Source: Planctomycetota bacterium (GTDB lineage: Bacteria; Planctomycetota; Phycisphaerae; Phycisphaerales; UBA5793). From it: a stretch of 56,051 nucleotides of DNA. The notes beneath the pieces were generated by a model. The model saw nothing but the letters and a program-made list of their open reading frames with translations. It was not told where the DNA came from and did no database searches. Shown piece after piece: positions 1 to 56,051 of the stretch; the stretch's first letter is position 1, and every line of letters starts with the position of its first letter. The DNA lies in assembly GCA_963205185.1 (NCBI GenBank), contig CAUJHZ010000057.1, positions 1 through 56,051 on the forward strand. The letters run 5' to 3'. The translations under genes and the position numbers were made by a program.

Positions 1-22
1 CGCTACGGAACGGTCTTGGGAG

Positions 23-162
23 ACCGAGGTCGGGACGATCTGCCGACCGGCCAACGACGCCCCGCCGCGCGGCGGGGCGTCGTTGTCACTGGCACAGTCA
101 TACTCGAATCAGACCACAGAGGAAAGATACAAGGTCGGGACAAGGCTTTGCGCAGGCCCGGC
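23..162. repeat. Left copy of terminal inverted repeat
   Basis: Positions 23-147 are the exact reverse complement of 55927-56051. After two mismatches (148-149) the match continues to 162. The repeat contains a perfect 32-bp palindrome (53-84, AACGACGCCCCGCCGC and its complement) that would fold as a strong hairpin. No transposase or integrase is present. The right-hand copy ends exactly on the last base of the window, so a repeat-broken contig is as likely as a real element end. Confidence 0.9.
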
Positions 163-287
163 AATTCGCTGCGATTGACTTGCGCGCGTGTCACGCGTTC
201 GCAACGTCCCGTCTTCGAGGCCGAAGGCCTCATCGTGAGTAGCCTGGGGTCCAGGGAGCGCAAGCGAGCGCGACCCCCGGTGGTGCC

Positions 288-640
288 TCGCGCCGCACGT
301 CCAACGCCCGTGCTGACGCGTGGGGCTCGGATTCGAAATCATCGCCTTGCGAGGAACCGAGCCCCGACCGTGAGGGAGGGTCTTCGCCGACCGCCGGCCT
401 TCGCGTTGCCGTTCATCCATTCCGCGCCGCACGTCCAAGTCCCGTGCTGACGCGTGGGGCTCGGATTCGGTCTTCCCCGACCGCCGGTCTTCGCGTTGAC
501 GTGCATCTATTCCGCGCCGCACGTCCAACGCCCGTGGCGACTCGTGGGGCTCGGATTCGGTCTTCGCCGACCGCCGGCCTTCGTGTCGACGTGCATCCAT
601 TCCGCGCCGCACGTCCAACAATCGTGCTGACGCGTGCGAA
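288..640. repeat. Tandem repeats, about 90-bp period; rest of 1-664 non-coding
   Basis: The string CCGCGCCGCACGTCCAA recurs at about 422, 512 and 602, a spacing of exactly 90 bp. An earlier variant copy at about 288 is separated by an extra ~44 bp. Each unit also carries a GTGGGGCTCGGATTCG-like segment and a GACCGCCGG(C/T)CTTCG segment. Open frames across this stretch carry the repeat in arginine-rich translations with no recognisable domain, so I treat 1-664 as non-coding repeat DNA 3' of the pirin gene. Confidence 0.8.
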
Positions 641-664
641 CGGGCAAATGCTTTCGCGAGACCG

Positions 665-1381
665 TTACGGCAAATCGAACAGCAGCACCTGGCTGTGGGC
701 CAGGGCTTCGATGTCCAGTTGCGCCGGGCCGTCGAAAGCCACGGCGTCGCCGGCCTTGAGTTCGGCTTCGCGGAAGCGGATGCAGCCGGTGGCCACGTGC
801 AGGTAGCCGTGCCTGGCTTCGAGAAGATCGATCTCCAGACGCTTGCCGGCGTCGAGGTCGGCCACGTGCACCGCCGCATCCTGGTGGATGCGCAGCGAAC
901 CGTTGCGCTCATCGGGGCTGGCGATGAGTTGCCACTGGTTGTGGCGCTGGTCAGGCGGGAAAGACTTTTGTGCGTACGCCGGTTCGAGGTTGCGCTGATC
1001 CGGCTCGATCCAGATCTGGATGAAGTGGGCCGGCGCTGTGCTCGAGCCGTTCATCTCGCTGTGGCGGATGCCGCGCCCCGCGGTCATGACCTGGGCTTCG
1101 CCGGGCATGAGCGTGCCGCGCGTGCCGGTGCTGTCGGCGTGCGCGAGTTCCCCTTCGAGCACCCAGGTGATGATCTCCATGTTGTCGTGGCCATGCTCGC
1201 CGAAGCCCTGGCCGGCTGCGACGATGTCGTCATTGAGCACGCGCAGGCCGTGGTAGGAGATGCGCGTCGGGTCGTAGTAGTGGCCGAAGGAAAACGAGTG
1301 CCGGCTGTGGAGCCAGCCGATCTCGGTCGTTCCTCGATCTTCAGCCTGACGAACTTCGAACTCAGTGGGTGTGATCGCCAT
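665..1381 (-). CDS. Pirin family protein (YhhW-like bicupin)
   Basis: The protein has 238 residues, a normal length for bacterial pirins. The N-terminal cupin carries the metal-binding pattern H63-x-H65 (EHGHDNME) and H107-x-E109 (GIRHSEMN), matching the three-His/one-Glu site of YhhW and human pirin. The start is ATG with a strong GGAGGAGG Shine-Dalgarno about eight bases upstream. Family members can act as quercetin 2,3-dioxygenases or redox-sensing proteins; the natural substrate here cannot be told. It stands alone, with repeats downstream and a ~240-bp spacer towards the permease genes. Confidence 0.92.
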   Translation of the reverse strand: MAITPTEFEVRQAEDRGTTEIGWLHSRHSFSFGHYYDPTRISYHGLRVLNDDIVAAGQGFGEHGHDNMEIITWVLEGELAHADSTGTRGTLMPGEAQVMTAGRGIRHSEMNGSSTAPAHFIQIWIEPDQRNLEPAYAQKSFPPDQRHNQWQLIASPDERNGSLRIHQDAAVHVADLDAGKRLEIDLLEARHGYLHVATGCIRFREAELKAGDAVAFDGPAQLDIEALAHSQVLLFDLP

Positions 1382-1620
1382 GGTGTGCCTCCTCCAACCG
1401 GCCTGGGGCCGTCTGATTCATAGGCGTGCACCCAGCGCGGGTTCATCAGCAGTACGCCCACGGACCGCTTGCAGGCGACGGACAGGCGACGTGCGGCGAG
1501 AATGGGGGCGAGTTCCCGCCACGGCCCGCGCAAGGCAAAGCCCCGGCGGCGTCAGCGCCAAGGCTCTGCGACGAACTCAGTCTGAACTCAGCACCTCGGG
1601 ACCCCGGGTGAAAACGGTCG

Positions 1621-2211
1621 TCACGCCGGAGCCGGCGTGCGCACCGCCCCGCCGCGATCCTGCCCGCCGCGCCGGCCGGGGAGAATGGCGAACACGATCA
1701 GCGCGATCCCGATCAGCGGCACGATGAACACCCACGGCGACAGCCCCGTCTCGCTGGAGAGTGTTACTTTCCCGAGATCACCCACCGGCAGAACGTGCGC
1801 GCTGAGCCACGGAAATGCCTCGGCGTAGAGACCGGCGCCGACGAGCATGCCCACAAAGCCGAAGATGGCGTGGCGCGATCCTTCGCCGATGGCGCCCAGC
1901 CCGGTGCCGGGGCAGTAGCCGAGGACGGCCATGCCGACGCCGAAGATCACGCCGCCGACCGCGTTGGCCAGCAGCGTGGCGCTCTTGATGTGCAGCGGCA
2001 CATCCCAGAGTTGATGCATCGCGTAGACGCCGACTGAGCCGACGACGACTGCGGTGAACATGGTGCGCAGCACGGTGTGATCGACCCAGAGCAGTTGGCC
2101 GACGATGGTGCTGAATCGCGTGACTCTGGCTCGCTGGAGGAGGAAGCCGAACACGACGCCCGTGAGCAGGCCGTAGACGAGAGTCAGAATGTTCGGGTCA
2201 GCTTTGAGCAC
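1621..2211 (-). CDS. YeeE/YedE-type sulfur permease, second half (DUF6691-like)
   Basis: This is a hydrophobic membrane protein of about 196 residues with several helices and the motif GYCPGTGLGAIGEG, whose cysteine matches a conserved permease cysteine of the YeeE/YedE sulf_transp family (thiosulfate or related sulfur uptake). I take GTG at 2211 as start because it gives a 14-base overlap with the upstream half-permease and has AGGCAGGT in front; a longer TTG start at 2253 is possible. With the 2198-2752 gene it forms a two-component version of a transporter that is one chain in other bacteria. Confidence 0.85.
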   Translation of the reverse strand: MLKADPNILTLVYGLLTGVVFGFLLQRARVTRFSTIVGQLLWVDHTVLRTMFTAVVVGSVGVYAMHQLWDVPLHIKSATLLANAVGGVIFGVGMAVLGYCPGTGLGAIGEGSRHAIFGFVGMLVGAGLYAEAFPWLSAHVLPVGDLGKVTLSSETGLSPWVFIVPLIGIALIVFAILPGRRGGQDRGGAVRTPAPA

Positions 2212-2752
2212 GGCGGCGACCTGCCTTTCCGTAAATGAGCAGCGCGGCGGCAATACCCGCCGCGAAGAAGCATGCGAAGAACACCCAGCTGCTCACCGCC
2301 AGTTGCAGCGAGCCGCTGATGGCGTGGCCCGAGGTGCAGCCGTCTGCCAGTCGCGCGCCAAAGAGCAGCATCACGCCTCCAACAAACGCCGCGGCATAGC
2401 GCAGCGCTTTGCTCGGACCGAAGCGCGCGGCCCAGATGTCCGGCACATGCTCGACCTTGAACGACCGGCCGAGCCACGCCGAGAGCGTGGCCCCGAGCAC
2501 CAGCCCGATGACGAGCATCATCTGCCAGTCGAGGAAGTACTTGCCCTCGGCGAGCATGGTCTTGGCGTAGTACGCATTGTCGCGAACATGCTCGGGTGCG
2601 GCGAGTGACTCGATCGCCCCGGCCATGGAAACGAGGCTGGTGCTCGTGCCCAGCGCCTTGTGCATGAGGCCAAAGGTCACCCACGACAGAACGCCGATGC
2701 CGGCGCCGACGATGTAAGGCGACCAGCGCGACCGTCTCAGGAGATGAACCAT
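2198..2752 (-). CDS. YeeE/YedE-type sulfur permease, first half
   Basis: The protein has 184 residues and several hydrophobic helices. The motif ADGCTSGHAISG contains the conserved cysteine of the YeeE/YedE family, proposed in TsuA to relay thiosulfate through the membrane. It lies between the ArsR-type regulator (42 bp upstream) and the second half-permease, which it overlaps. Such regulator plus paired half-permease sets are common in sulfide and thiosulfate metabolism. The exact cargo is inferred, not shown. Confidence 0.87.
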   Translation of the reverse strand: MVHLLRRSRWSPYIVGAGIGVLSWVTFGLMHKALGTSTSLVSMAGAIESLAAPEHVRDNAYYAKTMLAEGKYFLDWQMMLVIGLVLGATLSAWLGRSFKVEHVPDIWAARFGPSKALRYAAAFVGGVMLLFGARLADGCTSGHAISGSLQLAVSSWVFFACFFAAGIAAALLIYGKAGRRRAQS

Positions 2753-2794
2753 GACCGACTCCTTTCAAACGCCGGCGCGTGGCCGCCGGCTTGC

Positions 2795-3106
2795 CTACCG
2801 CCCGTCGCCGTGCTTGCGAATGCAGGCGAGCAGGTGCTCGGCGTGTGGGTTGATGACTTCGTAGAACACGCGGCGTCTGTCGCGCCGCTGCTGGACAATC
2901 TCGTGCGCCCTCATCTGCGCCAGATGCTGGCTGACGACGGCCTGGGGCAGGTCGAGATCGTCGGCGAGTTGCCCGACGTGGATCGACTCCCCAAGCAGCC
3001 GGTCCACGATGCGCAGGCGCACCGGATGGGCCAGCACGCGCAGCACCGCCGCGGCTCGATCGAGAGTCTCGTCGGCAATGGCTTGGGGCGAGGCGGTTCG
3101 CTGCAT
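2795..3106 (-). CDS. ArsR/SmtB family transcriptional regulator
   Basis: This is a 103-residue winged-helix protein. It has the family hallmarks HPVRLRIVDRLL (about 27-38) and the recognition helix region LDLPQAVVSQHLAQMR (about 51-66), followed by the wing RRDRRRVFYEV. It keeps only one cysteine (C95, HLLACIRK), so the two-cysteine persulfide switch of BigR/SqrR is not evident and a metal-type site is not obvious either. The start ATG is preceded by GAGGACC. It heads the sulfur permease operon and most likely represses it through the site at 3146-3178. Confidence 0.9.
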   Translation of the reverse strand: MQRTASPQAIADETLDRAAAVLRVLAHPVRLRIVDRLLGESIHVGQLADDLDLPQAVVSQHLAQMRAHEIVQQRRDRRRVFYEVINPHAEHLLACIRKHGDGR

Positions 3107-3145
3107 GGGTGGTCCTCGGGGTGCAATCGGCGGGCAATGGTATGC

Positions 3146-3178
3146 GAATATTCAGATATATCAAGTATTCGATATATC
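3146..3178. promoter_or_regulatory. Candidate ArsR operator/promoter
   Basis: A short AT-rich island in otherwise GC-rich DNA, 40-72 bp upstream of the regulator start. It holds the palindrome GAATATTC (3146-3153) followed by two copies of the palindrome GATATATC (3155-3162 and 3171-3178), centres 16 bp apart. ArsR-family operators are typically AT-rich imperfect dyads of this kind. Autoregulation of the regulator-permease operon is an inference from position. Confidence 0.6.
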
Positions 3179-3449
3179 CAGTCGCGCCGGATCAGGAAAA
3201 CGGCCCTGAAGTCGCGGCGCGGGGGGCCCGGCGGACAATCGAGTCCGAAAAGCGCGGCGGGGCGGGAATGCAGCGGCGACCTGGCGCGGTTATAATCCCT
3301 GTTGCTGCCCCGATCGGCCCCAAACGCCGGTCGGAACGGCGGCATCGGACCGGTTCGAGCGGCTGGGGCAGGATCGGTCGCCACCTCGACACACGCAGCG
3401 GTTCGGGAGGCGTCGCCAGGACCGGCCCTGACGATTCAAGGAGTTCATC

Positions 3450-4589
3450 GTGAGCGTTCACACAGCGGGCATGTCGATCAACGCCGTTCACCACGACATC
3501 GGCACCGTCTCGGGTGAAGGGCAGGCCCTTATCGACAAGTTCCTCGATGCGACCATCCGCTTCGAGGCCAGCGATCTCATCGTCAAGTCCGGCGCCTCGC
3601 CCAAGATCCGCCTGCGCGGCGCCCTCAAACCGCTGAAAATCGACCCTGTCACCGAACAGCAGATGTTCCAGATCGCCAAGGACGTGCTCGACGAGAACCA
3701 GTACCAGAGTTTCAAGACGCGCGGCTCGATCGACTTCGCTCACGATTACGACGAAAACAACCGCTTCCGCGTCAACCTGTTCATGGCGCGCGGCAAGCCG
3801 GCCATCGCCGCCCGCCTCGTCACCAGCAAGATCAGAAGGTTCGAAGACCTCTACCTTCCATCCGTCATGTCCGACATCGCCATGAACGCCCAGGGCCTCG
3901 TGCTCCTCTCGGGCGTCACCGGCTCGGGCAAATCGACCACCATTGCGGCGATGCTGCAGTACATCAACGAGCGCAAGCCCGTGCACATCGTCACGATCGA
4001 GGACCCGATCGAATACATCTTCAAGGACGCCAAGGCGTTCGTGAACCAGCGCGAAGTCGGCATCGACTGCCTGGACTTCAACGACGCGCTCCGCGCGCTG
4101 GTGCGCGAGAACCCGGACGTCGTGCTCATCGGCGAAATGCGCGACAAGGAGACGTTTGAAGCGGCCATCCGCGCCGCCGAAACGGGCCACCTCGTGTTCG
4201 GCACCATCCACGCGTCTTCGGCGTGGCAGTCGTTCGGCCGCATCTACGACCTGTTCAATCCCGAGGAGCGCGAGCAGATCCGCAAGCTGCTGGCCTACAA
4301 CCTCCGCGCGATCGTGTATCAGAAGCTGCTGCCCACGCTGCACGAGAACATCGGGCGCATTCCGGCGATCGAGATTCTGATCAACAACGCGCCGGCCCGC
4401 AAATACATCCTCGAAGGCCGCGAGGGCGAACTGCTCGACGTCATCCGCGCCAACAAGGACGCGGGGATGATCGACTTCACGGGCTCGCTGGTGCAACTGG
4501 TCGAGCAGGAGTACATTCACTACAAGGTGGCGCTCGACGCGACTCCGAATCCGGAGGAACTGTCGATGCGCCTCAAGGGCATTACCTGA
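3450..4589 (+). CDS. PilT-like type IV pilus retraction ATPase
   Basis: This 379-residue protein is a hexameric secretion-family ATPase of the PilT/PilU branch. All motifs are intact: Walker A GVTGSGKST (155-163), Asp box TIEDPIEYIF (182-191), Walker B VVLIGEMRD (224-232) and His box GHLVFGTIHASSA (246-258). The N-terminal ASDLIVKSGASPKIRLRG is the usual PilT N-domain. The start is GTG, chosen because AAGGAG lies just upstream. It would power pilus retraction or a related assembly at the inner membrane. Downstream lies a decayed PilB/GspE homologue, suggesting a shared machine. Confidence 0.93.
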   Translation: MSVHTAGMSINAVHHDIGTVSGEGQALIDKFLDATIRFEASDLIVKSGASPKIRLRGALKPLKIDPVTEQQMFQIAKDVLDENQYQSFKTRGSIDFAHDYDENNRFRVNLFMARGKPAIAARLVTSKIRRFEDLYLPSVMSDIAMNAQGLVLLSGVTGSGKSTTIAAMLQYINERKPVHIVTIEDPIEYIFKDAKAFVNQREVGIDCLDFNDALRALVRENPDVVLIGEMRDKETFEAAIRAAETGHLVFGTIHASSAWQSFGRIYDLFNPEEREQIRKLLAYNLRAIVYQKLLPTLHENIGRIPAIEILINNAPARKYILEGREGELLDVIRANKDAGMIDFTGSLVQLVEQEYIHYKVALDATPNPEELSMRLKGIT

Positions 4590-4721
4590 TCGGGTTTCGC
4601 AGGCGAGGCGCGGGCGGCGGGAGCGGCCGGCGACTTGCCTTATCGCAGCGCCGGTCTATCTTGCATGGACGCCGGATTCAACGCCGCGCCGGGGCGCGGA
4701 TGATCGCTCGAAAGGACCACC

Positions 4722-6392
4722 ATGCCGCTTTCGCTCGCCGTTGAGTGGTACATCCTCGTCGGCCCCTGGGTGCCGCTGATCGCACTCGTTTTCCTCTGCC
4801 TCTGGGGCTGGGTGACATCCACCGTCTGGGACAAGGACACGCTCTACTGGCACTTCAACCGCGAAGGCTGGAACATCGCGCACCTGATCTGCGGCACACT
4901 GGGTTTTGCCATCATGATCCTGCCGATGCCCGTCGTCTGGTGGCCGGCCGTCGGCTTCACCGCCGGCCTGCTGGTCATGTGGGGTTCGAGCATCGCCTAC
5001 TGGATTTATCACAACCGCAACGTGCCCGAAGACCAGGCGTTCCGCGTCTCCGCCGAGGGCTTCCGCCAGCGGATGGCCGCTCGATCCGCGGCCCGGCAGC
5101 AGAAGGCGGCTGCAATCTCGGTCATCGACGCCAGCGGCGTGGCCCGCGGCCTGCCCGCCAAAGACGACCCGCTTTTTGTCGTCCACATGACCATGGAGGA
5201 CATGCTCACCCCGGCTCTCGTGCAGCGGGCGTCCTCGATCGAACTCGTTCCCAACCGCAGCGGGCAGTACCAGGTCAGCCAGATCGTCGACGGCGTGCGC
5301 TTCCGCCGCGAACCGCTCGACCCCGGCGTGGCGAACGCCGTGATCGACTACATCAAGCGCTCGGCCGCGCTCGACGTGGCCGACAAGCGCCGCCGGCAGA
5401 TGGGCGACTTCACCGCGCGCTTCGGCACCGAAACGCACGAGATCCGCGTCCGCTCGGCCGGCTCGACGGCGGGGCAGACGCTCACGATGGACATCGACCT
5501 CAAGAAGCGCGTGGACATCAAGCCCAAGGACCTGGGCCTGCTGCCGCGCCAGGTCGAGGCGCTGGACAAGGCGACGGCGGACCTGCACGGCATCGTGCTC
5601 GTCTCGGCTCCGGCGGGCAACGGCCGCACCACCATGCTTTACTCGATGCTTCGCCGGCACGATGCATTCACCGCCAATATTCGCACGCTTGAGTTCGAGC
5701 GGCTGGTGCTCATCGACGGCGTCGGCCATGCCGAGTTCAAGCCTGAAAAGGGAGTGGACTTCGCGACGGAACTGCGCTCAGTGCTGCGGCGCGACCCGAC
5801 GATCGTGATGATCGAAGACATCCTGGACAACCGCACCGCACAGGAGGCGGCGGCGCCGGGAATGCGCGGGCCGCTGCAGTACATCGGCGTGCGCGCCGAC
5901 TCGGGGCTCGAAGCGCTGGCCAAGTGGGCCAAAGCGGTTGGCGATCTGAAAATCGCCGCCGAGCCGATGAAGGCCGTGATCTCCTGCCGGCTGATGCGCC
6001 GCCTGTGCGACAACTGCAAGGTCCCCTACCAGCCCGATCCCAACCAGCTGCGCAAACTCGGCCTGCCGCCCGAGCAGGTCAAACAGCTCTTCAAGCACTC
6101 GGGCAAGGTCATCGAGCGCAACCGCGAAGAGACCTGTCCGGCGTGCGGCGGTCTGGGCTATCGCGGGCAGACCGGCGCGTTCGAAGTCATGGTGTTTGAT
6201 AGCGACGCCCGCAAACTCGTCGCCGCGGGCGATCTCAACGGCCTCAAGACGCACATGCGGCGGATCAAGACCATCAGCATACAGGAAGCCGCGTTGCGCA
6301 AGGCCATCGACGGCGTCACGAGCATCGAAGAGGTGATTCGTATCACGCGAACCGGACAGGCGCCGCCGGCGCCTCAGGCAGAGGTTGCGTGA
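4722..6392 (+). CDS. Membrane-anchored PilB/GspE-like protein with degenerate ATPase motifs
   Basis: The protein has 556 residues. The first ~100 contain about three hydrophobic helices (roughly 10-32, 53-70, 72-95), unlike cytosolic PilB/GspE. Residues ~270-540 follow the PilB core, including the zinc site C429-x2-C432 ... C472-x2-C475 (CDNC, CPACGGLGYRGQTG). The catalytic motifs have decayed: Walker A reads APAGNGRTT with Arg302 in place of Lys, the Asp box has become RTLEFERL, Walker B reads IVMIEDILD instead of GEIRD, and the His box has lost its histidines. The fold is recognisable but ATP hydrolysis is doubtful. It follows the PilT-like gene by 132 bp and precedes a CvpA-like gene. A structural or regulatory role in a pilus or secretion platform is inference. 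Confidence 0.8.
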   Translation: MPLSLAVEWYILVGPWVPLIALVFLCLWGWVTSTVWDKDTLYWHFNREGWNIAHLICGTLGFAIMILPMPVVWWPAVGFTAGLLVMWGSSIAYWIYHNRNVPEDQAFRVSAEGFRQRMAARSAARQQKAAAISVIDASGVARGLPAKDDPLFVVHMTMEDMLTPALVQRASSIELVPNRSGQYQVSQIVDGVRFRREPLDPGVANAVIDYIKRSAALDVADKRRRQMGDFTARFGTETHEIRVRSAGSTAGQTLTMDIDLKKRVDIKPKDLGLLPRQVEALDKATADLHGIVLVSAPAGNGRTTMLYSMLRRHDAFTANIRTLEFERLVLIDGVGHAEFKPEKGVDFATELRSVLRRDPTIVMIEDILDNRTAQEAAAPGMRGPLQYIGVRADSGLEALAKWAKAVGDLKIAAEPMKAVISCRLMRRLCDNCKVPYQPDPNQLRKLGLPPEQVKQLFKHSGKVIERNREETCPACGGLGYRGQTGAFEVMVFDSDARKLVAAGDLNGLKTHMRRIKTISIQEAALRKAIDGVTSIEEVIRITRTGQAPPAPQAEVA

Positions 6393-6479
6393 TCGGCGGC
6401 GCCCATTGTGGCGCGCGGCAGAGAACTCAATGCGGCCGGCCCGATCGCGCCGGCCTCCGGATTTGAGGAGTAGACATCC

Positions 6480-7721
6480 ATGATCATGAACATCCTCGTC
6501 GTCCTGCTGGTCGGCGTGGCCGCGTGGATTCTCGCGGCGTACGGCTTCTTCTCGGCGCTTCTGCACTTCGCGTGCGTCGTCGTCGCCGGCGCCATCGCAT
6601 TCGCCGCCTGGGAACCCATCGTGATGCTCTTTCTTGGCAGCAAGATGCCGGACTACGCGTGGGGGCTCACCCTGGTGGCCGTGTTCTCACTGAGCCTGTT
6701 CATCCTGCGCCTGATCGTTGGCAAAGCCTGCCCGGCCCAGGTGCACTTCTCGACGACGACCAACTTCATCGGCGGCGGCGTGCTGGGCGCCGCGTCCGGC
6801 GTACTCACCATCGGAATCCTCCTGCTGGGCATCCAAATGCTCCAGATGCCTTCCGAGATGCTCGGCTACCGCGGCTGGAAGGTCGATGAGCACGGCGAGG
6901 TGAACCAGCCTTCGGGGGTGTCCGGCCACCTGTGGCTGCCTGTGGATGATTGGACGGCAAAGTTCTATACGTGGGCCAGCAAAGGCTCCATGTATGCGCC
7001 CAACAACCTCGCCCGCTGGTACCCGGATCTGGCCCGCTCCGCCAGCCTGTACTCCGAGAGCATCAACGGCGGCGAGAGTCGCCAGGGCCTCGGACCCGAC
7101 CAGGTCAAGGTGCAGGGTGTGTACGAGATCAATGGCGACTCGCTGCCGAGCAACTTCCTCGACGAGGAAGCCAAGGGCATCAACCGCAGCATGCAGGCGC
7201 CGCAAAACCGGTTCAAGCTGACGATCGTCGATGTGCTCATCGACAACGCCGCGGCGGACAAGGGCGACAAACTCCGCCTGACCAAGGCGCAGGTGTATCT
7301 CGTCTGCCGCACCGATTCGTCGGAGGAGACCTACGAGCCCATCTACCCCAGCGCCTTCATTCAGAAGTATCAGCCCGACAGCGCCGATGAGGGGCGATTC
7401 CTCTACGACGGCGGCGACCTCGCAGCCAGCAGCGTCGGCGGCGCTTCGTCGGGCATACCGCTCAAGTTCGAATTCGTCATGCCGCAGAATTGGCGAGCCA
7501 GCCACATCGTGGTGCGCCAGATGCGCGCGCCCATTCCCCGCACCGCGCCGACGGTGTGGACCGAACGTGATCTGGCGGCGCTCAAGACCAATGAGCCGCC
7601 GCCCCGGGCCGGCGGCGCAGGTTCGAGCAAGCCGTGGATGGGTTATCTGCTCGGCCTGGCGTGCGTGGTCATGGTCATGGTCGTCACGGTTCAGGAGCCC
7701 AAGCGCTCGCACCAGGATTGA
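6480..7721 (+). CDS. CvpA-like membrane protein with large soluble domain
   Basis: The protein has 413 residues. The N-terminal ~125 residues form four hydrophobic segments in a CvpA-like arrangement, ending in a Gly-rich helix (FIGGGVLGAASGVLTIGILLL). A ~240-residue soluble region follows, without a recognised domain, and then a single C-terminal helix (WMGYLLGLACVVMVMVVTV) with a short charged tail. The start ATG has GAGGAG nine bases upstream. It follows the decayed PilB-like gene and may share its transcript. Function unknown; CvpA relatives are envelope proteins linked to colicin V production and envelope integrity. Confidence 0.65.
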   Translation: MIMNILVVLLVGVAAWILAAYGFFSALLHFACVVVAGAIAFAAWEPIVMLFLGSKMPDYAWGLTLVAVFSLSLFILRLIVGKACPAQVHFSTTTNFIGGGVLGAASGVLTIGILLLGIQMLQMPSEMLGYRGWKVDEHGEVNQPSGVSGHLWLPVDDWTAKFYTWASKGSMYAPNNLARWYPDLARSASLYSESINGGESRQGLGPDQVKVQGVYEINGDSLPSNFLDEEAKGINRSMQAPQNRFKLTIVDVLIDNAAADKGDKLRLTKAQVYLVCRTDSSEETYEPIYPSAFIQKYQPDSADEGRFLYDGGDLAASSVGGASSGIPLKFEFVMPQNWRASHIVVRQMRAPIPRTAPTVWTERDLAALKTNEPPPRAGGAGSSKPWMGYLLGLACVVMVMVVTVQEPKRSHQD

Positions 7722-7797
7722 CGCGGTCGAAGACGAAGAGCGGATGGCGCGTCGCGGAGCGGCGGTTGCCCCGCGCGCCGACTATCCTCCATTTCCC

Positions 7798-8721
7798 ATG
7801 GCCGATTCGGTGACAGTTCGCGCTCCGGCGAAGGTGAATCTCGCGCTCGCCGTGGGCCGCGTCGATCCGGCGTCGGGCGATGCGCGGCACCCGATCTGCT
7901 CGTGGATGGTGCGCGTCTCGCTCTTTGACGATCTCACCCTGACGCGCCTGCCCGGCGGCTCGCTCTCGCGCTACGCGATCATGTGGGCCGAAGACGCCGT
8001 CCACCGGCCCGAGATCGACTGGCCCATCCGCAAGGACCTTGCCGTTCGCGCGCACTTGCTTCTTCAGGAGGCCACCGGCCGCGACCTGCCGGTGCAAATG
8101 AAGATCGAAAAGCGCATTCCGCTTGGCGCCGGCCTGGGCGGCGGTTCGAGCGACGCAGCGTCAATGCTGCTCGCGTGCCACGCGCTGTTCGATCTCAACC
8201 TGACGCTCGATCGCCTGCACGATCTGGCCGGCCGCATCGGCAGTGACGTGCCGTTCTTTCTGCGTCACCCTTCAGCTGTCGTGGAGGGCTTCGGCGAGCG
8301 GATCAGCTCGGCCGCCCAGCCGGATGATCTGCACCTGGCGCTGTGCATGCCTGATCTGGCCTGCGCGACGGGCGAGGTGTATCGGCTGTTTGACGGTTAT
8401 GCGCCCGATCGGGGCGTTTTCGAGCAGGCAGCGCAGCGCGTACAGGCCATGGCGGCCGCCGGGCGCGTCCGCAGCGATGCGCCCTTCAACGATCTGGCCC
8501 GGGCCGCGTTCGAATTGCAGCCCGATCTCGCCCGGCTCGCAGCCGATCTGGCCGATCTATCCGAGCGGCCGGTTCACGTGACCGGCAGCGGCTCGAGTCT
8601 GTTTGTGGTGTGCGAATCGGCGCTCGAGGCGGAGATGCTCGCCCAGGCCGCGACGGATCGACTCGCAGCGCCCGTCCTGCCCGTCGGCCTCGAGGCGGCG
8701 GGCCAGCCGGGCCGACTGTGA
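7798..8721 (+). CDS. ispE: 4-diphosphocytidyl-2-C-methyl-D-erythritol kinase
   Basis: IspE phosphorylates CDP-methylerythritol at the 2-hydroxyl in the MEP pathway of isoprenoid synthesis. The 307-residue protein begins with the family's APAKVNLAL segment, has the GHMP-kinase ATP loop PLGAGLGGGSSDAAS and the C-terminal GSGSSLFVV loop. I chose ATG at 7798 because homology begins directly after it; the frame is open far upstream but overlaps the previous gene there. ispH (18723) and hpnCDE lie within 11 kb, so much of a path from MEP intermediates to squalene is encoded in this window. Confidence 0.93.
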   Translation: MADSVTVRAPAKVNLALAVGRVDPASGDARHPICSWMVRVSLFDDLTLTRLPGGSLSRYAIMWAEDAVHRPEIDWPIRKDLAVRAHLLLQEATGRDLPVQMKIEKRIPLGAGLGGGSSDAASMLLACHALFDLNLTLDRLHDLAGRIGSDVPFFLRHPSAVVEGFGERISSAAQPDDLHLALCMPDLACATGEVYRLFDGYAPDRGVFEQAAQRVQAMAAAGRVRSDAPFNDLARAAFELQPDLARLAADLADLSERPVHVTGSGSSLFVVCESALEAEMLAQAATDRLAAPVLPVGLEAAGQPGRL

Positions 8722-8788
8722 AGCGGTGATGGGAAGAGCGGGCGGCTGCATGCGTCTTGTTGAAGGGTCGCCCGGGGAGATCTGGTTG

Positions 8789-10243
8789 ATGAATCGAGGA
8801 TTGGTGATGAGCGAATTTGACAGGATTGGAATGGGCCGCGGCTTGGCGGCAGTGCTCGGCGCAACGATCACGCTGGCGCTGGCCGGGCCCGCCATGGCGC
8901 AGATTGAACACCCGGCCGTGGCCCGGGCGATGGAGATCAGCGAGGCCTTCAAAGCGGTTGCCGAGGAAGCCAGCCCGAGCGTGGCCCGCATTACCGGCTA
9001 CACGCGCGGCGGCGCAAAGGTGACCGGTTCGGGCTTTCTCATCGATGAGCAGGGCCACCTGCTGACCAACAACCACGTCGTCGAGGCGTCGATGACCTTG
9101 CTCGCTGAGTTCAGTGACGGCCGCATCAAGCCCGCCACGCTCGTCGGCGCGGACCCCTTGACCGATCTGGCGATCATCAAGATTGAGAGCAATGGCGTCG
9201 CGGCGCTGCCTTTTGCCAGTTCAAACCAGCTCGAAGTCGGCGAGTGGGTCGTCGCCGTGGGCTTCCCGCTCGGACTCGATCAGACCGTCACGGTCGGCGT
9301 GATCAGCGCAACCAACCGCCGGCTCAACATCGTGGGCACTTCCGTCGGCCGCCGCGGCTACGAAGACTTCATCCAGACTGACGCCGCCATCAACCGCGGC
9401 AACTCCGGCGGGCCGCTGCTGAATCTGCGCGGCGAAGTCGTCGGCGTGAACGCGGCGATCGTCACGCAGACCGGCGGATCGGACGGACTCGGATTTGCCA
9501 TCCCCACCTCGCTGGCCAGTTACGTCGCTCACGAGTTGATCAGCAAGGGTCGCGTGGTGCGCGCGTGGCTTGGCGTCAATCTTCAGGATCTCACTCCGGC
9601 GCTGTCGGTCAGTTATGGATTGCCGCGCGACCAGGTCGGGGTGCTGCTCACCGAGGTTGACCCGAGGTTTCCCGCCGGGAGCGCCGGCTTGCTGGCCGAG
9701 GACATCCTGTCCTCGATCGACGGTCGGCCTGTGCTCAACGTCGAAGATCTGCGCAGCCAGGTCGCGATGATGGAGCCGGGCAAACGGATCGTGGTCGAAG
9801 TCTATCGAAATGCGCGGCGGCGCACCTTCGAAGTGACGCTGGCCGAGATGCAGGGGACGGAGGCGGAGGTGCGTCGCGAGACCATCGATGCCAATCAGGG
9901 TGGGCGACTCGGCGTGAACCTGCTCGACTTGAACGAGGGATCGCTTCGCAATCTCGGTGAGCAGACCGGCGTCGAAGTGTCCCAGCTCGTTCCCGGCCGG
10001 CCCGCGCAACTGAGCGGAATCTCGGCCGGCGATCTCATCGTCGCCATCGACGGCCAGCCGCTGCAGACTTCGCGCGTCGGCTACAACGGCCGGAGCTGGG
10101 CCAAGTGGCTCTTCGAATTCATCGAGACCGCCAAGCCAGGTACGATCGTCCGCTTCGCCGTGCGCAAGGCGGTGGTGGATGGGTCGGGACGGCTGGTGGG
10201 TCACGATCACGTGCGCACGTTTGTCGCGATCGAACTTCAGTGA
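8789..10243 (+). CDS. HtrA/DegP-type periplasmic serine protease with two PDZ domains
   Basis: The protein has 484 residues from ATG 8789, which has GGGGAGA upstream. A signal peptide ends near AMAQ (about 37). The trypsin-like domain holds the triad H96 (TNNHVVEA), D126 (DPLTDLAI) and S206 (NRGNSGGPL). Two PDZ domains follow, the first beginning near RAWLGVNLQDL and the second near GRLGVNLLDL. Such proteases degrade or refold damaged envelope proteins. It lies 67 bp after ispE, with a different role; co-transcription is possible. Confidence 0.93.
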   Translation: MNRGLVMSEFDRIGMGRGLAAVLGATITLALAGPAMAQIEHPAVARAMEISEAFKAVAEEASPSVARITGYTRGGAKVTGSGFLIDEQGHLLTNNHVVEASMTLLAEFSDGRIKPATLVGADPLTDLAIIKIESNGVAALPFASSNQLEVGEWVVAVGFPLGLDQTVTVGVISATNRRLNIVGTSVGRRGYEDFIQTDAAINRGNSGGPLLNLRGEVVGVNAAIVTQTGGSDGLGFAIPTSLASYVAHELISKGRVVRAWLGVNLQDLTPALSVSYGLPRDQVGVLLTEVDPRFPAGSAGLLAEDILSSIDGRPVLNVEDLRSQVAMMEPGKRIVVEVYRNARRRTFEVTLAEMQGTEAEVRRETIDANQGGRLGVNLLDLNEGSLRNLGEQTGVEVSQLVPGRPAQLSGISAGDLIVAIDGQPLQTSRVGYNGRSWAKWLFEFIETAKPGTIVRFAVRKAVVDGSGRLVGHDHVRTFVAIELQ

Positions 10244-10292
10244 ACTAAGCGCTTCAGGGCGCAAGAGTTGCGGTCCGTCCGGCTCAGCCCTG

Positions 10293-10392
10293 AAAAATAA
10301 AAACCGCCGACCGGAGAAACTCCGAATCGGCGGCGGGTGGATGGCGGGGTCGTAAGTCTTTGGCGCAGGCGCACCTGCGCGATTGCTGACCC
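10293..10392 (-). ncRNA. Candidate small RNA with intrinsic terminator
   Basis: Read on the minus strand, this segment has a hairpin GCGCAGG-TGCG-CCTGCGC near its 5' end. A ~25-nt single-stranded linker follows, then a terminator hairpin (CCGCCGA ... TCGGCGG, genomic 10304-10333) and the run TTTTTATTTTT (10293-10303). A promoter-like pair sits just upstream (10396-10424). Both flanking genes run on the plus strand, so the terminator serves no annotated gene. I do not recognise it as 6S, tmRNA, SRP or RNase P RNA. Confidence 0.45.
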
Positions 10393-10395
10393 TAT

Positions 10396-10424
10396 ACTAT
10401 GGCATCGGCAACCTCAGAATGCAA
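10396..10424 (-). promoter_or_regulatory. Promoter candidate for the minus-strand RNA
   Basis: On the minus strand, TTGCAT (10419-10424) is followed after 17 bases by CATAGT (10396-10401), resembling sigma-70 -35 and -10 boxes. Transcription would begin near 10390 and reach the terminator about 95 nt later. The segment lies in a distinctly AT-richer patch of a GC-rich genome. Confidence 0.4.
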
Positions 10425-10567
10425 TCGAAAACTTGGGTTTTTGTTGAATTTCTGGTGGATAACCGCCCGCGTGGCGCGCGGAATGACGGCCGAATCTGCT
10501 GCGGCAACTTCGCTGAATCGGTTATCGGTCGATTTGATGCGGCCGATCGACGCTACGGTGTGCCGGC

Positions 10568-11644
10568 ATGACGCGTAACGGCGCCGGGCAAGTGAATCAT
10601 CGACACGCCGCGATCCTGCATCGCGCCTGCCGCCGCAGCGCGCCCGACGTCTGGCTCGCCGTGCGCTTTCTCCCGCGCGATACGCGCGACCAACTGCTCG
10701 CCGCAGCCGCGGTGCTGCGACTGCTGTCCGACGTCGTGGCCGGCCGCGAGGTGGAGCGCGATCCGGCGGCCGGAGCCGACGAAGCCCAGCCGCCCACCGC
10801 CGGCGGGTGCGGGTGCGGCTCAGGGTCGTTGGCCCAGCGCACGGCCGTGGCCCACAACATCGTCTCGTTCCTGTTCGAGGAGGCTCAGGCCGCGTCCATC
10901 GGCCGGCCCGAACTCGAGTCGTTCGTCGCCGTGCGGCAGGCCTGTCCGCTGCCGCGCGCTGCCTTCGATGCATTCATCGACGGGTGCAGTGCTGCGGCCG
11001 AGGTGCGGCGGGTCGCTACGCGGCGGGCCCGCGAGAATCTCGCCAGCGCCATCGCCGGGCCGCTGGGGGAGATCGTGACAAGCATCGCTCTTGCGGCGCC
11101 CGTGGATGATGAATTCGGCGCTGAATCGGCCGAGGTCGTCAGCGCGATCATGCGGACTCGAGAACTGCTCACCCTCCGCCACCAGCTGGTTCAGGAAGAT
11201 CGCTGTCTGGTGCCCTTGGAGACATTGTCGCGTTTCTCGCTGCGAGATTCGGATCTGGCCCGGTGGGTCAGCGGTTCTGCAGTGGACGTCGGTTCAGAAC
11301 TCGACCGCCGCTGCACATCGCTGCTCGGGCATCTTCGCCGGGATTGTCTGGCTGGACTCGTTGCCGCTGCCGCACTCCTCGAGCGGCTGCCCGGCGGGCC
11401 GGCGCGAGCTGTTGCCGCGGTCGCGGGAGTATGGGGAGCGGCGCTGTGCAGCGAACCGCTCGGGCCGGGCGAATCGCAGCATGCGCTGTCGGATCGGCTG
11501 CGGGCCTATCGGTTCCGCGCGTGGCGTCATGCGATCGCGCGGCGACTCGATCCGAGGTTGGCGGCGATGTCGCGGGAAGGTTCTGCCGATTCTGTTTCAG
11601 TCGAGTTGCCGATGAGTCAATCCGATCCTGTGTCGCACCGCTGA
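10568..11644 (+). CDS. Squalene/phytoene synthase-like protein lacking catalytic motifs
   Basis: The 358-residue protein follows the layout of the trans-isoprenyl synthase fold seen in HpnC/HpnD. WLAVRFLPRDTRDQLLAAAAVLRLLSDVV (about 29-57, split by the first motif site) matches their first helix pair, PLPRAAFDAFIDGC the middle, and LTLRHQLVQEDRCLVPLETLSRF the LTNxxRDxxED-GRVYLP region. The aspartates needed for substrate Mg are missing: LSDVV replaces DDxxD, and HQLVQEDR replaces the second motif. A Gly/Cys insert lies at about 79-86. It is followed after 9 bp by aroK. It may be a non-catalytic partner or a relic; homology is judged by eye and is moderate. Confidence 0.55.
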   Translation: MTRNGAGQVNHRHAAILHRACRRSAPDVWLAVRFLPRDTRDQLLAAAAVLRLLSDVVAGREVERDPAAGADEAQPPTAGGCGCGSGSLAQRTAVAHNIVSFLFEEAQAASIGRPELESFVAVRQACPLPRAAFDAFIDGCSAAAEVRRVATRRARENLASAIAGPLGEIVTSIALAAPVDDEFGAESAEVVSAIMRTRELLTLRHQLVQEDRCLVPLETLSRFSLRDSDLARWVSGSAVDVGSELDRRCTSLLGHLRRDCLAGLVAAAALLERLPGGPARAVAAVAGVWGAALCSEPLGPGESQHALSDRLRAYRFRAWRHAIARRLDPRLAAMSREGSADSVSVELPMSQSDPVSHR

Positions 11645-11653
11645 GGATGCCCC

Positions 11654-12175
11654 ATGAACATCATGCTGATCGGCGCTCGCGCCAGCGGCAAGTCCACCCT
11701 GGCGCGCATTATTGCCGACGCCCTGTGGCGGAAATTCATCGACATGGATCAGGTCGTGCTCGCCCAGTTCGCCGAGGAGTCGATCTCCGAGGTCTGGCGG
11801 GTGCACGGCGAGCCGGCGTGGCGCGATGCAGAGGGGCGCGTCATCACCGAACTGCTCAAGGCCGACGAGCAGATCATCGCGGCCGGGGGCGGCGCGCCGC
11901 TCGTGCCGGCCGTGCAGCAGGCGATGGACGCGGCTCGCGCGTCGGGCCGGCTGAAGGTCGTCTACCTCGCCTGCGACGCCGTCGAACTTCGACGCCGTCT
12001 CAGCACCCAGGTCGGAGACCGACCGTCGCTGACGGGCCGGCCGCCTTCAGAAGAGATCGAGATCGTCTTGGCCCAGCGGGACCCGATCTACCGGATGGTC
12101 GCCGACGTGGTGCTGGACGTGTCGCGACTGGGGGAGCGCGACGCTGCGGACTACCTCATCCGAAACCACTTCTGA
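11654..12175 (+). CDS. aroK: Shikimate kinase
   Basis: This enzyme phosphorylates shikimate at the 3-hydroxyl in aromatic amino acid synthesis. The 173-residue protein has the P-loop GARASGKST (7-15), the DMD substrate motif, the GGGAPL loop and the lid segment DRPSLTGRP, all diagnostic. The start ATG lies nine bases after the preceding gene's stop codon, so the two are probably co-transcribed. Length is normal for the family. Confidence 0.93.
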   Translation: MNIMLIGARASGKSTLARIIADALWRKFIDMDQVVLAQFAEESISEVWRVHGEPAWRDAEGRVITELLKADEQIIAAGGGAPLVPAVQQAMDAARASGRLKVVYLACDAVELRRRLSTQVGDRPSLTGRPPSEEIEIVLAQRDPIYRMVADVVLDVSRLGERDAADYLIRNHF

Positions 12176-12258
12176 CTTCTAGCCGGTTTCCCGCGTTTGA
12201 CCATCGAAGCGCTGTCTCTACGATTGCCTCCGCGCCCCAGGGCCCGGGCAGGAGCGTC

Positions 12259-13164
12259 ATGAACGAAGCGTCGAATCAGCACCCGATCAACCCACTGTCC
12301 TTCAGCACCGTGGCCTGCCCGCAATGGGGTCTGGAACGCGTCATCGAGGCGGCGGGCCAGTACGGCTATCAGGGGGTCGAGCTGCGGACCTTCGGCTCGG
12401 GCTCGAGCCACCTGGCCTGCGATCCGGCGCTGAGCGATCCGGAGAAGGTCCGCCACCTGTTCGAGAAGTCGTCGATCCAGATCTCGTGCCTGGCCACGAG
12501 CGCCGCGCTGCACTACCGCGGCAAGACCGAGGCGCGGCAGGCGCTGGCGAGCGCCAAATCATTCGTGGACATGGCCCAGGCGCTGAACTGCCCGCGCATC
12601 CGCACCTTCGGCTACATGATCTACCCGGGCGAGCAGCCGCCCGCCGCCATCCGCCGCCTCTCTGAGCGCTACGTCGAACTGGCTGAATACGCCGAGGAGA
12701 GCGGCGTCGAGATCGTCATCGAAAACGCCGGCTCGTTCGCCCGCTCGCGCGAACTGTGGAACCTGACCAACTACACCGAGCACCCGCTCGTGGGCGTGTG
12801 CTGGAATGTGGCTTATGCCGCGACCGTCGGCGAGCGGCCGGGGCTGAGCGTGACCACGCTCAACAGCCGCATTCGCTATGCCAAGCTCAAGGACACCGTG
12901 GTCGGCGAGGGCACCGGCTACTGCCCGCTGGGCGAAGGCACGGTCGAGGTCGAGCGCTTCGTCGAAATGCTGCGCGGCATCGGCTACACCGGCTGGCTGT
13001 GCTTCGAATGGGATAAACTGTGGCTGCCGGGGCTGGCAGAGCCGGAGGAGGCGCTGCCCAGGGCCCGGGAGACACTGTCGGAATGGATGCGCCTCAAGGT
13101 GGATAAGAAGGGCAAGTCTCTGGCCAAGCGCGAAGCGGCTGTCCTTGAAGTGCGCAGTGGATGA
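12259..13164 (+). CDS. Sugar phosphate isomerase/epimerase-like TIM-barrel protein
   Basis: The protein has 301 residues from ATG 12259, with AGGAG upstream. It has the features of the xylose-isomerase-like/AP-endonuclease-2 barrel: an opening LSFSTVACPQWGLERVI strand and helix, the metal-ligand Glu in EIVIENAG, YAKLKDT towards the C-terminal half, and the terminal FEWDKLW Glu. Relatives act on myo-inositol derivatives, hydroxypyruvate or keto-sugars; the substrate here cannot be inferred. It follows aroK by 83 bp. Confidence 0.82.
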   Translation: MNEASNQHPINPLSFSTVACPQWGLERVIEAAGQYGYQGVELRTFGSGSSHLACDPALSDPEKVRHLFEKSSIQISCLATSAALHYRGKTEARQALASAKSFVDMAQALNCPRIRTFGYMIYPGEQPPAAIRRLSERYVELAEYAEESGVEIVIENAGSFARSRELWNLTNYTEHPLVGVCWNVAYAATVGERPGLSVTTLNSRIRYAKLKDTVVGEGTGYCPLGEGTVEVERFVEMLRGIGYTGWLCFEWDKLWLPGLAEPEEALPRARETLSEWMRLKVDKKGKSLAKREAAVLEVRSG

Positions 13165-13305
13165 TGGCAGGGCGAGCACAAGCGACCGGCGGCTCGGACA
13201 GCCGGCGTCCCAGGCGAGCCCCGTTCAACCCTTAACCCGGGTTGCTCAATCTGCACGAGTGGCTGGAGCCGATGCGACAACGGCCAGCCGCGAGAGGAAT
13301 GTTTG

Positions 13306-14088
13306 ATGCTTCAGGGCGTGATCAACTCGATTCGCGAGAGCCAGGTGTGGAGTTCCATCTTCCGCCACGGCGTCCCGCGCGACCGCCGCACCCGCGTCAT
13401 GGCGGTCATGTCCAACCTGTTTCTGCACCTCCACCCCGTCGCCGTGCGCAAGAGCGGCATCCGGCTTTCGTTCACGTGGTGCATGGGCGGCCTCACGTTC
13501 TTCCTGTTCATCGCCGAGACCATCAGCGGCGTGCTGCTGATGTTCTACTACCGGCCGGTGGTCGAATACGCCTACAGCGACATCATCCAGATGCGTGCCG
13601 CCCTCACGCTGGGCGTGATGCGCGAGATTCACCGCTGGGGCGCGCACGCCATGATCATCGCCGTCTGGCTGCACATGATGCGCGTCTTCCTGACCGGCTC
13701 GTACAAGCCGCCGCGCGAGTTCAACTGGGTCGTCGGCGTGATCCTGCTCGTGCTCACGATGCTGCTTTCGTTCACCGGCTACCTGCTGCCGTGGGACCAG
13801 CTCGCGATCTGGGCGATCACGGTGGGCAGCAAGATGGCCGAGGCCACGCCCTTTGCGGGCATGAACGGCCCGGGCCGCGAACTGCTCCAGTTGCCCGGCG
13901 GCATCCCGATTGTCACGCCGTACTCGGATGCCAAGTTCCTGCTGCTCGCGGGCGATTCGGTCGGCGAGGCGGCGCTGCTGCGCTTTTACGTGCTCCACTG
14001 CATCGCAATACCGCTCGCGGCCGCGACGCTGATCGCCGTGCACTTCTGGCGCATCCGCAAGGACGGCGGCATCAGCGGACCGATGTGA
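13306..14088 (+). CDS. Cytochrome b N-terminal subunit (b6-type) of a bc/b6f-like complex
   Basis: The 260-residue membrane protein binds two hemes b. The ligand pairs are visible: IHRWGAHAMIIAVWLHMM gives His-x13-His in helix B, and VLHCIAIPLAAATLIAVHFW gives His-x14-His in helix D. The x14 spacing is that of b6 rather than mitochondrial b. FTGYLLPWDQ and RKDGGISGP are also PetB-like. I take ATG 13306 as start, with GAGAGGAA in front. The C-terminal half is a separate gene 65 bp downstream. Rieske and cytochrome c genes are not in this window. Confidence 0.92.
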   Translation: MLQGVINSIRESQVWSSIFRHGVPRDRRTRVMAVMSNLFLHLHPVAVRKSGIRLSFTWCMGGLTFFLFIAETISGVLLMFYYRPVVEYAYSDIIQMRAALTLGVMREIHRWGAHAMIIAVWLHMMRVFLTGSYKPPREFNWVVGVILLVLTMLLSFTGYLLPWDQLAIWAITVGSKMAEATPFAGMNGPGRELLQLPGGIPIVTPYSDAKFLLLAGDSVGEAALLRFYVLHCIAIPLAAATLIAVHFWRIRKDGGISGPM

Positions 14089-14153
14089 GAAGAGAGGCAT
14101 CGAGGCATCAAGGGCGGATCAGAGACTTTGGCGACTAACGGAATTGATCGTTC

Positions 14154-15299
14154 ATGCACACGCTGATTTCCAACACGATGCCCTTGCTCGCCGCCGGCGC
14201 TGAGCAGGTGACTGCACTGGACAAGTTCAAGGACTTCGTCAACCGCTGGAGCGTGCCGCAGTTCAGCCTGCCGCTGTTCCTGCTGCTCATGATCGGGGCG
14301 TTCTTCGGCTATCGCAAGTGGACCAAGCCGATCATCTTCTGGCCGATGATGATCGTCTTCACCGTCGTCTACTTCGGGTTCATCCCGCTCGATGACAGTT
14401 ACGCGTCGATTCTCCAGAAGCCCGACAACGTGCCGATCTCGATGATGATCTTCCTCACGCTGTTCTTCCTCTGGCTCGGCCTGCGGCAAGCGGCCATCAA
14501 CGACCACAACATGGAGATCGGCAAGCCGCTCATCGAAGAAGACCGCGAAGACAAGGTGCTTTGCTGGCCGGATCTCGTCTACACCGAACTGCTGGCGATG
14601 GTGCTGTGCACGGTGGTGCTCATCCTCTGGTCCGTGCTGCTCAAGGCGCCGCTCGAGTCTCCGGCCAACCCCGCCGGCCCGCCGAACCCGTCCAAGGCGC
14701 CGTGGTACTTCCTCGGCCTGCAGGAGTTGCTCGTCTACTTCGACCCGTGGATGGCCGGCGTGGTGCTGCCCGGTCTCATCATCCTCGGCCTCGCCGCCAT
14801 GCCCTACATCGACACCAATCCCAAGGGCAACGGCTACTACACCTTCAAGGAGCGCAAGTTCGCGATCCTCACATGGATGTTCGGCTACCTCATCCTCTGG
14901 TGCGTGCTCATCGTGTTCGGCACGTTCCTGCGCGGCCCGAACTGGAACTTCTTCGGCCCGTTCCAGGTGTGGGATTCGCACCGCGTCGATCCGCTGACCA
15001 ACATCAACATCAGCGATATCTGGTACGTCGTCATCTTGGACGGCAAACTGCCCGAGAGCATGCTTGTGCGCGAGTGGCCGGGCATGGTGCTGGCGGCGTT
15101 CTGGTTTTTCGCCCTGCCCTACCTGATGACGAAGATCCGTTTCTTCGGCCGATTGCGGTACCAGATGGGCTTTGCGCGGTACTACCTGATGGCGGTGCTG
15201 TTCGTCGTGATGATGCTCGTGCCGGTCAAGATGGTCGGCCGCTGGACGATGAACCTCAAGTACATCATCGCCATGCCCGAGATCAACTTCAATCTTTGA
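14154..15299 (+). CDS. Cytochrome b C-terminal subunit (PetD-like, extended)
   Basis: The protein has 381 residues, more than twice the length of chloroplast subunit IV. Two to three extra N-terminal helices (about 38-110) precede the PetD-like part (WPDLVYTELLAMVL ... PANPAGPPNP). The quinol-site PEWY motif is replaced by APWY (SKAPWYFLGLQE), a PxWY variant known from several bacterial lineages. Two further C-terminal helices follow. It works with the 13306-14088 gene in quinol oxidation at the membrane. A strong palindrome after the stop ends the unit. Confidence 0.88.
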   Translation: MHTLISNTMPLLAAGAEQVTALDKFKDFVNRWSVPQFSLPLFLLLMIGAFFGYRKWTKPIIFWPMMIVFTVVYFGFIPLDDSYASILQKPDNVPISMMIFLTLFFLWLGLRQAAINDHNMEIGKPLIEEDREDKVLCWPDLVYTELLAMVLCTVVLILWSVLLKAPLESPANPAGPPNPSKAPWYFLGLQELLVYFDPWMAGVVLPGLIILGLAAMPYIDTNPKGNGYYTFKERKFAILTWMFGYLILWCVLIVFGTFLRGPNWNFFGPFQVWDSHRVDPLTNINISDIWYVVILDGKLPESMLVREWPGMVLAAFWFFALPYLMTKIRFFGRLRYQMGFARYYLMAVLFVVMMLVPVKMVGRWTMNLKYIIAMPEINFNL

Positions 15300-15326
15300 C
15301 GCTCGGCTGCGATGGCGTCGAATCTC

Positions 15327-15356
15327 AAAGCCCATGCAAGGCCTTGCATGGGCTTT
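15327..15356. terminator. Bidirectional terminator, 30-bp palindrome
   Basis: AAAGCCCATGCAAGG is followed directly by its complement, giving a long hairpin between the convergent cytochrome b and hpnE genes. TTTCTTG follows on the plus strand and an AAAG/TTT edge on the minus strand. Confidence 0.75.
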
Positions 15357-15362
15357 CTTGTA

Positions 15363-16724
15363 TCACCACAGTGACGACGCGATTCCATACAGCAGCGACG
15401 GCGGGAGGTCGGGCACCGACAGGTCCTGGCCGAGGATGGCGCCGGCCGCGGCGTAGCCGCTGCGCGCTGCGCCTTCCATCGTTGCCGGCCAGCCCGTGGC
15501 GCAGTAGTCGCCCGCCAGCAGCAGGTTCGCCGCGGGCCCGGTCGTCGCCGGCCGCTGCGCCTGTGAGCCTGGCGTGGCGGCGAACGTCGCCCGCTTCTCC
15601 TTGACCACGTGCTGCCGCAGCAACGCGTTGCCGCCGCCCGGCGCCACGGCCGGGAACAGATGCGACATCGCCCCGCGAACCCGCCGCACGATCTCCTCGG
15701 CGCTCAGGGCCATCCAGTCGTCGGCGGCGCTGATCACCGCGTGCGCCGTGCGGCCGCCTTCTTTGAAGAATACCCATTGCACCGCCGCATCGAGCAGCAC
15801 CACGTGAGGCAAATCGGTGATCGGCTGGTCGAAGTGCAGGTGCGCGCCGAGAATCGGGCTGTGCGCCAGGCCGCGCGGCTGCGCGAGGCGCGCGTCCATC
15901 CGCCCCAGGTCGGCGCTGACCACGCCTGCGATCTGCTCGAACGGCAGCGCCAGGACATACGCATCCGCCTCGAGGCGCGAGCCGTCGTCGAGCGTGATGA
16001 ACTCCACGCGCGAGGCGCCCTCGATCCGCTGCACGCGCCTCGAAAGGCGCAGGTCGTCGATAAAGTGGTGCGCGGGGTCGTACAGATTCACAAGCGGGCA
16101 GTCAGGCAGGCCAAGCCGCCACGCGTTCCGATGCGCCAGAAAGCCCTCCTGAAAAACCTGCAGCGCCGGCTCGGCTGACACGCGCTCGCACGGCAGATTG
16201 CACGCGCTGATGATGACGACGTCCCAGAAGCGGGCGATGAGCCGCTCGCTCTGGCCGCGCTGGCGAAGCCACTGGGCGAACGTGATGTCTTCAGAGGACC
16301 GGCGGTCTGCCGCGGCAATGGCGCGCATCGCCGCGGCGAGCGCGACCTTCTCCTTGGCGCTGTAGGCGCGAAACGCGGCCATCGAAAGCGCCAGGTGCAA
16401 TGGCGCGGGGAGCATCGACGGCTTGAGCACATCGACGCAACCCGAAGCGGAAGCGAAGTACATTCGGTCATGCCAGCGCATGCGGCCGTCCACGCCGAGG
16501 CGTCCGTAGAAGTCCAGCAGCGTGGTGCAGCAGCCGAGCACGACGTGCTGGCAGTTGTCGATGCGATGCCCGGTGGCGGGATCGGTGAAACTGGTGGCCC
16601 GGCCGCCGAGGCGGTTCCTGGCTTCGATGAGAGTAACGTGCCAGCCGGCCTCGTGGAGTCGCACCGCCGCCGCCAGACCGGCCACTCCGCCCCCGATGAC
16701 CGCGACGCGGCCGGCGTGGCTCAC
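15363..16724 (-). CDS. hpnE: Squalene-associated FAD-dependent desaturase / hydroxysqualene dehydroxylase
   Basis: HpnE reduces hydroxysqualene to squalene. The 453-residue protein opens with the FAD Rossmann motif VAVIGGGVAGLAAAVRLHEAG and a GGRATSF segment, and ends with the GDYCATGWPATMEGAARSGYAAA FAD-closing region. I prefer GTG at 16724 because it overlaps the hpnD stop as GTGA and has a GGAG in front; a GTG at 16748 would add eight residues. Third gene of the hpnC-hpnD-hpnE operon. Confidence 0.93.
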   Translation of the reverse strand: MSHAGRVAVIGGGVAGLAAAVRLHEAGWHVTLIEARNRLGGRATSFTDPATGHRIDNCQHVVLGCCTTLLDFYGRLGVDGRMRWHDRMYFASASGCVDVLKPSMLPAPLHLALSMAAFRAYSAKEKVALAAAMRAIAAADRRSSEDITFAQWLRQRGQSERLIARFWDVVIISACNLPCERVSAEPALQVFQEGFLAHRNAWRLGLPDCPLVNLYDPAHHFIDDLRLSRRVQRIEGASRVEFITLDDGSRLEADAYVLALPFEQIAGVVSADLGRMDARLAQPRGLAHSPILGAHLHFDQPITDLPHVVLLDAAVQWVFFKEGGRTAHAVISAADDWMALSAEEIVRRVRGAMSHLFPAVAPGGGNALLRQHVVKEKRATFAATPGSQAQRPATTGPAANLLLAGDYCATGWPATMEGAARSGYAAAGAILGQDLSVPDLPPSLLYGIASSLW

Positions 16725-17704
16725 GAGCCGCTCCGCCGCCTGGTCCACGCGGCTGTCAGGCCGATCATGATCTTGCGCGACGTGGCCACGCGGATCCGGC
16801 CCGAGCCGGAGGCCGCGCGCCTGGGCGTGACGGCAATGAGTTCGAGCAGCCGGCGGTAGATGCGCGTCATCGCGGCCAGAGCCGCTTGCCCGTCTTCATG
16901 CACCGCCTCTGCCAGCGGGGCCGAGCGGTCGTAATACTCCGCCGCACGCTTGATCTGAAAGCGCATGAACTCCAGGCACGCCTCCGGATTCGACCAGTTC
17001 CGCAACTCTTCGGGCGTGAGGTTGAAACGGGCAAAGTCGTCGGCGGGCAGGTACACCCGGCCGACGTCGTAGTCTTCGGCGTAGTCGCGCAGGATGTTCG
17101 TAAGTTGAAACGCGATGCCGCGCCACTCGGCCAGCCGACGGGCCCGCGCGCTGCCGTCAAAGCCCCAGACGGAAATGCACACCAGCCCGACCGTTGAGGC
17201 CACGTGCCGGCAGTAGATCACGAGATCGTCCAGCGTGCGATACGTCGCGCCATGCAAATCGGAGAGCTGGCCCTCGATCATCTCGCGGAACTCCGTCTCG
17301 CGGAGCCGAAACCGCGAGACCGTGTCGGCAAAGGCGTGCCACATGGCGTGATCGGCAGCGATCTCCAGAGCGTGTTCGGCGTCGCGATGCGGCCGCCAGG
17401 CGCCGCGGAAGACGCGGCTGGTGCGCTCGCGAAAATCGGCCAGCGCCGCTTCGTCGCCAAGGCTGTCATCGACGAGGTCATCGGCCCGGCGCATCCAGGC
17501 ATAAATGGCGTAGAGCGACGAGCGCTTGGGCTCGGGCGTCAGCCGCAGGCCGAAGTAGAAGTTGCGGGCATTGGCGCGGGTGATGCGGCGGCACTGTTCG
17601 TAAGCGTCGCGAAGAGCCGGGGGCGCCGGGGCGGCAGGAGCGCACGGCTGCGGCTCAGCAAGGGAAGTGGCGCTGACAGTGGTCGCTGCGGATCGGCTCA
17701 TCAT
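16721..17704 (-). CDS. hpnD: Presqualene diphosphate synthase
   Basis: HpnD condenses two farnesyl diphosphates to presqualene diphosphate. The 327-residue protein keeps both Asp-rich motifs: RRADDLVDD (first) and LTNILRDYAEDYDVGRVYLP (second). NFYFGLRLTPEPKRSSLYAIYAWMR is typical of the family. The start is ATG 17704, overlapping the hpnC stop by one base (TGATG). Translational coupling to both neighbours supports a single functional unit. Confidence 0.93.
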   Translation of the reverse strand: MMSRSAATTVSATSLAEPQPCAPAAPAPPALRDAYEQCRRITRANARNFYFGLRLTPEPKRSSLYAIYAWMRRADDLVDDSLGDEAALADFRERTSRVFRGAWRPHRDAEHALEIAADHAMWHAFADTVSRFRLRETEFREMIEGQLSDLHGATYRTLDDLVIYCRHVASTVGLVCISVWGFDGSARARRLAEWRGIAFQLTNILRDYAEDYDVGRVYLPADDFARFNLTPEELRNWSNPEACLEFMRFQIKRAAEYYDRSAPLAEAVHEDGQAALAAMTRIYRRLLELIAVTPRRAASGSGRIRVATSRKIMIGLTAAWTRRRSGS

Positions 17705-18639
17705 CACCCATTTCTGAACACATCCAAACCGAGCCGGAGCCCGATCCACGCCCTCGCCGCGAGCATCGCCTTTCCCATCCGGCTCAGGGTGGGCCGGCGC
17801 ATGATGACATCATAGCGCTGCCGCTGGATCGCGCGCAGAATCGATTCGCCGCCTGCCGTAAACAACTGGATGGCCGGCCGGACCGAAGGGTGCAAATAGG
17901 GCCACAGCCTCTTGCCTTCGTCGAACAGTGGCTGCGTCCGGGCCCCCAGAGCCCGCTCCAGGTCGCAGAACGACGCGTCCGCCCGCCCTCGCCCGATCAT
18001 CAGTCGCAGGTCGCTCTCGCTCACCCCGTGCTCGCTCATCATCTCGGCCGGAATATACACTCGGTCGCGCTCGAGCAGGTCGCGCACCACGTCCTGCCAG
18101 AAATTGGTCAGTTGCAGGGCGGTGCAGGTGCAGTCGCTCAGGCGGAACATCTCCTCGATCTCGGGCCGGTCGCCGTGGCCGGTAATGAGCAGCACGATCC
18201 GGCCCACGGGATCGGCGCTGCCGGTGCAATAGGTGATCAGATCCTCCCAGGTCTCGTAGCGGCTCTGGCGCTGGTCGCGCTCGAACGCGTCGAGCAGGCG
18301 GTGGAACAGATCGGCGGGGACGCCGTGACGGGACATGACGGTTGCGAGTGCCGGGAAATAAGGGCCCTGCACGCTCTGGCCGGCAGCGCAGCGGTCCACC
18401 TGCCGGTGCATCTCGCCCAGCTCGGCGAGCGAATCCGCCTTGCTGGCTCGCTCGTCTGCCGCGTCGTCGGCGGTGCGGCAGAAGGCGTACACGGCCGCGA
18501 AATCGCGCTCGTGTTCGCGCGGCAGCAGGCGGCTGATGACCGGGAAGTTCTCGTAGTGGCTCAGCGCCAGCTCCATGCAGGCGCGGAATGAGGCTTCGGC
18601 CTGCGCTGCGGGTTCAGGAGTGAGCGTTGCGGCGGTCAT
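17704..18639 (-). CDS. hpnC: Hydroxysqualene synthase
   Basis: HpnC converts presqualene diphosphate to hydroxysqualene. The 311-residue protein has FCRTADDAADE as first Asp motif and LTNFWQDVVRDLLERDRVYIP as second, the latter with the HpnC-type NFWQD. ATG 18639 is the start best supported by homology, though no clear Shine-Dalgarno precedes it. It heads the operon and is divergent from ispH with 83 bp between starts, so the promoters probably share this gap. No hopene cyclase gene is in this window, so the end product could be squalene itself, hopanoids or a carotenoid. Confidence 0.93.
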   Translation of the reverse strand: MTAATLTPEPAAQAEASFRACMELALSHYENFPVISRLLPREHERDFAAVYAFCRTADDAADERASKADSLAELGEMHRQVDRCAAGQSVQGPYFPALATVMSRHGVPADLFHRLLDAFERDQRQSRYETWEDLITYCTGSADPVGRIVLLITGHGDRPEIEEMFRLSDCTCTALQLTNFWQDVVRDLLERDRVYIPAEMMSEHGVSESDLRLMIGRGRADASFCDLERALGARTQPLFDEGKRLWPYLHPSVRPAIQLFTAGGESILRAIQRQRYDVIMRRPTLSRMGKAMLAARAWIGLRLGLDVFRNG

Positions 18640-18722
18640 GGGGAGAAGTCTAGCGAGCCGTCGGGCGCGGCTGACGCGGGAGTTTTCGCTCGCTGCGCGC
18701 CGCGGTCGTATGATTGACCACG

Positions 18723-19793
18723 ATGAAGGTGATTCTCGCCAATCCCCGGGGTTTCTGCGCGGGCGTCTACATGGCCGTGGACGTGGTGGACCAGATCCTG
18801 GCGCTCTGCCCGGATGAGCCGATATACGTCTACCACGAAATCGTGCATAACAAGCACGTGGTCCGGCGCTTCGAGGAGCGCGGCGTGACATTCGTGGACC
18901 GCATCGACGAGGTGCCGTCCGACTCGATCGTCGTTTTCTCGGCCCACGGCATCAGCCCGGAGGTGCGGCGGGCCGCGCGGGAGCGGCGGCTGACGGCCAT
19001 CGACGCCACCTGCCCGCTGGTGACCAAGGTGCACATGGAGGCCATCCGCTACGCGCGCGACGGCTATCAGATCCTGCTCATCGGCCACAGCGGCCATGAC
19101 GAGGTCGTCGGAACGGTCGGCGAAGCGCCAGACGCCATCCAGGTCGTCGAGTCGCCGGCTGACGTGCACAACCTGCGCATCCACAACCCGAACCGGCTGG
19201 TCTACCTCACGCAGACAACGCTGAGCCTGGACGATGCGGAGGTCATCATCCGCGCGCTGCGGCACGCGTTTCCCAACATCAAGTCGCCGCCCAGCGATGA
19301 CATCTGCTACGCCACGACGAATCGCCAGACGGCGGTGCGCTGCATCGCACCCGACTGCGACCTGGTGCTCGTGGTGGGTAGTCGCAACAGTTCCAATTCG
19401 GTGCGCCTGACCGAGATTGCCGAGGCGGCGGGAACGCCGGCGCACCTGCTCGACGACATGTCGGAACTGCGCGCGGAATGGTTCGAACACGTTGAGACGG
19501 TGCTCATCACTTCCGGCGCTTCCGCGCCGGAAGATCTGGTGCGCGAAATCCTGGCCGAACTTATCGCCCGGTACGACGCTGTCGTGCAGCAGTACGACGT
19601 CTACGACGAGCGCATCGAGTTCGGCCTGCCTCAGAGCCTCAAGGAACTCATGCGCGAGCGCGGCGTCGATCCGAGCGGCCGCACCATCACCCTCGATCAC
19701 AGCAGCGGGATCGTGGATTGGCTCAACGAGCGCGGAGGGGCGGTCGAGCCGGTGCGCATCACCATCTCCGCGCCGGCCAGAGTCGGGAGTTGA
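18723..19793 (+). CDS. ispH: 4-hydroxy-3-methylbut-2-enyl diphosphate reductase
   Basis: IspH carries out the last MEP-pathway step, giving IPP and DMAPP. The 356-residue protein has the three cluster cysteines in GFCAGV (C12), DATCPLV and DDICYATTNRQ. HEIVHNKHVV, SAHGISPEV and GSRNSSNSVRL are also conserved. ATG 18723 starts exactly at the family's N-terminus. A ~35-residue extension after GLPQSLKELM is longer than in E. coli IspH. Divergent neighbour hpnC uses its products after chain elongation. Confidence 0.95.
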   Translation: MKVILANPRGFCAGVYMAVDVVDQILALCPDEPIYVYHEIVHNKHVVRRFEERGVTFVDRIDEVPSDSIVVFSAHGISPEVRRAARERRLTAIDATCPLVTKVHMEAIRYARDGYQILLIGHSGHDEVVGTVGEAPDAIQVVESPADVHNLRIHNPNRLVYLTQTTLSLDDAEVIIRALRHAFPNIKSPPSDDICYATTNRQTAVRCIAPDCDLVLVVGSRNSSNSVRLTEIAEAAGTPAHLLDDMSELRAEWFEHVETVLITSGASAPEDLVREILAELIARYDAVVQQYDVYDERIEFGLPQSLKELMRERGVDPSGRTITLDHSSGIVDWLNERGGAVEPVRITISAPARVGS

Positions 19794-19820
19794 TCGGGCA
19801 AAAACACACCATCCGCAACG

Positions 19821-19876
19821 AATGCCGAGGGAGCGGCGCGGGCCCTGTAAGGGCGCCGTGGGGGTGTCTCGGCATT
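19821..19876. other. Nested stem-loop in the 19794-20164 spacer
   Basis: AATGCCGAG (19821-19829) pairs with CTCGGCATT (19868-19876), enclosing a second GC-rich stem (CGGCG-CGGG-CCC-TGTAA-GGG-CGCCG). No U-tract follows, so it is not a plain intrinsic terminator. The rest of 19794-20164 shows only a good AAGGAG for the next gene. It could stabilise the ispH transcript end or be a regulatory leader. Confidence 0.45.
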
Positions 19877-20164
19877 ATCGGACGAACTAGTTATGAAAAA
19901 AGTCGCAGATTCTGCGTTCTGCCGTTGCGAAGCATGAGGAATCCATTAGACTGTACCGTGGTGGGTGGGGGCCGATTCGGCCTCCCGCGCGGTAAAGTGC
20001 ATTCGCACGCGCAGCGCGATCAGAGGGAGCCGGCTCACGAATTGCAGATGAATGCCCGCAGAAGAGGGTCTTCTGACGGCAAGTGCTGAGAGCGCGCGTG
20101 GCGCTCCTGCAGCCCATGCATGATGTGACGGGACCGTGGAATCAAGCAGAAGGAGATCGGGGAA

Positions 20165-20869
20165 ATGAACAAAGCCATTCTTGCAGGGATCGCCGCGCTG
20201 GCGATCGCGCCGGCCAGCGCCATGGCGCAGTGGTCGGATGACTTCGAGTCTTACGGCGACGGCGAACTGCTGTTCAACGTCGGCGGCTGGACGGGTTGGG
20301 ACAATACGATGGGCGCGGCCGGCACCGCCACCAGCGCGCAGGCGCACAGCGGCAACCGGTCGATCCTCGCCGGCCCCAGCGCCGACGCCATCCACCCCTT
20401 CGCCGGCGAGTTCACCTCCGGCCAGTGGTCGCTGAGCGCGTGGATGTTCATGTATCGCAACGACCACACCGCCGACACGTTCTTCATCGTCAACAATCAG
20501 TACAACCACGGCGGGCCGTACGTCTGGACGATCGAAATGCAATTCGACGTCACGACGCAGACGGTGCTCGATGACTTCCGGTCCGAGACGCCCATCTCCA
20601 TCGCCTACGACCGCTGGGCCGAGATCCGCATCGACTTCGATCTCGACAACGACACGCAGACGACGTGGTACGACGGCCAGATGCTCTCGACGGGCACGAT
20701 GACGCGAAGCAACGGCGACCCGCTCGAAATCGCCAACATCGACCTCTACTCGACAGGCGCGACGTGCTACTACGATGACTTCAACATCATCCCGGCGCCG
20801 GGCACGATTGCCCTGCTGGGCCTTGGCGGACTCGGCTTTGCCGGCGGCCGCCGTCGTCGCCGCGCGTGA
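20165..20869 (+). CDS. Secreted PEP-CTERM-type protein, first of a tandem pair
   Basis: The 234-residue protein has a signal peptide (cleavage near AMAQ, ~22) and a region starting DDFESYGDGELL that looks like a jelly-roll/concanavalin-type sandwich (HSGNRSI, SGQWSLSAWMFM, TTWYDGQ). The C-terminal sorting tail is IPAPGTIALLGLGGLGFAGG followed by Arg residues. The tail is expected to be cut by an exosortase, which is not in this window. AAGGAG lies upstream of ATG. It is ~60-65% similar by eye to the next gene. Role unknown; an extracellular or surface protein is inferred. Confidence 0.85.
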   Translation: MNKAILAGIAALAIAPASAMAQWSDDFESYGDGELLFNVGGWTGWDNTMGAAGTATSAQAHSGNRSILAGPSADAIHPFAGEFTSGQWSLSAWMFMYRNDHTADTFFIVNNQYNHGGPYVWTIEMQFDVTTQTVLDDFRSETPISIAYDRWAEIRIDFDLDNDTQTTWYDGQMLSTGTMTRSNGDPLEIANIDLYSTGATCYYDDFNIIPAPGTIALLGLGGLGFAGGRRRRRA

Positions 20870-20904
20870 CTCGAACCGGAGCGTGGCTCCGTAACCTGAA
20901 CGCA

Positions 20905-20943
20905 AGCCGCGCCCGGACGCTGATCCCGGCGCGGCTGTTTTCT
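20905..20943 (+). terminator. Intrinsic terminator after the first PEP-CTERM gene
   Basis: AGCCGCGCC (20905-20913) pairs with GGCGCGGCT (20928-20936), followed by GTTTTCT. It separates the paralogues into two transcription units, or attenuates the second. Confidence 0.7.
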
Positions 20944-21036
20944 GGCCGCAGACGGCGTGGAGCAGGGCGGCGCGGCTCGATACGCTTTCTGCCGGCCGCG
21001 AAAGGCCTTCAACGCCAGGCGAGAGGGGAGCAGAAA

Positions 21037-21744
21037 GTGAGAACACGCATACTTGCCGGTATGGCGGCTCTGGTCATGGCGCCCGCGCCGGCCCTGGCCC
21101 AGTGGAGCGAGGACTTCGAGTCCTACGGTGACGGTCAGCTGCTCTACCACGTCGGCGGCTGGTCGGGCTTCTTCGACGAGATGAACGTCGCCGGCCGCGC
21201 CACCAGCGCCCAGGCCCGCAGCGGCAACCGGTCCATCTTCGTCGGACCGGGCACTGACGCGGTGCATCCGTTCATTCCCAACTACACCTCCGGCCAGTGG
21301 ACGCTGTCCGCGTGGATGTACATGGCCCGTGAAGACCACGTTGAAGATACGTACTTCATCGTTCACAACGAATTCGAGTTTCCCGGGCCGTTCCGCTGGA
21401 CCATCGAGATGCAGTTCGACTATTCCACCGGCACCGTGCTCGACGACTTCCGCCCCGACACGCCGATTCCCATCGCCTACGACCGCTGGGCGCCGATCCG
21501 CATCGATTTCGATCTGGACAACGACGCCCAGACGACGTGGTACGATGGCCAGTTCCTCTCGACGGGGACGGTGCGGCTCGATCCCTCGTTCCCACTCGCC
21601 GTCGCCAACGTCAATCTTTTTTCCGCCGGCGCCACGAGCTACTACGACGACTTCAGGATCATCCCGGCGCCAGGCGGAGCGGCGGTACTGAGTCTTGGAG
21701 CGCTGGCTCTTGCGGGCCGACGTCGTCGCCACCGCCGCGCCTGA
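21037..21744 (+). CDS. Secreted PEP-CTERM-type protein, second of a tandem pair
   Basis: The 235-residue paralogue of the preceding gene shares DFESYGDGQLLYHVGGW, SGNRSI, SGQWTLSAWMYM, QFDYSTGTVLDDFR, PIAYDRWAPIRIDFDLDND and TTWYDGQFLSTG. The signal peptide ends near ALAQ and the sorting tail is IPAPGGAAVLSLGALALAG plus an Arg/His-rich end. I chose GTG at 21037 because GAGAGGGGAG precedes it and the signal peptide begins there; the frame is open further upstream. Arose by tandem duplication. Confidence 0.83.
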   Translation: MRTRILAGMAALVMAPAPALAQWSEDFESYGDGQLLYHVGGWSGFFDEMNVAGRATSAQARSGNRSIFVGPGTDAVHPFIPNYTSGQWTLSAWMYMAREDHVEDTYFIVHNEFEFPGPFRWTIEMQFDYSTGTVLDDFRPDTPIPIAYDRWAPIRIDFDLDNDAQTTWYDGQFLSTGTVRLDPSFPLAVANVNLFSAGATSYYDDFRIIPAPGGAAVLSLGALALAGRRRRHRRA

Positions 21745-21786
21745 GGCGAGCGGGGGCAACCGCGCGGCAGGCTCTTATCATTGTCG

Positions 21787-22894
<1,108 letters not shown>

Positions 22895-22902
<8 letters not shown>

Positions 22903-24484
22903 CGCTCACCACAATCGGCTTCGATCGACTGGTGACCAGCTCGTGCAGATCAGTCAGGTTGGCGATCTGGAGCACGTTGTGGTAGTGGACGACGATGGTG
23001 TACTCGCCCGGCGCTGTCGGCATCCGGGCGTAGTCGGCGAGTTTGAATGAGTCCGTGATCGACTTGCCGGGGGGCAGAGGCATGGCGCCGCTGAGGCCGC
23101 CGAAGTTGTTCGTTTCGAACCGCGTGTCGAGGATTTCATTTCGGGCGTCGCGCACTTCCACGTTGAATCGCTCCATGCGCGGGCCGCGATTGTCGCCGCC
23201 CCGCTGGATCAGGTACGTGAGCCGATCCGGATCCGTGTTGACCAGTCGCACCGTCAGAATGTCCTGCTCGGGGCCGCCCACTTCGACTTCAACCGTGAGC
23301 GGGTCCGGCCGACGCTCGATGCGCCGCAGCGCGGTGAGGAGTTCGAGCTGGCCGTACTCGGGCATGCGATAGAGGCACAGTGCTCCCTGGGGATAGTACT
23401 GCTCCATCCCACGGACCGGTGACCGTTTCTTGATCCGGTCTCTGACGCGCGCTTCGAGCGCGGCCCCGCCTCGCCCGATGATCTGGCTCAAGTAAAAGTC
23501 GGGCAGCCGATCAGGCCAGCCGCGGCCGCCGAAGAAGTGCGTGACGCCGTCGTGCGCGTAGGAACAATCCGCCCCGAGATCGTCGAGAGCGCGGCCGAGG
23601 TCTGCATCAGAGAGTCGCGCAAGGTGCTCAACGTCGAGCATCGACATCGCATGCCATGTCATCGCGCGAACGGCCGGCTCGGAGTGGTGCGAGAGTTCAA
23701 GCAGCATATCGGCGGACCGCTGCACGGCGCTCAGCCCCATCTGTTCGATGGCATTCATCGCGATCAGAAGGTTCCACGTTTCAGTCTCGCGAGAGAGTGC
23801 AGCAATGAGTGCGTCCACGATCAGGTTGCGCTCTTCGATGCCCGGAATGTCGCTGTACATTGCACCCAGCGCCGAGGCCACCGTCCGCCGGCGGGCCGCG
23901 TCGCCCGATTTCAGCGCTTCGCACACCGTAATAACCGCGGACCGATGGCGCGGTGCAAGGGCGCGGAGACAGAGAATCGCGCCGGTCGCGCGCGACTCAT
24001 CGTCCGATCGAACGGCATCGCCGTAGCGTCGAATGAGCCACTCACACTGCCATGCCCAGCCTTCGACGAACTTCGGATTGTCGAAGAGACGCCCTGCCAC
24101 AATCGCCTGCGAGTCATGGCTGATCCACGGGAACATCGCCAGCCGCGCCGTCGTGGGCAGCAGGGCGGTGTCCCATGACTCGCGGATGTTCATCACGCGG
24201 TTGCGGATCGGCAGGGCGTACAGACTCACACCCAGCAGGATGGCGCACACCAGCAGTCGCTCGGCGAGAGGGCGATTGCGCAGCAGCGCGGCCGGCGAGC
24301 GCAGATCCTGGCCGCATTCCGGGCAGCGCTTGCTCCGGTTGCCCGTCAGGTCATAGGAGCACCGGCCGCAGCGCGGGTGCCTGGGCAGGAGGTGAACGCG
24401 GATCGCGCGCACCAGCACGATCAGGCTGCCCAGCGCCGGCAGGCCGATGAGCGCCCAGCAGAGGATGGAATCCGTCAGTCTCAT
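22895..24484 (-). CDS. Membrane protein with zinc ribbon and helical-repeat domain
   Basis: The protein has 529 residues from ATG 24484. It has an N-terminal membrane helix (SILCWALIGLPALGSLIVLV), a zinc ribbon (RCGRCSYDLTGNRSKRCPECG) that is a recurrent planctomycete motif, and a second helix (LLVCAILLGVSLYALPI). Then come alpha-helical repeats resembling HEAT units (about 180-340) and a C-terminal beta-rich part. A longer start at 24625 would add a region without hydrophobic or domain features. Function unknown; the repeats suggest protein binding. Confidence 0.65.
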
Positions 24485-24634
24485 TCGACCAGGAACCGAA
24501 TCCCAGGAGCCGGCCGAGGCGAGCGGCCCCTGCACAAGTAGTAGACGATCAAGCGGAGGGGTTCCGAGAGAGATTGAGAGAATTCCGGCCGGTTCATCGC
24601 TGCGACGATCCCGCGTATCATGCATGGTCGCCCT

Positions 24635-24708
24635 GCCCCGGTAGCTCAGTTGGATAGAGCAGCGGTCTTCTAAACCGCAGGTCGTGCGTTCGAGTCGCGC
24701 CCGGGGCG
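24635..24708 (+). tRNA. tRNA-Arg (anticodon TCT)
   Basis: Cloverleaf: acceptor GCCCCGG/CCGGGGC, D-arm GCTC-AGTTGGATA-GAGC, anticodon arm GCGGT-CTTCTAA-ACCGC giving TCT, T-arm GTGCG-TTCGAGT-CGCGC (one weak pair), discriminator G. CCA is not encoded. A TATCAT -10-like box lies at 24616-24621. It reads AGA/AGG codons, rare in this GC-rich genome. Confidence 0.95.
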
Positions 24709-24727
24709 TTCCGGAAACCAGAAAAGC

Positions 24728-24760
24728 AGCGGGCCGCGCCAGAGGCGCGGCCCGCTTTCG
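24728..24760. terminator. Terminator between tRNA-Arg and subtilase gene
   Basis: AGCGGGCCGCGC (24728-24739) pairs with GCGCGGCCCGCT (24745-24756), followed by TTCG on the plus strand. On the minus strand it is followed by GCTTTTCTGG, so it can serve both convergent units. Confidence 0.85.
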
Positions 24761-24787
24761 TTCCTGCAGCCGTCTGTCAGCCGCGCC

Positions 24788-26818
24788 TCACGGCACGCCG
24801 ACGATGTCGATGTCATCGACCCAGAGATAGTCGCTCGTCGCGCTCATGTTGGCGTCGAACGCCACGCGGGCGTTGGATGTCATCGTGAAGCCCGAGAGGT
24901 TGAGGTCGTAGTAATGGTACTGGTTGTCGCTGACGGCCGAGTTGAGCGTGAGCACGTTGGTGTAGTTCACGCCGTCGGGGCTGAACCACACGGCCGCACT
25001 GTCGCCGCCTTCGAACGAATTCACCTTGGCCCAGAAGGTGAGATGTACCGAAGAAGCGCCGGCGAGATCGGCCCGGCGCTCCATGTAGCCGGTGCTGCGG
25101 CGCATGCGGACGTGCCCGTTGCCGCTGTGGGGATTGTCGCGCCGCCAGCGCAGCGAGATGTCGCCGCTGGTCGCCCACGAGCCGATCCACGCGCCGCTGC
25201 CGCCCGAGAAGTTGCGCGATTCAAACCCATCCGAAGCCAGCGACACCGGCGTGCCGTTGGGATCGGTCACGTTGATTGTGACCGAATCCGTGGCGGTGGC
25301 GCCCAGATCGTCGGTCACCCGGACCGTTGCGTTGTAACTGTCAGGCACGGTGTAAGTCGCGCCGGCAAATGGGCTGGTTCCGGTGGATTGGTCATACACG
25401 CCATTGCCGTCAAAATCCCAGGAGAAATCGACAATGCTGCCGTCGGGGTCGAAACTCGCGGACGCGTCGAACGACACGTTGAGCGGCGCATCGCCGCTGA
25501 GCGGATTGGCGCTGAGCGATGCGACGGGGGGCTGATTGCCGCCGCCGCCGACGAGGCCGAGCGACCCGTTCACGTTGATGCGGCCGTAGCCGTAGGTGTT
25601 GTCCACGCCGCTTGAGCCGAGGTCATCGACGCCGCCTTTCAGAATCGCTTCGACGTCGTCCGGCGCGAGCGAAGGATCGGCGGACCAGATCAGCGCCGCC
25701 AGCCCCGCGGTGAGCGGAGTCGCGAAACTGGTTCCACTGACCGATGCGTAGTCGCTGTCGCTGCCCGAGTCAGTCGTAAACACGCTGACGCCCGGCGCCA
25801 CCAGATCGACGAATTGTCCATAAGCGGAGAAGGAGGCCTTGTTGTCATTGATGTCGGTCGCACCCACGACGATGATGTCGTCATTATCGCGATTGCCGTA
25901 GGTCAGGTTGCGGTTGTCGTTGCCGGCGGCCCACACGAGCAGCCCGCCGATCGACCGGATGTACGTGGCGGTGGAGAGGTTCGACGAAGTATCCACGCCG
26001 CTGTAGGAGACGCTGGCGACTCTGTCGCCGTTCTCGACCGCGGTCCGCGCGGCGTGCTGGAGCGTGGACATCGAAGCACTGCCGCCTGTGCTGTTGGAGA
26101 CGCGCAGCATGCGGTGGCTCAGGTTCCAGCCCGTGCCGGAGATGCCCACGCCGTTGTTGCCGTTCGCGGCGGCACAGCCGGTCGTCATCGTGCCGTGCGG
26201 ATGGATCGGGCCGATGTTGCCGCCCTGGCTCTCCCAGACCCGATCGACCGCGTTGTAGCCTTCGAGACGATGCAGTTGAAAGTCCTGGTGCGTCGTGCGG
26301 ATGCCGGTGTCGCAGATGCCCACCGTCACCGTCGGATTGCCCGTGTGAATATCCCAACCGGCGCACGAATCCATGTTGACGTGATGCCACTGGCTGTTGA
26401 AGAGCGCGTCGTTGGGGCAATCGAGCGGATACACGATCCAGTCGGGTTCGGCGTACTGGAACTGGCCCGTGGCCAGCAGCGCATTGGCTGCGTCGTTCTC
26501 GGTCTGCCCCTGCGGCAGCGAAACGATGAACTCATCCGTCTGCCAGACGTACTCCACCAGCGGGTAGTCGTGAAGCGCCGCCAGCGCCTCCTGCCGACGC
26601 TGTTCGATCTGCTGCTCTGACAGGCCCGCCGCCTGCCAATGCTGCGGCTGAATGGGGCGGACGATCAGCCGCCCCGAGAACTCGTGGTCACCCGGTACGG
26701 CGGTGTACTGCACGGCTCGGGCAGCCGGCGCCTGGGCAAGCAGTGAAGAAGGCACGATCATCAAAATGGCGCTGGAGCACAGGACGTGCCGCAGCGCAAG
26801 CGCACGAAGACGGTTCAT
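24788..26818 (-). CDS. Secreted subtilisin-like serine protease with PKD domain
   Basis: The 676-residue protein has a signal peptide (to about LLAQ, 29), a propeptide-like region to ~140, then the S8 catalytic domain with Asp in GICDTGIRTTH, His in HPHGTMTTG, Asn in VWAAGNDN and Ser in SGTSFATPLTAG. A PKD domain follows (NQPPVASLSANPLSGDAPL ... DFSWDFDGNGVYD), then a ~140-residue C-terminal beta region similar to discoidin/MAM-like modules (DGFESRNFSGGSG). GGAGGAA precedes ATG. It would degrade proteins outside the cell. The closing DYLWVDDIDIVGVP carries no PEP-CTERM tail. Confidence 0.93.
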   Translation of the reverse strand: MNRLRALALRHVLCSSAILMIVPSSLLAQAPAARAVQYTAVPGDHEFSGRLIVRPIQPQHWQAAGLSEQQIEQRRQEALAALHDYPLVEYVWQTDEFIVSLPQGQTENDAANALLATGQFQYAEPDWIVYPLDCPNDALFNSQWHHVNMDSCAGWDIHTGNPTVTVGICDTGIRTTHQDFQLHRLEGYNAVDRVWESQGGNIGPIHPHGTMTTGCAAANGNNGVGISGTGWNLSHRMLRVSNSTGGSASMSTLQHAARTAVENGDRVASVSYSGVDTSSNLSTATYIRSIGGLLVWAAGNDNRNLTYGNRDNDDIIVVGATDINDNKASFSAYGQFVDLVAPGVSVFTTDSGSDSDYASVSGTSFATPLTAGLAALIWSADPSLAPDDVEAILKGGVDDLGSSGVDNTYGYGRINVNGSLGLVGGGGNQPPVASLSANPLSGDAPLNVSFDASASFDPDGSIVDFSWDFDGNGVYDQSTGTSPFAGATYTVPDSYNATVRVTDDLGATATDSVTINVTDPNGTPVSLASDGFESRNFSGGSGAWIGSWATSGDISLRWRRDNPHSGNGHVRMRRSTGYMERRADLAGASSVHLTFWAKVNSFEGGDSAAVWFSPDGVNYTNVLTLNSAVSDNQYHYYDLNLSGFTMTSNARVAFDANMSATSDYLWVDDIDIVGVP

Positions 26819-26927
26819 CGCATATTCCTCCGCAAAAAGCCAAGGTCAGCAACGTGTCGAAACGCTCGATGCACGTACCTGGGAGAGCCCACTGTGGTTG
26901 GGACGGGGGGTGGACCCAAGTAGCGCC

Positions 26928-26956
26928 AGACTACCAGAAATCTCAGCCGCTGTCAA
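26928..26956 (-). promoter_or_regulatory. Promoter candidate for the subtilase gene
   Basis: On the minus strand, a perfect TTGACA (26951-26956) is followed after 17 bases by TAGTCT (26928-26933). The -10 is weak (3 of 6). It lies ~110 bp upstream of the subtilase start in the divergent spacer. Confidence 0.4.
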
Positions 26957-27068
26957 TGGCTAATCGCAGCCAAAGAGCCGCAGCCTCGGAGGCGGGGCCT
27001 ATCATGAATTCCATGCGCTCGGTCGCCCGGGCGGCCGAGCGCAGACACCTGAACGAGGAGGTTGGATC

Positions 27069-29216
27069 ATGCAACAAAGCGCAACGACACGCGGTTACGG
27101 ACGATCGGCATCGGCACTGACGGCCCTGGCGGCTGGCTTGGCGCTCAGCCTGGCCACGGCAGCGCCCGTGTGGGCGCAGGTGACCGCCGCCGGCCAGCGC
27201 GGCACGCCAGCCGCAGCCGCCGCGACGACCACGGCGACGGCGGCGCGGAAGGTCGGCTCGCCCGTCTTTACGGATATCCCCGGCCTGATCGAGGACGCAA
27301 TCGCCCGGGCCGACAAAGCCGTCGCCGCGATCATCGCCGTGCCCGACGAGAAGCGCACCTTCGAGAACACGCTGGGAGCGATCGATGATCTGCTTGCGCG
27401 GCTCGACAGCGGGACGAACATGGCCCAGTTCATGGCCTACGTCTCGACCGACGCCGCGGAGCGCGATGCGTCGAACGCCGCGCAGTTGCGCATCGAGTCG
27501 TGGATGATCGACCTGAGCAAGAACGAAGACCTGTACCGCGCCGTCAAGGCGTATGCCGCAACGGAGCCGAATCTGAGCGGCGAGCGGGCGCGGCTGCTCG
27601 AGCACACGCTGCGCGACTACCGCCGCGCCGGCATGGAACTGCCCAAGGAGCAGCGCGACAAACTGACGGAGATCGAGAAGAGCCTCTCCGAACTGGCGAT
27701 CCAGTTCGAGACGAACATCCGCGAAGATGAAACCGTCGTCGCCGTCACGCGCGATGAGTTGGCGGGCGTGCCCGAGGAGTTCATCAACTCGCGCGATCGC
27801 GCGGGCGACCTGTACGTCATCACCATGGACTATCCCTCGGTGGATGCGGTGTGGAAGCACTGCACCGTCGAAACCACCCGCGAAAAGGTCCGCTTCGCTT
27901 ACGCTCGTCGCGGCGGCCAGAAGAACGTCCGCCTGCTCGAGCGCATCCTCAAGCTGCGCGATGAGCACGCCAGCATTCTCGGCTACGACAGCACCGTCGA
28001 TTACGTCGTCGAGACGCGCATGGCCAAGAACGGCGACACGGTCGCCCAGTTCTACGAAGACCTCATCCCCATCGTGCGCAAGAAGGCCGAGAAGGATTAC
28101 GCCGAACTCACCCAGGCCAAGCGGCAGAACACCGGCGACCCCAACGCCGTCGTGCAGATCTGGGACCGCAACTTCTACGAAGACTACCTGCTGCGCACCA
28201 AGTACAACGTGGACAGCCAGGAAGTGCGCCAGTACTTCCCGCTGCAGGCCGTGCTCGACGGCCTCTTTAGCATCACCCAGTCGCTCTACGGCATCGAGTA
28301 CCGCGACGTGACCGCCAGCGCGGGCACGCCCGATCGTCCGCTGTGGCACGAAGACGTCAAGCTCTACGAGGTGTACGACCGCAAGACGGGCGAGATGCTC
28401 GGCTCGTTCTACATCGACCTGTTCCCGCGCGACAACAAGTACAACCACGCCGCCCAGTGGGGCCTGCGCCAGCACAAGGTCTACATGGACGGCACGGAAC
28501 AGAAGCCGCTGGCCGCGCTCGTGTGCAACTTCACCAAGCCCACGGCGGACAAGCCCTCGCTCATGCAGCACGACGAGGTCGAGACGTTCTTTCACGAGTT
28601 CGGCCACTGCCTGCACACGATTCTGAGCGAGGCTGACCTGCAGAGTTTCGCGGGCACCAGCGTCGAGCGAGACTTCGTCGAAGCGCCGTCGCAGATGTTC
28701 GAGAACTGGGTGTGGGACGCGGATGTGCTCGCGACGTTCGCGCGCCATTACCAGACCGGCAAACCGCTGCCTCGCGACCTGCTCGATCGCATGATCTCGG
28801 CGCGGCATCTCAATTCCGGCCTGTGGGCGATGGGGCAGATCTGGCTGGGCAAGATCGACAACGCCTACCACATGGCGCCCGGCGGCGAGATCGACACGAC
28901 CGCGGTGCAGCTCGAACTCTCCGAACAGTTGCTGCCCTACCCGCCCATGCCCGAGACGTGGTTCCAGGCCGCGTTCGGCCACCTCATGGGATACCAGGCC
29001 GGGTACTACGGCTACATGTGGTCGCTCGTATACGCGTCGGACATGTTCCAGCGCTTCAAGGAACTGGGCATGCTCAACCCCGAAGCCGGCCGGTACTACC
29101 GCGAGAAGATTCTCGCGCGCGGAGGCACGATGGACGGCATGGACATGGTCCGCGACTATCTCGGTCGCGAGCCGGACATGAGCGCGTTCCTCAAGCACCT
29201 CGGGCTGGATGAGTGA
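27069..29216 (+). CDS. M3-family zinc metallopeptidase (oligopeptidase), exported
   Basis: The 715-residue protein has an N-terminal signal peptide (cut near VWAQ, ~37) and an Ala/Thr-rich linker. The helical M3 fold follows, with HEFGH (509-513) and a downstream Glu in FVEAPSQMFENW as zinc ligands. GYYGYMWSLVYASDMF is typical of M3 peptidases. AGGAGG lies upstream of ATG. M3 enzymes cleave short peptides; this one would act in the periplasm, plausibly finishing what the neighbouring subtilase and S10 peptidase begin. Confidence 0.92.
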   Translation: MQQSATTRGYGRSASALTALAAGLALSLATAAPVWAQVTAAGQRGTPAAAAATTTATAARKVGSPVFTDIPGLIEDAIARADKAVAAIIAVPDEKRTFENTLGAIDDLLARLDSGTNMAQFMAYVSTDAAERDASNAAQLRIESWMIDLSKNEDLYRAVKAYAATEPNLSGERARLLEHTLRDYRRAGMELPKEQRDKLTEIEKSLSELAIQFETNIREDETVVAVTRDELAGVPEEFINSRDRAGDLYVITMDYPSVDAVWKHCTVETTREKVRFAYARRGGQKNVRLLERILKLRDEHASILGYDSTVDYVVETRMAKNGDTVAQFYEDLIPIVRKKAEKDYAELTQAKRQNTGDPNAVVQIWDRNFYEDYLLRTKYNVDSQEVRQYFPLQAVLDGLFSITQSLYGIEYRDVTASAGTPDRPLWHEDVKLYEVYDRKTGEMLGSFYIDLFPRDNKYNHAAQWGLRQHKVYMDGTEQKPLAALVCNFTKPTADKPSLMQHDEVETFFHEFGHCLHTILSEADLQSFAGTSVERDFVEAPSQMFENWVWDADVLATFARHYQTGKPLPRDLLDRMISARHLNSGLWAMGQIWLGKIDNAYHMAPGGEIDTTAVQLELSEQLLPYPPMPETWFQAAFGHLMGYQAGYYGYMWSLVYASDMFQRFKELGMLNPEAGRYYREKILARGGTMDGMDMVRDYLGREPDMSAFLKHLGLDE

Positions 29217-29347
29217 GCCGCGCGGCCGACCGTCGCCTGCAGGCATAGCCTCCCTTACGCCCCCATGCGGGCCGAGGGAGCGCTTTGCGCCGCGGATGAG
29301 ATTGCAATGATGTTGAGAACCGATCCGGGAAGGAAGGCGGTTGAACA

Positions 29348-29818
29348 ATGGAAATGATTTCCCCGGAAGAGAAGCAGAAGATCACCGAGCAACTCGAAGA
29401 ACTCAAGTCCCGCCGCCCCGAGATCAGCCAGCGCATCGCCGAGGCCCGCGAACTGGGCGATCTCAAGGAAAACGCCGACTACCACGCCGCGCGCGAAGAC
29501 CAGGGCGTGAACGAAGCGCGCATCCGCCAGTTGGAAGAGCGGCTGAGCAAGGCCATGGTGACCGGCCAGGATTCCGTGGTTCCCGAAGACATGGTCTTCC
29601 TCGGCGCCACCGTCAAACTGCGCAATGTGGACAATGAAGAAGAGATGCTCTATCGCCTCGTGGGCGAGTCGTCGGGCGTGTTCAGCGACGAGGTCATCGA
29701 GGTCACTTCCACGTCGCCCATGGGCACCTCGCTCATGCGGGCCCGCATCGGCGAAGTCATCCGCGTCGACCTGCCGCGCGGCACGAAGCGCTTCGCGGTC
29801 ATTGAAATCGTCGCATAA
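29348..29818 (+). CDS. greA: Transcription elongation factor GreA
   Basis: GreA rescues backtracked RNA polymerase by stimulating transcript cleavage. The 156-residue protein has the coiled-coil hairpin with the tip motif [16 protein letters not shown] (about 35-50), whose acidic residues act in the polymerase channel, and the FKBP-like C-domain with [24 protein letters not shown] precedes ATG. Preceded by the M3 peptidase and followed by an S10 peptidase after 27 bp. Confidence 0.95.
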
Positions 29819-29845
29819 ACCGCATTGGCTCTTACGAGGTGCAGC

Positions 29846-31435
29846 ATGAGTGATCGGGTGGTGGGTCGGTTGTCGTTTCTACTTCTCACGACCTGGCTGG
29901 CGCTGGCGACGGGCGCAGTGGCGCAGGAGCCCACGCCGGATTCACCGCCGCCGCCGCCGCCCGGCAAGTCGCCGCAAGAGCAGCCGGCCGGAGCCGAGGA
30001 TGCAAAGCCCGGCGCGCAGTGGGGCGAAGACCTCGTCAGCACCCAGCACACGCTCGTGATCAACGGCGAGTCCATCGCCTACACCGCCACGGCCGGCACG
30101 ATGGCCCTGCGCGATGAAAAGGGCAAAGATCGCGCCAACCTCTTCTTCGTCGCCTACACGCGCGACGGCGTCGCCGACACCGCCGCCAGGCCGATCACCT
30201 TTACCTTCAACGGCGGGCCGGGCTCGTCTTCCGTCTGGCTCCACCTGGGCCTGTTCGGACCCAAGCGCGTGCGCATGAACGACGACGCCACGCCTGTGCC
30301 GCCGCCGTTTCAACTCGTGGACAACGGCTACTCGCTGCTCGATGTCACCGACTTCGTGTTCATCGACCCGGTGACGACCGGCTACAGCCGCGCCGCTGAG
30401 GGCGTGAATCCCAGCGAGTTTCACGGCGTGGATGAAGATGTCGAATCCGTCGGCGAGTTCATCCGGCTCTACGCGACGCGTTACAAGAGGTGGAACTCGC
30501 CCAAGTTCCTCGCCGGCGAGAGTTACGGCACGACGCGCGCTGCGGGGTTGTCGGGCCACCTGCAGAATCGCCACGGCATGTACCTCAACGGCATCATGCT
30601 CATCTCCTCCATCCTCGACTTCCAGACGGCGCGCTTCGACACCAACAACGACGAGCCATACATCCTCTTCCTGCCCACCTACTGCGCCACCGCGTGGTAC
30701 CACCGCCGGCTCGATGACATGCTCCAGCGCAACCTGAGGCAGACGCTTGATGAAGTCGAAGCCTTTGCCCTCGGCGAGTACGCCAGCGCCCTGCTCATGG
30801 GCGATCGGCTCAGCGCCGAGGAGCAGTCGAAGATCGCCGCGAAGGTGGCGCGGTACTGCGGCGTGTCGCAGGAGTTCATCGAGCAATGCAACCTGCGCCC
30901 GGACATCGGCCGCTTCGTCAAGGAACTCCGCCGCGATGAGCGACGCACGGTCGGCCGGCTGGACAGCCGCTTTGTCGGCATCGACCGCGACGCCGCCGGC
31001 GACTCGTATGAGTATGACCCGAGTTACGCCGCCATCCAGGGGCCGTACAGCGCCGCGCTCAATTCCTACGTGCGCACGGACCTGGGCTATGAGAACGACC
31101 TGCCTTATGAGATACTCACCGGCCGCGTGCATCCGTGGAGCTACCGCCGCTCGACGAATGAGTATCTCGACGTCGCCGAAACGCTTCGCGGCGCCATGAC
31201 GCAGAACCCGGCGCTGCGCGTGTACGTCGCCAACGGCTACTACGACCTCGCCACGCCCTACTTCGCCACCGAGCACACATTCAACCACCTGGCGCTCGAT
31301 CCGGCGCTCAAGGGCAACGTGAGCATGGGCTACTACGAATCCGGGCACATGATGTACATCCACGAGCCGTCGCTGAGCAAACTCCGCGATGAACTCAAGG
31401 CGTTCATTCGGTCCGCCGCGCCGCCGACTCAGTGA
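29846..31435 (+). CDS. Serine carboxypeptidase-like peptidase (S10), exported
   Basis: The protein has 529 residues from ATG 29846 (CGAGGTGC upstream). A signal peptide (to ~AVAQ, 27) and a Pro-rich linker precede an alpha/beta-hydrolase domain. Visible are the oxyanion-region FNGGPGSSSVW, the nucleophile GESYGTTRA (Ser226), the acid in GYYDLATPY and the base in YYESGHMMY. This order matches S10 carboxypeptidases, which trim C-terminal residues. It lies 27 bp after greA. Confidence 0.9.
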   Translation: MSDRVVGRLSFLLLTTWLALATGAVAQEPTPDSPPPPPPGKSPQEQPAGAEDAKPGAQWGEDLVSTQHTLVINGESIAYTATAGTMALRDEKGKDRANLFFVAYTRDGVADTAARPITFTFNGGPGSSSVWLHLGLFGPKRVRMNDDATPVPPPFQLVDNGYSLLDVTDFVFIDPVTTGYSRAAEGVNPSEFHGVDEDVESVGEFIRLYATRYKRWNSPKFLAGESYGTTRAAGLSGHLQNRHGMYLNGIMLISSILDFQTARFDTNNDEPYILFLPTYCATAWYHRRLDDMLQRNLRQTLDEVEAFALGEYASALLMGDRLSAEEQSKIAAKVARYCGVSQEFIEQCNLRPDIGRFVKELRRDERRTVGRLDSRFVGIDRDAAGDSYEYDPSYAAIQGPYSAALNSYVRTDLGYENDLPYEILTGRVHPWSYRRSTNEYLDVAETLRGAMTQNPALRVYVANGYYDLATPYFATEHTFNHLALDPALKGNVSMGYYESGHMMYIHEPSLSKLRDELKAFIRSAAPPTQ

Positions 31436-31445
31436 TCGCGCCGAC

Positions 31446-32768
31446 TCATCTTCTGCCCGCGAACGCCAGCCCGCCGGTCATCGGCAGCGCGGGAATGTCC
31501 ACCGGCTGGCTGCTGAGGATCTGCTCGTAGGCCATCACGAGATTCTCGGCGTACCTGCTGCACGAGAAGAAAGAGAACGCCTCGGAGCGGGCGGTGTCGC
31601 GCAGCGACCAGTTCTTGTGCGGGTCGTCGATGAGTTCGCGCAGGCGCTGCACGATCGCGCCGTTGTCGCCGGGCTTGACGACCAGCGCCGTCTTGCCGTT
31701 CTCGACGACCTCGGCCACGGCATATCCGGCCTCCGCGATGACCGCCTTGCCCGCCGCCGCCGCCCAGAGCATTGGCAGCACGCCCAGCACCTGGCCCGGC
31801 CGCGCGCGCGGCGGATCCGCCAGAAGCGCTCGCGCCGCCGCCAGCGCCCGCCGGGCCGGCTCGGGTCCGCGCTGCGCGGGCTGTCCGACCGATGCCGATT
31901 GCGTGTCATCGCCGAGATGCAGCATCAGATCAGCGCCTGCGAGGACTTCCCAGGGACGCGCGGCCCGCGCATCGAAGATGAGCCGGTCTGGAGAACCGCC
32001 TCCGGTGACAAGCACCCGCGCCATCGGCCGGCGCGAGGCGCCTGCGGGGACGACAAAGCACACATCGAGCCCGCTCACAGCGCTGCACGCCTGGATGGAG
32101 GCGATGCGCGACGCATCCACGCACGGGCCATGCTGCGCCGTCGCAAGAACCACCACGGTCCGGTCGGTTCGAACGTCCCATTGCCGCCGCAGGCTGGCCC
32201 GATCGCCCTGCTGCAGCCGCGCCAGGTCGAGGCCCGGCCGCAGCACGTGCATGAGCGACGGCTCGACGCCGGCGTGCGCCCAGGCCCGCTTGATGCTGCT
32301 GCTGGCGGTGAGGATGGTGACCGGCGCCCGGCCGGCGGTGCTCAGCACGCGCAGCCACTGCCCCTGATCGGGACTGATGGGTTCAGCGGTCAATGTGAGC
32401 ACGCGAAGCACGCCCGGCGCTGCGGCCATCGCCATGCCCAGCGTGGCGAGCGACCAGCAGTGAATGAGATCGACCGGCGCCACGGACGCGACATACCGCC
32501 GCAGCGGTCCCAGGCTCAGCCACGGCCTTCCGCCCAGTGGTGCGAGGCGGTCGCAGGTCGTGATGCCCAGCGAGCGCGCCAGCCGCTCGGCGCCGCTGCC
32601 GCCGACCACCGCCGCCATGAGATCGGTCTGTCGGGCCGCGGTGGACTGCGCCAGGTCGCCGAGCATCGCCGTGGCGCATGGGCCGACCATCGGCCCGTGC
32701 GGGTCGATGAGGTGCAGCACGCGCGGCCGATAGGGACGCGCCGCAGATGGCACGACAGCGCGGCTCAA
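31446..32768 (-). CDS. Family 4-type glycosyltransferase
   Basis: The ~440-residue protein has the GT-B layout: an N-terminal domain with RVLHLIDPHGPMVGPC and DLIHCWSLATLGMA, and a C-terminal domain with LPMLWAAAAGKAVIAEAGYAVAEVVENGKTALVVKPGDN, the usual GT4 acceptor/donor loop (E-x7-E variant). The start is TTG at 32768, overlapping the upstream stop (TTGA); a GTG 15 bases later is an alternative. Last gene of the 34604-31446 operon. Acceptor and sugar unknown. Confidence 0.8.
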   Translation of the reverse strand: MSRAVVPSAARPYRPRVLHLIDPHGPMVGPCATAMLGDLAQSTAARQTDLMAAVVGGSGAERLARSLGITTCDRLAPLGGRPWLSLGPLRRYVASVAPVDLIHCWSLATLGMAMAAAPGVLRVLTLTAEPISPDQGQWLRVLSTAGRAPVTILTASSSIKRAWAHAGVEPSLMHVLRPGLDLARLQQGDRASLRRQWDVRTDRTVVVLATAQHGPCVDASRIASIQACSAVSGLDVCFVVPAGASRRPMARVLVTGGGSPDRLIFDARAARPWEVLAGADLMLHLGDDTQSASVGQPAQRGPEPARRALAAARALLADPPRARPGQVLGVLPMLWAAAAGKAVIAEAGYAVAEVVENGKTALVVKPGDNGAIVQRLRELIDDPHKNWSLRDTARSEAFSFFSCSRYAENLVMAYEQILSSQPVDIPALPMTGGLAFAGRR

Positions 32769-33421
32769 TCCGAGACCTGGGCGTCCAGCGGATTCTTTTC
32801 GTGGGCGTAGAACAGTTGCGCCAGCCGCAGTCCCGTTACGTCGGCCAGCTTCTGCTGAAGTTCATCCACCTTGTTGGGGTCATACTCGAAGGTGGATTTG
32901 TACGCCAGTTCGACGGTGAGGCGATGGTACTCGTAGTCCGTCGGCGGCGGCCAGAGTCGCGCCCCGCTCTCGGTCTCTACCACCTTCACTTCCATGATGC
33001 ACGTTGGCATCGTGCCGCGCTCGTCCACCAGCGTGAACTGGCGGGGCACGGCGTAGATGACGATGTCCGCGTGCACCTTGCGGCCGATCTCTTCGATCGA
33101 CATGATGTTGCCGGTAGTCTCCCGCGCTGATTCACGATTCACCGCGGCGGGATCGATCGCTTCGGGGACGAGTTCCTGCACTTTGAGTATCTCGTTGGTC
33201 GCGCGCATGGCGATCTGATTCACAAAACGCGAGCGCGGCAGCACGTTAGCGCGATCGTCGATGAACACGACAATCGTCTGCTGCGGCAGGGTGTACCTCG
33301 CGGGCGTCTTTTCGGGCCCGCTGATGAGATACGTTCCGGCTCCGACGAGATTGCAGCCCGCTCCGGCAAGCAGCAGCACCGCCAGGCCGCCCAGCAGCAG
33401 CATGGATTGAATCAGCCTCAT
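32765..33421 (-). CDS. Lipoprotein, second of an operon pair
   Basis: The 218-residue protein has a lipoprotein signal (VLLLAGAGC, Cys about 23). The mature part has alternating strands (QQTIVVFIDDRANVLPRSRFVNQIAM, DIVIYAVPRQFTLVDE, CIMEVKVVETESGARLWPPP) resembling small envelope lipoproteins that form LPS- or polymer-related assemblies, but no named domain is certain. ATG 33421 overlaps the upstream stop as ATGA. Confidence 0.75.
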   Translation of the reverse strand: MRLIQSMLLLGGLAVLLLAGAGCNLVGAGTYLISGPEKTPARYTLPQQTIVVFIDDRANVLPRSRFVNQIAMRATNEILKVQELVPEAIDPAAVNRESARETTGNIMSIEEIGRKVHADIVIYAVPRQFTLVDERGTMPTCIMEVKVVETESGARLWPPPTDYEYHRLTVELAYKSTFEYDPNKVDELQQKLADVTGLRLAQLFYAHEKNPLDAQVSD

Positions 33422-34113
33422 AGACGGTGACGCTCCTTCCGGATTTCGGCGTCGATGTCGCCCTTCTTGCGCGTGTAGGTGTAGAAGAGTTTGGTGGCCT
33501 CCTGCCCGAACTTGACCTGCAGGCCCTGTTCGATGACCGCCTGGGGCACCTGGTCGCGCTGCACGCCATCCATCGGGGGATAACGCACCTTCACCCGCTG
33601 CGTGAACGTCGGCGTCATCGGATCCGCGCCGTCGGCTTCGAAAATGTTCACATCCGCGACGATCACCCCGTCCCACAGATAGCTGTTGCCCGGCGACTGC
33701 AGGCGATACTCGACGAGATCCACGATCACCAGGCGCTCGACCTGGAGTGCTTCGGCGAGTTTGGGAATCTCCATCGTGGGCCAGTAGATGTTGTTGGCCT
33801 GGTAGGCGACGGCGTAGTTGGGCGGCAGGATCCTGGCCCCTTCACACGCTTCGTGCAGGCCGGCGCTGAGGTATTCGCACAGCCGCGGCACCGCCGTCGG
33901 ATGCTCGTACTGCGCATCGAGCGGACAATCGACGAGCACGGCGACGCGCTTGCCGTTCAGGCCCTCGTACTGCGCCTTGAACTCGACCTCCGTCTCCGAA
34001 TCGACCGCCTGCGCGACAAACCCGATGGCGTCGCAGCCGGCGGAAACGCCCAGACCCGCCACGCACAGCGCTGCGGCAAGCCATGTACACGGCCGTGCGA
34101 TGATTGCTTTCAT
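33418..34113 (-). CDS. Lipoprotein, first of an operon pair
   Basis: The 231-residue protein has a lipobox LGVSAGC (Cys ~27). The mature part contains KRVAVLVDCPLDAQYEHPTAVPRLCEYLSAGL and later VERLVIVDLVEYRLQSPG, giving the same strand-helix rhythm as the next lipoprotein, so the pair may be distant paralogues. AAAGGAGG lies upstream of ATG 34113, which overlaps the preceding stop (ATGA). Function unknown; outer-membrane-facing lipoprotein inferred from the signal. Confidence 0.75.
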   Translation of the reverse strand: MKAIIARPCTWLAAALCVAGLGVSAGCDAIGFVAQAVDSETEVEFKAQYEGLNGKRVAVLVDCPLDAQYEHPTAVPRLCEYLSAGLHEACEGARILPPNYAVAYQANNIYWPTMEIPKLAEALQVERLVIVDLVEYRLQSPGNSYLWDGVIVADVNIFEADGADPMTPTFTQRVKVRYPPMDGVQRDQVPQAVIEQGLQVKFGQEATKLFYTYTRKKGDIDAEIRKERHRL

Positions 34114-34604
34114 ACTCCGATGCCTCCTTTGAAGGCCCAGATCTTGTAGCCCCACGCCCCCAGCAGCAGCGCGCCCAGAATCCAGACGACGATGGGCCGC
34201 CACATACTCTGGAAGACGCGCCAGATGGGCGAGCCTGTCAACACGATGTACAGCGCCACCCAGAATGCCGCGGCCGTCCCGACCGCCAGCAGGCAGCCCA
34301 TCGGCTGGGTGATGAACGATCTGATCAGATGCCCGTCCGCCGCGTGCGCAAACGAAGTCGTCATCCCGCACGTCGGACACGGCATGTCGGCGTAGGAGAT
34401 CCAGGCGCAGGACTGGAGCGGCAGCAGTTGCGTGTGCGTGCCCACGCCGGTCGGCGAAGGTTCGAGCCACGCCGCGACCGACAGCAGCCCCAGGCACGCC
34501 AGCGCGACCACCGCCGCAACCAGCCGCTCGACCACGGCGTTGCGCGACGCCGGTCCGAGGAGATGGCCGACAGCCGGCATCGGATCCCGCAATACCTCGT
34601 TCAT
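34110..34604 (-). CDS. DUF2752 membrane protein
   Basis: The 164-residue protein has three hydrophobic segments and the DUF2752 signature MPCPTCGMTTSFAHAADGHL followed by FITQPMGCLLAVG. I start it at ATG 34604 (GGGCAGGG upstream), because the preceding open frame has no membrane or domain features. It leads an operon with two lipoproteins and a glycosyltransferase joined by 4-base overlaps. Function unknown. Confidence 0.82.
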   Translation of the reverse strand: MNEVLRDPMPAVGHLLGPASRNAVVERLVAAVVALACLGLLSVAAWLEPSPTGVGTHTQLLPLQSCAWISYADMPCPTCGMTTSFAHAADGHLIRSFITQPMGCLLAVGTAAAFWVALYIVLTGSPIWRVFQSMWRPIVVWILGALLLGAWGYKIWAFKGGIGV

Positions 34605-34823
34605 ACCCTGCCCGATCTTCAACGCCGCCCGGCCCCGGACCCGCAGGGCCCTCTGTAAGGCTGGATGCGCCCAAGGCCCCCGAATTCCACCAAAAGGGGG
34701 CAGACTCAACCAGTTGAAGCCGTTTTCCGCTTCCGGGCGCTCGACGCCAGGCGTAACAGTACCCGCCTGCCGGTCGATCCGCCACGAAACTGCCGTGATT
34801 CATGGAGGGAAAGGCGGGGCACG

Positions 34824-37800
34824 CTACTCGTCGTCGCGCTCGGGCGGACCGGCCTGCGTGCCCGTCAGCAGCTCCTCGCAGCGCCCGCACCGCTCGCCCG
34901 CCTCCCAGCAGCACTCGAGAATGCCGCACACGGCCTCGTCGATCTTCGCGCAGATGCGTTTCAGGTCGATCGATCTGAAATCGAGCACGCCGCGCTGATT
35001 CGTCTGGGTGAGCCAGTACTCCGCCGTGCCTACCGACTCGGGTCCGAAGCGATCCACCGCGGCCATGTAGTAGATGCCCAGTTGCAGATCCGCCTTGCTC
35101 GGTTCGAGGCGGCTCTTGGTCGGCCGGCCCGTTTTGTAGTCGATGACGTGGATGCCGGCATCATCGAGATCGATGCGATCGATGCGGGCGGTGATGTAGT
35201 GGGTCTGGCCGTTGCACTGGTAGGGGAAGCGGATCCGCTCCTCGGTGTGCAGCACGTGCAGATTCGGCGAGTGCATCCGGTCGTGGTACAGCCGCAGGGC
35301 TCGCTCGATGCGCTCGGCCATCTCGCGCGAGCGGATATCTTCAGGCGGCCGCATCTCGTCGTATGCGTCCTGGCCGATCTGAATCAGGTCTTCGACGCCG
35401 GGCAGCGCAAGGTGCTCGGGGTTGTTCTCCGCCTGGCGAAGGCGCTCGTAGAAGAACTCGAGGCTGCGGTGGATGATCGAGCCGAAGTTGGCGGCGGCGC
35501 GCTGCGCTTCGGGCACGCCCACCACGTGCCGCAGCCAGTAGCAGCGCGGGCAGTGGAGGTAGAGATCGAGTTCTGAAAAATTGAGTTCGAGCGGCGCTTT
35601 GGGTCCGGGAATGAGCGGCACGAGCGGCTCATCGCGCTCGAGGACCTCGACAAGCGCTTCGAGGCTGGCGCGGTCGGGCGCGTCGGCCGCGGCGAGCACC
35701 GCGCGCAGTCGCGCCGGCGATTCGGCCGCCAGCACTGGCAGTTGCAGCGCGGCAGCGCGCAGCCGATCGCGCAGCGGCGCCAATTGCCCGGTTGGCAGCG
35801 CAGGATCGCTCAGGTCGTGCAGCAGGCTGAAGATCTCGCTGCGCAGGTTCAGTTTCAAGCGGTCGCGCACCGAGCGATTGGGCTTACTGATCTCGCCGCC
35901 GGCGCCCAGTGGCGCCTCGATCGCCGCATCGCCGGTCGCGGCGTCGAGCATCTCCAGCGGCAGCGTCTCGCTTGACGCCGCCTCGATTTCGTCCCAGTAA
36001 ACCGAAGGCGAGCACTTCCGGCCCGAATCGTGCATCGTCTGCGCCAGCAGCACGAGGCGCCGCCGGGCGCGCGTCATGGCGACGAAGAACACGCGCCGCT
36101 CATCGTCGTCGTGGGTCGAGTTCTGGCCGCGCGTGAGACCTTCAGGCAGCAACTGCTCGTCCCGGCTGGATCGGTTCATCGTCGGATAGCCGAACTGCCC
36201 GTTCACGCGCGGGATGAACACCGTTTCGAACTCGAGCCCCTTGGAGCCGTGCGCCGTCAGCAGGCGCACGGCGTCGCGATCGGAGAGTTCGAAACCCGAG
36301 TCGAGCCGCGACTCGACCGACGCCGGGATGGAGTCCAGCGAGCCGTTGGTGAGATCATCGAGATACGCAATGAACTGCCCGACGCGGCGCGGCGGGTCGA
36401 TGTTGCCCAGCCGCTCGCTCACAAACGCCAGCCACCGGCCGAGCTGTTCAACGCGGGCGCGGTGTTCGATGGAATCAACCGGGTCGATCGTCAGCGCGCC
36501 CGTTGCATGGATGATGGCGCGGGTCAGCGCGTCGGCCGGCTGGCTCAGCGCGACTTCGGCCAGCTGCAGGTACTGCCGCGCGAATCGCTCCGCGGCTTCC
36601 GTCGGCCGTCGGCTGATGATCCAGTGCACGAACGGCCGGCCCGCCGCCTCTTCATCGCCCGCCCGTGCCGCTTCCGCCGCACCGCGCCGATGCGCCGAAT
36701 GCCACGCCGCAACCGTCGGCAGATCAAGATCAAACGGTGGCCGCAGCAGCAGGCGCGTCAGCGCGGTGTCTTCGTGCTCGTCGGCCAGCAGCCGCATCCA
36801 CGAGAGCACGTCCGCCACGGCTGGATGCTCGAACGCCTGGCCGCGCTCGGGCATCTCGACTGGAATCTCCAGCACCTGCAGTGATGCCGCAATCCGCTCA
36901 AGGTCGGTGTTGGATCGCACCAGCACGGCAAAGTCGCGATACGCCGCGCCGTCCTGAACCGCCTTCTGAATCATGCCGCCGATGACCGGACCCGCGCCCG
37001 ACGTCCCGCGATAGCGCACCATCTCGATCGGTTCATCCGCATCTCGATTCACGCCTGCGGCCACCGTGGTCTTGTCCGGAGCGAAGCGGTCGCTGCAGCC
37101 GCGAATGATCACATCGGCCCCCGCGAGGATGACCGGAGACGATCGGTAGTTCTCGGTCAGCGTGATGGTGCGCGTTGTGGCCCAGTGCTCGGCGAATCGC
37201 CGGAAACTGCTCTGCATCGCGCCGCGGAAGGCGTAGATCGCCTGGTCGTCATCGCCCACGACGCACAGATCATGCGCCGGCCCGGCGAGGCACTTGAGCA
37301 GTTCAACCTGCGCCGGGTTCACATCCTGGAATTCATCGACGATGATGTGCCGGTAGTCGCTGCGCACAATCGCGCGCAGGCTCGAGTGCTCGCGGAGGAT
37401 CTGCAGGGGCAGCGTCTGGAGATCATCAAACGTCACGACGCCGCGCTGCCGGCAGAGACGCTCGTACGCGTCGTAGAGTCGCGCCAGGCTCATGAAGCGA
37501 TCGGCGCGGGCCTGCTCGGCGATCAGGTCTTCGCCGTCGAGTCCGGCGTCGTTCTCGCGCGCGCGAGTGAGCCACTGCTGCGCGTAGTCCAGCGCTGCTG
37601 CCGGAAACACGGCGTAGTTCCGCGCTTCGCTCACGAAGTCGAGCGCGATGGGCACGACCGAGTACGGGTCGTAAAACCACTTCTCGCGCCCGATGCCGGT
37701 CTCATCCACGACGCGGCGCATCAGCGCCTTCTGCTGCGCCTCATCAATGTGATCGGGTTCAGCCCGGAGCCCGGCCCGATCGCCGAACTGACGCACCAGC

Positions 37801-38111
37801 CGCAGCCCGAAACTGTGAAATGTCGAAGCGATCAGCCGCTCGGCCAGCGAGGGCGAGCCGAGCATCGACGCCAGGCGCGTGCGCATCTCCTCGGCGGCCT
37901 TATTCGTAAACGTCAGGGCGAGGATCGTCTCGGGCTCGACGCCGTCTTCGTTGATGAGCCGGCAGATGCGATGGGTGATGACGTGCGTTTTGCCCGTGCC
38001 GGGCCCGGCGAGGACGATGAGCGGTCCGTCGCGGTAGTAGACGGCTTCGCGCTGTGCCTCGTTGAGCGGCAGGCGCGCCGCCTCTTCGATTCCCGCCGGT
38101 TCATCGACCAT
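34824..38111 (-). CDS. UvrD/PcrA-type helicase fused to a PD-(D/E)XK nuclease
   Basis: The 1095-residue protein has all SF1A helicase motifs: Q-motif LNEAQREAV, Walker A LAGPGTGKTHV, Walker B IIVDEFQDVNP, motif III GDDDQAIYAFRG, motif V TAHGSKGLEFETVF and motif VI VAMTRARRRLVLL. The C-terminal third is a RecB/AddB-like nuclease with GSIIHRSLE, RIDRIDLDDAGIHVIDYKTG (catalytic D and D-x-K) at ~970-995. Cysteines at CPRC (~855) and three or more near the end (CCWEAGERCGRC) fit an AddB/AdnB-like Fe-S staple. The single-chain length equals mycobacterial AdnA. It likely processes double-strand DNA ends. Confidence 0.9.
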   Translation of the reverse strand: MVDEPAGIEEAARLPLNEAQREAVYYRDGPLIVLAGPGTGKTHVITHRICRLINEDGVEPETILALTFTNKAAEEMRTRLASMLGSPSLAERLIASTFHSFGLRLVRQFGDRAGLRAEPDHIDEAQQKALMRRVVDETGIGREKWFYDPYSVVPIALDFVSEARNYAVFPAAALDYAQQWLTRARENDAGLDGEDLIAEQARADRFMSLARLYDAYERLCRQRGVVTFDDLQTLPLQILREHSSLRAIVRSDYRHIIVDEFQDVNPAQVELLKCLAGPAHDLCVVGDDDQAIYAFRGAMQSSFRRFAEHWATTRTITLTENYRSSPVILAGADVIIRGCSDRFAPDKTTVAAGVNRDADEPIEMVRYRGTSGAGPVIGGMIQKAVQDGAAYRDFAVLVRSNTDLERIAASLQVLEIPVEMPERGQAFEHPAVADVLSWMRLLADEHEDTALTRLLLRPPFDLDLPTVAAWHSAHRRGAAEAARAGDEEAAGRPFVHWIISRRPTEAAERFARQYLQLAEVALSQPADALTRAIIHATGALTIDPVDSIEHRARVEQLGRWLAFVSERLGNIDPPRRVGQFIAYLDDLTNGSLDSIPASVESRLDSGFELSDRDAVRLLTAHGSKGLEFETVFIPRVNGQFGYPTMNRSSRDEQLLPEGLTRGQNSTHDDDERRVFFVAMTRARRRLVLLAQTMHDSGRKCSPSVYWDEIEAASSETLPLEMLDAATGDAAIEAPLGAGGEISKPNRSVRDRLKLNLRSEIFSLLHDLSDPALPTGQLAPLRDRLRAAALQLPVLAAESPARLRAVLAAADAPDRASLEALVEVLERDEPLVPLIPGPKAPLELNFSELDLYLHCPRCYWLRHVVGVPEAQRAAANFGSIIHRSLEFFYERLRQAENNPEHLALPGVEDLIQIGQDAYDEMRPPEDIRSREMAERIERALRLYHDRMHSPNLHVLHTEERIRFPYQCNGQTHYITARIDRIDLDDAGIHVIDYKTGRPTKSRLEPSKADLQLGIYYMAAVDRFGPESVGTAEYWLTQTNQRGVLDFRSIDLKRICAKIDEAVCGILECCWEAGERCGRCEELLTGTQAGPPERDDE

Positions 38112-38138
38112 CGACTCATTGTAACCGATGCCCGCCGA

Positions 38139-38525
38139 TCAGAGCAGACGAATCAGCGCCAGCGCCGCGCGCGCGGCGGCGGCCCAGATTTCCTGGGGCC
38201 GGGCGGACTGCGCCACCTGCTCGGCGAGATCCGCCCGGAGACGGCGCGACTCGGCAATGTCGAAGCCCGCGTCGATCGCCGGTCGATTCAGCCGGCTGGC
38301 AAGCAGACTCAGGCCCGAGGTCAGCGCGCGATCCAGCCGCTCGCCCGCCTGTTCGTGCCGCGCCAGGCGCCGCTCGAGCGTGAGCAGCGTCACCTGGTCG
38401 GCGGCGAACTGCTCAAGCAGCGATCGCACGAGCGCGGCCTGCTCAGGCGCGAGCGTCACCGGTCCCGTCGAATCAAGCGCGATGGCCAGAGCGTCGGCGT
38501 CGATGTTGGTGATGTCGTGGTTCAC
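38139..38525 (-). CDS. Hypothetical helical protein
   Basis: The 128-residue protein is predicted almost all helical and leucine/alanine-rich (TLAPEQAALVRSLLEQFAADQVTLLTLERRLARHEQ). There is no signal or membrane segment and no family I recognise. GTG at 38525 overlaps the upstream lipoprotein stop (GTGA), and the helicase-nuclease gene starts 27 bp after its stop, so all three are probably co-transcribed. Confidence 0.65.
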   Translation of the reverse strand: MNHDITNIDADALAIALDSTGPVTLAPEQAALVRSLLEQFAADQVTLLTLERRLARHEQAGERLDRALTSGLSLLASRLNRPAIDAGFDIAESRRLRADLAEQVAQSARPQEIWAAAARAALALIRLL

Positions 38526-39268
38526 TGGTCATTGCTCCTTGCGGTTGTGTTCGCTTGTGCATTCGGGGCGGGCAGCAGGGTCTCGATGAGCGCTCGCGTC
38601 GAGTCGCGCAACTGCTCATCCTCAATCAGGCGCGCGGCCTGGGTGGCGGCGGCGCGCCATGGCAGCGGCTCGGCTCGGCGCGCGGCCGTGGCGCTTCGCA
38701 CAGCAGCGGTCAGTTCGACGGCTTCATCGAGCAGGGCCCGGGCGGCGGCGCTGTGGGCGTCGAGCCTCTCGAGCAGCGCGCGGCGCATCTCCTGCAGCCG
38801 CTGCCAGCGCGCGAAGCGCTCGATCAGTCGCTGCTCGGCGGCCTGCCGCGGCTCGGGCGAGAGTTCGGCCGCCGCGCCCGCATCTGAAACGAGTCGCAGC
38901 GCATCCTGGATCGAGAGCCCGCCGCTTCTGATCTCCTCGATGACGGCATTGTCCGAGCCCTCGCGCAGCAGGCGCTCGATGAGCGCTTCATCCGGCCCGC
39001 CCGCCGCCGCGGCCAGCGCATCGACGTCGAGCAGCAGCGCCAGCCGCAGCCGCTCTGCCGCCGCGTCGCACACGGCCCGCGTCAGGTCGGTCGTCACGGC
39101 CGTCGATTCGGCTTCATGCGCCAGTATGCGCTGGTGAATGTCATCCAGCGCATCGAGCGCGGCTGATGGATCGGACGACGGCGCCGCGCAGGAGGAAGGG
39201 ATGAGCAGCAGCGCCAGGGCCACGAAGCGCCGTGACGCAACCGGCGAGGCGAGGAAGATTCGATGCAT
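38522..39268 (-). CDS. Putative lipoprotein, helical
   Basis: The 248-residue protein has a lipoprotein-like signal (FVALALLLIPSSC, Cys ~24). The mature part is a long helical, Ala/Leu/Arg-rich region that may form coiled coils (IERFARWQRLQEMRRALLERL). I use ATG 39268, where the signal peptide begins, rather than the farther 39298. It is coupled to the 38139-38525 gene and lies two genes before the helicase. Function unknown. Confidence 0.62.
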   Translation of the reverse strand: MHRIFLASPVASRRFVALALLLIPSSCAAPSSDPSAALDALDDIHQRILAHEAESTAVTTDLTRAVCDAAAERLRLALLLDVDALAAAAGGPDEALIERLLREGSDNAVIEEIRSGGLSIQDALRLVSDAGAAAELSPEPRQAAEQRLIERFARWQRLQEMRRALLERLDAHSAAARALLDEAVELTAAVRSATAARRAEPLPWRAAATQAARLIEDEQLRDSTRALIETLLPAPNAQANTTARSNDQ

Positions 39269-39500
39269 GGTTCGTGCTCCAGTTGAAATGGCCTGCACTA
39301 ACCGCAGGATGGAGCACGGGCGAGAGAATGCAAGAAGCGATTGCGGCGGGCGGCTGATTCCGGCAGTCGGGGGCGCATTTGCGGCCGCCGCGCGCGCACG
39401 AAGCCGCGCCGCCCAATGAACATCCCCCGCCTCGCGGGCGACTGCCTCAGCAGCGACCGGCGAAACGGGGGATGAGTTGATTCAGACCCGTTGGACTCGA

Positions 39501-39806
39501 TCAGGGAATCGGGCGGCGGTTGAGCCGGCTGGGCCGATCCCAGTACCACGCGTTGATCCAGTCTTCCCAGAACATGCGGCTGTCGTAGTTGAAGCGCCGC
39601 GTGATGCGACCGGCCGTGTCGTCGGGACGATCCGTCACGGTCAGCAGTTCGGGTGTGTGGTTCCAGTAGACGTCGTCGTTGATCTGCTGAGGATCGACGC
39701 GGCTGGCCTCTTCAAGGCTGGCCTCGTCGTTGGACTCGCAGCCGATCATCGCGGCGGCAAGGACCCCGATCGTGAGCAGACGGAAACACATGGCGTTTCG
39801 TGACAT
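39501..39806 (-). CDS. Small lipoprotein
   Basis: The 101-residue protein has a lipobox (GVLAAAMIGC, Cys ~23). The acidic mature part has an aromatic end (FWEDWINAWYWDRPSRLNRRP). Start ATG 39806 is chosen for the signal peptide. The gap to the next gene (232 bp) suggests its own transcript. No known domain. Confidence 0.6.
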   Translation of the reverse strand: MSRNAMCFRLLTIGVLAAAMIGCESNDEASLEEASRVDPQQINDDVYWNHTPELLTVTDRPDDTAGRITRRFNYDSRMFWEDWINAWYWDRPSRLNRRPIP

Positions 39807-40211
39807 GGCTTTTCTCGCTGGGTTGGGATAGCGCTCTTCCACCGCACGTCAGACTGTGTTCTAGCCCGCGCCCGGCGGCGTGTCAACCGGACGGAACCGG
39901 GCCAACTGTTCAGCCGGATGCTCAGTCCGGCCGAGTCTGGTCGCAAAATCGGCGGGAAAGGGACCGAATGACTCGCACCGCCGGGCGAATGGCGTAAGAT
40001 GTCGGCGGATCGCTTTTCCGTGTCGGCCGGGTGGTTCGCGCCAACATGCTCGAACCGTTTATAGCCCCATGGGAGCACGATCTGAGTTTCGGGGCGAAAA
40101 CCAGGCCTCCAACGAGTGGAAGGTTGCCGCCTCCGAACCGTGCGCCCACCTGCAATTGGGGTTCGAGCGTCTTGCCCGACTGCCCGGCTCGATGCGATTG
40201 AGATTCAACAG

Positions 40212-40241
40212 GACCTGCCCCACCGGGCGGGTCTTTGTTTT
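40212..40241 (+). terminator. Intrinsic terminator 44 bp upstream of the serine acetyltransferase gene
   Basis: GACCTGCCC (40212-40220), loop CACC, GGGCGGGTC (40225-40233) and TTTGTTTT (40234-40241) make a textbook terminator with one T-G wobble pair. No gene on the plus strand precedes it within 39807-40211. It therefore either ends a small RNA or attenuates the gene that follows. Confidence 0.75.
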
Positions 40242-40284
40242 CGACCGCGACCTGCCGCGTGGCGCCGCCTTACGATTGCCCGGC

Positions 40285-41241
40285 ATGCCCAACGCCCCTG
40301 AACTTCCCGCCCAGACCGTCGAGCGGATCGTCGATTCGATCCGGCTGACCGTCAACACGCGCCACCTCGCGCCGACGCACCTGCCCAATACCGACACGAT
40401 CATCCGCCTGCTCGAGGAGATCCGCGCGCTGATTTTCCCGGGATTCTTCGGCTCGCGCACGCTCAGCGCCGAATCGCTCGCCGGGCACGTGCGCGACGCG
40501 GCCGAGCGCGTCGCGGCCGACCTGTGCCGGCAGATCGAAGCGTCGCTGGCCTACATGGAAGTCCTCGATCACGGCGGCGAATCGCGGGCCGGCGCGGCGT
40601 GCCAGCGGCGGGCCCGCGAACTGACGCTGGCGTTTCTCGATCGCCTGCCCGAGATCCGCCGGCTCCTCGCGCTCGACGTGCAGGCGGCCTACGACGGCGA
40701 CCCGGCAGCGCGGCACACCGATGAGATCATCTTCTCGTACCCCGGCGTCAAAGCGCTGACGATCCACCGCGTGGCGCACGAACTCTACCGCCTCGATGTG
40801 CCGCTGCTGCCGCGCATCATGAGCGAGCACGCGCACACGATGACGGGCATCGACATTCATCCCGGCGCGAGCATCGGCGAGGCGTTCTTCATCGACCACG
40901 GCACGGGGGTGGTGGTCGGAGAGACGACGCAGATCGGCCGCAACTGCCGCCTGTACCAGGGCGTGACGCTGGGCGCGCGGAGTTTTCCGACCGATGGCGG
41001 CGGGCGACTCATCCGCGGCCGCAAGCGGCACCCGACGCTGGGCGATCGCGTCATCGTCTACGCCGCGGCCACGATCCTCGGCGGCGACACGGTGATCGGC
41101 GACGATTGCGTGATCGGCGGCGGCGTGTTTCTCACGCGATCCGTCCCCGACGGCTTTGTCGTGCAGGCGTCGCGGCCGGAGCTGCGCGAGCGGCCGGATC
41201 CCACGACCGGCCCGTTCGAGTGGGGCGGCTCGGGGATCTGA
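40285..41241 (+). CDS. Serine O-acetyltransferase (EpsC/CysE family)
   Basis: The enzyme acetylates L-serine for cysteine synthesis. The 318-residue protein has an N-terminal helical region and a left-handed beta-helix of hexapeptide repeats: GIDIHPGASIGEAFFIDHGTGVVVGETTQIGRN, then LGARSFPTDG and GDRVIVYAAATILGGDTVIGDDCVIGGGV. The catalytic His-Asp pair is in HPGA and DHGTG. ATG 40285 is chosen because the frame upstream has no conserved residues and contains the terminator at 40212-40241. That terminator suggests control of its expression. Confidence 0.88.
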   Translation: MPNAPELPAQTVERIVDSIRLTVNTRHLAPTHLPNTDTIIRLLEEIRALIFPGFFGSRTLSAESLAGHVRDAAERVAADLCRQIEASLAYMEVLDHGGESRAGAACQRRARELTLAFLDRLPEIRRLLALDVQAAYDGDPAARHTDEIIFSYPGVKALTIHRVAHELYRLDVPLLPRIMSEHAHTMTGIDIHPGASIGEAFFIDHGTGVVVGETTQIGRNCRLYQGVTLGARSFPTDGGGRLIRGRKRHPTLGDRVIVYAAATILGGDTVIGDDCVIGGGVFLTRSVPDGFVVQASRPELRERPDPTTGPFEWGGSGI

Positions 41242-41305
41242 TGAGCAGATGAAAGCCGGGCCCGCGGTGCCGGGACTGTTCGACGGAGATCGAATCATGG
41301 TCGGG

Positions 41306-41335
41306 CTGTCACTGGCGCGGGGCGGCGACTATGAT
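41306..41335 (+). promoter_or_regulatory. Promoter candidate for tRNA-Pro
   Basis: CTGTCA (41306-41311) is followed by TATGAT (41330-41335) with 18 bases between. Transcription would begin ~20 bases before the tRNA. Confidence 0.4.
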
Positions 41336-41362
41336 CGCATCCGGCCGCCCTGCGCGGCCGCA

Positions 41363-41437
41363 CGGGGCGTAGCGCAGCTTGGTTAGCGCGTCTGACTGGG
41401 GGTCAGAAGGTCGGAGGTTCAAATCCTCTCGCCCCGA
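41363..41437 (+). tRNA. tRNA-Pro (anticodon GGG)
   Basis: Acceptor CGGGGCG/CGCCCCG, D-arm GCGC-AGCTTGGTTA-GCGC, anticodon arm TCTGA-CTGGGGG-TCAGA giving GGG, T-arm GGAGG-TTCAAAT-CCTCT, discriminator A; CCA not encoded. Its last 30 bases are repeated perfectly at 41715-41744, 307 bp downstream, on the far side of a GIY-YIG gene. Confidence 0.95.
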
Positions 41438-41441
41438 TTGA

Positions 41442-41696
41442 ATGTTTTGGGTGTACGTGTTGCAGAGTGCAGCGACCGGGCGGCGGTATACGGGCTCGAC
41501 GAGTGATCTTGATCGTCGATTGAAGCAGCACAACTCCGGGCACAGCCCGGCGACGAGGCACGGTGTGCCTTGGAGATTGATCTACCGCGAAGAGTTTCAG
41601 ACCCGAGCGGAGGCCGCTCGGCGCGAACTGTTCTTCAAGACCGGCAAGGGACGTGAGGAACTGGAGCGCCGCATCGACGGCACAGCCCCGGGTTAG
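41442..41696 (+). CDS. GIY-YIG nuclease (URI-type), between two tRNA copies
   Basis: The 84-residue protein is a single GIY-YIG domain of the URI group. WVYVLQ stands at the GIY position, RRYTGST at YIG, then SDLDRRLKQHNSG with the catalytic Arg25 or Arg26, and a C-terminal RAEAARRELFFKTGKG with the metal-binding Glu. The ATG begins four bases after tRNA-Pro with no Shine-Dalgarno, and its stop codon TAG lies inside the next tRNA-like copy (GGTTAGCGCG). Related genes occur as mobile or orphan endonucleases; its target may be the tRNA gene itself. Confidence 0.85.
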   Translation: MFWVYVLQSAATGRRYTGSTSDLDRRLKQHNSGHSPATRHGVPWRLIYREEFQTRAEAARRELFFKTGKGREELERRIDGTAPG

Positions 41697-41747
41697 CGCG
41701 GCCGCCGCGGCGGCAGGTCGGAGGTTCAAATCCTCTCGCCCCGATTC
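41680..41747 (+). pseudogene. Partial duplicate of tRNA-Pro with replaced anticodon arm
   Basis: GGTTAGCGCG (41691-41700) and the 32-bp segment AGGTCGGAGG...CCCCGATT (41715-41746) repeat tRNA-Pro perfectly. Between them the 17-base anticodon arm is replaced by the 14-base palindrome GCCGCCGCGGCGGC. The 5' acceptor strand is missing, so it cannot be a working tRNA. It overlaps the 3' end of the GIY-YIG gene. Confidence 0.85.
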
Positions 41748-41855
41748 GCGTGCAGCGAATAGAGCAGGTGAACAGGGGAAAGAGCCGGCTCGCCCGTGCG
41801 GCGCTCGCGGCCAAGGCCCCATTACCTGCGGTTACCTGATCCCCAGGCAAAAACG

Positions 41856-41887
41856 AACACGCCCCGCGATGGCTCGCGGGGCGTGTT
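41856..41887 (-). terminator. Terminator of prepilin-like gene (41912)
   Basis: A 14-bp perfect stem (AACACGCCCCGCGA/TCGCGGGGCGTGTT) with loop GCCA on the minus strand, followed by CGTTTTTG. It is nearly identical to the hairpin at 43339-43370. Confidence 0.85.
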
Positions 41888-41911
41888 GATGTTCTCAGAT
41901 GGCGGCGACGA

Positions 41912-42886
41912 TCAGTCGTTGAAGTCGCGGCCGCGGACGCCGTACTTGGTGGCGCCGTAGTAGTACTGCAGCGGATCGCCGGGCTGGAGCGCCTCGTCGG
42001 TCCAACCCATGCGGTTGGTCAGCGGGATGTACAGCTTCGGGTTGTAGTTTTCGGTGAGCGAGGCGGTGCGCTTGTCGGCGCTGCCGTCGAAGAAGAGCAC
42101 CGTGGCCTGGAGGTCACGCTCGTTGTAGCCGTGGGTCGGCTGCTCGTGGAAAGCGTTGACTTCCCACACGTAGACCTTCTGGGTGGGGAACTTGACTTCT
42201 TCCTTGCGGAGGTAGCGGCGGCCGGGCGTGTTGATGTTCGACGGGCCGTTGTTCGCCTGATTGCTGTTGTTGTAGTGCTGGTTCTCGACGAGGATTTCGC
42301 CGATACGGGCGTCGGTGAACATGGTGGGATCCCAGAACGCCGCATCGGTCATCAGGTAGGAGATGCGGTGAATCGTGGTCTGGAACTGGTCCCGGGTTTC
42401 CTTGGCCTTGACGGAGTAGAAGCGGTCATCGGGGCAGAAGAAGACGTCGTCGTAGACGGCCTTGGAGGTCTCCTGCTTGGCGACGTACTTCGCCATGGCG
42501 CAGAACCAGTAGCGGTTCAGGGCGCCGTAGTGCATGACGCCGGCGCCAAGTTCCGGCGGCCAGCCGAACAGTTCGGCCCACATTGGGCTGAAGTGCGGAC
42601 GGCTGCCCTTGATCAGGCCGCTGTTTTGCGTGAAGATGGTCTCGCAGACGGTGCCGTTGGAGATGACGCCGTTCCACTCCTGGCTGTAGGTTTCCAGGCC
42701 GATGCCGATGTTGCGCAGGTTGCCCAGGCACTTGGTCGCGCGGGCGGCGGCTCGAGCCCGGGCCAGGGCCGGCAGGAGCAGGCCGATGAGCAGGGCGATG
42801 ACGGAGATGACCACGAGCAGTTCGATCAGGGTGAATCCCCGCTTCGATCTGCCCCGCGCGAGGCGTCGTGAGACGTGGCTGAGCAT
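41912..42886 (-). CDS. Type IV prepilin-like (type II secretion pseudopilin-like) protein, copy 2
   Basis: The 324-residue protein has the prepilin-peptidase signal [30 protein letters not shown] (cut after Gly17; Glu at +5). The C-terminal part is a planctomycete-type prepilin head domain ([46 protein letters not shown]). GAAAGGTC precedes ATG. It is a near-duplicate of the gene at 43395. It would assemble in a pilus- or pseudopilus-like structure; the prepilin peptidase is not in this window. Confidence 0.88.
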
Positions 42887-43338
42887 GGCAGTGACCTTTC
42901 GTTTGCGTACTTCGAACTTCGACCGTTGGATAAAACCAGACCCTCATCGGACGGCTACACCACTTGCCGTCCGGGGCCGTTTCTCGTCAAATAGCGCCTA
43001 CTTCCGCTGGCGGAGTGCAGGCCGGACCCCCGGAGTCCCGATTGTGCATTCGGATCCGGCGGGCAGCCGCAAGTTGGCGCACCCCGATTGATTCTAGGGG
43101 TCCGGGGCATCAGTTCCAGCCACCTTCCGCCGGAGCGGCGAAGAAAAAGGAACGTTGGCGCGGAAGGCTACGCAGCGCCGCCGGGGACGGTTCCGGGCAA
43201 TGTCGAGAAAGCCGCTCATTGGCTCGGCTGGAGGTCGAGCGAGCGCAAGCGAGATCGAAATCCCTCCTCCGGCTCTGCGGGGGAGGGAATCACGGTGCGT
43301 CCCTTGTGGAAAGCGGGATTGCCCTGGCCCGGAATTGA
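42887..43338. other. Spacer between the two prepilin-like genes
   Basis: I find no convincing gene in this ~450-bp stretch. It must hold the promoter of the 41912-42886 gene. Frames across 43090-43340 are short and low-complexity. Confidence 0.6.
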
Positions 43339-43370
43339 AGCACGCCCCGCGATTGCTCGCGGGGCGTGCT
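43339..43370 (-). terminator. Terminator of prepilin-like gene (43395)
   Basis: A 14-bp perfect stem (AGCACGCCCCGCGA and complement) with loop GCAA on the minus strand, followed by TCAATTCC. It has the same position relative to its gene as the hairpin at 41856. Confidence 0.75.
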
Positions 43371-43394
43371 GCTGTTCACAGATGGCGGCGACGA

Positions 43395-44375
43395 TCAGTC
43401 GTTGAAGTCGCGGCCGCGGACGCCGTGCTTGGTGGCGCCGTAGTAGTACTGCAGCGGATCGCCGGGCTGGAGCGACTCATCGGTCCATCCCATGCGGTTC
43501 ATGAGCGGGACGTAGAGCCGCGGATTGTAGTTCTCGGTGAGCGAGGCGGTGCGCTTGTCGGCGCTGCCGTCGAAGAACAGAACCGTGGCCTGGAGGTCGC
43601 GCTCGTTGTAGCCGTGGGTCGGCTGCTCGTGGAAAGCGTTGACTTCCCACACGTAGACCTTCTGGGTGGGGAACTTGACCTCTTCCTTGCGGAGGTAGCG
43701 GCGGCCGGGCGTGTTGATGGTGGACGGGCCGTTGGAGGCCGGATTGCCGTTGCCGTCGTTGTAGTGTTGATTCTCGCTGAGGATTTCCGGCAGGCGGGCC
43801 TCGGTGAACATCATGGGATCCCAGAATGCCGCATCGGTCATGAGGTACGAGATGCGATGGATCATGCGGTTGTACTGATCTCGTGTTTCCTTGGCCCGGA
43901 CGGAGTAGAAGCGGTCATCGGGGCAGAAGAAGACGTCGTCGTAGACGGCCTTGGAGGTCTCCTGCTTGGCGATGTACTTCGCCATGGCGCAGAACCAGTA
44001 GCGGTTGAGCACGCCGTAGTGCATGTTGCCGCTTCCCAGTTCCGTTGGCCAGCCAAAGAGTTGGAGCCACGTCGGTTGGAAATACGGTCTGGTACCGACT
44101 TGCTGCCCACCATTCGGCGTGAAGATCAGTTCGGTCACAGTGCCGTTCGCGACAACGCCATTCCATTCCTGACTGTAGGTTTCCAGACCGATGCCGATGT
44201 TGCGCAGGTTGCCCATGCACTTGGTGGCGCGAGCGGCGGCGCGAGCGCGGGCCAGGGCCGGCAGAAGCAGGCCGATGAGCAGCGCGATCACCGAGATCAC
44301 GACGAGCAGTTCGATGAGGGTGAAGCCTCGCTTGCGGACCGCGCTGGTGTTGAGACTGAGTGGTTTGAAGTGCAT
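43395..44375 (-). CDS. Type IV prepilin-like (type II secretion pseudopilin-like) protein, copy 1
   Basis: The 326-residue paralogue has the same [12 protein letters not shown] signal. The last ~110 residues and [14 protein letters not shown] are almost identical to the 41912 gene, while a middle stretch ([26 protein letters not shown]) is diverged. GAAAGGGGA precedes ATG. A promoter candidate lies ~290 bp upstream. Probably a recent tandem duplicate. Confidence 0.88.
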
Positions 44376-44833
44376 GCCGTCCCCTTTCGAGTGTCGAGAT
44401 TGACCAAGAACCTACCTGCCAAAGCAATGAACATTCCACCGATCGCCAAGGCCGGCGAGCCCCGCCAAACGCGCGAGCAGGCGCGGGTCCTTCGCATCCC
44501 GCGCCAGTGTTCGCCCGATGGCCCGGCCGATTGTCCGGCTCGTTGCCCCAGCCCTTTGTCAGACGCCGCGGCCGCACGCGCAGCCGAGACGAGAGATACC
44601 CCACAAAACCCCGGGCCGATCCCGCCGACGGAGCCGCCGGACAGGGAAGGACCGTATATTGATTCATTCTACCTCAGATTCCATGCATTTGAAACGGAAA
44701 GTCGGAATTTTTGCCAAAAGCCCGCAACCGGCACAGCCGGCGCCTGAGGAGCGGCGTGTGAGAGGCATAAGTGGTTCCGCGGCAGCGGCTTATGATTGGC
44801 GATCCCGCTTGCGACTCGAAGAGCCTGGGGCCG
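44376..44833. other. Spacer, no gene seen
   Basis: Apart from the promoter candidate at 44666-44694, no coding or RNA feature is evident. The plus-strand frame is arginine-rich without a domain. Confidence 0.6.
44666..44694 (-). promoter_or_regulatory. Promoter candidate for the 43395 prepilin-like gene
   Basis: On the minus strand TTTCAA (44689-44694) is followed after 17 bases by TAGAAT (44666-44671), in an AT-rich patch. The untranslated leader would be ~280 nt, which is long. Confidence 0.4.
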
Positions 44834-45955
44834 TCAGCCCGGCCCGGGCCAGCCGTCGCGCAGGAAGCGGCCGTCCTGGTGGAACACCTCGCCGTCGGCG
44901 GCGATGCGGCCGCCCTGGCGCAGGTCGCAGACCATGTCCCAGTGCAGGCCGGATTCGTTCGTATTGCCCGACTCGGGATAGCCCGCGCCGACCGCGGCGT
45001 GGAACGTGCCGCCGATCTTCTCGTCGAAGAGGGTGTTTTTCGTGTAGCGGGTGATGCCGTAGTTCGTGCCGATGGCGATCTCGCCCAGGCGGCGCGATCC
45101 CTCATCCATGTCGAGCATGCGGTGGAGGAACGCTTCCCCCTTGCTGGCGCTGGCGTCGGTGACGCAGCCGTCCTTGAAGGTGAGCCGGATGTCGTGGACC
45201 TCGCGGCCGCCATGCACGGCCGGGAAGGAATAGCAGACGACTCCGTTGACATCCTGCGGGCCGGTGAAGACTTCGCCATCGGGGAAGTTCTCGTGGCCGT
45301 CGCAGTTGATCCACGTGCCGCCGTCGATGCCCACGCGCAGGTCGGTGCCGTTGGGCGCGGTGAAGTGGAGTTCGCGCTTGCCCTGGAGGTAATCGCAGAC
45401 GCGCTGCTGGGCCTGCGAGATCTTCTTCCACGCGGCGATGGGGTCGCTGTGATCGAGCAGTCCGGCGGAGTAGACGAAGTCTTCGTACTGCCGCAGGCTC
45501 ATCTCGGCGTCCTGGGCGCTGCCGTGGGTGGGAAAGAGCGTGCCGCACCAGCGGAGGGACTTGTCGGCAGCCCGCTCCATGAAGCGCTTGGAGATCGGCT
45601 TGCGGGCGGCGGCCTGGATCGCCTGGCGGGCGGGGTCGATGGCGCTGAGCGACTTGGTGTTCAGGTCGGCCCAGAAGCCGATGTGCACGTCGATGGTCTC
45701 GACGTGATGGCGCTGCAGCGGCGAGACGAACTTGAGCTGCTCTTCGCTGGCCCGCTCGAGGAACAGGTCAGCAAGGGCCTCGCTCCGCGCCTGCCAGAAA
45801 GGATGCCCGCCCGCCGCGAGCACCGCTTCGTAGGTTGCTTCGATGAGCGGAAACGCGACGGGGTCGGCCGCGATCGCGACGATGTCCCCCTGGCGCACGG
45901 CGGTGGAGTACTGGACGAGGACTTGAGCGAGGCGGGTGATGCGTGGGTCGCGCAC
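44834..45955 (-). CDS. M29-family aminopeptidase
   Basis: The 373-residue protein has the thermophilic aminopeptidase (AmpS/PepS) pattern. An N-terminal domain carries FWADLNTKSLSAIDPARQ. The metal-binding C-terminal half has NFPDGEVFTGPQD, GEIAIGTNYGI and SGLHWDMVCDLRQGG, supplying Glu, Glu, His and Asp ligands. GTG 45955 is used, with CGGAG upstream. Such enzymes free N-terminal residues in the cytosol. Confidence 0.92.
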   Translation of the reverse strand: MRDPRITRLAQVLVQYSTAVRQGDIVAIAADPVAFPLIEATYEAVLAAGGHPFWQARSEALADLFLERASEEQLKFVSPLQRHHVETIDVHIGFWADLNTKSLSAIDPARQAIQAAARKPISKRFMERAADKSLRWCGTLFPTHGSAQDAEMSLRQYEDFVYSAGLLDHSDPIAAWKKISQAQQRVCDYLQGKRELHFTAPNGTDLRVGIDGGTWINCDGHENFPDGEVFTGPQDVNGVVCYSFPAVHGGREVHDIRLTFKDGCVTDASASKGEAFLHRMLDMDEGSRRLGEIAIGTNYGITRYTKNTLFDEKIGGTFHAAVGAGYPESGNTNESGLHWDMVCDLRQGGRIAADGEVFHQDGRFLRDGWPGPG

Positions 45956-46134
45956 GTCGGGCTCCGAGCGGTTCGTGTTGGGGCGAAGGGGCGAAGGGCT
46001 GATGGGGGGAGTGTAGGGGAATCGGCACTGTTTTGGCGTCGCGGGGCCGAGCGGTCTCGAACTTGCCTTACAATCTGACGGCTTGGCGGCGCGAGATCAA
46101 AACCTGCCGCCGCCGCCGGTCATGGAGGTGCCTC

Positions 46135-46518
46135 ATGCGCCACCGGATGTTTGCTCTGTTCGCCTTTGGGCTTGCCCTCGCCGGCGCCGCTTCTGGCGCT
46201 GCGGGGCAGGAGTACCATGTCAAAGTGACGGGCTGGTGCCCGGGCCGAATCATGGTGGAGTGGACCGGCGGCACGCCGGGGCGCCAACAGGCCTTCGTTT
46301 ATTCGCGCGAACGCGGCTCGGTCGTGATCCCGAGCGGACCGTGCGCGGGAACCATCCTCGGACTCGGCGAAGATCAACTGCAGCTGTATGCCATCCGCGA
46401 TAACCGGGGCGGCAACGGAGCGGTCTTGCTCAACGCCGGCGCGGGAGCGTGCGGCGGCTATCTGCAACTCGTCGAGGGTGGAACCTGCCGAACGAGCAAT
46501 GTGTCCACGATGCCGTGA
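46135..46518 (+). CDS. Small secreted four-Cys protein, array member 1
   Basis: The 127-residue protein has a signal peptide (cut near GAAGQ, ~22). The mature part carries the array motif CPGRIMVEWTGGTPGRQ, GPCAGTILGLG, CGGYLQLVEGGTC and TSN. Four cysteines could make two disulfides. TGGAGGTG precedes ATG. A TACAAT box at 46069-46074 may be the array's -10 element. I recall similar GATPG...GPCAGT...TSN modules in secreted planctomycete proteins; function unknown. Confidence 0.75.
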   Translation: MRHRMFALFAFGLALAGAASGAAGQEYHVKVTGWCPGRIMVEWTGGTPGRQQAFVYSRERGSVVIPSGPCAGTILGLGEDQLQLYAIRDNRGGNGAVLLNAGAGACGGYLQLVEGGTCRTSNVSTMP

Positions 46519-46543
46519 TGTGCGGTTTCGACAAGAAGGTTTC

Positions 46544-46930
46544 ATGAAGCGCTCACTCGTTGCAGCACTGTTGAGCATTGCCGCTGTCGCGACCGGTGGT
46601 GGTAGAGCGGCGGCCTGTAGGGGCGACTACACCCTCGAAATGTCCGGCCAATGTCCTGGCTATTTCATACTCAAGTGGAGCGGCGCGACGCCGGGCCGGC
46701 GACATGCGATACTGCATGGTACTGAGTCGGGCGTAACGATCATCCCGTCGGGCCCATGCCGCGGCACGGTGTTGGGCATGGCGGGACAAGTGAATCTCGT
46801 GAACATCATCAGCACGCGCGACGGCGAGGGGTCGGTCATCGGCTACGGTGGGCAGGTCTGCCATTTCTTCGTGCAGTTGCTCGAACTTGGCACCTGCAAC
46901 ACGAGCAATGTCGTCGAGTTCATTCAATAA
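46544..46930 (+). CDS. Small secreted Cys-rich protein, array member 2
   Basis: The 128-residue paralogue has a signal peptide (to ~GRAAA) and then CRGDYTLEMSGQCPGYFILKWSGATPG, GPCRGTVLGM, VCHFFVQLLELGTCNTSN. It has one extra cysteine before the shared four. AGAAGGT precedes ATG; 25 bp follow member 1. Confidence 0.75.
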   Translation: MKRSLVAALLSIAAVATGGGRAAACRGDYTLEMSGQCPGYFILKWSGATPGRRHAILHGTESGVTIIPSGPCRGTVLGMAGQVNLVNIISTRDGEGSVIGYGGQVCHFFVQLLELGTCNTSNVVEFIQ

Positions 46931-46970
46931 AGCGATTGGAGCGAGGGACTCCGGGAAGCGGGAGGAACGC

Positions 46971-47354
46971 ATGAAGATATCGCGTTTGCGCGCGATTGCC
47001 GGCTGCGGGTGCGTGCTCGGCTTGTGTTGCTCTGCGAGTCTGGCGGACTACACCCTCACACTGACAGGTACGTGCCCGGGGCGCCTCACGCTGGAGTGGA
47101 GCGGGGCAACGCCCGACCACGTCCAGGGGTTCATCTGGGGAACGGACCAGGGACATCTGCTGCTGCGGCGCGGGCCGTGCGCTGGAACGGTCCTGGGTCT
47201 GGGTCGGGGCGACTGGATTTACCTCGTGAAGGTGCTCGGGACCGGTAGCGGAAGCGGTGTCGTTTACGCTAACGCGGGAAACTACTGCGGTGGATTCGTT
47301 CAACTCATCGAAGGCGGCACGTGCAGGACGAGCAACGTAGAGCCCATGCCGTGA
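46971..47354 (+). CDS. Small secreted four-Cys protein, array member 3
   Basis: The 127-residue paralogue has a Cys-rich signal peptide (to ~ASLA). The mature part has DYTLTLTGTCPGRLTLEWSGATP, GPCAGTVLGLG, CGGFVQLIEGGTCRTSN. GGGAGGAA precedes ATG. Same architecture and spacing as members 1, 2 and 4. Confidence 0.77.
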   Translation: MKISRLRAIAGCGCVLGLCCSASLADYTLTLTGTCPGRLTLEWSGATPDHVQGFIWGTDQGHLLLRRGPCAGTVLGLGRGDWIYLVKVLGTGSGSGVVYANAGNYCGGFVQLIEGGTCRTSNVEPMP

Positions 47355-47379
47355 GTCATTTATCGCGCGGGAGGCAGAG

Positions 47380-47754
47380 ATGAGAGTCTCGGTATTGACC
47401 GCAGCCATCTGTTCGGCGGTGTTGAATGGGCATGTCGCGGTTGCCCGGGATTACACCCTCACCCTCACCGGTCAGTGTCCCGGCCGCATCTACATCGAGT
47501 GGAGCGGGGCGACGCCGAATCATCGCCAGGGCGTCGTCATCGCGTCTCGCCTCGGCCGCACCATTATCCCCACCGGCGGCTGCGCGGGTACGGAGCTTGG
47601 CATCCAGGACAACCTCTGGCTTGTCTACGTCATCAGCACCGAAACCGGCGAGGGCACGCGGTCTGGATTGGCCGGCTCGCACCCGTGCGGCTGGCAAATG
47701 CAACTGGTGGAGAGCAGGACCTGCCGCGTGAGCAATACAGCACAGTTCCCGTGA
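47380..47754 (+). CDS. Small secreted four-Cys protein, array member 4
   Basis: The 124-residue paralogue has a signal peptide (to ~AVA). DYTLTLTGQCPGRIYIEWSGATP, GGCAGTELGI, CGWQMQLVESRTCRVSN show the same four cysteines. GGGAGGCAG precedes ATG. Last of the array; the convergent symporter gene ends 15 bp later. Confidence 0.77.
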   Translation: MRVSVLTAAICSAVLNGHVAVARDYTLTLTGQCPGRIYIEWSGATPNHRQGVVIASRLGRTIIPTGGCAGTELGIQDNLWLVYVISTETGEGTRSGLAGSHPCGWQMQLVESRTCRVSNTAQFP

Positions 47755-47769
47755 AAGCGAAGTCGCGCT

Positions 47770-49119
47770 TCAACCCATCGCCGCGGCTCGCTGGTCTTCG
47801 TCATCCGGCGCGATGCGGGTGATGATCTTGGCGCCCACCAGATCGCCCCAGACGTTGATCGTCGTGCGGCACATGTCCACGATGCGATCCACGCCGAGGA
47901 TGATGCCGATCGACCAGATGGGCAGTTCCGGTTTGCCCGTACCCGCCAGCGACGTGTTCACGGCCTGGATGACGATCACCATCGTAACCAGTCCCGCGGA
48001 AGGAATGCCCGCGGCGCCCACCGCGGCCAGTGTCGCCGTCAGGGCGACGACGGCGAGGGCCTCGAAGCCCAGTTCGATGCCGAACACCTGGAAGAGGAAG
48101 ATGACGGCGACGGCCTCGTAGAGCGCGGTGCCATCCATGTTGATCGTCGAACCCAGAGGCAGGACGAACCCGCTGGCGCGCTTCGAGCACTCGCCTTCGG
48201 TCTCGGCGGTCCGGATGGTGACGGGCAGCGTGGCCGAAGACGAGTCGGTGCCGAAGGCGGTCATAAGAGCCGGGCGCATGCGCCACATGAAGCGGTACGG
48301 ATTCGTCTGTCCGAAGAGGAACAGCACGAGCGGCAGGGTAAGGAAGCCGTGGATGATGAGGCCGGTGATGACGACGATCATGTACTTGCCCACGGCTGCG
48401 ATGGCCTCGCCGCCGAGGCTGGCGATGGTCCACGCGACGAGCAGGAACACGCCGATGGGTGTGAGCCAGAGCACCCAGCCGACAAGCGTCATGATCGCCT
48501 GAAAGAACGCCTCGAAGAAGTCCACGGCGGGCTTGACGCGATCGCCGAGGAACCCCAGCGCCAGGCCGAAGAGGATGGCAAAGGTGATCACCGGCAGCGG
48601 CTGACCTTCCACGGCGGCGCCGAGCACGTTGTCGGGAATGACCTGGCGCAGGATGTTGCTCCACGCGCCGCCGAGGTCTTTGGGCGCGCCCTCGATCTTT
48701 TTCTTCGGGCTGGTGTCGGAGTTCTCGAACGTCTCGCGCACCTGATCGAAATCGATCTTCTGGCTCACTCCGTCGCCGGGCCTGATGGAAGTGACCAGAA
48801 ACGCGCCGAGCACGACCGCCACGAACATGGTCGCGAAGTAGTAGACGATGGTCGTCGTGCCCACGAGCCCGAGGCGGCTTGGATCGCCGATCGACGTGAT
48901 GCCCACGACGACGCTCGCGAACACGAGGGGGATGATGAGCATCTTGAGCGGGCGGATGAGGATGAGATCGCCCGCGGTGGCGAGCCACTTGATTTTCTGG
49001 CCGATCTCCGCGCCGGTGAGGTCCTGCGAATCGAACCACTTGAGCAGCAGGAAGCCGACGATCACGCCGGCTATCAGGCCGACGAAAATGAGAATGTTGA
49101 GCAGTTTGTGACCGCGCAT
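47770..49119 (-). CDS. Dicarboxylate/amino acid:cation symporter (DAACS/SLC1)
   Basis: The 449-residue membrane protein has the family's signature hairpins: GTDSSSATLPVT (HP1), NMDGTALYEAVAVIF (TM7) and GVDRIVDMCRTTINVWGD (TM8). It imports glutamate, aspartate or C4-dicarboxylates with Na+ or H+. GGAGG lies upstream of ATG. A polar insert (NSDTSPKKKIEGAPKD) after the third helix is longer than in GltP. Confidence 0.93.
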   Translation of the reverse strand: MRGHKLLNILIFVGLIAGVIVGFLLLKWFDSQDLTGAEIGQKIKWLATAGDLILIRPLKMLIIPLVFASVVVGITSIGDPSRLGLVGTTTIVYYFATMFVAVVLGAFLVTSIRPGDGVSQKIDFDQVRETFENSDTSPKKKIEGAPKDLGGAWSNILRQVIPDNVLGAAVEGQPLPVITFAILFGLALGFLGDRVKPAVDFFEAFFQAIMTLVGWVLWLTPIGVFLLVAWTIASLGGEAIAAVGKYMIVVITGLIIHGFLTLPLVLFLFGQTNPYRFMWRMRPALMTAFGTDSSSATLPVTIRTAETEGECSKRASGFVLPLGSTINMDGTALYEAVAVIFLFQVFGIELGFEALAVVALTATLAAVGAAGIPSAGLVTMVIVIQAVNTSLAGTGKPELPIWSIGIILGVDRIVDMCRTTINVWGDLVGAKIITRIAPDDEDQRAAAMG

Positions 49120-49199
49120 GTGGCCTCCACACTGGGACTGGGGGGCAGGACTGAGGTCGCGGGTCGAAGTCTTGAACGCCGGTCAGGACACGATCGAGT

Positions 49200-50246
49200 T
49201 TACAGCCGAGAGGCGTACTGATCGACCGCAGCGCGAAACGAAGTGAGTTCCAGGCCCAGGTGCGACTGGATGCGCTGCGTCTCGCAGGTCGAGTCTTCCT
49301 GGCTCATGATGACCTGATCGACGTTGAAGGGCAGCATGGAGCCGAGCCCCGCCGCCGCGGCCAGCGCGGCCATGCCCCGCGCCTTCCACGCGGGAATCCC
49401 GACGATGCGCTTGCTTGAGCCCGGCGAGATCGCGTCGCGGAAAATGGTGAGCATCTCGCGCCACGACAGCCGGTCGGGCCCGCCGATGGGGTAGACCTCG
49501 CGGATGGTGCGCTCCGTCTCGATGGAACGGGCGAAGGCCTCGGCCAGATCGTTGATGTAGACGGGCTGGACGAGGTGCGCCGGGCCGGTGCCCATCGGCC
49601 CTGAGCCGAAGTAGGGGATGAAGACAAACGGCGGAGCCGTGCCGCGCACCCACTTGGCCACCATGCCGGTGAACTCGCCATCCGGCCCGTGAATGAGCGA
49701 CGGGCGGAAGATGGTCCAGGGCAGGCGGCTCCGGCGGACGATTTCTTCGGCTTCGAATTTGGTGCGGTGGTACGCCGCCGGGGCGTGAGGCCGCGCGCCC
49801 AAAGCTGACATGTGCACGTAGCGCAGCACGCCCGCCGCCTCGCAGGCGGCGACGACGTTGGCCGTCGCCTGCACGTGCAGGCGGTGGAAGGTGATCTGGT
49901 AGCGCGGCTCCTCGGCGATGATGCCCACGAGGTGAATGCACGCATCGACCTTGTCCACCAGCCGGTCGAGCGAGGCGCGATCGAACACATCGCCCTGAAC
50001 CGGCGTGACCGAGCGCGGCAGCTGGCCGGCTTTCGACGCATCACGCACGAGTGCTCGAACGGCGTGGCCGTGCTCAAGCAGCGTGCGACAGATGTGGCCG
50101 CCAACAAAGCCGGTCGCGCCCGTGACGGCGACAGTGAGATTGCCGGCAGTGCGGACGAAGGCGGGCAGCGGCGCGTCGGCCGGCGCGGCAGGAGCCTCGG
50201 ATGCGTCGGATGGTGGGGCGGGTTCGGTTCTGGGCTCGTCAGTCAT
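49200..50246 (-). CDS. NAD(P)-dependent epimerase/NDUFA9-like short-chain dehydrogenase
   Basis: The 348-residue protein has a Pro/Ala-rich N-terminal linker (to ~30), then TVAVTGATGFVGGHI (Rossmann nucleotide motif), GDVFDRASL, HMSALGARPH and YHRTKFEAEE (YxxxK), then IFRPSLIHGP. This is the extended SDR group of NDUFA9/ycf39-type proteins. ATG 50246 is chosen over a longer frame that starts in non-conserved sequence. Substrate unknown; such proteins assist quinone- or complex I-related assembly. Confidence 0.82.
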   Translation of the reverse strand: MTDEPRTEPAPPSDASEAPAAPADAPLPAFVRTAGNLTVAVTGATGFVGGHICRTLLEHGHAVRALVRDASKAGQLPRSVTPVQGDVFDRASLDRLVDKVDACIHLVGIIAEEPRYQITFHRLHVQATANVVAACEAAGVLRYVHMSALGARPHAPAAYHRTKFEAEEIVRRSRLPWTIFRPSLIHGPDGEFTGMVAKWVRGTAPPFVFIPYFGSGPMGTGPAHLVQPVYINDLAEAFARSIETERTIREVYPIGGPDRLSWREMLTIFRDAISPGSSKRIVGIPAWKARGMAALAAAAGLGSMLPFNVDQVIMSQEDSTCETQRIQSHLGLELTSFRAAVDQYASRL

Positions 50247-50383
50247 GCATGCACTCGCGGCCTGGGTCGCGTTGAACAGGTTGAAATGAACGGATTGATC
50301 GCAGCAGGCACCACCGCCGGATGGGCGGGTGCATGATATCGCGCTGCGGGTGCGTCGCAAAGTGAATCGAAAGTGAGCCGGGG

Positions 50384-51139
50384 CTACTGCGCTTCCTGCG
50401 CATCACGCACGGCCTGGGCGATCTCGGCGAGGCTCAGGCGCGCCATGACATCCTGCATCTCGCTGCTCTTGTAGAAGTCGTACACGAGCGGGTTCTTCTG
50501 CAGGCGCCAGAGCGCGAGAAAGTTGCCGCTCGATGCCGCCATGAGATCGTCGTAGGTCGCGGCGTCCTGGATCATCTTCTGAAACGTCTCAGAGCCCTGC
50601 AGGTGATCGATCTTGAGGTTCTCGACGGCCTTTGCCCGCACGGCTTCATCCGCCGAGGCGATTTCGACGACGCTCATGAGCGAATCGCTGCCGGCGCCCA
50701 CGGCGGGGATCCAGCGGACGATGGCGCTGTTGAGCATGCGGGCCGGGCCGGTGTCTTCGCGCGTGAGGATGCCTGCGGCGGCGCTGCCGCGCAGGGCGAA
50801 GTAGAGACTGCCCAGCCAGACCATGACGACGGCCATGAGCGTGCACACCGCCGCGCCGGCGATGCGGTCGATGCGGTGCGGCTCTTTGGGCAGCTGTTTG
50901 CGCACGAAGAACTGCAGGACGTACCCGCCCGCCAGGCCGATGACCATGGGCAGGATGAAGGGCCACGCCAGGCCGGTGCTGACGACAAACTCGCTGCGAT
51001 AGAGCAGGCCGCTGAAGAGCCACGTGAGCAGCGACGCCAGGATGAGCGGCGCGAGGCGGTAGGCGATGCGGATCCCGCCGCGCCAATACCCCAGTGCTCC
51101 CATGCCGCACGCCACGATGAGAAGGATGAGATAGGTCAT
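50384..51139 (-). CDS. CvpA family-like membrane protein
   Basis: The 251-residue protein has four N-terminal helices (TYLILLIVACGMGALGYWRG ... RIDRIAGAAVCTLMAVVMVWLGSLYF) in the CvpA pattern and a ~130-residue soluble C-terminal part. GGAG precedes ATG 51139. A second, larger CvpA-like protein is at 6480. Function unknown. Confidence 0.72.
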   Translation of the reverse strand: MTYLILLIVACGMGALGYWRGGIRIAYRLAPLILASLLTWLFSGLLYRSEFVVSTGLAWPFILPMVIGLAGGYVLQFFVRKQLPKEPHRIDRIAGAAVCTLMAVVMVWLGSLYFALRGSAAAGILTREDTGPARMLNSAIVRWIPAVGAGSDSLMSVVEIASADEAVRAKAVENLKIDHLQGSETFQKMIQDAATYDDLMAASSGNFLALWRLQKNPLVYDFYKSSEMQDVMARLSLAEIAQAVRDAQEAQ

Positions 51140-51280
51140 GCCATGCTCCGGGCGATTGTACGGCTGGTCTGCCGCCGCGGATGCATCAGGAGGCTGGTAT
51201 CCCAAGCCACGAAGCGAGGCCCTCCGTTCGAACTAGTATTCGCGGCAGTCACCGGTCTTTCCTGACAGAAAGCAGGCCCG

Positions 51281-51892
51281 ATGAACGAACGCGGGGACAC
51301 GACGAATCAACTGAGTACGCTCGTGCGGCGCGTGGCCGTAACCGCCGTGGTCTGCTGCGCGATCGCGCTTGGACTCATCGTTGCGGGCCACTACTGGTCA
51401 CTTCATTCTGCGGGTCCACTGGGCATCCCCGTTGATGCGGCCGTGATCTACGCGATGTTGATCGGCTCCCTGATTTGGGTGCCCGTATCGGTACTGCTCG
51501 CGTGCCGCCGGCAACTGACGACCTGGCGCCGTGCCGGGCTCGCAACGATGGCGGTGACGGCTCTGGTGTCCGCGTGTATCGCCAACGCCTCCGCCTACGA
51601 AGAGTGGCTGCGCATCCGGGTGTGGCAGGAGAAGAGAATCCGAGCGAGCGAGATCGTCTCCAGAGTTGACCTGGGAGTGTACGAGGAAGTGAAGTATCGA
51701 GTGAAGCGACCCGACGGCTCATTCGGTGGTGAAGGAATGATGCGGCTTCATCCATACGGTGAGAATCACTGGCAGATCACGGCCACGGAAGCGGCGGGTG
51801 GCGCGCTGGTGGGCGGAGTGGTCGGCTTGGTGCTGTGGAATCTGGGCAGCGTCATCGGCCGCAAGCGCGCGGCGACTGAGAATTCCGGTTAG
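51281..51892 (+). CDS. Small membrane protein of unknown function
   Basis: The 203-residue protein has two to three N-terminal helices (VAVTAVVCCAIALGLIVAG, AAVIYAMLIGSLIWVPVSVLL, ATMAVTALVSACIA), a basic loop (RIRVWQEKRIRASEI) and a C-terminal Gly-rich helix (GGALVGGVVGLVLWNLGSVIG). No family recognised. Its 3' end overlaps convergent asnB by four bases. Confidence 0.7.
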   Translation: MNERGDTTNQLSTLVRRVAVTAVVCCAIALGLIVAGHYWSLHSAGPLGIPVDAAVIYAMLIGSLIWVPVSVLLACRRQLTTWRRAGLATMAVTALVSACIANASAYEEWLRIRVWQEKRIRASEIVSRVDLGVYEEVKYRVKRPDGSFGGEGMMRLHPYGENHWQITATEAAGGALVGGVVGLVLWNLGSVIGRKRAATENSG

Positions 51893-53805
51893 GTCTTGGT
51901 GCTTCGCGCCCAGATCGAGAGAGTGAGCAAGGTGAAGAGGCGCTGGCCGTGGTCGCGCTTGCCGGCCATGTGCTCGTCGATGAAGCGCTGCACGGCGGTC
52001 CGGTTGAATTCGATCGGGCCGAACGGTTCGGCGGAGTTGAGATGGTCGAGCAGCAGCGTCTTCATGCCCGAACCCTTGTGCGGCAGGTCATCATGGCGGA
52101 ACCACTCGCCGATGGGGATGGCGAAACCCATCTTGGGCCGATCGACGCATTCTTTTGGCAGATATTTGCGCGCGATGCGGCGGAGCAGGCCCTTGCGCTC
52201 GCCGTTGGGGATGAGTTCATCGACGGGCATGGCGAGCACGGCGGCAGCGAGATCGCGATCAAGGAAGGGACAGCGGACTTCAAGGCCGCACGCCATGGAG
52301 GCGGTGTCGGTCTTGCGGAGGAGGTCGTTGGGGAGGTAATTGAGAAGGTCGAATTCGCGCAGGGATTCCAGCGCATCTCTCTCCGCAGGCGGCATCTCAC
52401 CGCTCATGGGCAGTCCCGTGAGTTCCTCGATTTCATGTCCTCGGAAAATCGATTCCATTGTCGCGATCCCGAGTGTCGGGTAATCGCGAGCCATCTCGAT
52501 GAGACGCCCCGCCTTATTGAATCGCGATTTTGGATGGGTGCGATGCAGCGCTGCATCAGGAAGCGATCGAAGCCAGCGCCAGTGGCGCTGAAGTTGCCGG
52601 GCCCCCAGGTACCGCTCGTACCCAACGAACAATTCATCGCCACCGTCACCCGCCAGCGCGACTTTGACGTGCTGCCTCGCCGCCTTGCTTACCCAGTACG
52701 TCGGCAGGATGGACGAATCGCCAAACGGTTGGCCCAGCGTGTCAATGAGGTGAATCAGGTCGTCGTCGGGATTCATGGCCACATCGAGTGTGTGATGATC
52801 AGTGCCGAGATATCGCGCAACTTGCTCGGCATACCGCGATTCGTCGTATCGCGCATCAGGCATGCGCACAGTGAAAGTCATCAGGTCAGGCTTGTGTTGT
52901 TTGGCAACGTGTGCGATGAGCGAGGAGTCGACACCGCCCGAGAGAAAGCAACCCAGCGGTACATCGGCTTCCAGGCGCCGTGCGACGGCTCGATCCAGCA
53001 GGCAGGAGAGACTGAAACCAGCCTCACGCTCGCTGGCAAAAGCGAGGCGGGTCGGGTAACAGCACGGAACTCCAACAGCGGGCTCAAAGACGGTGTAGCT
53101 TCGCGGCTCGTCGTCCGCGGGCCTCCATGCATTGTCCGGCTGGCGCGGTATGTACCCGAGTTGAAGGTAGTCCAGCAACCACTCCTCGTGGCCAGCACGC
53201 TCGTTGGGAAGACCATCGCGAAGCTCCGCGATCGCACCGTGCGTGCTCGCGAAGATCAGCAGGTTTCCATCCGGCAACGCGCTGCCCTCGATGCGGTGAA
53301 GCGAGTAGAGCGGCTTTTCGCCGAAACAATCTCGCCCCAGAGCCAGCGCGCTGCGGACATGATCCCAGATTGCAAGCGCATACATCCCCTCGATTTGATC
53401 GAAGAGTTCCTCGCCCCACTCGCGCCACCCGTGAATCAGCACCTCGGTATCGCTGTGATCAGTAACGAAGCGATGGCCCTTCGCCTCCAGTTCCTTTCGC
53501 AACTCGCGATGGTTGTAGATGCAGCCGTTGAAGACCACGGCGACGAGGCCTTCGCTCTCGTTGCGGCCGCGTTCGCTGACCATCGGCTGAGCGCCGTCCT
53601 TGTGGTCGATGATCGACAATCGCCGATGGACGAACGCGACTTCGATGATGCGCTGCTGCCCGCGCTCATCGGTGAACTTCACGCGATCACGAAAGCGCCC
53701 GGTCCCATCCGGCCCGCGGTAGGCGATGCGCGCATCGATCGCATCGAGCCACTCCTCGGGAATGGGCTGGCCGTCGGTGCGCAGGATGCCGCCGATGCCG
53801 CACAT
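51889..53805 (-). CDS. asnB: Asparagine synthase (glutamine-hydrolysing)
   Basis: The enzyme makes asparagine from aspartate, glutamine and ATP. The 638-residue protein has the class II glutaminase domain with catalytic Cys2 (MCGIGG) and YRGPDG, NGCIYNHRELR; the synthetase domain has the PP-loop SGGVDSSLIAH and GDGGDELFVGYERY. ATG 53805 places Cys directly after Met, as in active members. The next gene on this strand is aspS upstream, 159 bp away. Confidence 0.95.
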   Translation of the reverse strand: MCGIGGILRTDGQPIPEEWLDAIDARIAYRGPDGTGRFRDRVKFTDERGQQRIIEVAFVHRRLSIIDHKDGAQPMVSERGRNESEGLVAVVFNGCIYNHRELRKELEAKGHRFVTDHSDTEVLIHGWREWGEELFDQIEGMYALAIWDHVRSALALGRDCFGEKPLYSLHRIEGSALPDGNLLIFASTHGAIAELRDGLPNERAGHEEWLLDYLQLGYIPRQPDNAWRPADDEPRSYTVFEPAVGVPCCYPTRLAFASEREAGFSLSCLLDRAVARRLEADVPLGCFLSGGVDSSLIAHVAKQHKPDLMTFTVRMPDARYDESRYAEQVARYLGTDHHTLDVAMNPDDDLIHLIDTLGQPFGDSSILPTYWVSKAARQHVKVALAGDGGDELFVGYERYLGARQLQRHWRWLRSLPDAALHRTHPKSRFNKAGRLIEMARDYPTLGIATMESIFRGHEIEELTGLPMSGEMPPAERDALESLREFDLLNYLPNDLLRKTDTASMACGLEVRCPFLDRDLAAAVLAMPVDELIPNGERKGLLRRIARKYLPKECVDRPKMGFAIPIGEWFRHDDLPHKGSGMKTLLLDHLNSAEPFGPIEFNRTAVQRFIDEHMAGKRDHGQRLFTLLTLSIWARSTKT

Positions 53806-53818
53806 GGGGAGTCAATCG

Positions 53819-53948
53819 CCGCAAAGAGGCACAGAATGCACAAAAGGAAATGAACGAATGCAATTGCAGAGACGCAGTCGGCAAGAGCCGGTGAGTGCCT
53901 GATTGACTGTCGGAATCGCCTTCTTGCGACTTTTGCGCCTCTTTGCGG
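53819..53948. repeat. Inverted repeat in the aspS-asnB spacer
   Basis: CCGCAAAGAGGC (53819-53830) is the exact complement of GCCTCTTTGCGG (53937-53948), with similar CACAAAAG/ACTTTTGCG flanks inside. The pattern resembles the GCAAAG/CTTTGCG-rich intergenic repeats of many planctomycetes. No gene lies in the 159-bp gap. Confidence 0.6.
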
Positions 53949-53964
53949 CCATCCGCCTTCTCTC

Positions 53965-55737
53965 TTACTTCGCTTCCGGCTTGAGCAGAATGTTCAGCTC
54001 ATCCAACTGCTTTGCACCCACTGCCGAGGGCGCCTGCATCATCAGGTCCGCGCCCGTCTGCGTCTTGGGGAAGGCGATGACGTCGCGGATGTTGTCCGTC
54101 TTGCACAGCAGCATGACGAGGCGGTCGAGTCCCATGGCGAAGCCGCCCAGCGGCGGGCAGCCGTAGGACATCGCCTCGATGAGAAAGCCGAATCGATCCT
54201 TCGCCTCTTCATCGGAGATGTTGAGCAGTTTGAAGATCTTCTGCTGCACCTCGGGCTGGTGGATACGGATCGAGCCGCTGACCATCTCGTGGCCGTTGAT
54301 GACAAAGTCATACGTCTGGGCGGTGATCTTGTGCGGGTCGGTTTCGAGCAGGTGGAGCTGCTCAGGCCGCGGCGCGCAGAACGGGTGATGGGCGCTGTCC
54401 CAGCGCTGGTCTTCCTCGTTCCAGAGAAACAGCGGGAAGTCCACAACCCAGAACATCGCCCACTGGTTCTCGGAGGCGAGTTTGAGTTCGTTGGCCATCT
54501 TGCGGCGCAGTTCGCCGAGCACGCGGTTGACCACGTCGAGCTTGTCAGCGGCAAAGCAGATGAGATCGCCGTCGTTGGCGCCGAGCGTGGCGATGAGTTC
54601 AGGGGCGACGGCGTCGAGAAACTTGGCGATGCCGCCTTCGAGTTTGCCGCCCGCACTGACCTTCGTCGTCGGCAGGCCGCCGGCGCCGAACTGCTTGACC
54701 CACTCGGCCAGCGCATCGGTCTGCTTGCGCGAGAATGAGCCGGCGCCGGGCACGGCAATCGCCTTGACCACGCCGCCGCTCTCCATCGCGGAGGTGAACA
54801 CGCGGAAGTCGCACTTCCTGGCGATCGCGGTGATGTCGTAGAGCTTGACGCCGTAACGCAGGTCCGGCTTGTCGCTGCCGTAGGTGTTCATGACCTCGTC
54901 GTAGGTGAGGCGCGGAATGTCGCTCACTTCGACGTTGAGCAACTCCTTCCACACGGCCCGGATGACCTGCTCGAACGCGGCGAACACATCATCCTGCTCG
55001 ACGAACGCCATCTCGACGTCGAGCTGGGTGAACTCCGGCTGGCGGTCGAAGCGCAGGTTCTCGTCGCGGAAACACTTGACGATCTGGAAGTAGCGGTCAA
55101 AGCCCGACATCATCAGGATCTGCTTGAGAATCTGCGGGCTCTGCGGCAGGGCGTAGAACGTGCGCGGCATGAGCCGGCAGGGCACGAGAAAGTCGCGCGC
55201 GCCTTCGGGCGTGCTCTTGCACAGCACCGGCGTCTCGATCTCGCAGAAGCCCATCTCCGTCATCGTGTTGCGGATGATCTGCGTCACCTTGTGGCGCGTG
55301 CGGATGATCTGCTGCATCCGCGGCCGGCGCAGGTCGATGTAGCGGTAGCGCAGGCGCGTGTCTTCCGACACCGCGCCGGTGTCATCGCGCGATTCATCGG
55401 GGAGCATCGGCGGCTTGGCGCACTTGTTGAGCCGCTCGGACTTGCCGACAACGATCTCGATCTCGCCGGTGGGGATTTTCGCGTTGACGCTTTGCCGCTT
55501 GACGATCTTGCCCTGGGCGGCGATGACATCTTCGCGCCGGTACGTCGCGGCGAGGTCGTACATCTCCTTCCCCTGGTCGGGGTCGAAGACGAGTTGCGTG
55601 ACGCCGGTGTGGTCGCGGACGTCGATGAAGATGAGGCTGCCGTGGTGGCGATAGGAATCGACCCAGCCGTTGAGCGTGACGGTCCGGCCGACATTTTCGG
55701 CCCGCAGTTCGCCGCATTTATGAGTGCGTTTGAGCAT
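53965..55737 (-). CDS. aspS: Aspartate-tRNA ligase
   Basis: The 590-residue protein is a bacterial-type class II synthetase. It has an OB-fold anticodon domain (VTLNGWVDSYRHHGSLIFIDVRD), motif 2 FRDENLRFDRQPEFTQLDVEM, the bacterial GAD insertion (about 300-410) and motif 3 GGFAMGLDRLVMLL. Length is normal. If the organism lacks an AsnRS it could be non-discriminating, acting with GatCAB; the window cannot settle this. Confidence 0.96.
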   Translation of the reverse strand: MLKRTHKCGELRAENVGRTVTLNGWVDSYRHHGSLIFIDVRDHTGVTQLVFDPDQGKEMYDLAATYRREDVIAAQGKIVKRQSVNAKIPTGEIEIVVGKSERLNKCAKPPMLPDESRDDTGAVSEDTRLRYRYIDLRRPRMQQIIRTRHKVTQIIRNTMTEMGFCEIETPVLCKSTPEGARDFLVPCRLMPRTFYALPQSPQILKQILMMSGFDRYFQIVKCFRDENLRFDRQPEFTQLDVEMAFVEQDDVFAAFEQVIRAVWKELLNVEVSDIPRLTYDEVMNTYGSDKPDLRYGVKLYDITAIARKCDFRVFTSAMESGGVVKAIAVPGAGSFSRKQTDALAEWVKQFGAGGLPTTKVSAGGKLEGGIAKFLDAVAPELIATLGANDGDLICFAADKLDVVNRVLGELRRKMANELKLASENQWAMFWVVDFPLFLWNEEDQRWDSAHHPFCAPRPEQLHLLETDPHKITAQTYDFVINGHEMVSGSIRIHQPEVQQKIFKLLNISDEEAKDRFGFLIEAMSYGCPPLGGFAMGLDRLVMLLCKTDNIRDVIAFPKTQTGADLMMQAPSAVGAKQLDELNILLKPEAK

Positions 55738-55783
55738 GGCGAAGATGGTACGCGCGGGCGGGGGGTTTTGCGCGAGGACGCCC

Positions 55784-55940
55784 GATCGCCGGGCCTGCGC
55801 AGAGCCTTGTCCCGACCTGCCGCTGCCAATGAAATCTCTCTCTATCTTCGTGCTCTTCGAGCCCTTTGTGGTGAACGTTGGGCATCCGAACGCGCGCTGT
55901 ACGCCCGGGACGCCGGGCCTGCGCCGAGCCTTGTCCCGAC
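55784..55940. repeat. Intergenic repeats at right end
   Basis: CCGGGCCTGCGC(A/C)GAGCCTTGTCCCGACCT occurs near 55789 and again near 55914; the left end holds an inverted copy (132-160). Between them is CTTCGTGCTCTTCGAGCCCTTTGTGGTG, a type of low-complexity spacer repeat. No gene is seen in 55738-56051. Confidence 0.7.
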
Positions 55941-56051
55941 CTTGTATCTTTCCTCTGTGGTCTGATTCGAGTATGACTGTGCCAGTGACAACGACGCCCC
56001 GCCGCGCGGCGGGGCGTCGTTGGCCGGTCGGCAGATCGTCCCGACCTCGGT
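55912..56051. repeat. Right copy of terminal inverted repeat
   Basis: Inverted match to 23-162 (perfect over 55927-56051). It contains the same 32-bp palindrome at 55990-56021. Confidence 0.9.

Follow-up and report, generated by a model that had tools for sequence, protein, structure and literature searches.

Why does a gene for an 84-amino-acid (aa) nuclease lie between an intact tRNA gene and a broken copy of the same tRNA? We addressed this question in a 56,051-nt stretch of DNA from a Planctomycetota bacterium (contig CAUJHZ010000057.1, assembly GCA_963205185.1), hereafter called the window. A preliminary description made from the sequence alone had reported a GIY-YIG gene between tRNA-Pro and a second, partial tRNA copy, and had proposed that an endonuclease gene copying itself into tRNA genes would leave this arrangement. 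Our analysis confirmed every element of the observation. The interpretation was supported in part: the gene belongs to an inserted element tied to tRNA genes, whereas cleavage of the tRNA gene by the nuclease and nuclease-driven copying remain inferences. The proposed scope was also too narrow, since some loci duplicate the 5' half of the tRNA and related genes are located in or beside 23S rRNA, RNase P RNA and tmRNA genes.

Architecture of the tRNA-Pro(GGG) locus

The features of the locus are listed in the table. The GIY-YIG ORF begins four bases after the intact tRNA-Pro(GGG), and its stop codon lies in the D-loop of the second copy. Between the two repeated blocks, the 17-nt anticodon arm (TCTGACTGGGGGTCAGA) is replaced by a perfect 14-bp palindrome, GCCGCCGCGGCGGC. 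Weaker similarity continues to the left over the 5' strand of the D-arm; the copy is therefore a tRNA lacking its 5' acceptor strand and native anticodon arm. The intact tRNA folds as a cloverleaf (z = -2.5), whereas the copy does not fold better than shuffled sequence (z about 0). The duplication is not attributable to chance, as partial copies were found for 24 of 41 tRNAs near GIY-YIG genes but for none of 15 tRNA-Pro loci of the genus without a GIY-YIG gene.

Table. Features of the window and of two other loci
Position	Strand	Feature	Basis
41363-41437	+	Intact tRNA-Pro (anticodon GGG), the target gene, still functional in form	ARAGORN; folding
41381-41390 / 41691-41700		Exact repeat GGTTAGCGCG, spacing 310	Repeat search
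41408-41439	+	First half of the 32-bp exact direct repeat (variable loop, T-arm, 3' acceptor strand, +2 nt), the donor half	Repeat search
41442-41696	+	Single-domain GIY-YIG nuclease gene, 84 aa (ATG 41442; stop TAG 41694-41696)	PF01541, E = 6e-16
41691-41746	+	Truncated tRNA-Pro copy (D-loop to 3' end), anticodon arm replaced; weak similarity (GGCACAGC..) from about 41683	Repeat search; same architecture at L082-L085, L088, L089 and L091
41701-41714	.	Palindrome GCCGCCGCGGCGGC in place of the anticodon arm (GTCGCC..GGCGAC in relatives)	Sequence; comparison with relatives
41715-41746	+	Second half of the 32-bp exact repeat, spacing 307	Repeat search
41747-41845	+	Trailer after the copy; resembles the trailer of this genome's tRNA-Pro(CGG); absent from the G003 allele, with which synteny resumes at about 41846	Comparison within the genus
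41912-42886	-	Prepilin-like gene downstream of the element, in tandem with the next; syntenic region also present in G003	
43395-44375	-	Paralogous prepilin-like gene, in tandem with the preceding one	
G000:C53:150947-151174 (L002)		Second GIY-YIG gene of the window's genome, inside the 23S rRNA gene at helix 25, bounded by a perfect 20-bp inverted repeat	Rfam; comparison within the genus
L157: 1152-1860	-	RNase P RNA with a GIY-YIG gene inside one of its stems	Rfam

The protein meets the definition of the GIY-YIG superfamily: Y5, Y16, G18, R26, H30 and E62 were invariant in an alignment of 17 homologues, and these include the conserved Tyr, Tyr, Arg and Glu. An AlphaFold model (pLDDT 89) predicted a bare domain, the nearest solved structures of which were UPF0213 (1zg2), the branched-DNA nuclease Slx1 and, more weakly, I-TevI. 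This prediction fits recognition of DNA shape, although such recognition is inferred. Comparisons with phage and plasmid sequences gave only distant, mostly partial hits and did not support an origin from either. A conserved tRNA-GIY-aminopeptidase synteny, suggested by the window and genome G085, was also rejected because the two M29 genes are different paralogues.

Occupation of structured-RNA genes by the family

To determine whether the arrangement is unique, we scanned 84,980 bacterial and archaeal genomes with an alignment of three GIY-YIG proteins, which uses no tRNA information. The scan gave 18 loci (each locus bears an L number here) in Planctomycetota, Verrucomicrobiota, Acidobacteriota, Bacteroidota, Ignavibacteriota, Elusimicrobiota, Gottesmanbacteria and Syntrophobacterales, that is, in seven or more phyla. 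All 18 lie within 90 bp of a tRNA on the same strand, and all carry partial copies of that tRNA. In 16 loci BLAST detected a direct repeat of tRNA sequence across the gene; in the other two (L086 and L099), inspection of the sequence showed a hairpin-armed copy upstream of the tRNA. The targets were tRNAs for Pro, Arg, Asn, Leu, Ser, Gln and Asp. A related locus, L097, is in the cultured host Draconibacterium orientale.

A profile built from 17 sequences hit 182 of 392 Planctomycetota genomes, with up to 13 copies in one genome. Of 29 best-per-genome loci, 17 had a tRNA or tmRNA within 200 bp, with 20 such RNAs on the same strand and none on the opposite strand, whereas none of 30 M29-peptidase control genes had one even within 1.5 kb (Fisher p = 2e-7; a second locus set overlapped the first, so only the first, of 29 loci, was used for the test). 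However, about a third of the homologues are not near a recognised RNA gene, and most loci come from metagenome-assembled genomes. Rfam comparisons placed further members next to tmRNA, inside RNase P RNA (L157) and inside 23S rRNA (L127, L135, L136 and L002). The stem occupied in L157 appears P12-like by eye, and other arms of the same RNA end in palindromes such as CCCCGATTTTATCGGGG. L135 and L136 are two 23S genes of one genome (G222) and differ by a TCCCGATTCGTCGGGA hairpin in a different loop from the GIY-YIG insertion. In L131 and L132, GIY-YIG genes are inserted within genes for S23-like (23S intervening-sequence) proteins. Eight loci (L103, L106, L109, L110, L114, L134, L139 and L149, with the GIY-YIG gene at about position 1500 in each) contain elements of about 300 bp with terminal inverted repeats ACCCCGTTAGAGA..TCTCTAACGGGGT and a single GIY-YIG ORF, several of them inside protein genes (DUF1016-like, PurE-like). 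L139 also has a GIY-less copy of the repeats and a duplicate of the gene end that differs mainly at third codon positions.

The tRNA-linked loci showed two mirror forms. In the downstream form the order is intact tRNA, GIY-YIG gene, palindrome and the 3' part of the tRNA (usually from about position 45 or 58); in the upstream form it is the 5' part of the tRNA (about 1-26), palindrome, GIY-YIG gene and intact tRNA. Some loci (L084, L095 and L116) carry both forms. In clear cases the anticodon arm alone is exchanged for a palindrome, for example GCTGGTTCGCAATCAGC for TCCCGATGTCACATCGGGGA in a tRNA-Ala (L145) or CCAGACTGTCGATCTGG for TCCCGACACTTCGTGTCGGGA in a tRNA-Asp (L160). In L062 (genome G067), a 2.2-kb segment with an ImmA/IrrE-like gene (2352-4577) lies between tRNA-Pro and its GIY-YIG gene, with ACCCCGATTCA repeated at both ends, raising the possibility of a second insertion into the same tRNA end.

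In the tRNA-Pro clade, the hairpin GTCGCC..GGCGAC is shared by Planctomycetota and Verrucomicrobiota, while the 30 nt after it match the adjacent tRNA at 30 of 30 positions in seven of the eight scored loci and at 29 of 30 in the eighth (L089 was left out), and the tRNAs of the other species usually less well. All hairpin positions pair in nine sequences, with one compensatory change of pair; most compensatory changes lie in the T-arm and are inherited from the local tRNA. The palindrome thus belongs to the element and the tRNA arms to the target. In a tree of 88 proteins, target type was clustered (42 changes against a mean of 57.7 in shuffles, 0 of 200 as low), although the alignment is short and leaves many forks unresolved. 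Nine proteins from Planctomycetota and Verrucomicrobiota form one well-spread Pro clade with the window protein, two 23S members pair, and elements with the terminal inverted repeat ACCCCGTTAGAGA group together.

Alleles with and without the insertion

Comparisons within genera showed gain and loss of the element. In the window's genus, genome G003 has the same cysE - tRNA-Pro(GGG) locus at about 90% identity without a GIY-YIG gene or tRNA copy; however, its right border is not clean, as 3.4 kb of other genes lie where the window has 408 bp. G002, of the same genus, also lacks the insertion. In a second genus, G085 has the insertion and G058 does not; the two have an identical tRNA-Pro and 76% identity over 1.6 kb upstream. 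For tRNA-Asn in another family, the tRNA is followed directly by its terminator in G438, G450 and G447, whereas in G425 464 bp containing the GIY-YIG gene stand between them and end in a 14-nt repeat of the tRNA 3' end. G405 is also invaded, and G460 holds a truncated GIY-YIG gene joined to the flank seen in G438. At 23S helix 25, the window's genome (G000) has the inverted repeat around its GIY-YIG gene, its relatives G003 and G001 have short native tips, and G004 has a 40-nt hairpin without an ORF, all with flanks about 99% identical.

The preliminary description had named, as observations that would contradict it, the same gene order without a duplication and the repeat without a GIY-YIG gene. 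Related loci with the gene usually showed the duplication. A pattern search of 392 genomes for Pro-type hairpin copies gave 54 raw hits, and among the 30 read in context only the window had the following T-loop; the strict Pro-type copy was therefore not seen without a GIY-YIG gene in the hits examined.

Possible origin and movement of the element

We consider, with moderate confidence, that the locus is a minimal mobile element of about 0.3-0.5 kb whose only protein is a UPF0213/Slx1-like GIY-YIG nuclease. The comparisons establish insertion at the 3' side of an ancestral tRNA-Pro(GGG) gene, retention of one intact tRNA, a displaced fragment whose palindrome marks the far end and travels with the element, and the recurrence of such insertions at many tRNA and tmRNA genes and inside loops of 23S rRNA and RNase P RNA. 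We infer, rather than demonstrate, that the nuclease is active, that it recognises the hairpin arms of structured-RNA genes (as DNA hairpins or cruciforms) and that it cuts the uninvaded allele. In this view, repair from an invaded copy, paired through the tRNA sequences on both sides, would copy in the GIY-YIG gene and the palindrome, and the recipient would keep one working tRNA because the donor carries an intact tRNA plus a partial one. The palindrome may be the recognised end, a scar or a shield. The model does not explain why the intact tRNA, which keeps the presumed cut site, would not be cut again; only its 3' flank is changed, while the second copy has lost its anticodon arm. The mobile-element reading is strongly supported, and self-mobilisation by the nuclease is likely, though inferred from sequence and predicted structure alone.

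A regenerated tRNA with a displaced fragment is the classical outcome of tyrosine integrases, which could move mini integrative elements in trans with the GIY-YIG gene as cargo. Crossover sites of integrase islands lie in the anticodon loop, T loop or acceptor junction (PMC4383910), and the fragment ends observed here also fall near the anticodon arm or T loop. Nevertheless, we consider this unlikely: the 0.4-0.5 kb segments contain no integrase and share only the GIY-YIG gene, no other gene lies in the inserted segments examined, the family also occupies 23S rRNA and RNase P RNA loops and, with terminal inverted repeats, protein genes, and exact replacement of the anticodon arm by a palindrome is not expected from an integrase. 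Tandem duplication of a tRNA followed by decay, with an unrelated ORF in between, is very unlikely. Although partial tRNA duplicates and pseudo-tRNAs exist in bacteria and the second copy lacks a foldable cloverleaf, the same order recurs at different tRNAs in many phyla always with a GIY-YIG gene, control tRNAs show no copies, loci without the insertion lack both parts, and the palindrome is conserved in sequence and fully paired, which decay would not give. Action of the protein on tRNA or tRNA-like RNA, with the copy as a decoy or as a 3' processing element for its own transcript, is also improbable. The gene is always on the tRNA strand, so that tRNA, nuclease and copy could be co-transcribed, and the copied T-arm keeps its pairing, albeit through changes inherited from the local tRNA; however, the window's copy does not fold better than shuffled sequence, known enzymes of this fold act on DNA, and members in 23S rRNA, RNase P RNA and protein genes have no tRNA copy.

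A further possibility, which we regard as tentative, overlaps with our preferred explanation and cannot yet be separated from it: REP-like hairpins may be the mobile unit, swapped into natural hairpin arms of RNA genes, with the GIY-YIG enzyme as their structure-specific mobilising nuclease, as RAYT is for REPs. Native arms are exactly replaced by palindromes, both at anticodon arms and at the tips of 23S helix 25 in G000 versus G003, G001 and G004. In addition, seven genomes with 5-13 GIY-YIG copies have 11-146 TCCCGA..TCGGGA palindromes against 0-1 in a reversed-pattern control (Spearman 0.53 over 27 genomes and 0.70 over 10 families). However, the correlation is confounded by ancestry, genomes with 3-5 GIY-YIG copies lack the palindromes, and in the window's genome this palindrome is not dispersed.

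REP palindromes with RAYT transposases (PMC2817692, PMC8266576) are the closest palindrome-plus-nuclease analogue, in which a nuclease gene is likewise associated with short GC-rich palindromes; here, palindromes of the TCCCGA type are dispersed in some GIY-rich genomes but not in the window's genome, a GIY-YIG domain was found instead of an HUH Y1 transposase, and the palindromes sit within tRNA copies or RNA-gene loops. Free-standing GIY-YIG homing endonucleases of phages (intronless homing, e.g. the T4 Seg enzymes; see PMC1564403) are similarly small genes beside their presumed targets that spread without an intron into alleles lacking them. Like a homing endonuclease gene, the element has present and absent alleles at the same target site in related genomes. 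It differs from the phage enzymes in that the protein is a bare domain without a DNA-binding extension, has UPF0213/Slx1 as its nearest folds and is associated with structured-RNA genes of bacteria, where a partial target copy with a swapped hairpin is left behind. Unlike tRNA/tmRNA-site islands (Islander, PMC4383910), the element lacks an integrase, is 0.4-0.5 kb instead of kilobases, has a palindrome in place of the anticodon arm, commonly leaves 5' fragments and occupies other target types. Nor was a self-splicing group I or II ribozyme evident around the ORF: no Rfam intron match was found in 39 related loci, which included this genome's 23S copy but not the window locus, where the tRNA is uninterrupted. 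The rRNA cases have partial precedent in 23S intervening sequences and in the GIY-YIG ORFs of non-intron rRNA insertions in CPR bacteria, located, as in this genome's helix-25 copy, at the tip of an rRNA stem (PMC11270868). That study reported rRNA only, did not mention tRNA and judged GIY-YIG to be outside homing. The 2006 survey of the superfamily (PMC1564403) does not describe tRNA linkage in the passages found, and a search of the open-access literature, which cannot exclude an earlier description elsewhere, returned no description of the tRNA-linked form and nothing on palindromes, GIY-YIG and tRNA together.

These findings point to a largely undescribed family of very small selfish DNA. 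It is possible, although we hold this only tentatively, that the family represents a new class of mobile element, in which a bare, shape-recognising GIY-YIG nuclease invades tRNA, tmRNA, rRNA and RNase P RNA genes by exchanging their natural hairpin arms for its own palindromic hairpin and leaves one working copy of the RNA gene, a natural cut-and-rescue drive of only a few hundred base pairs. If the nuclease drives the insertions, this would be among the smallest autonomous mobile elements known, one 84-codon gene plus a hairpin, with targets that are essential and conserved across bacteria. It would help explain the many small GIY-YIG genes of unknown function, some pseudo-tRNAs, and hairpin insertions in rRNA and RNase P RNA, and would give a compact nuclease whose targeting may depend on DNA shape.
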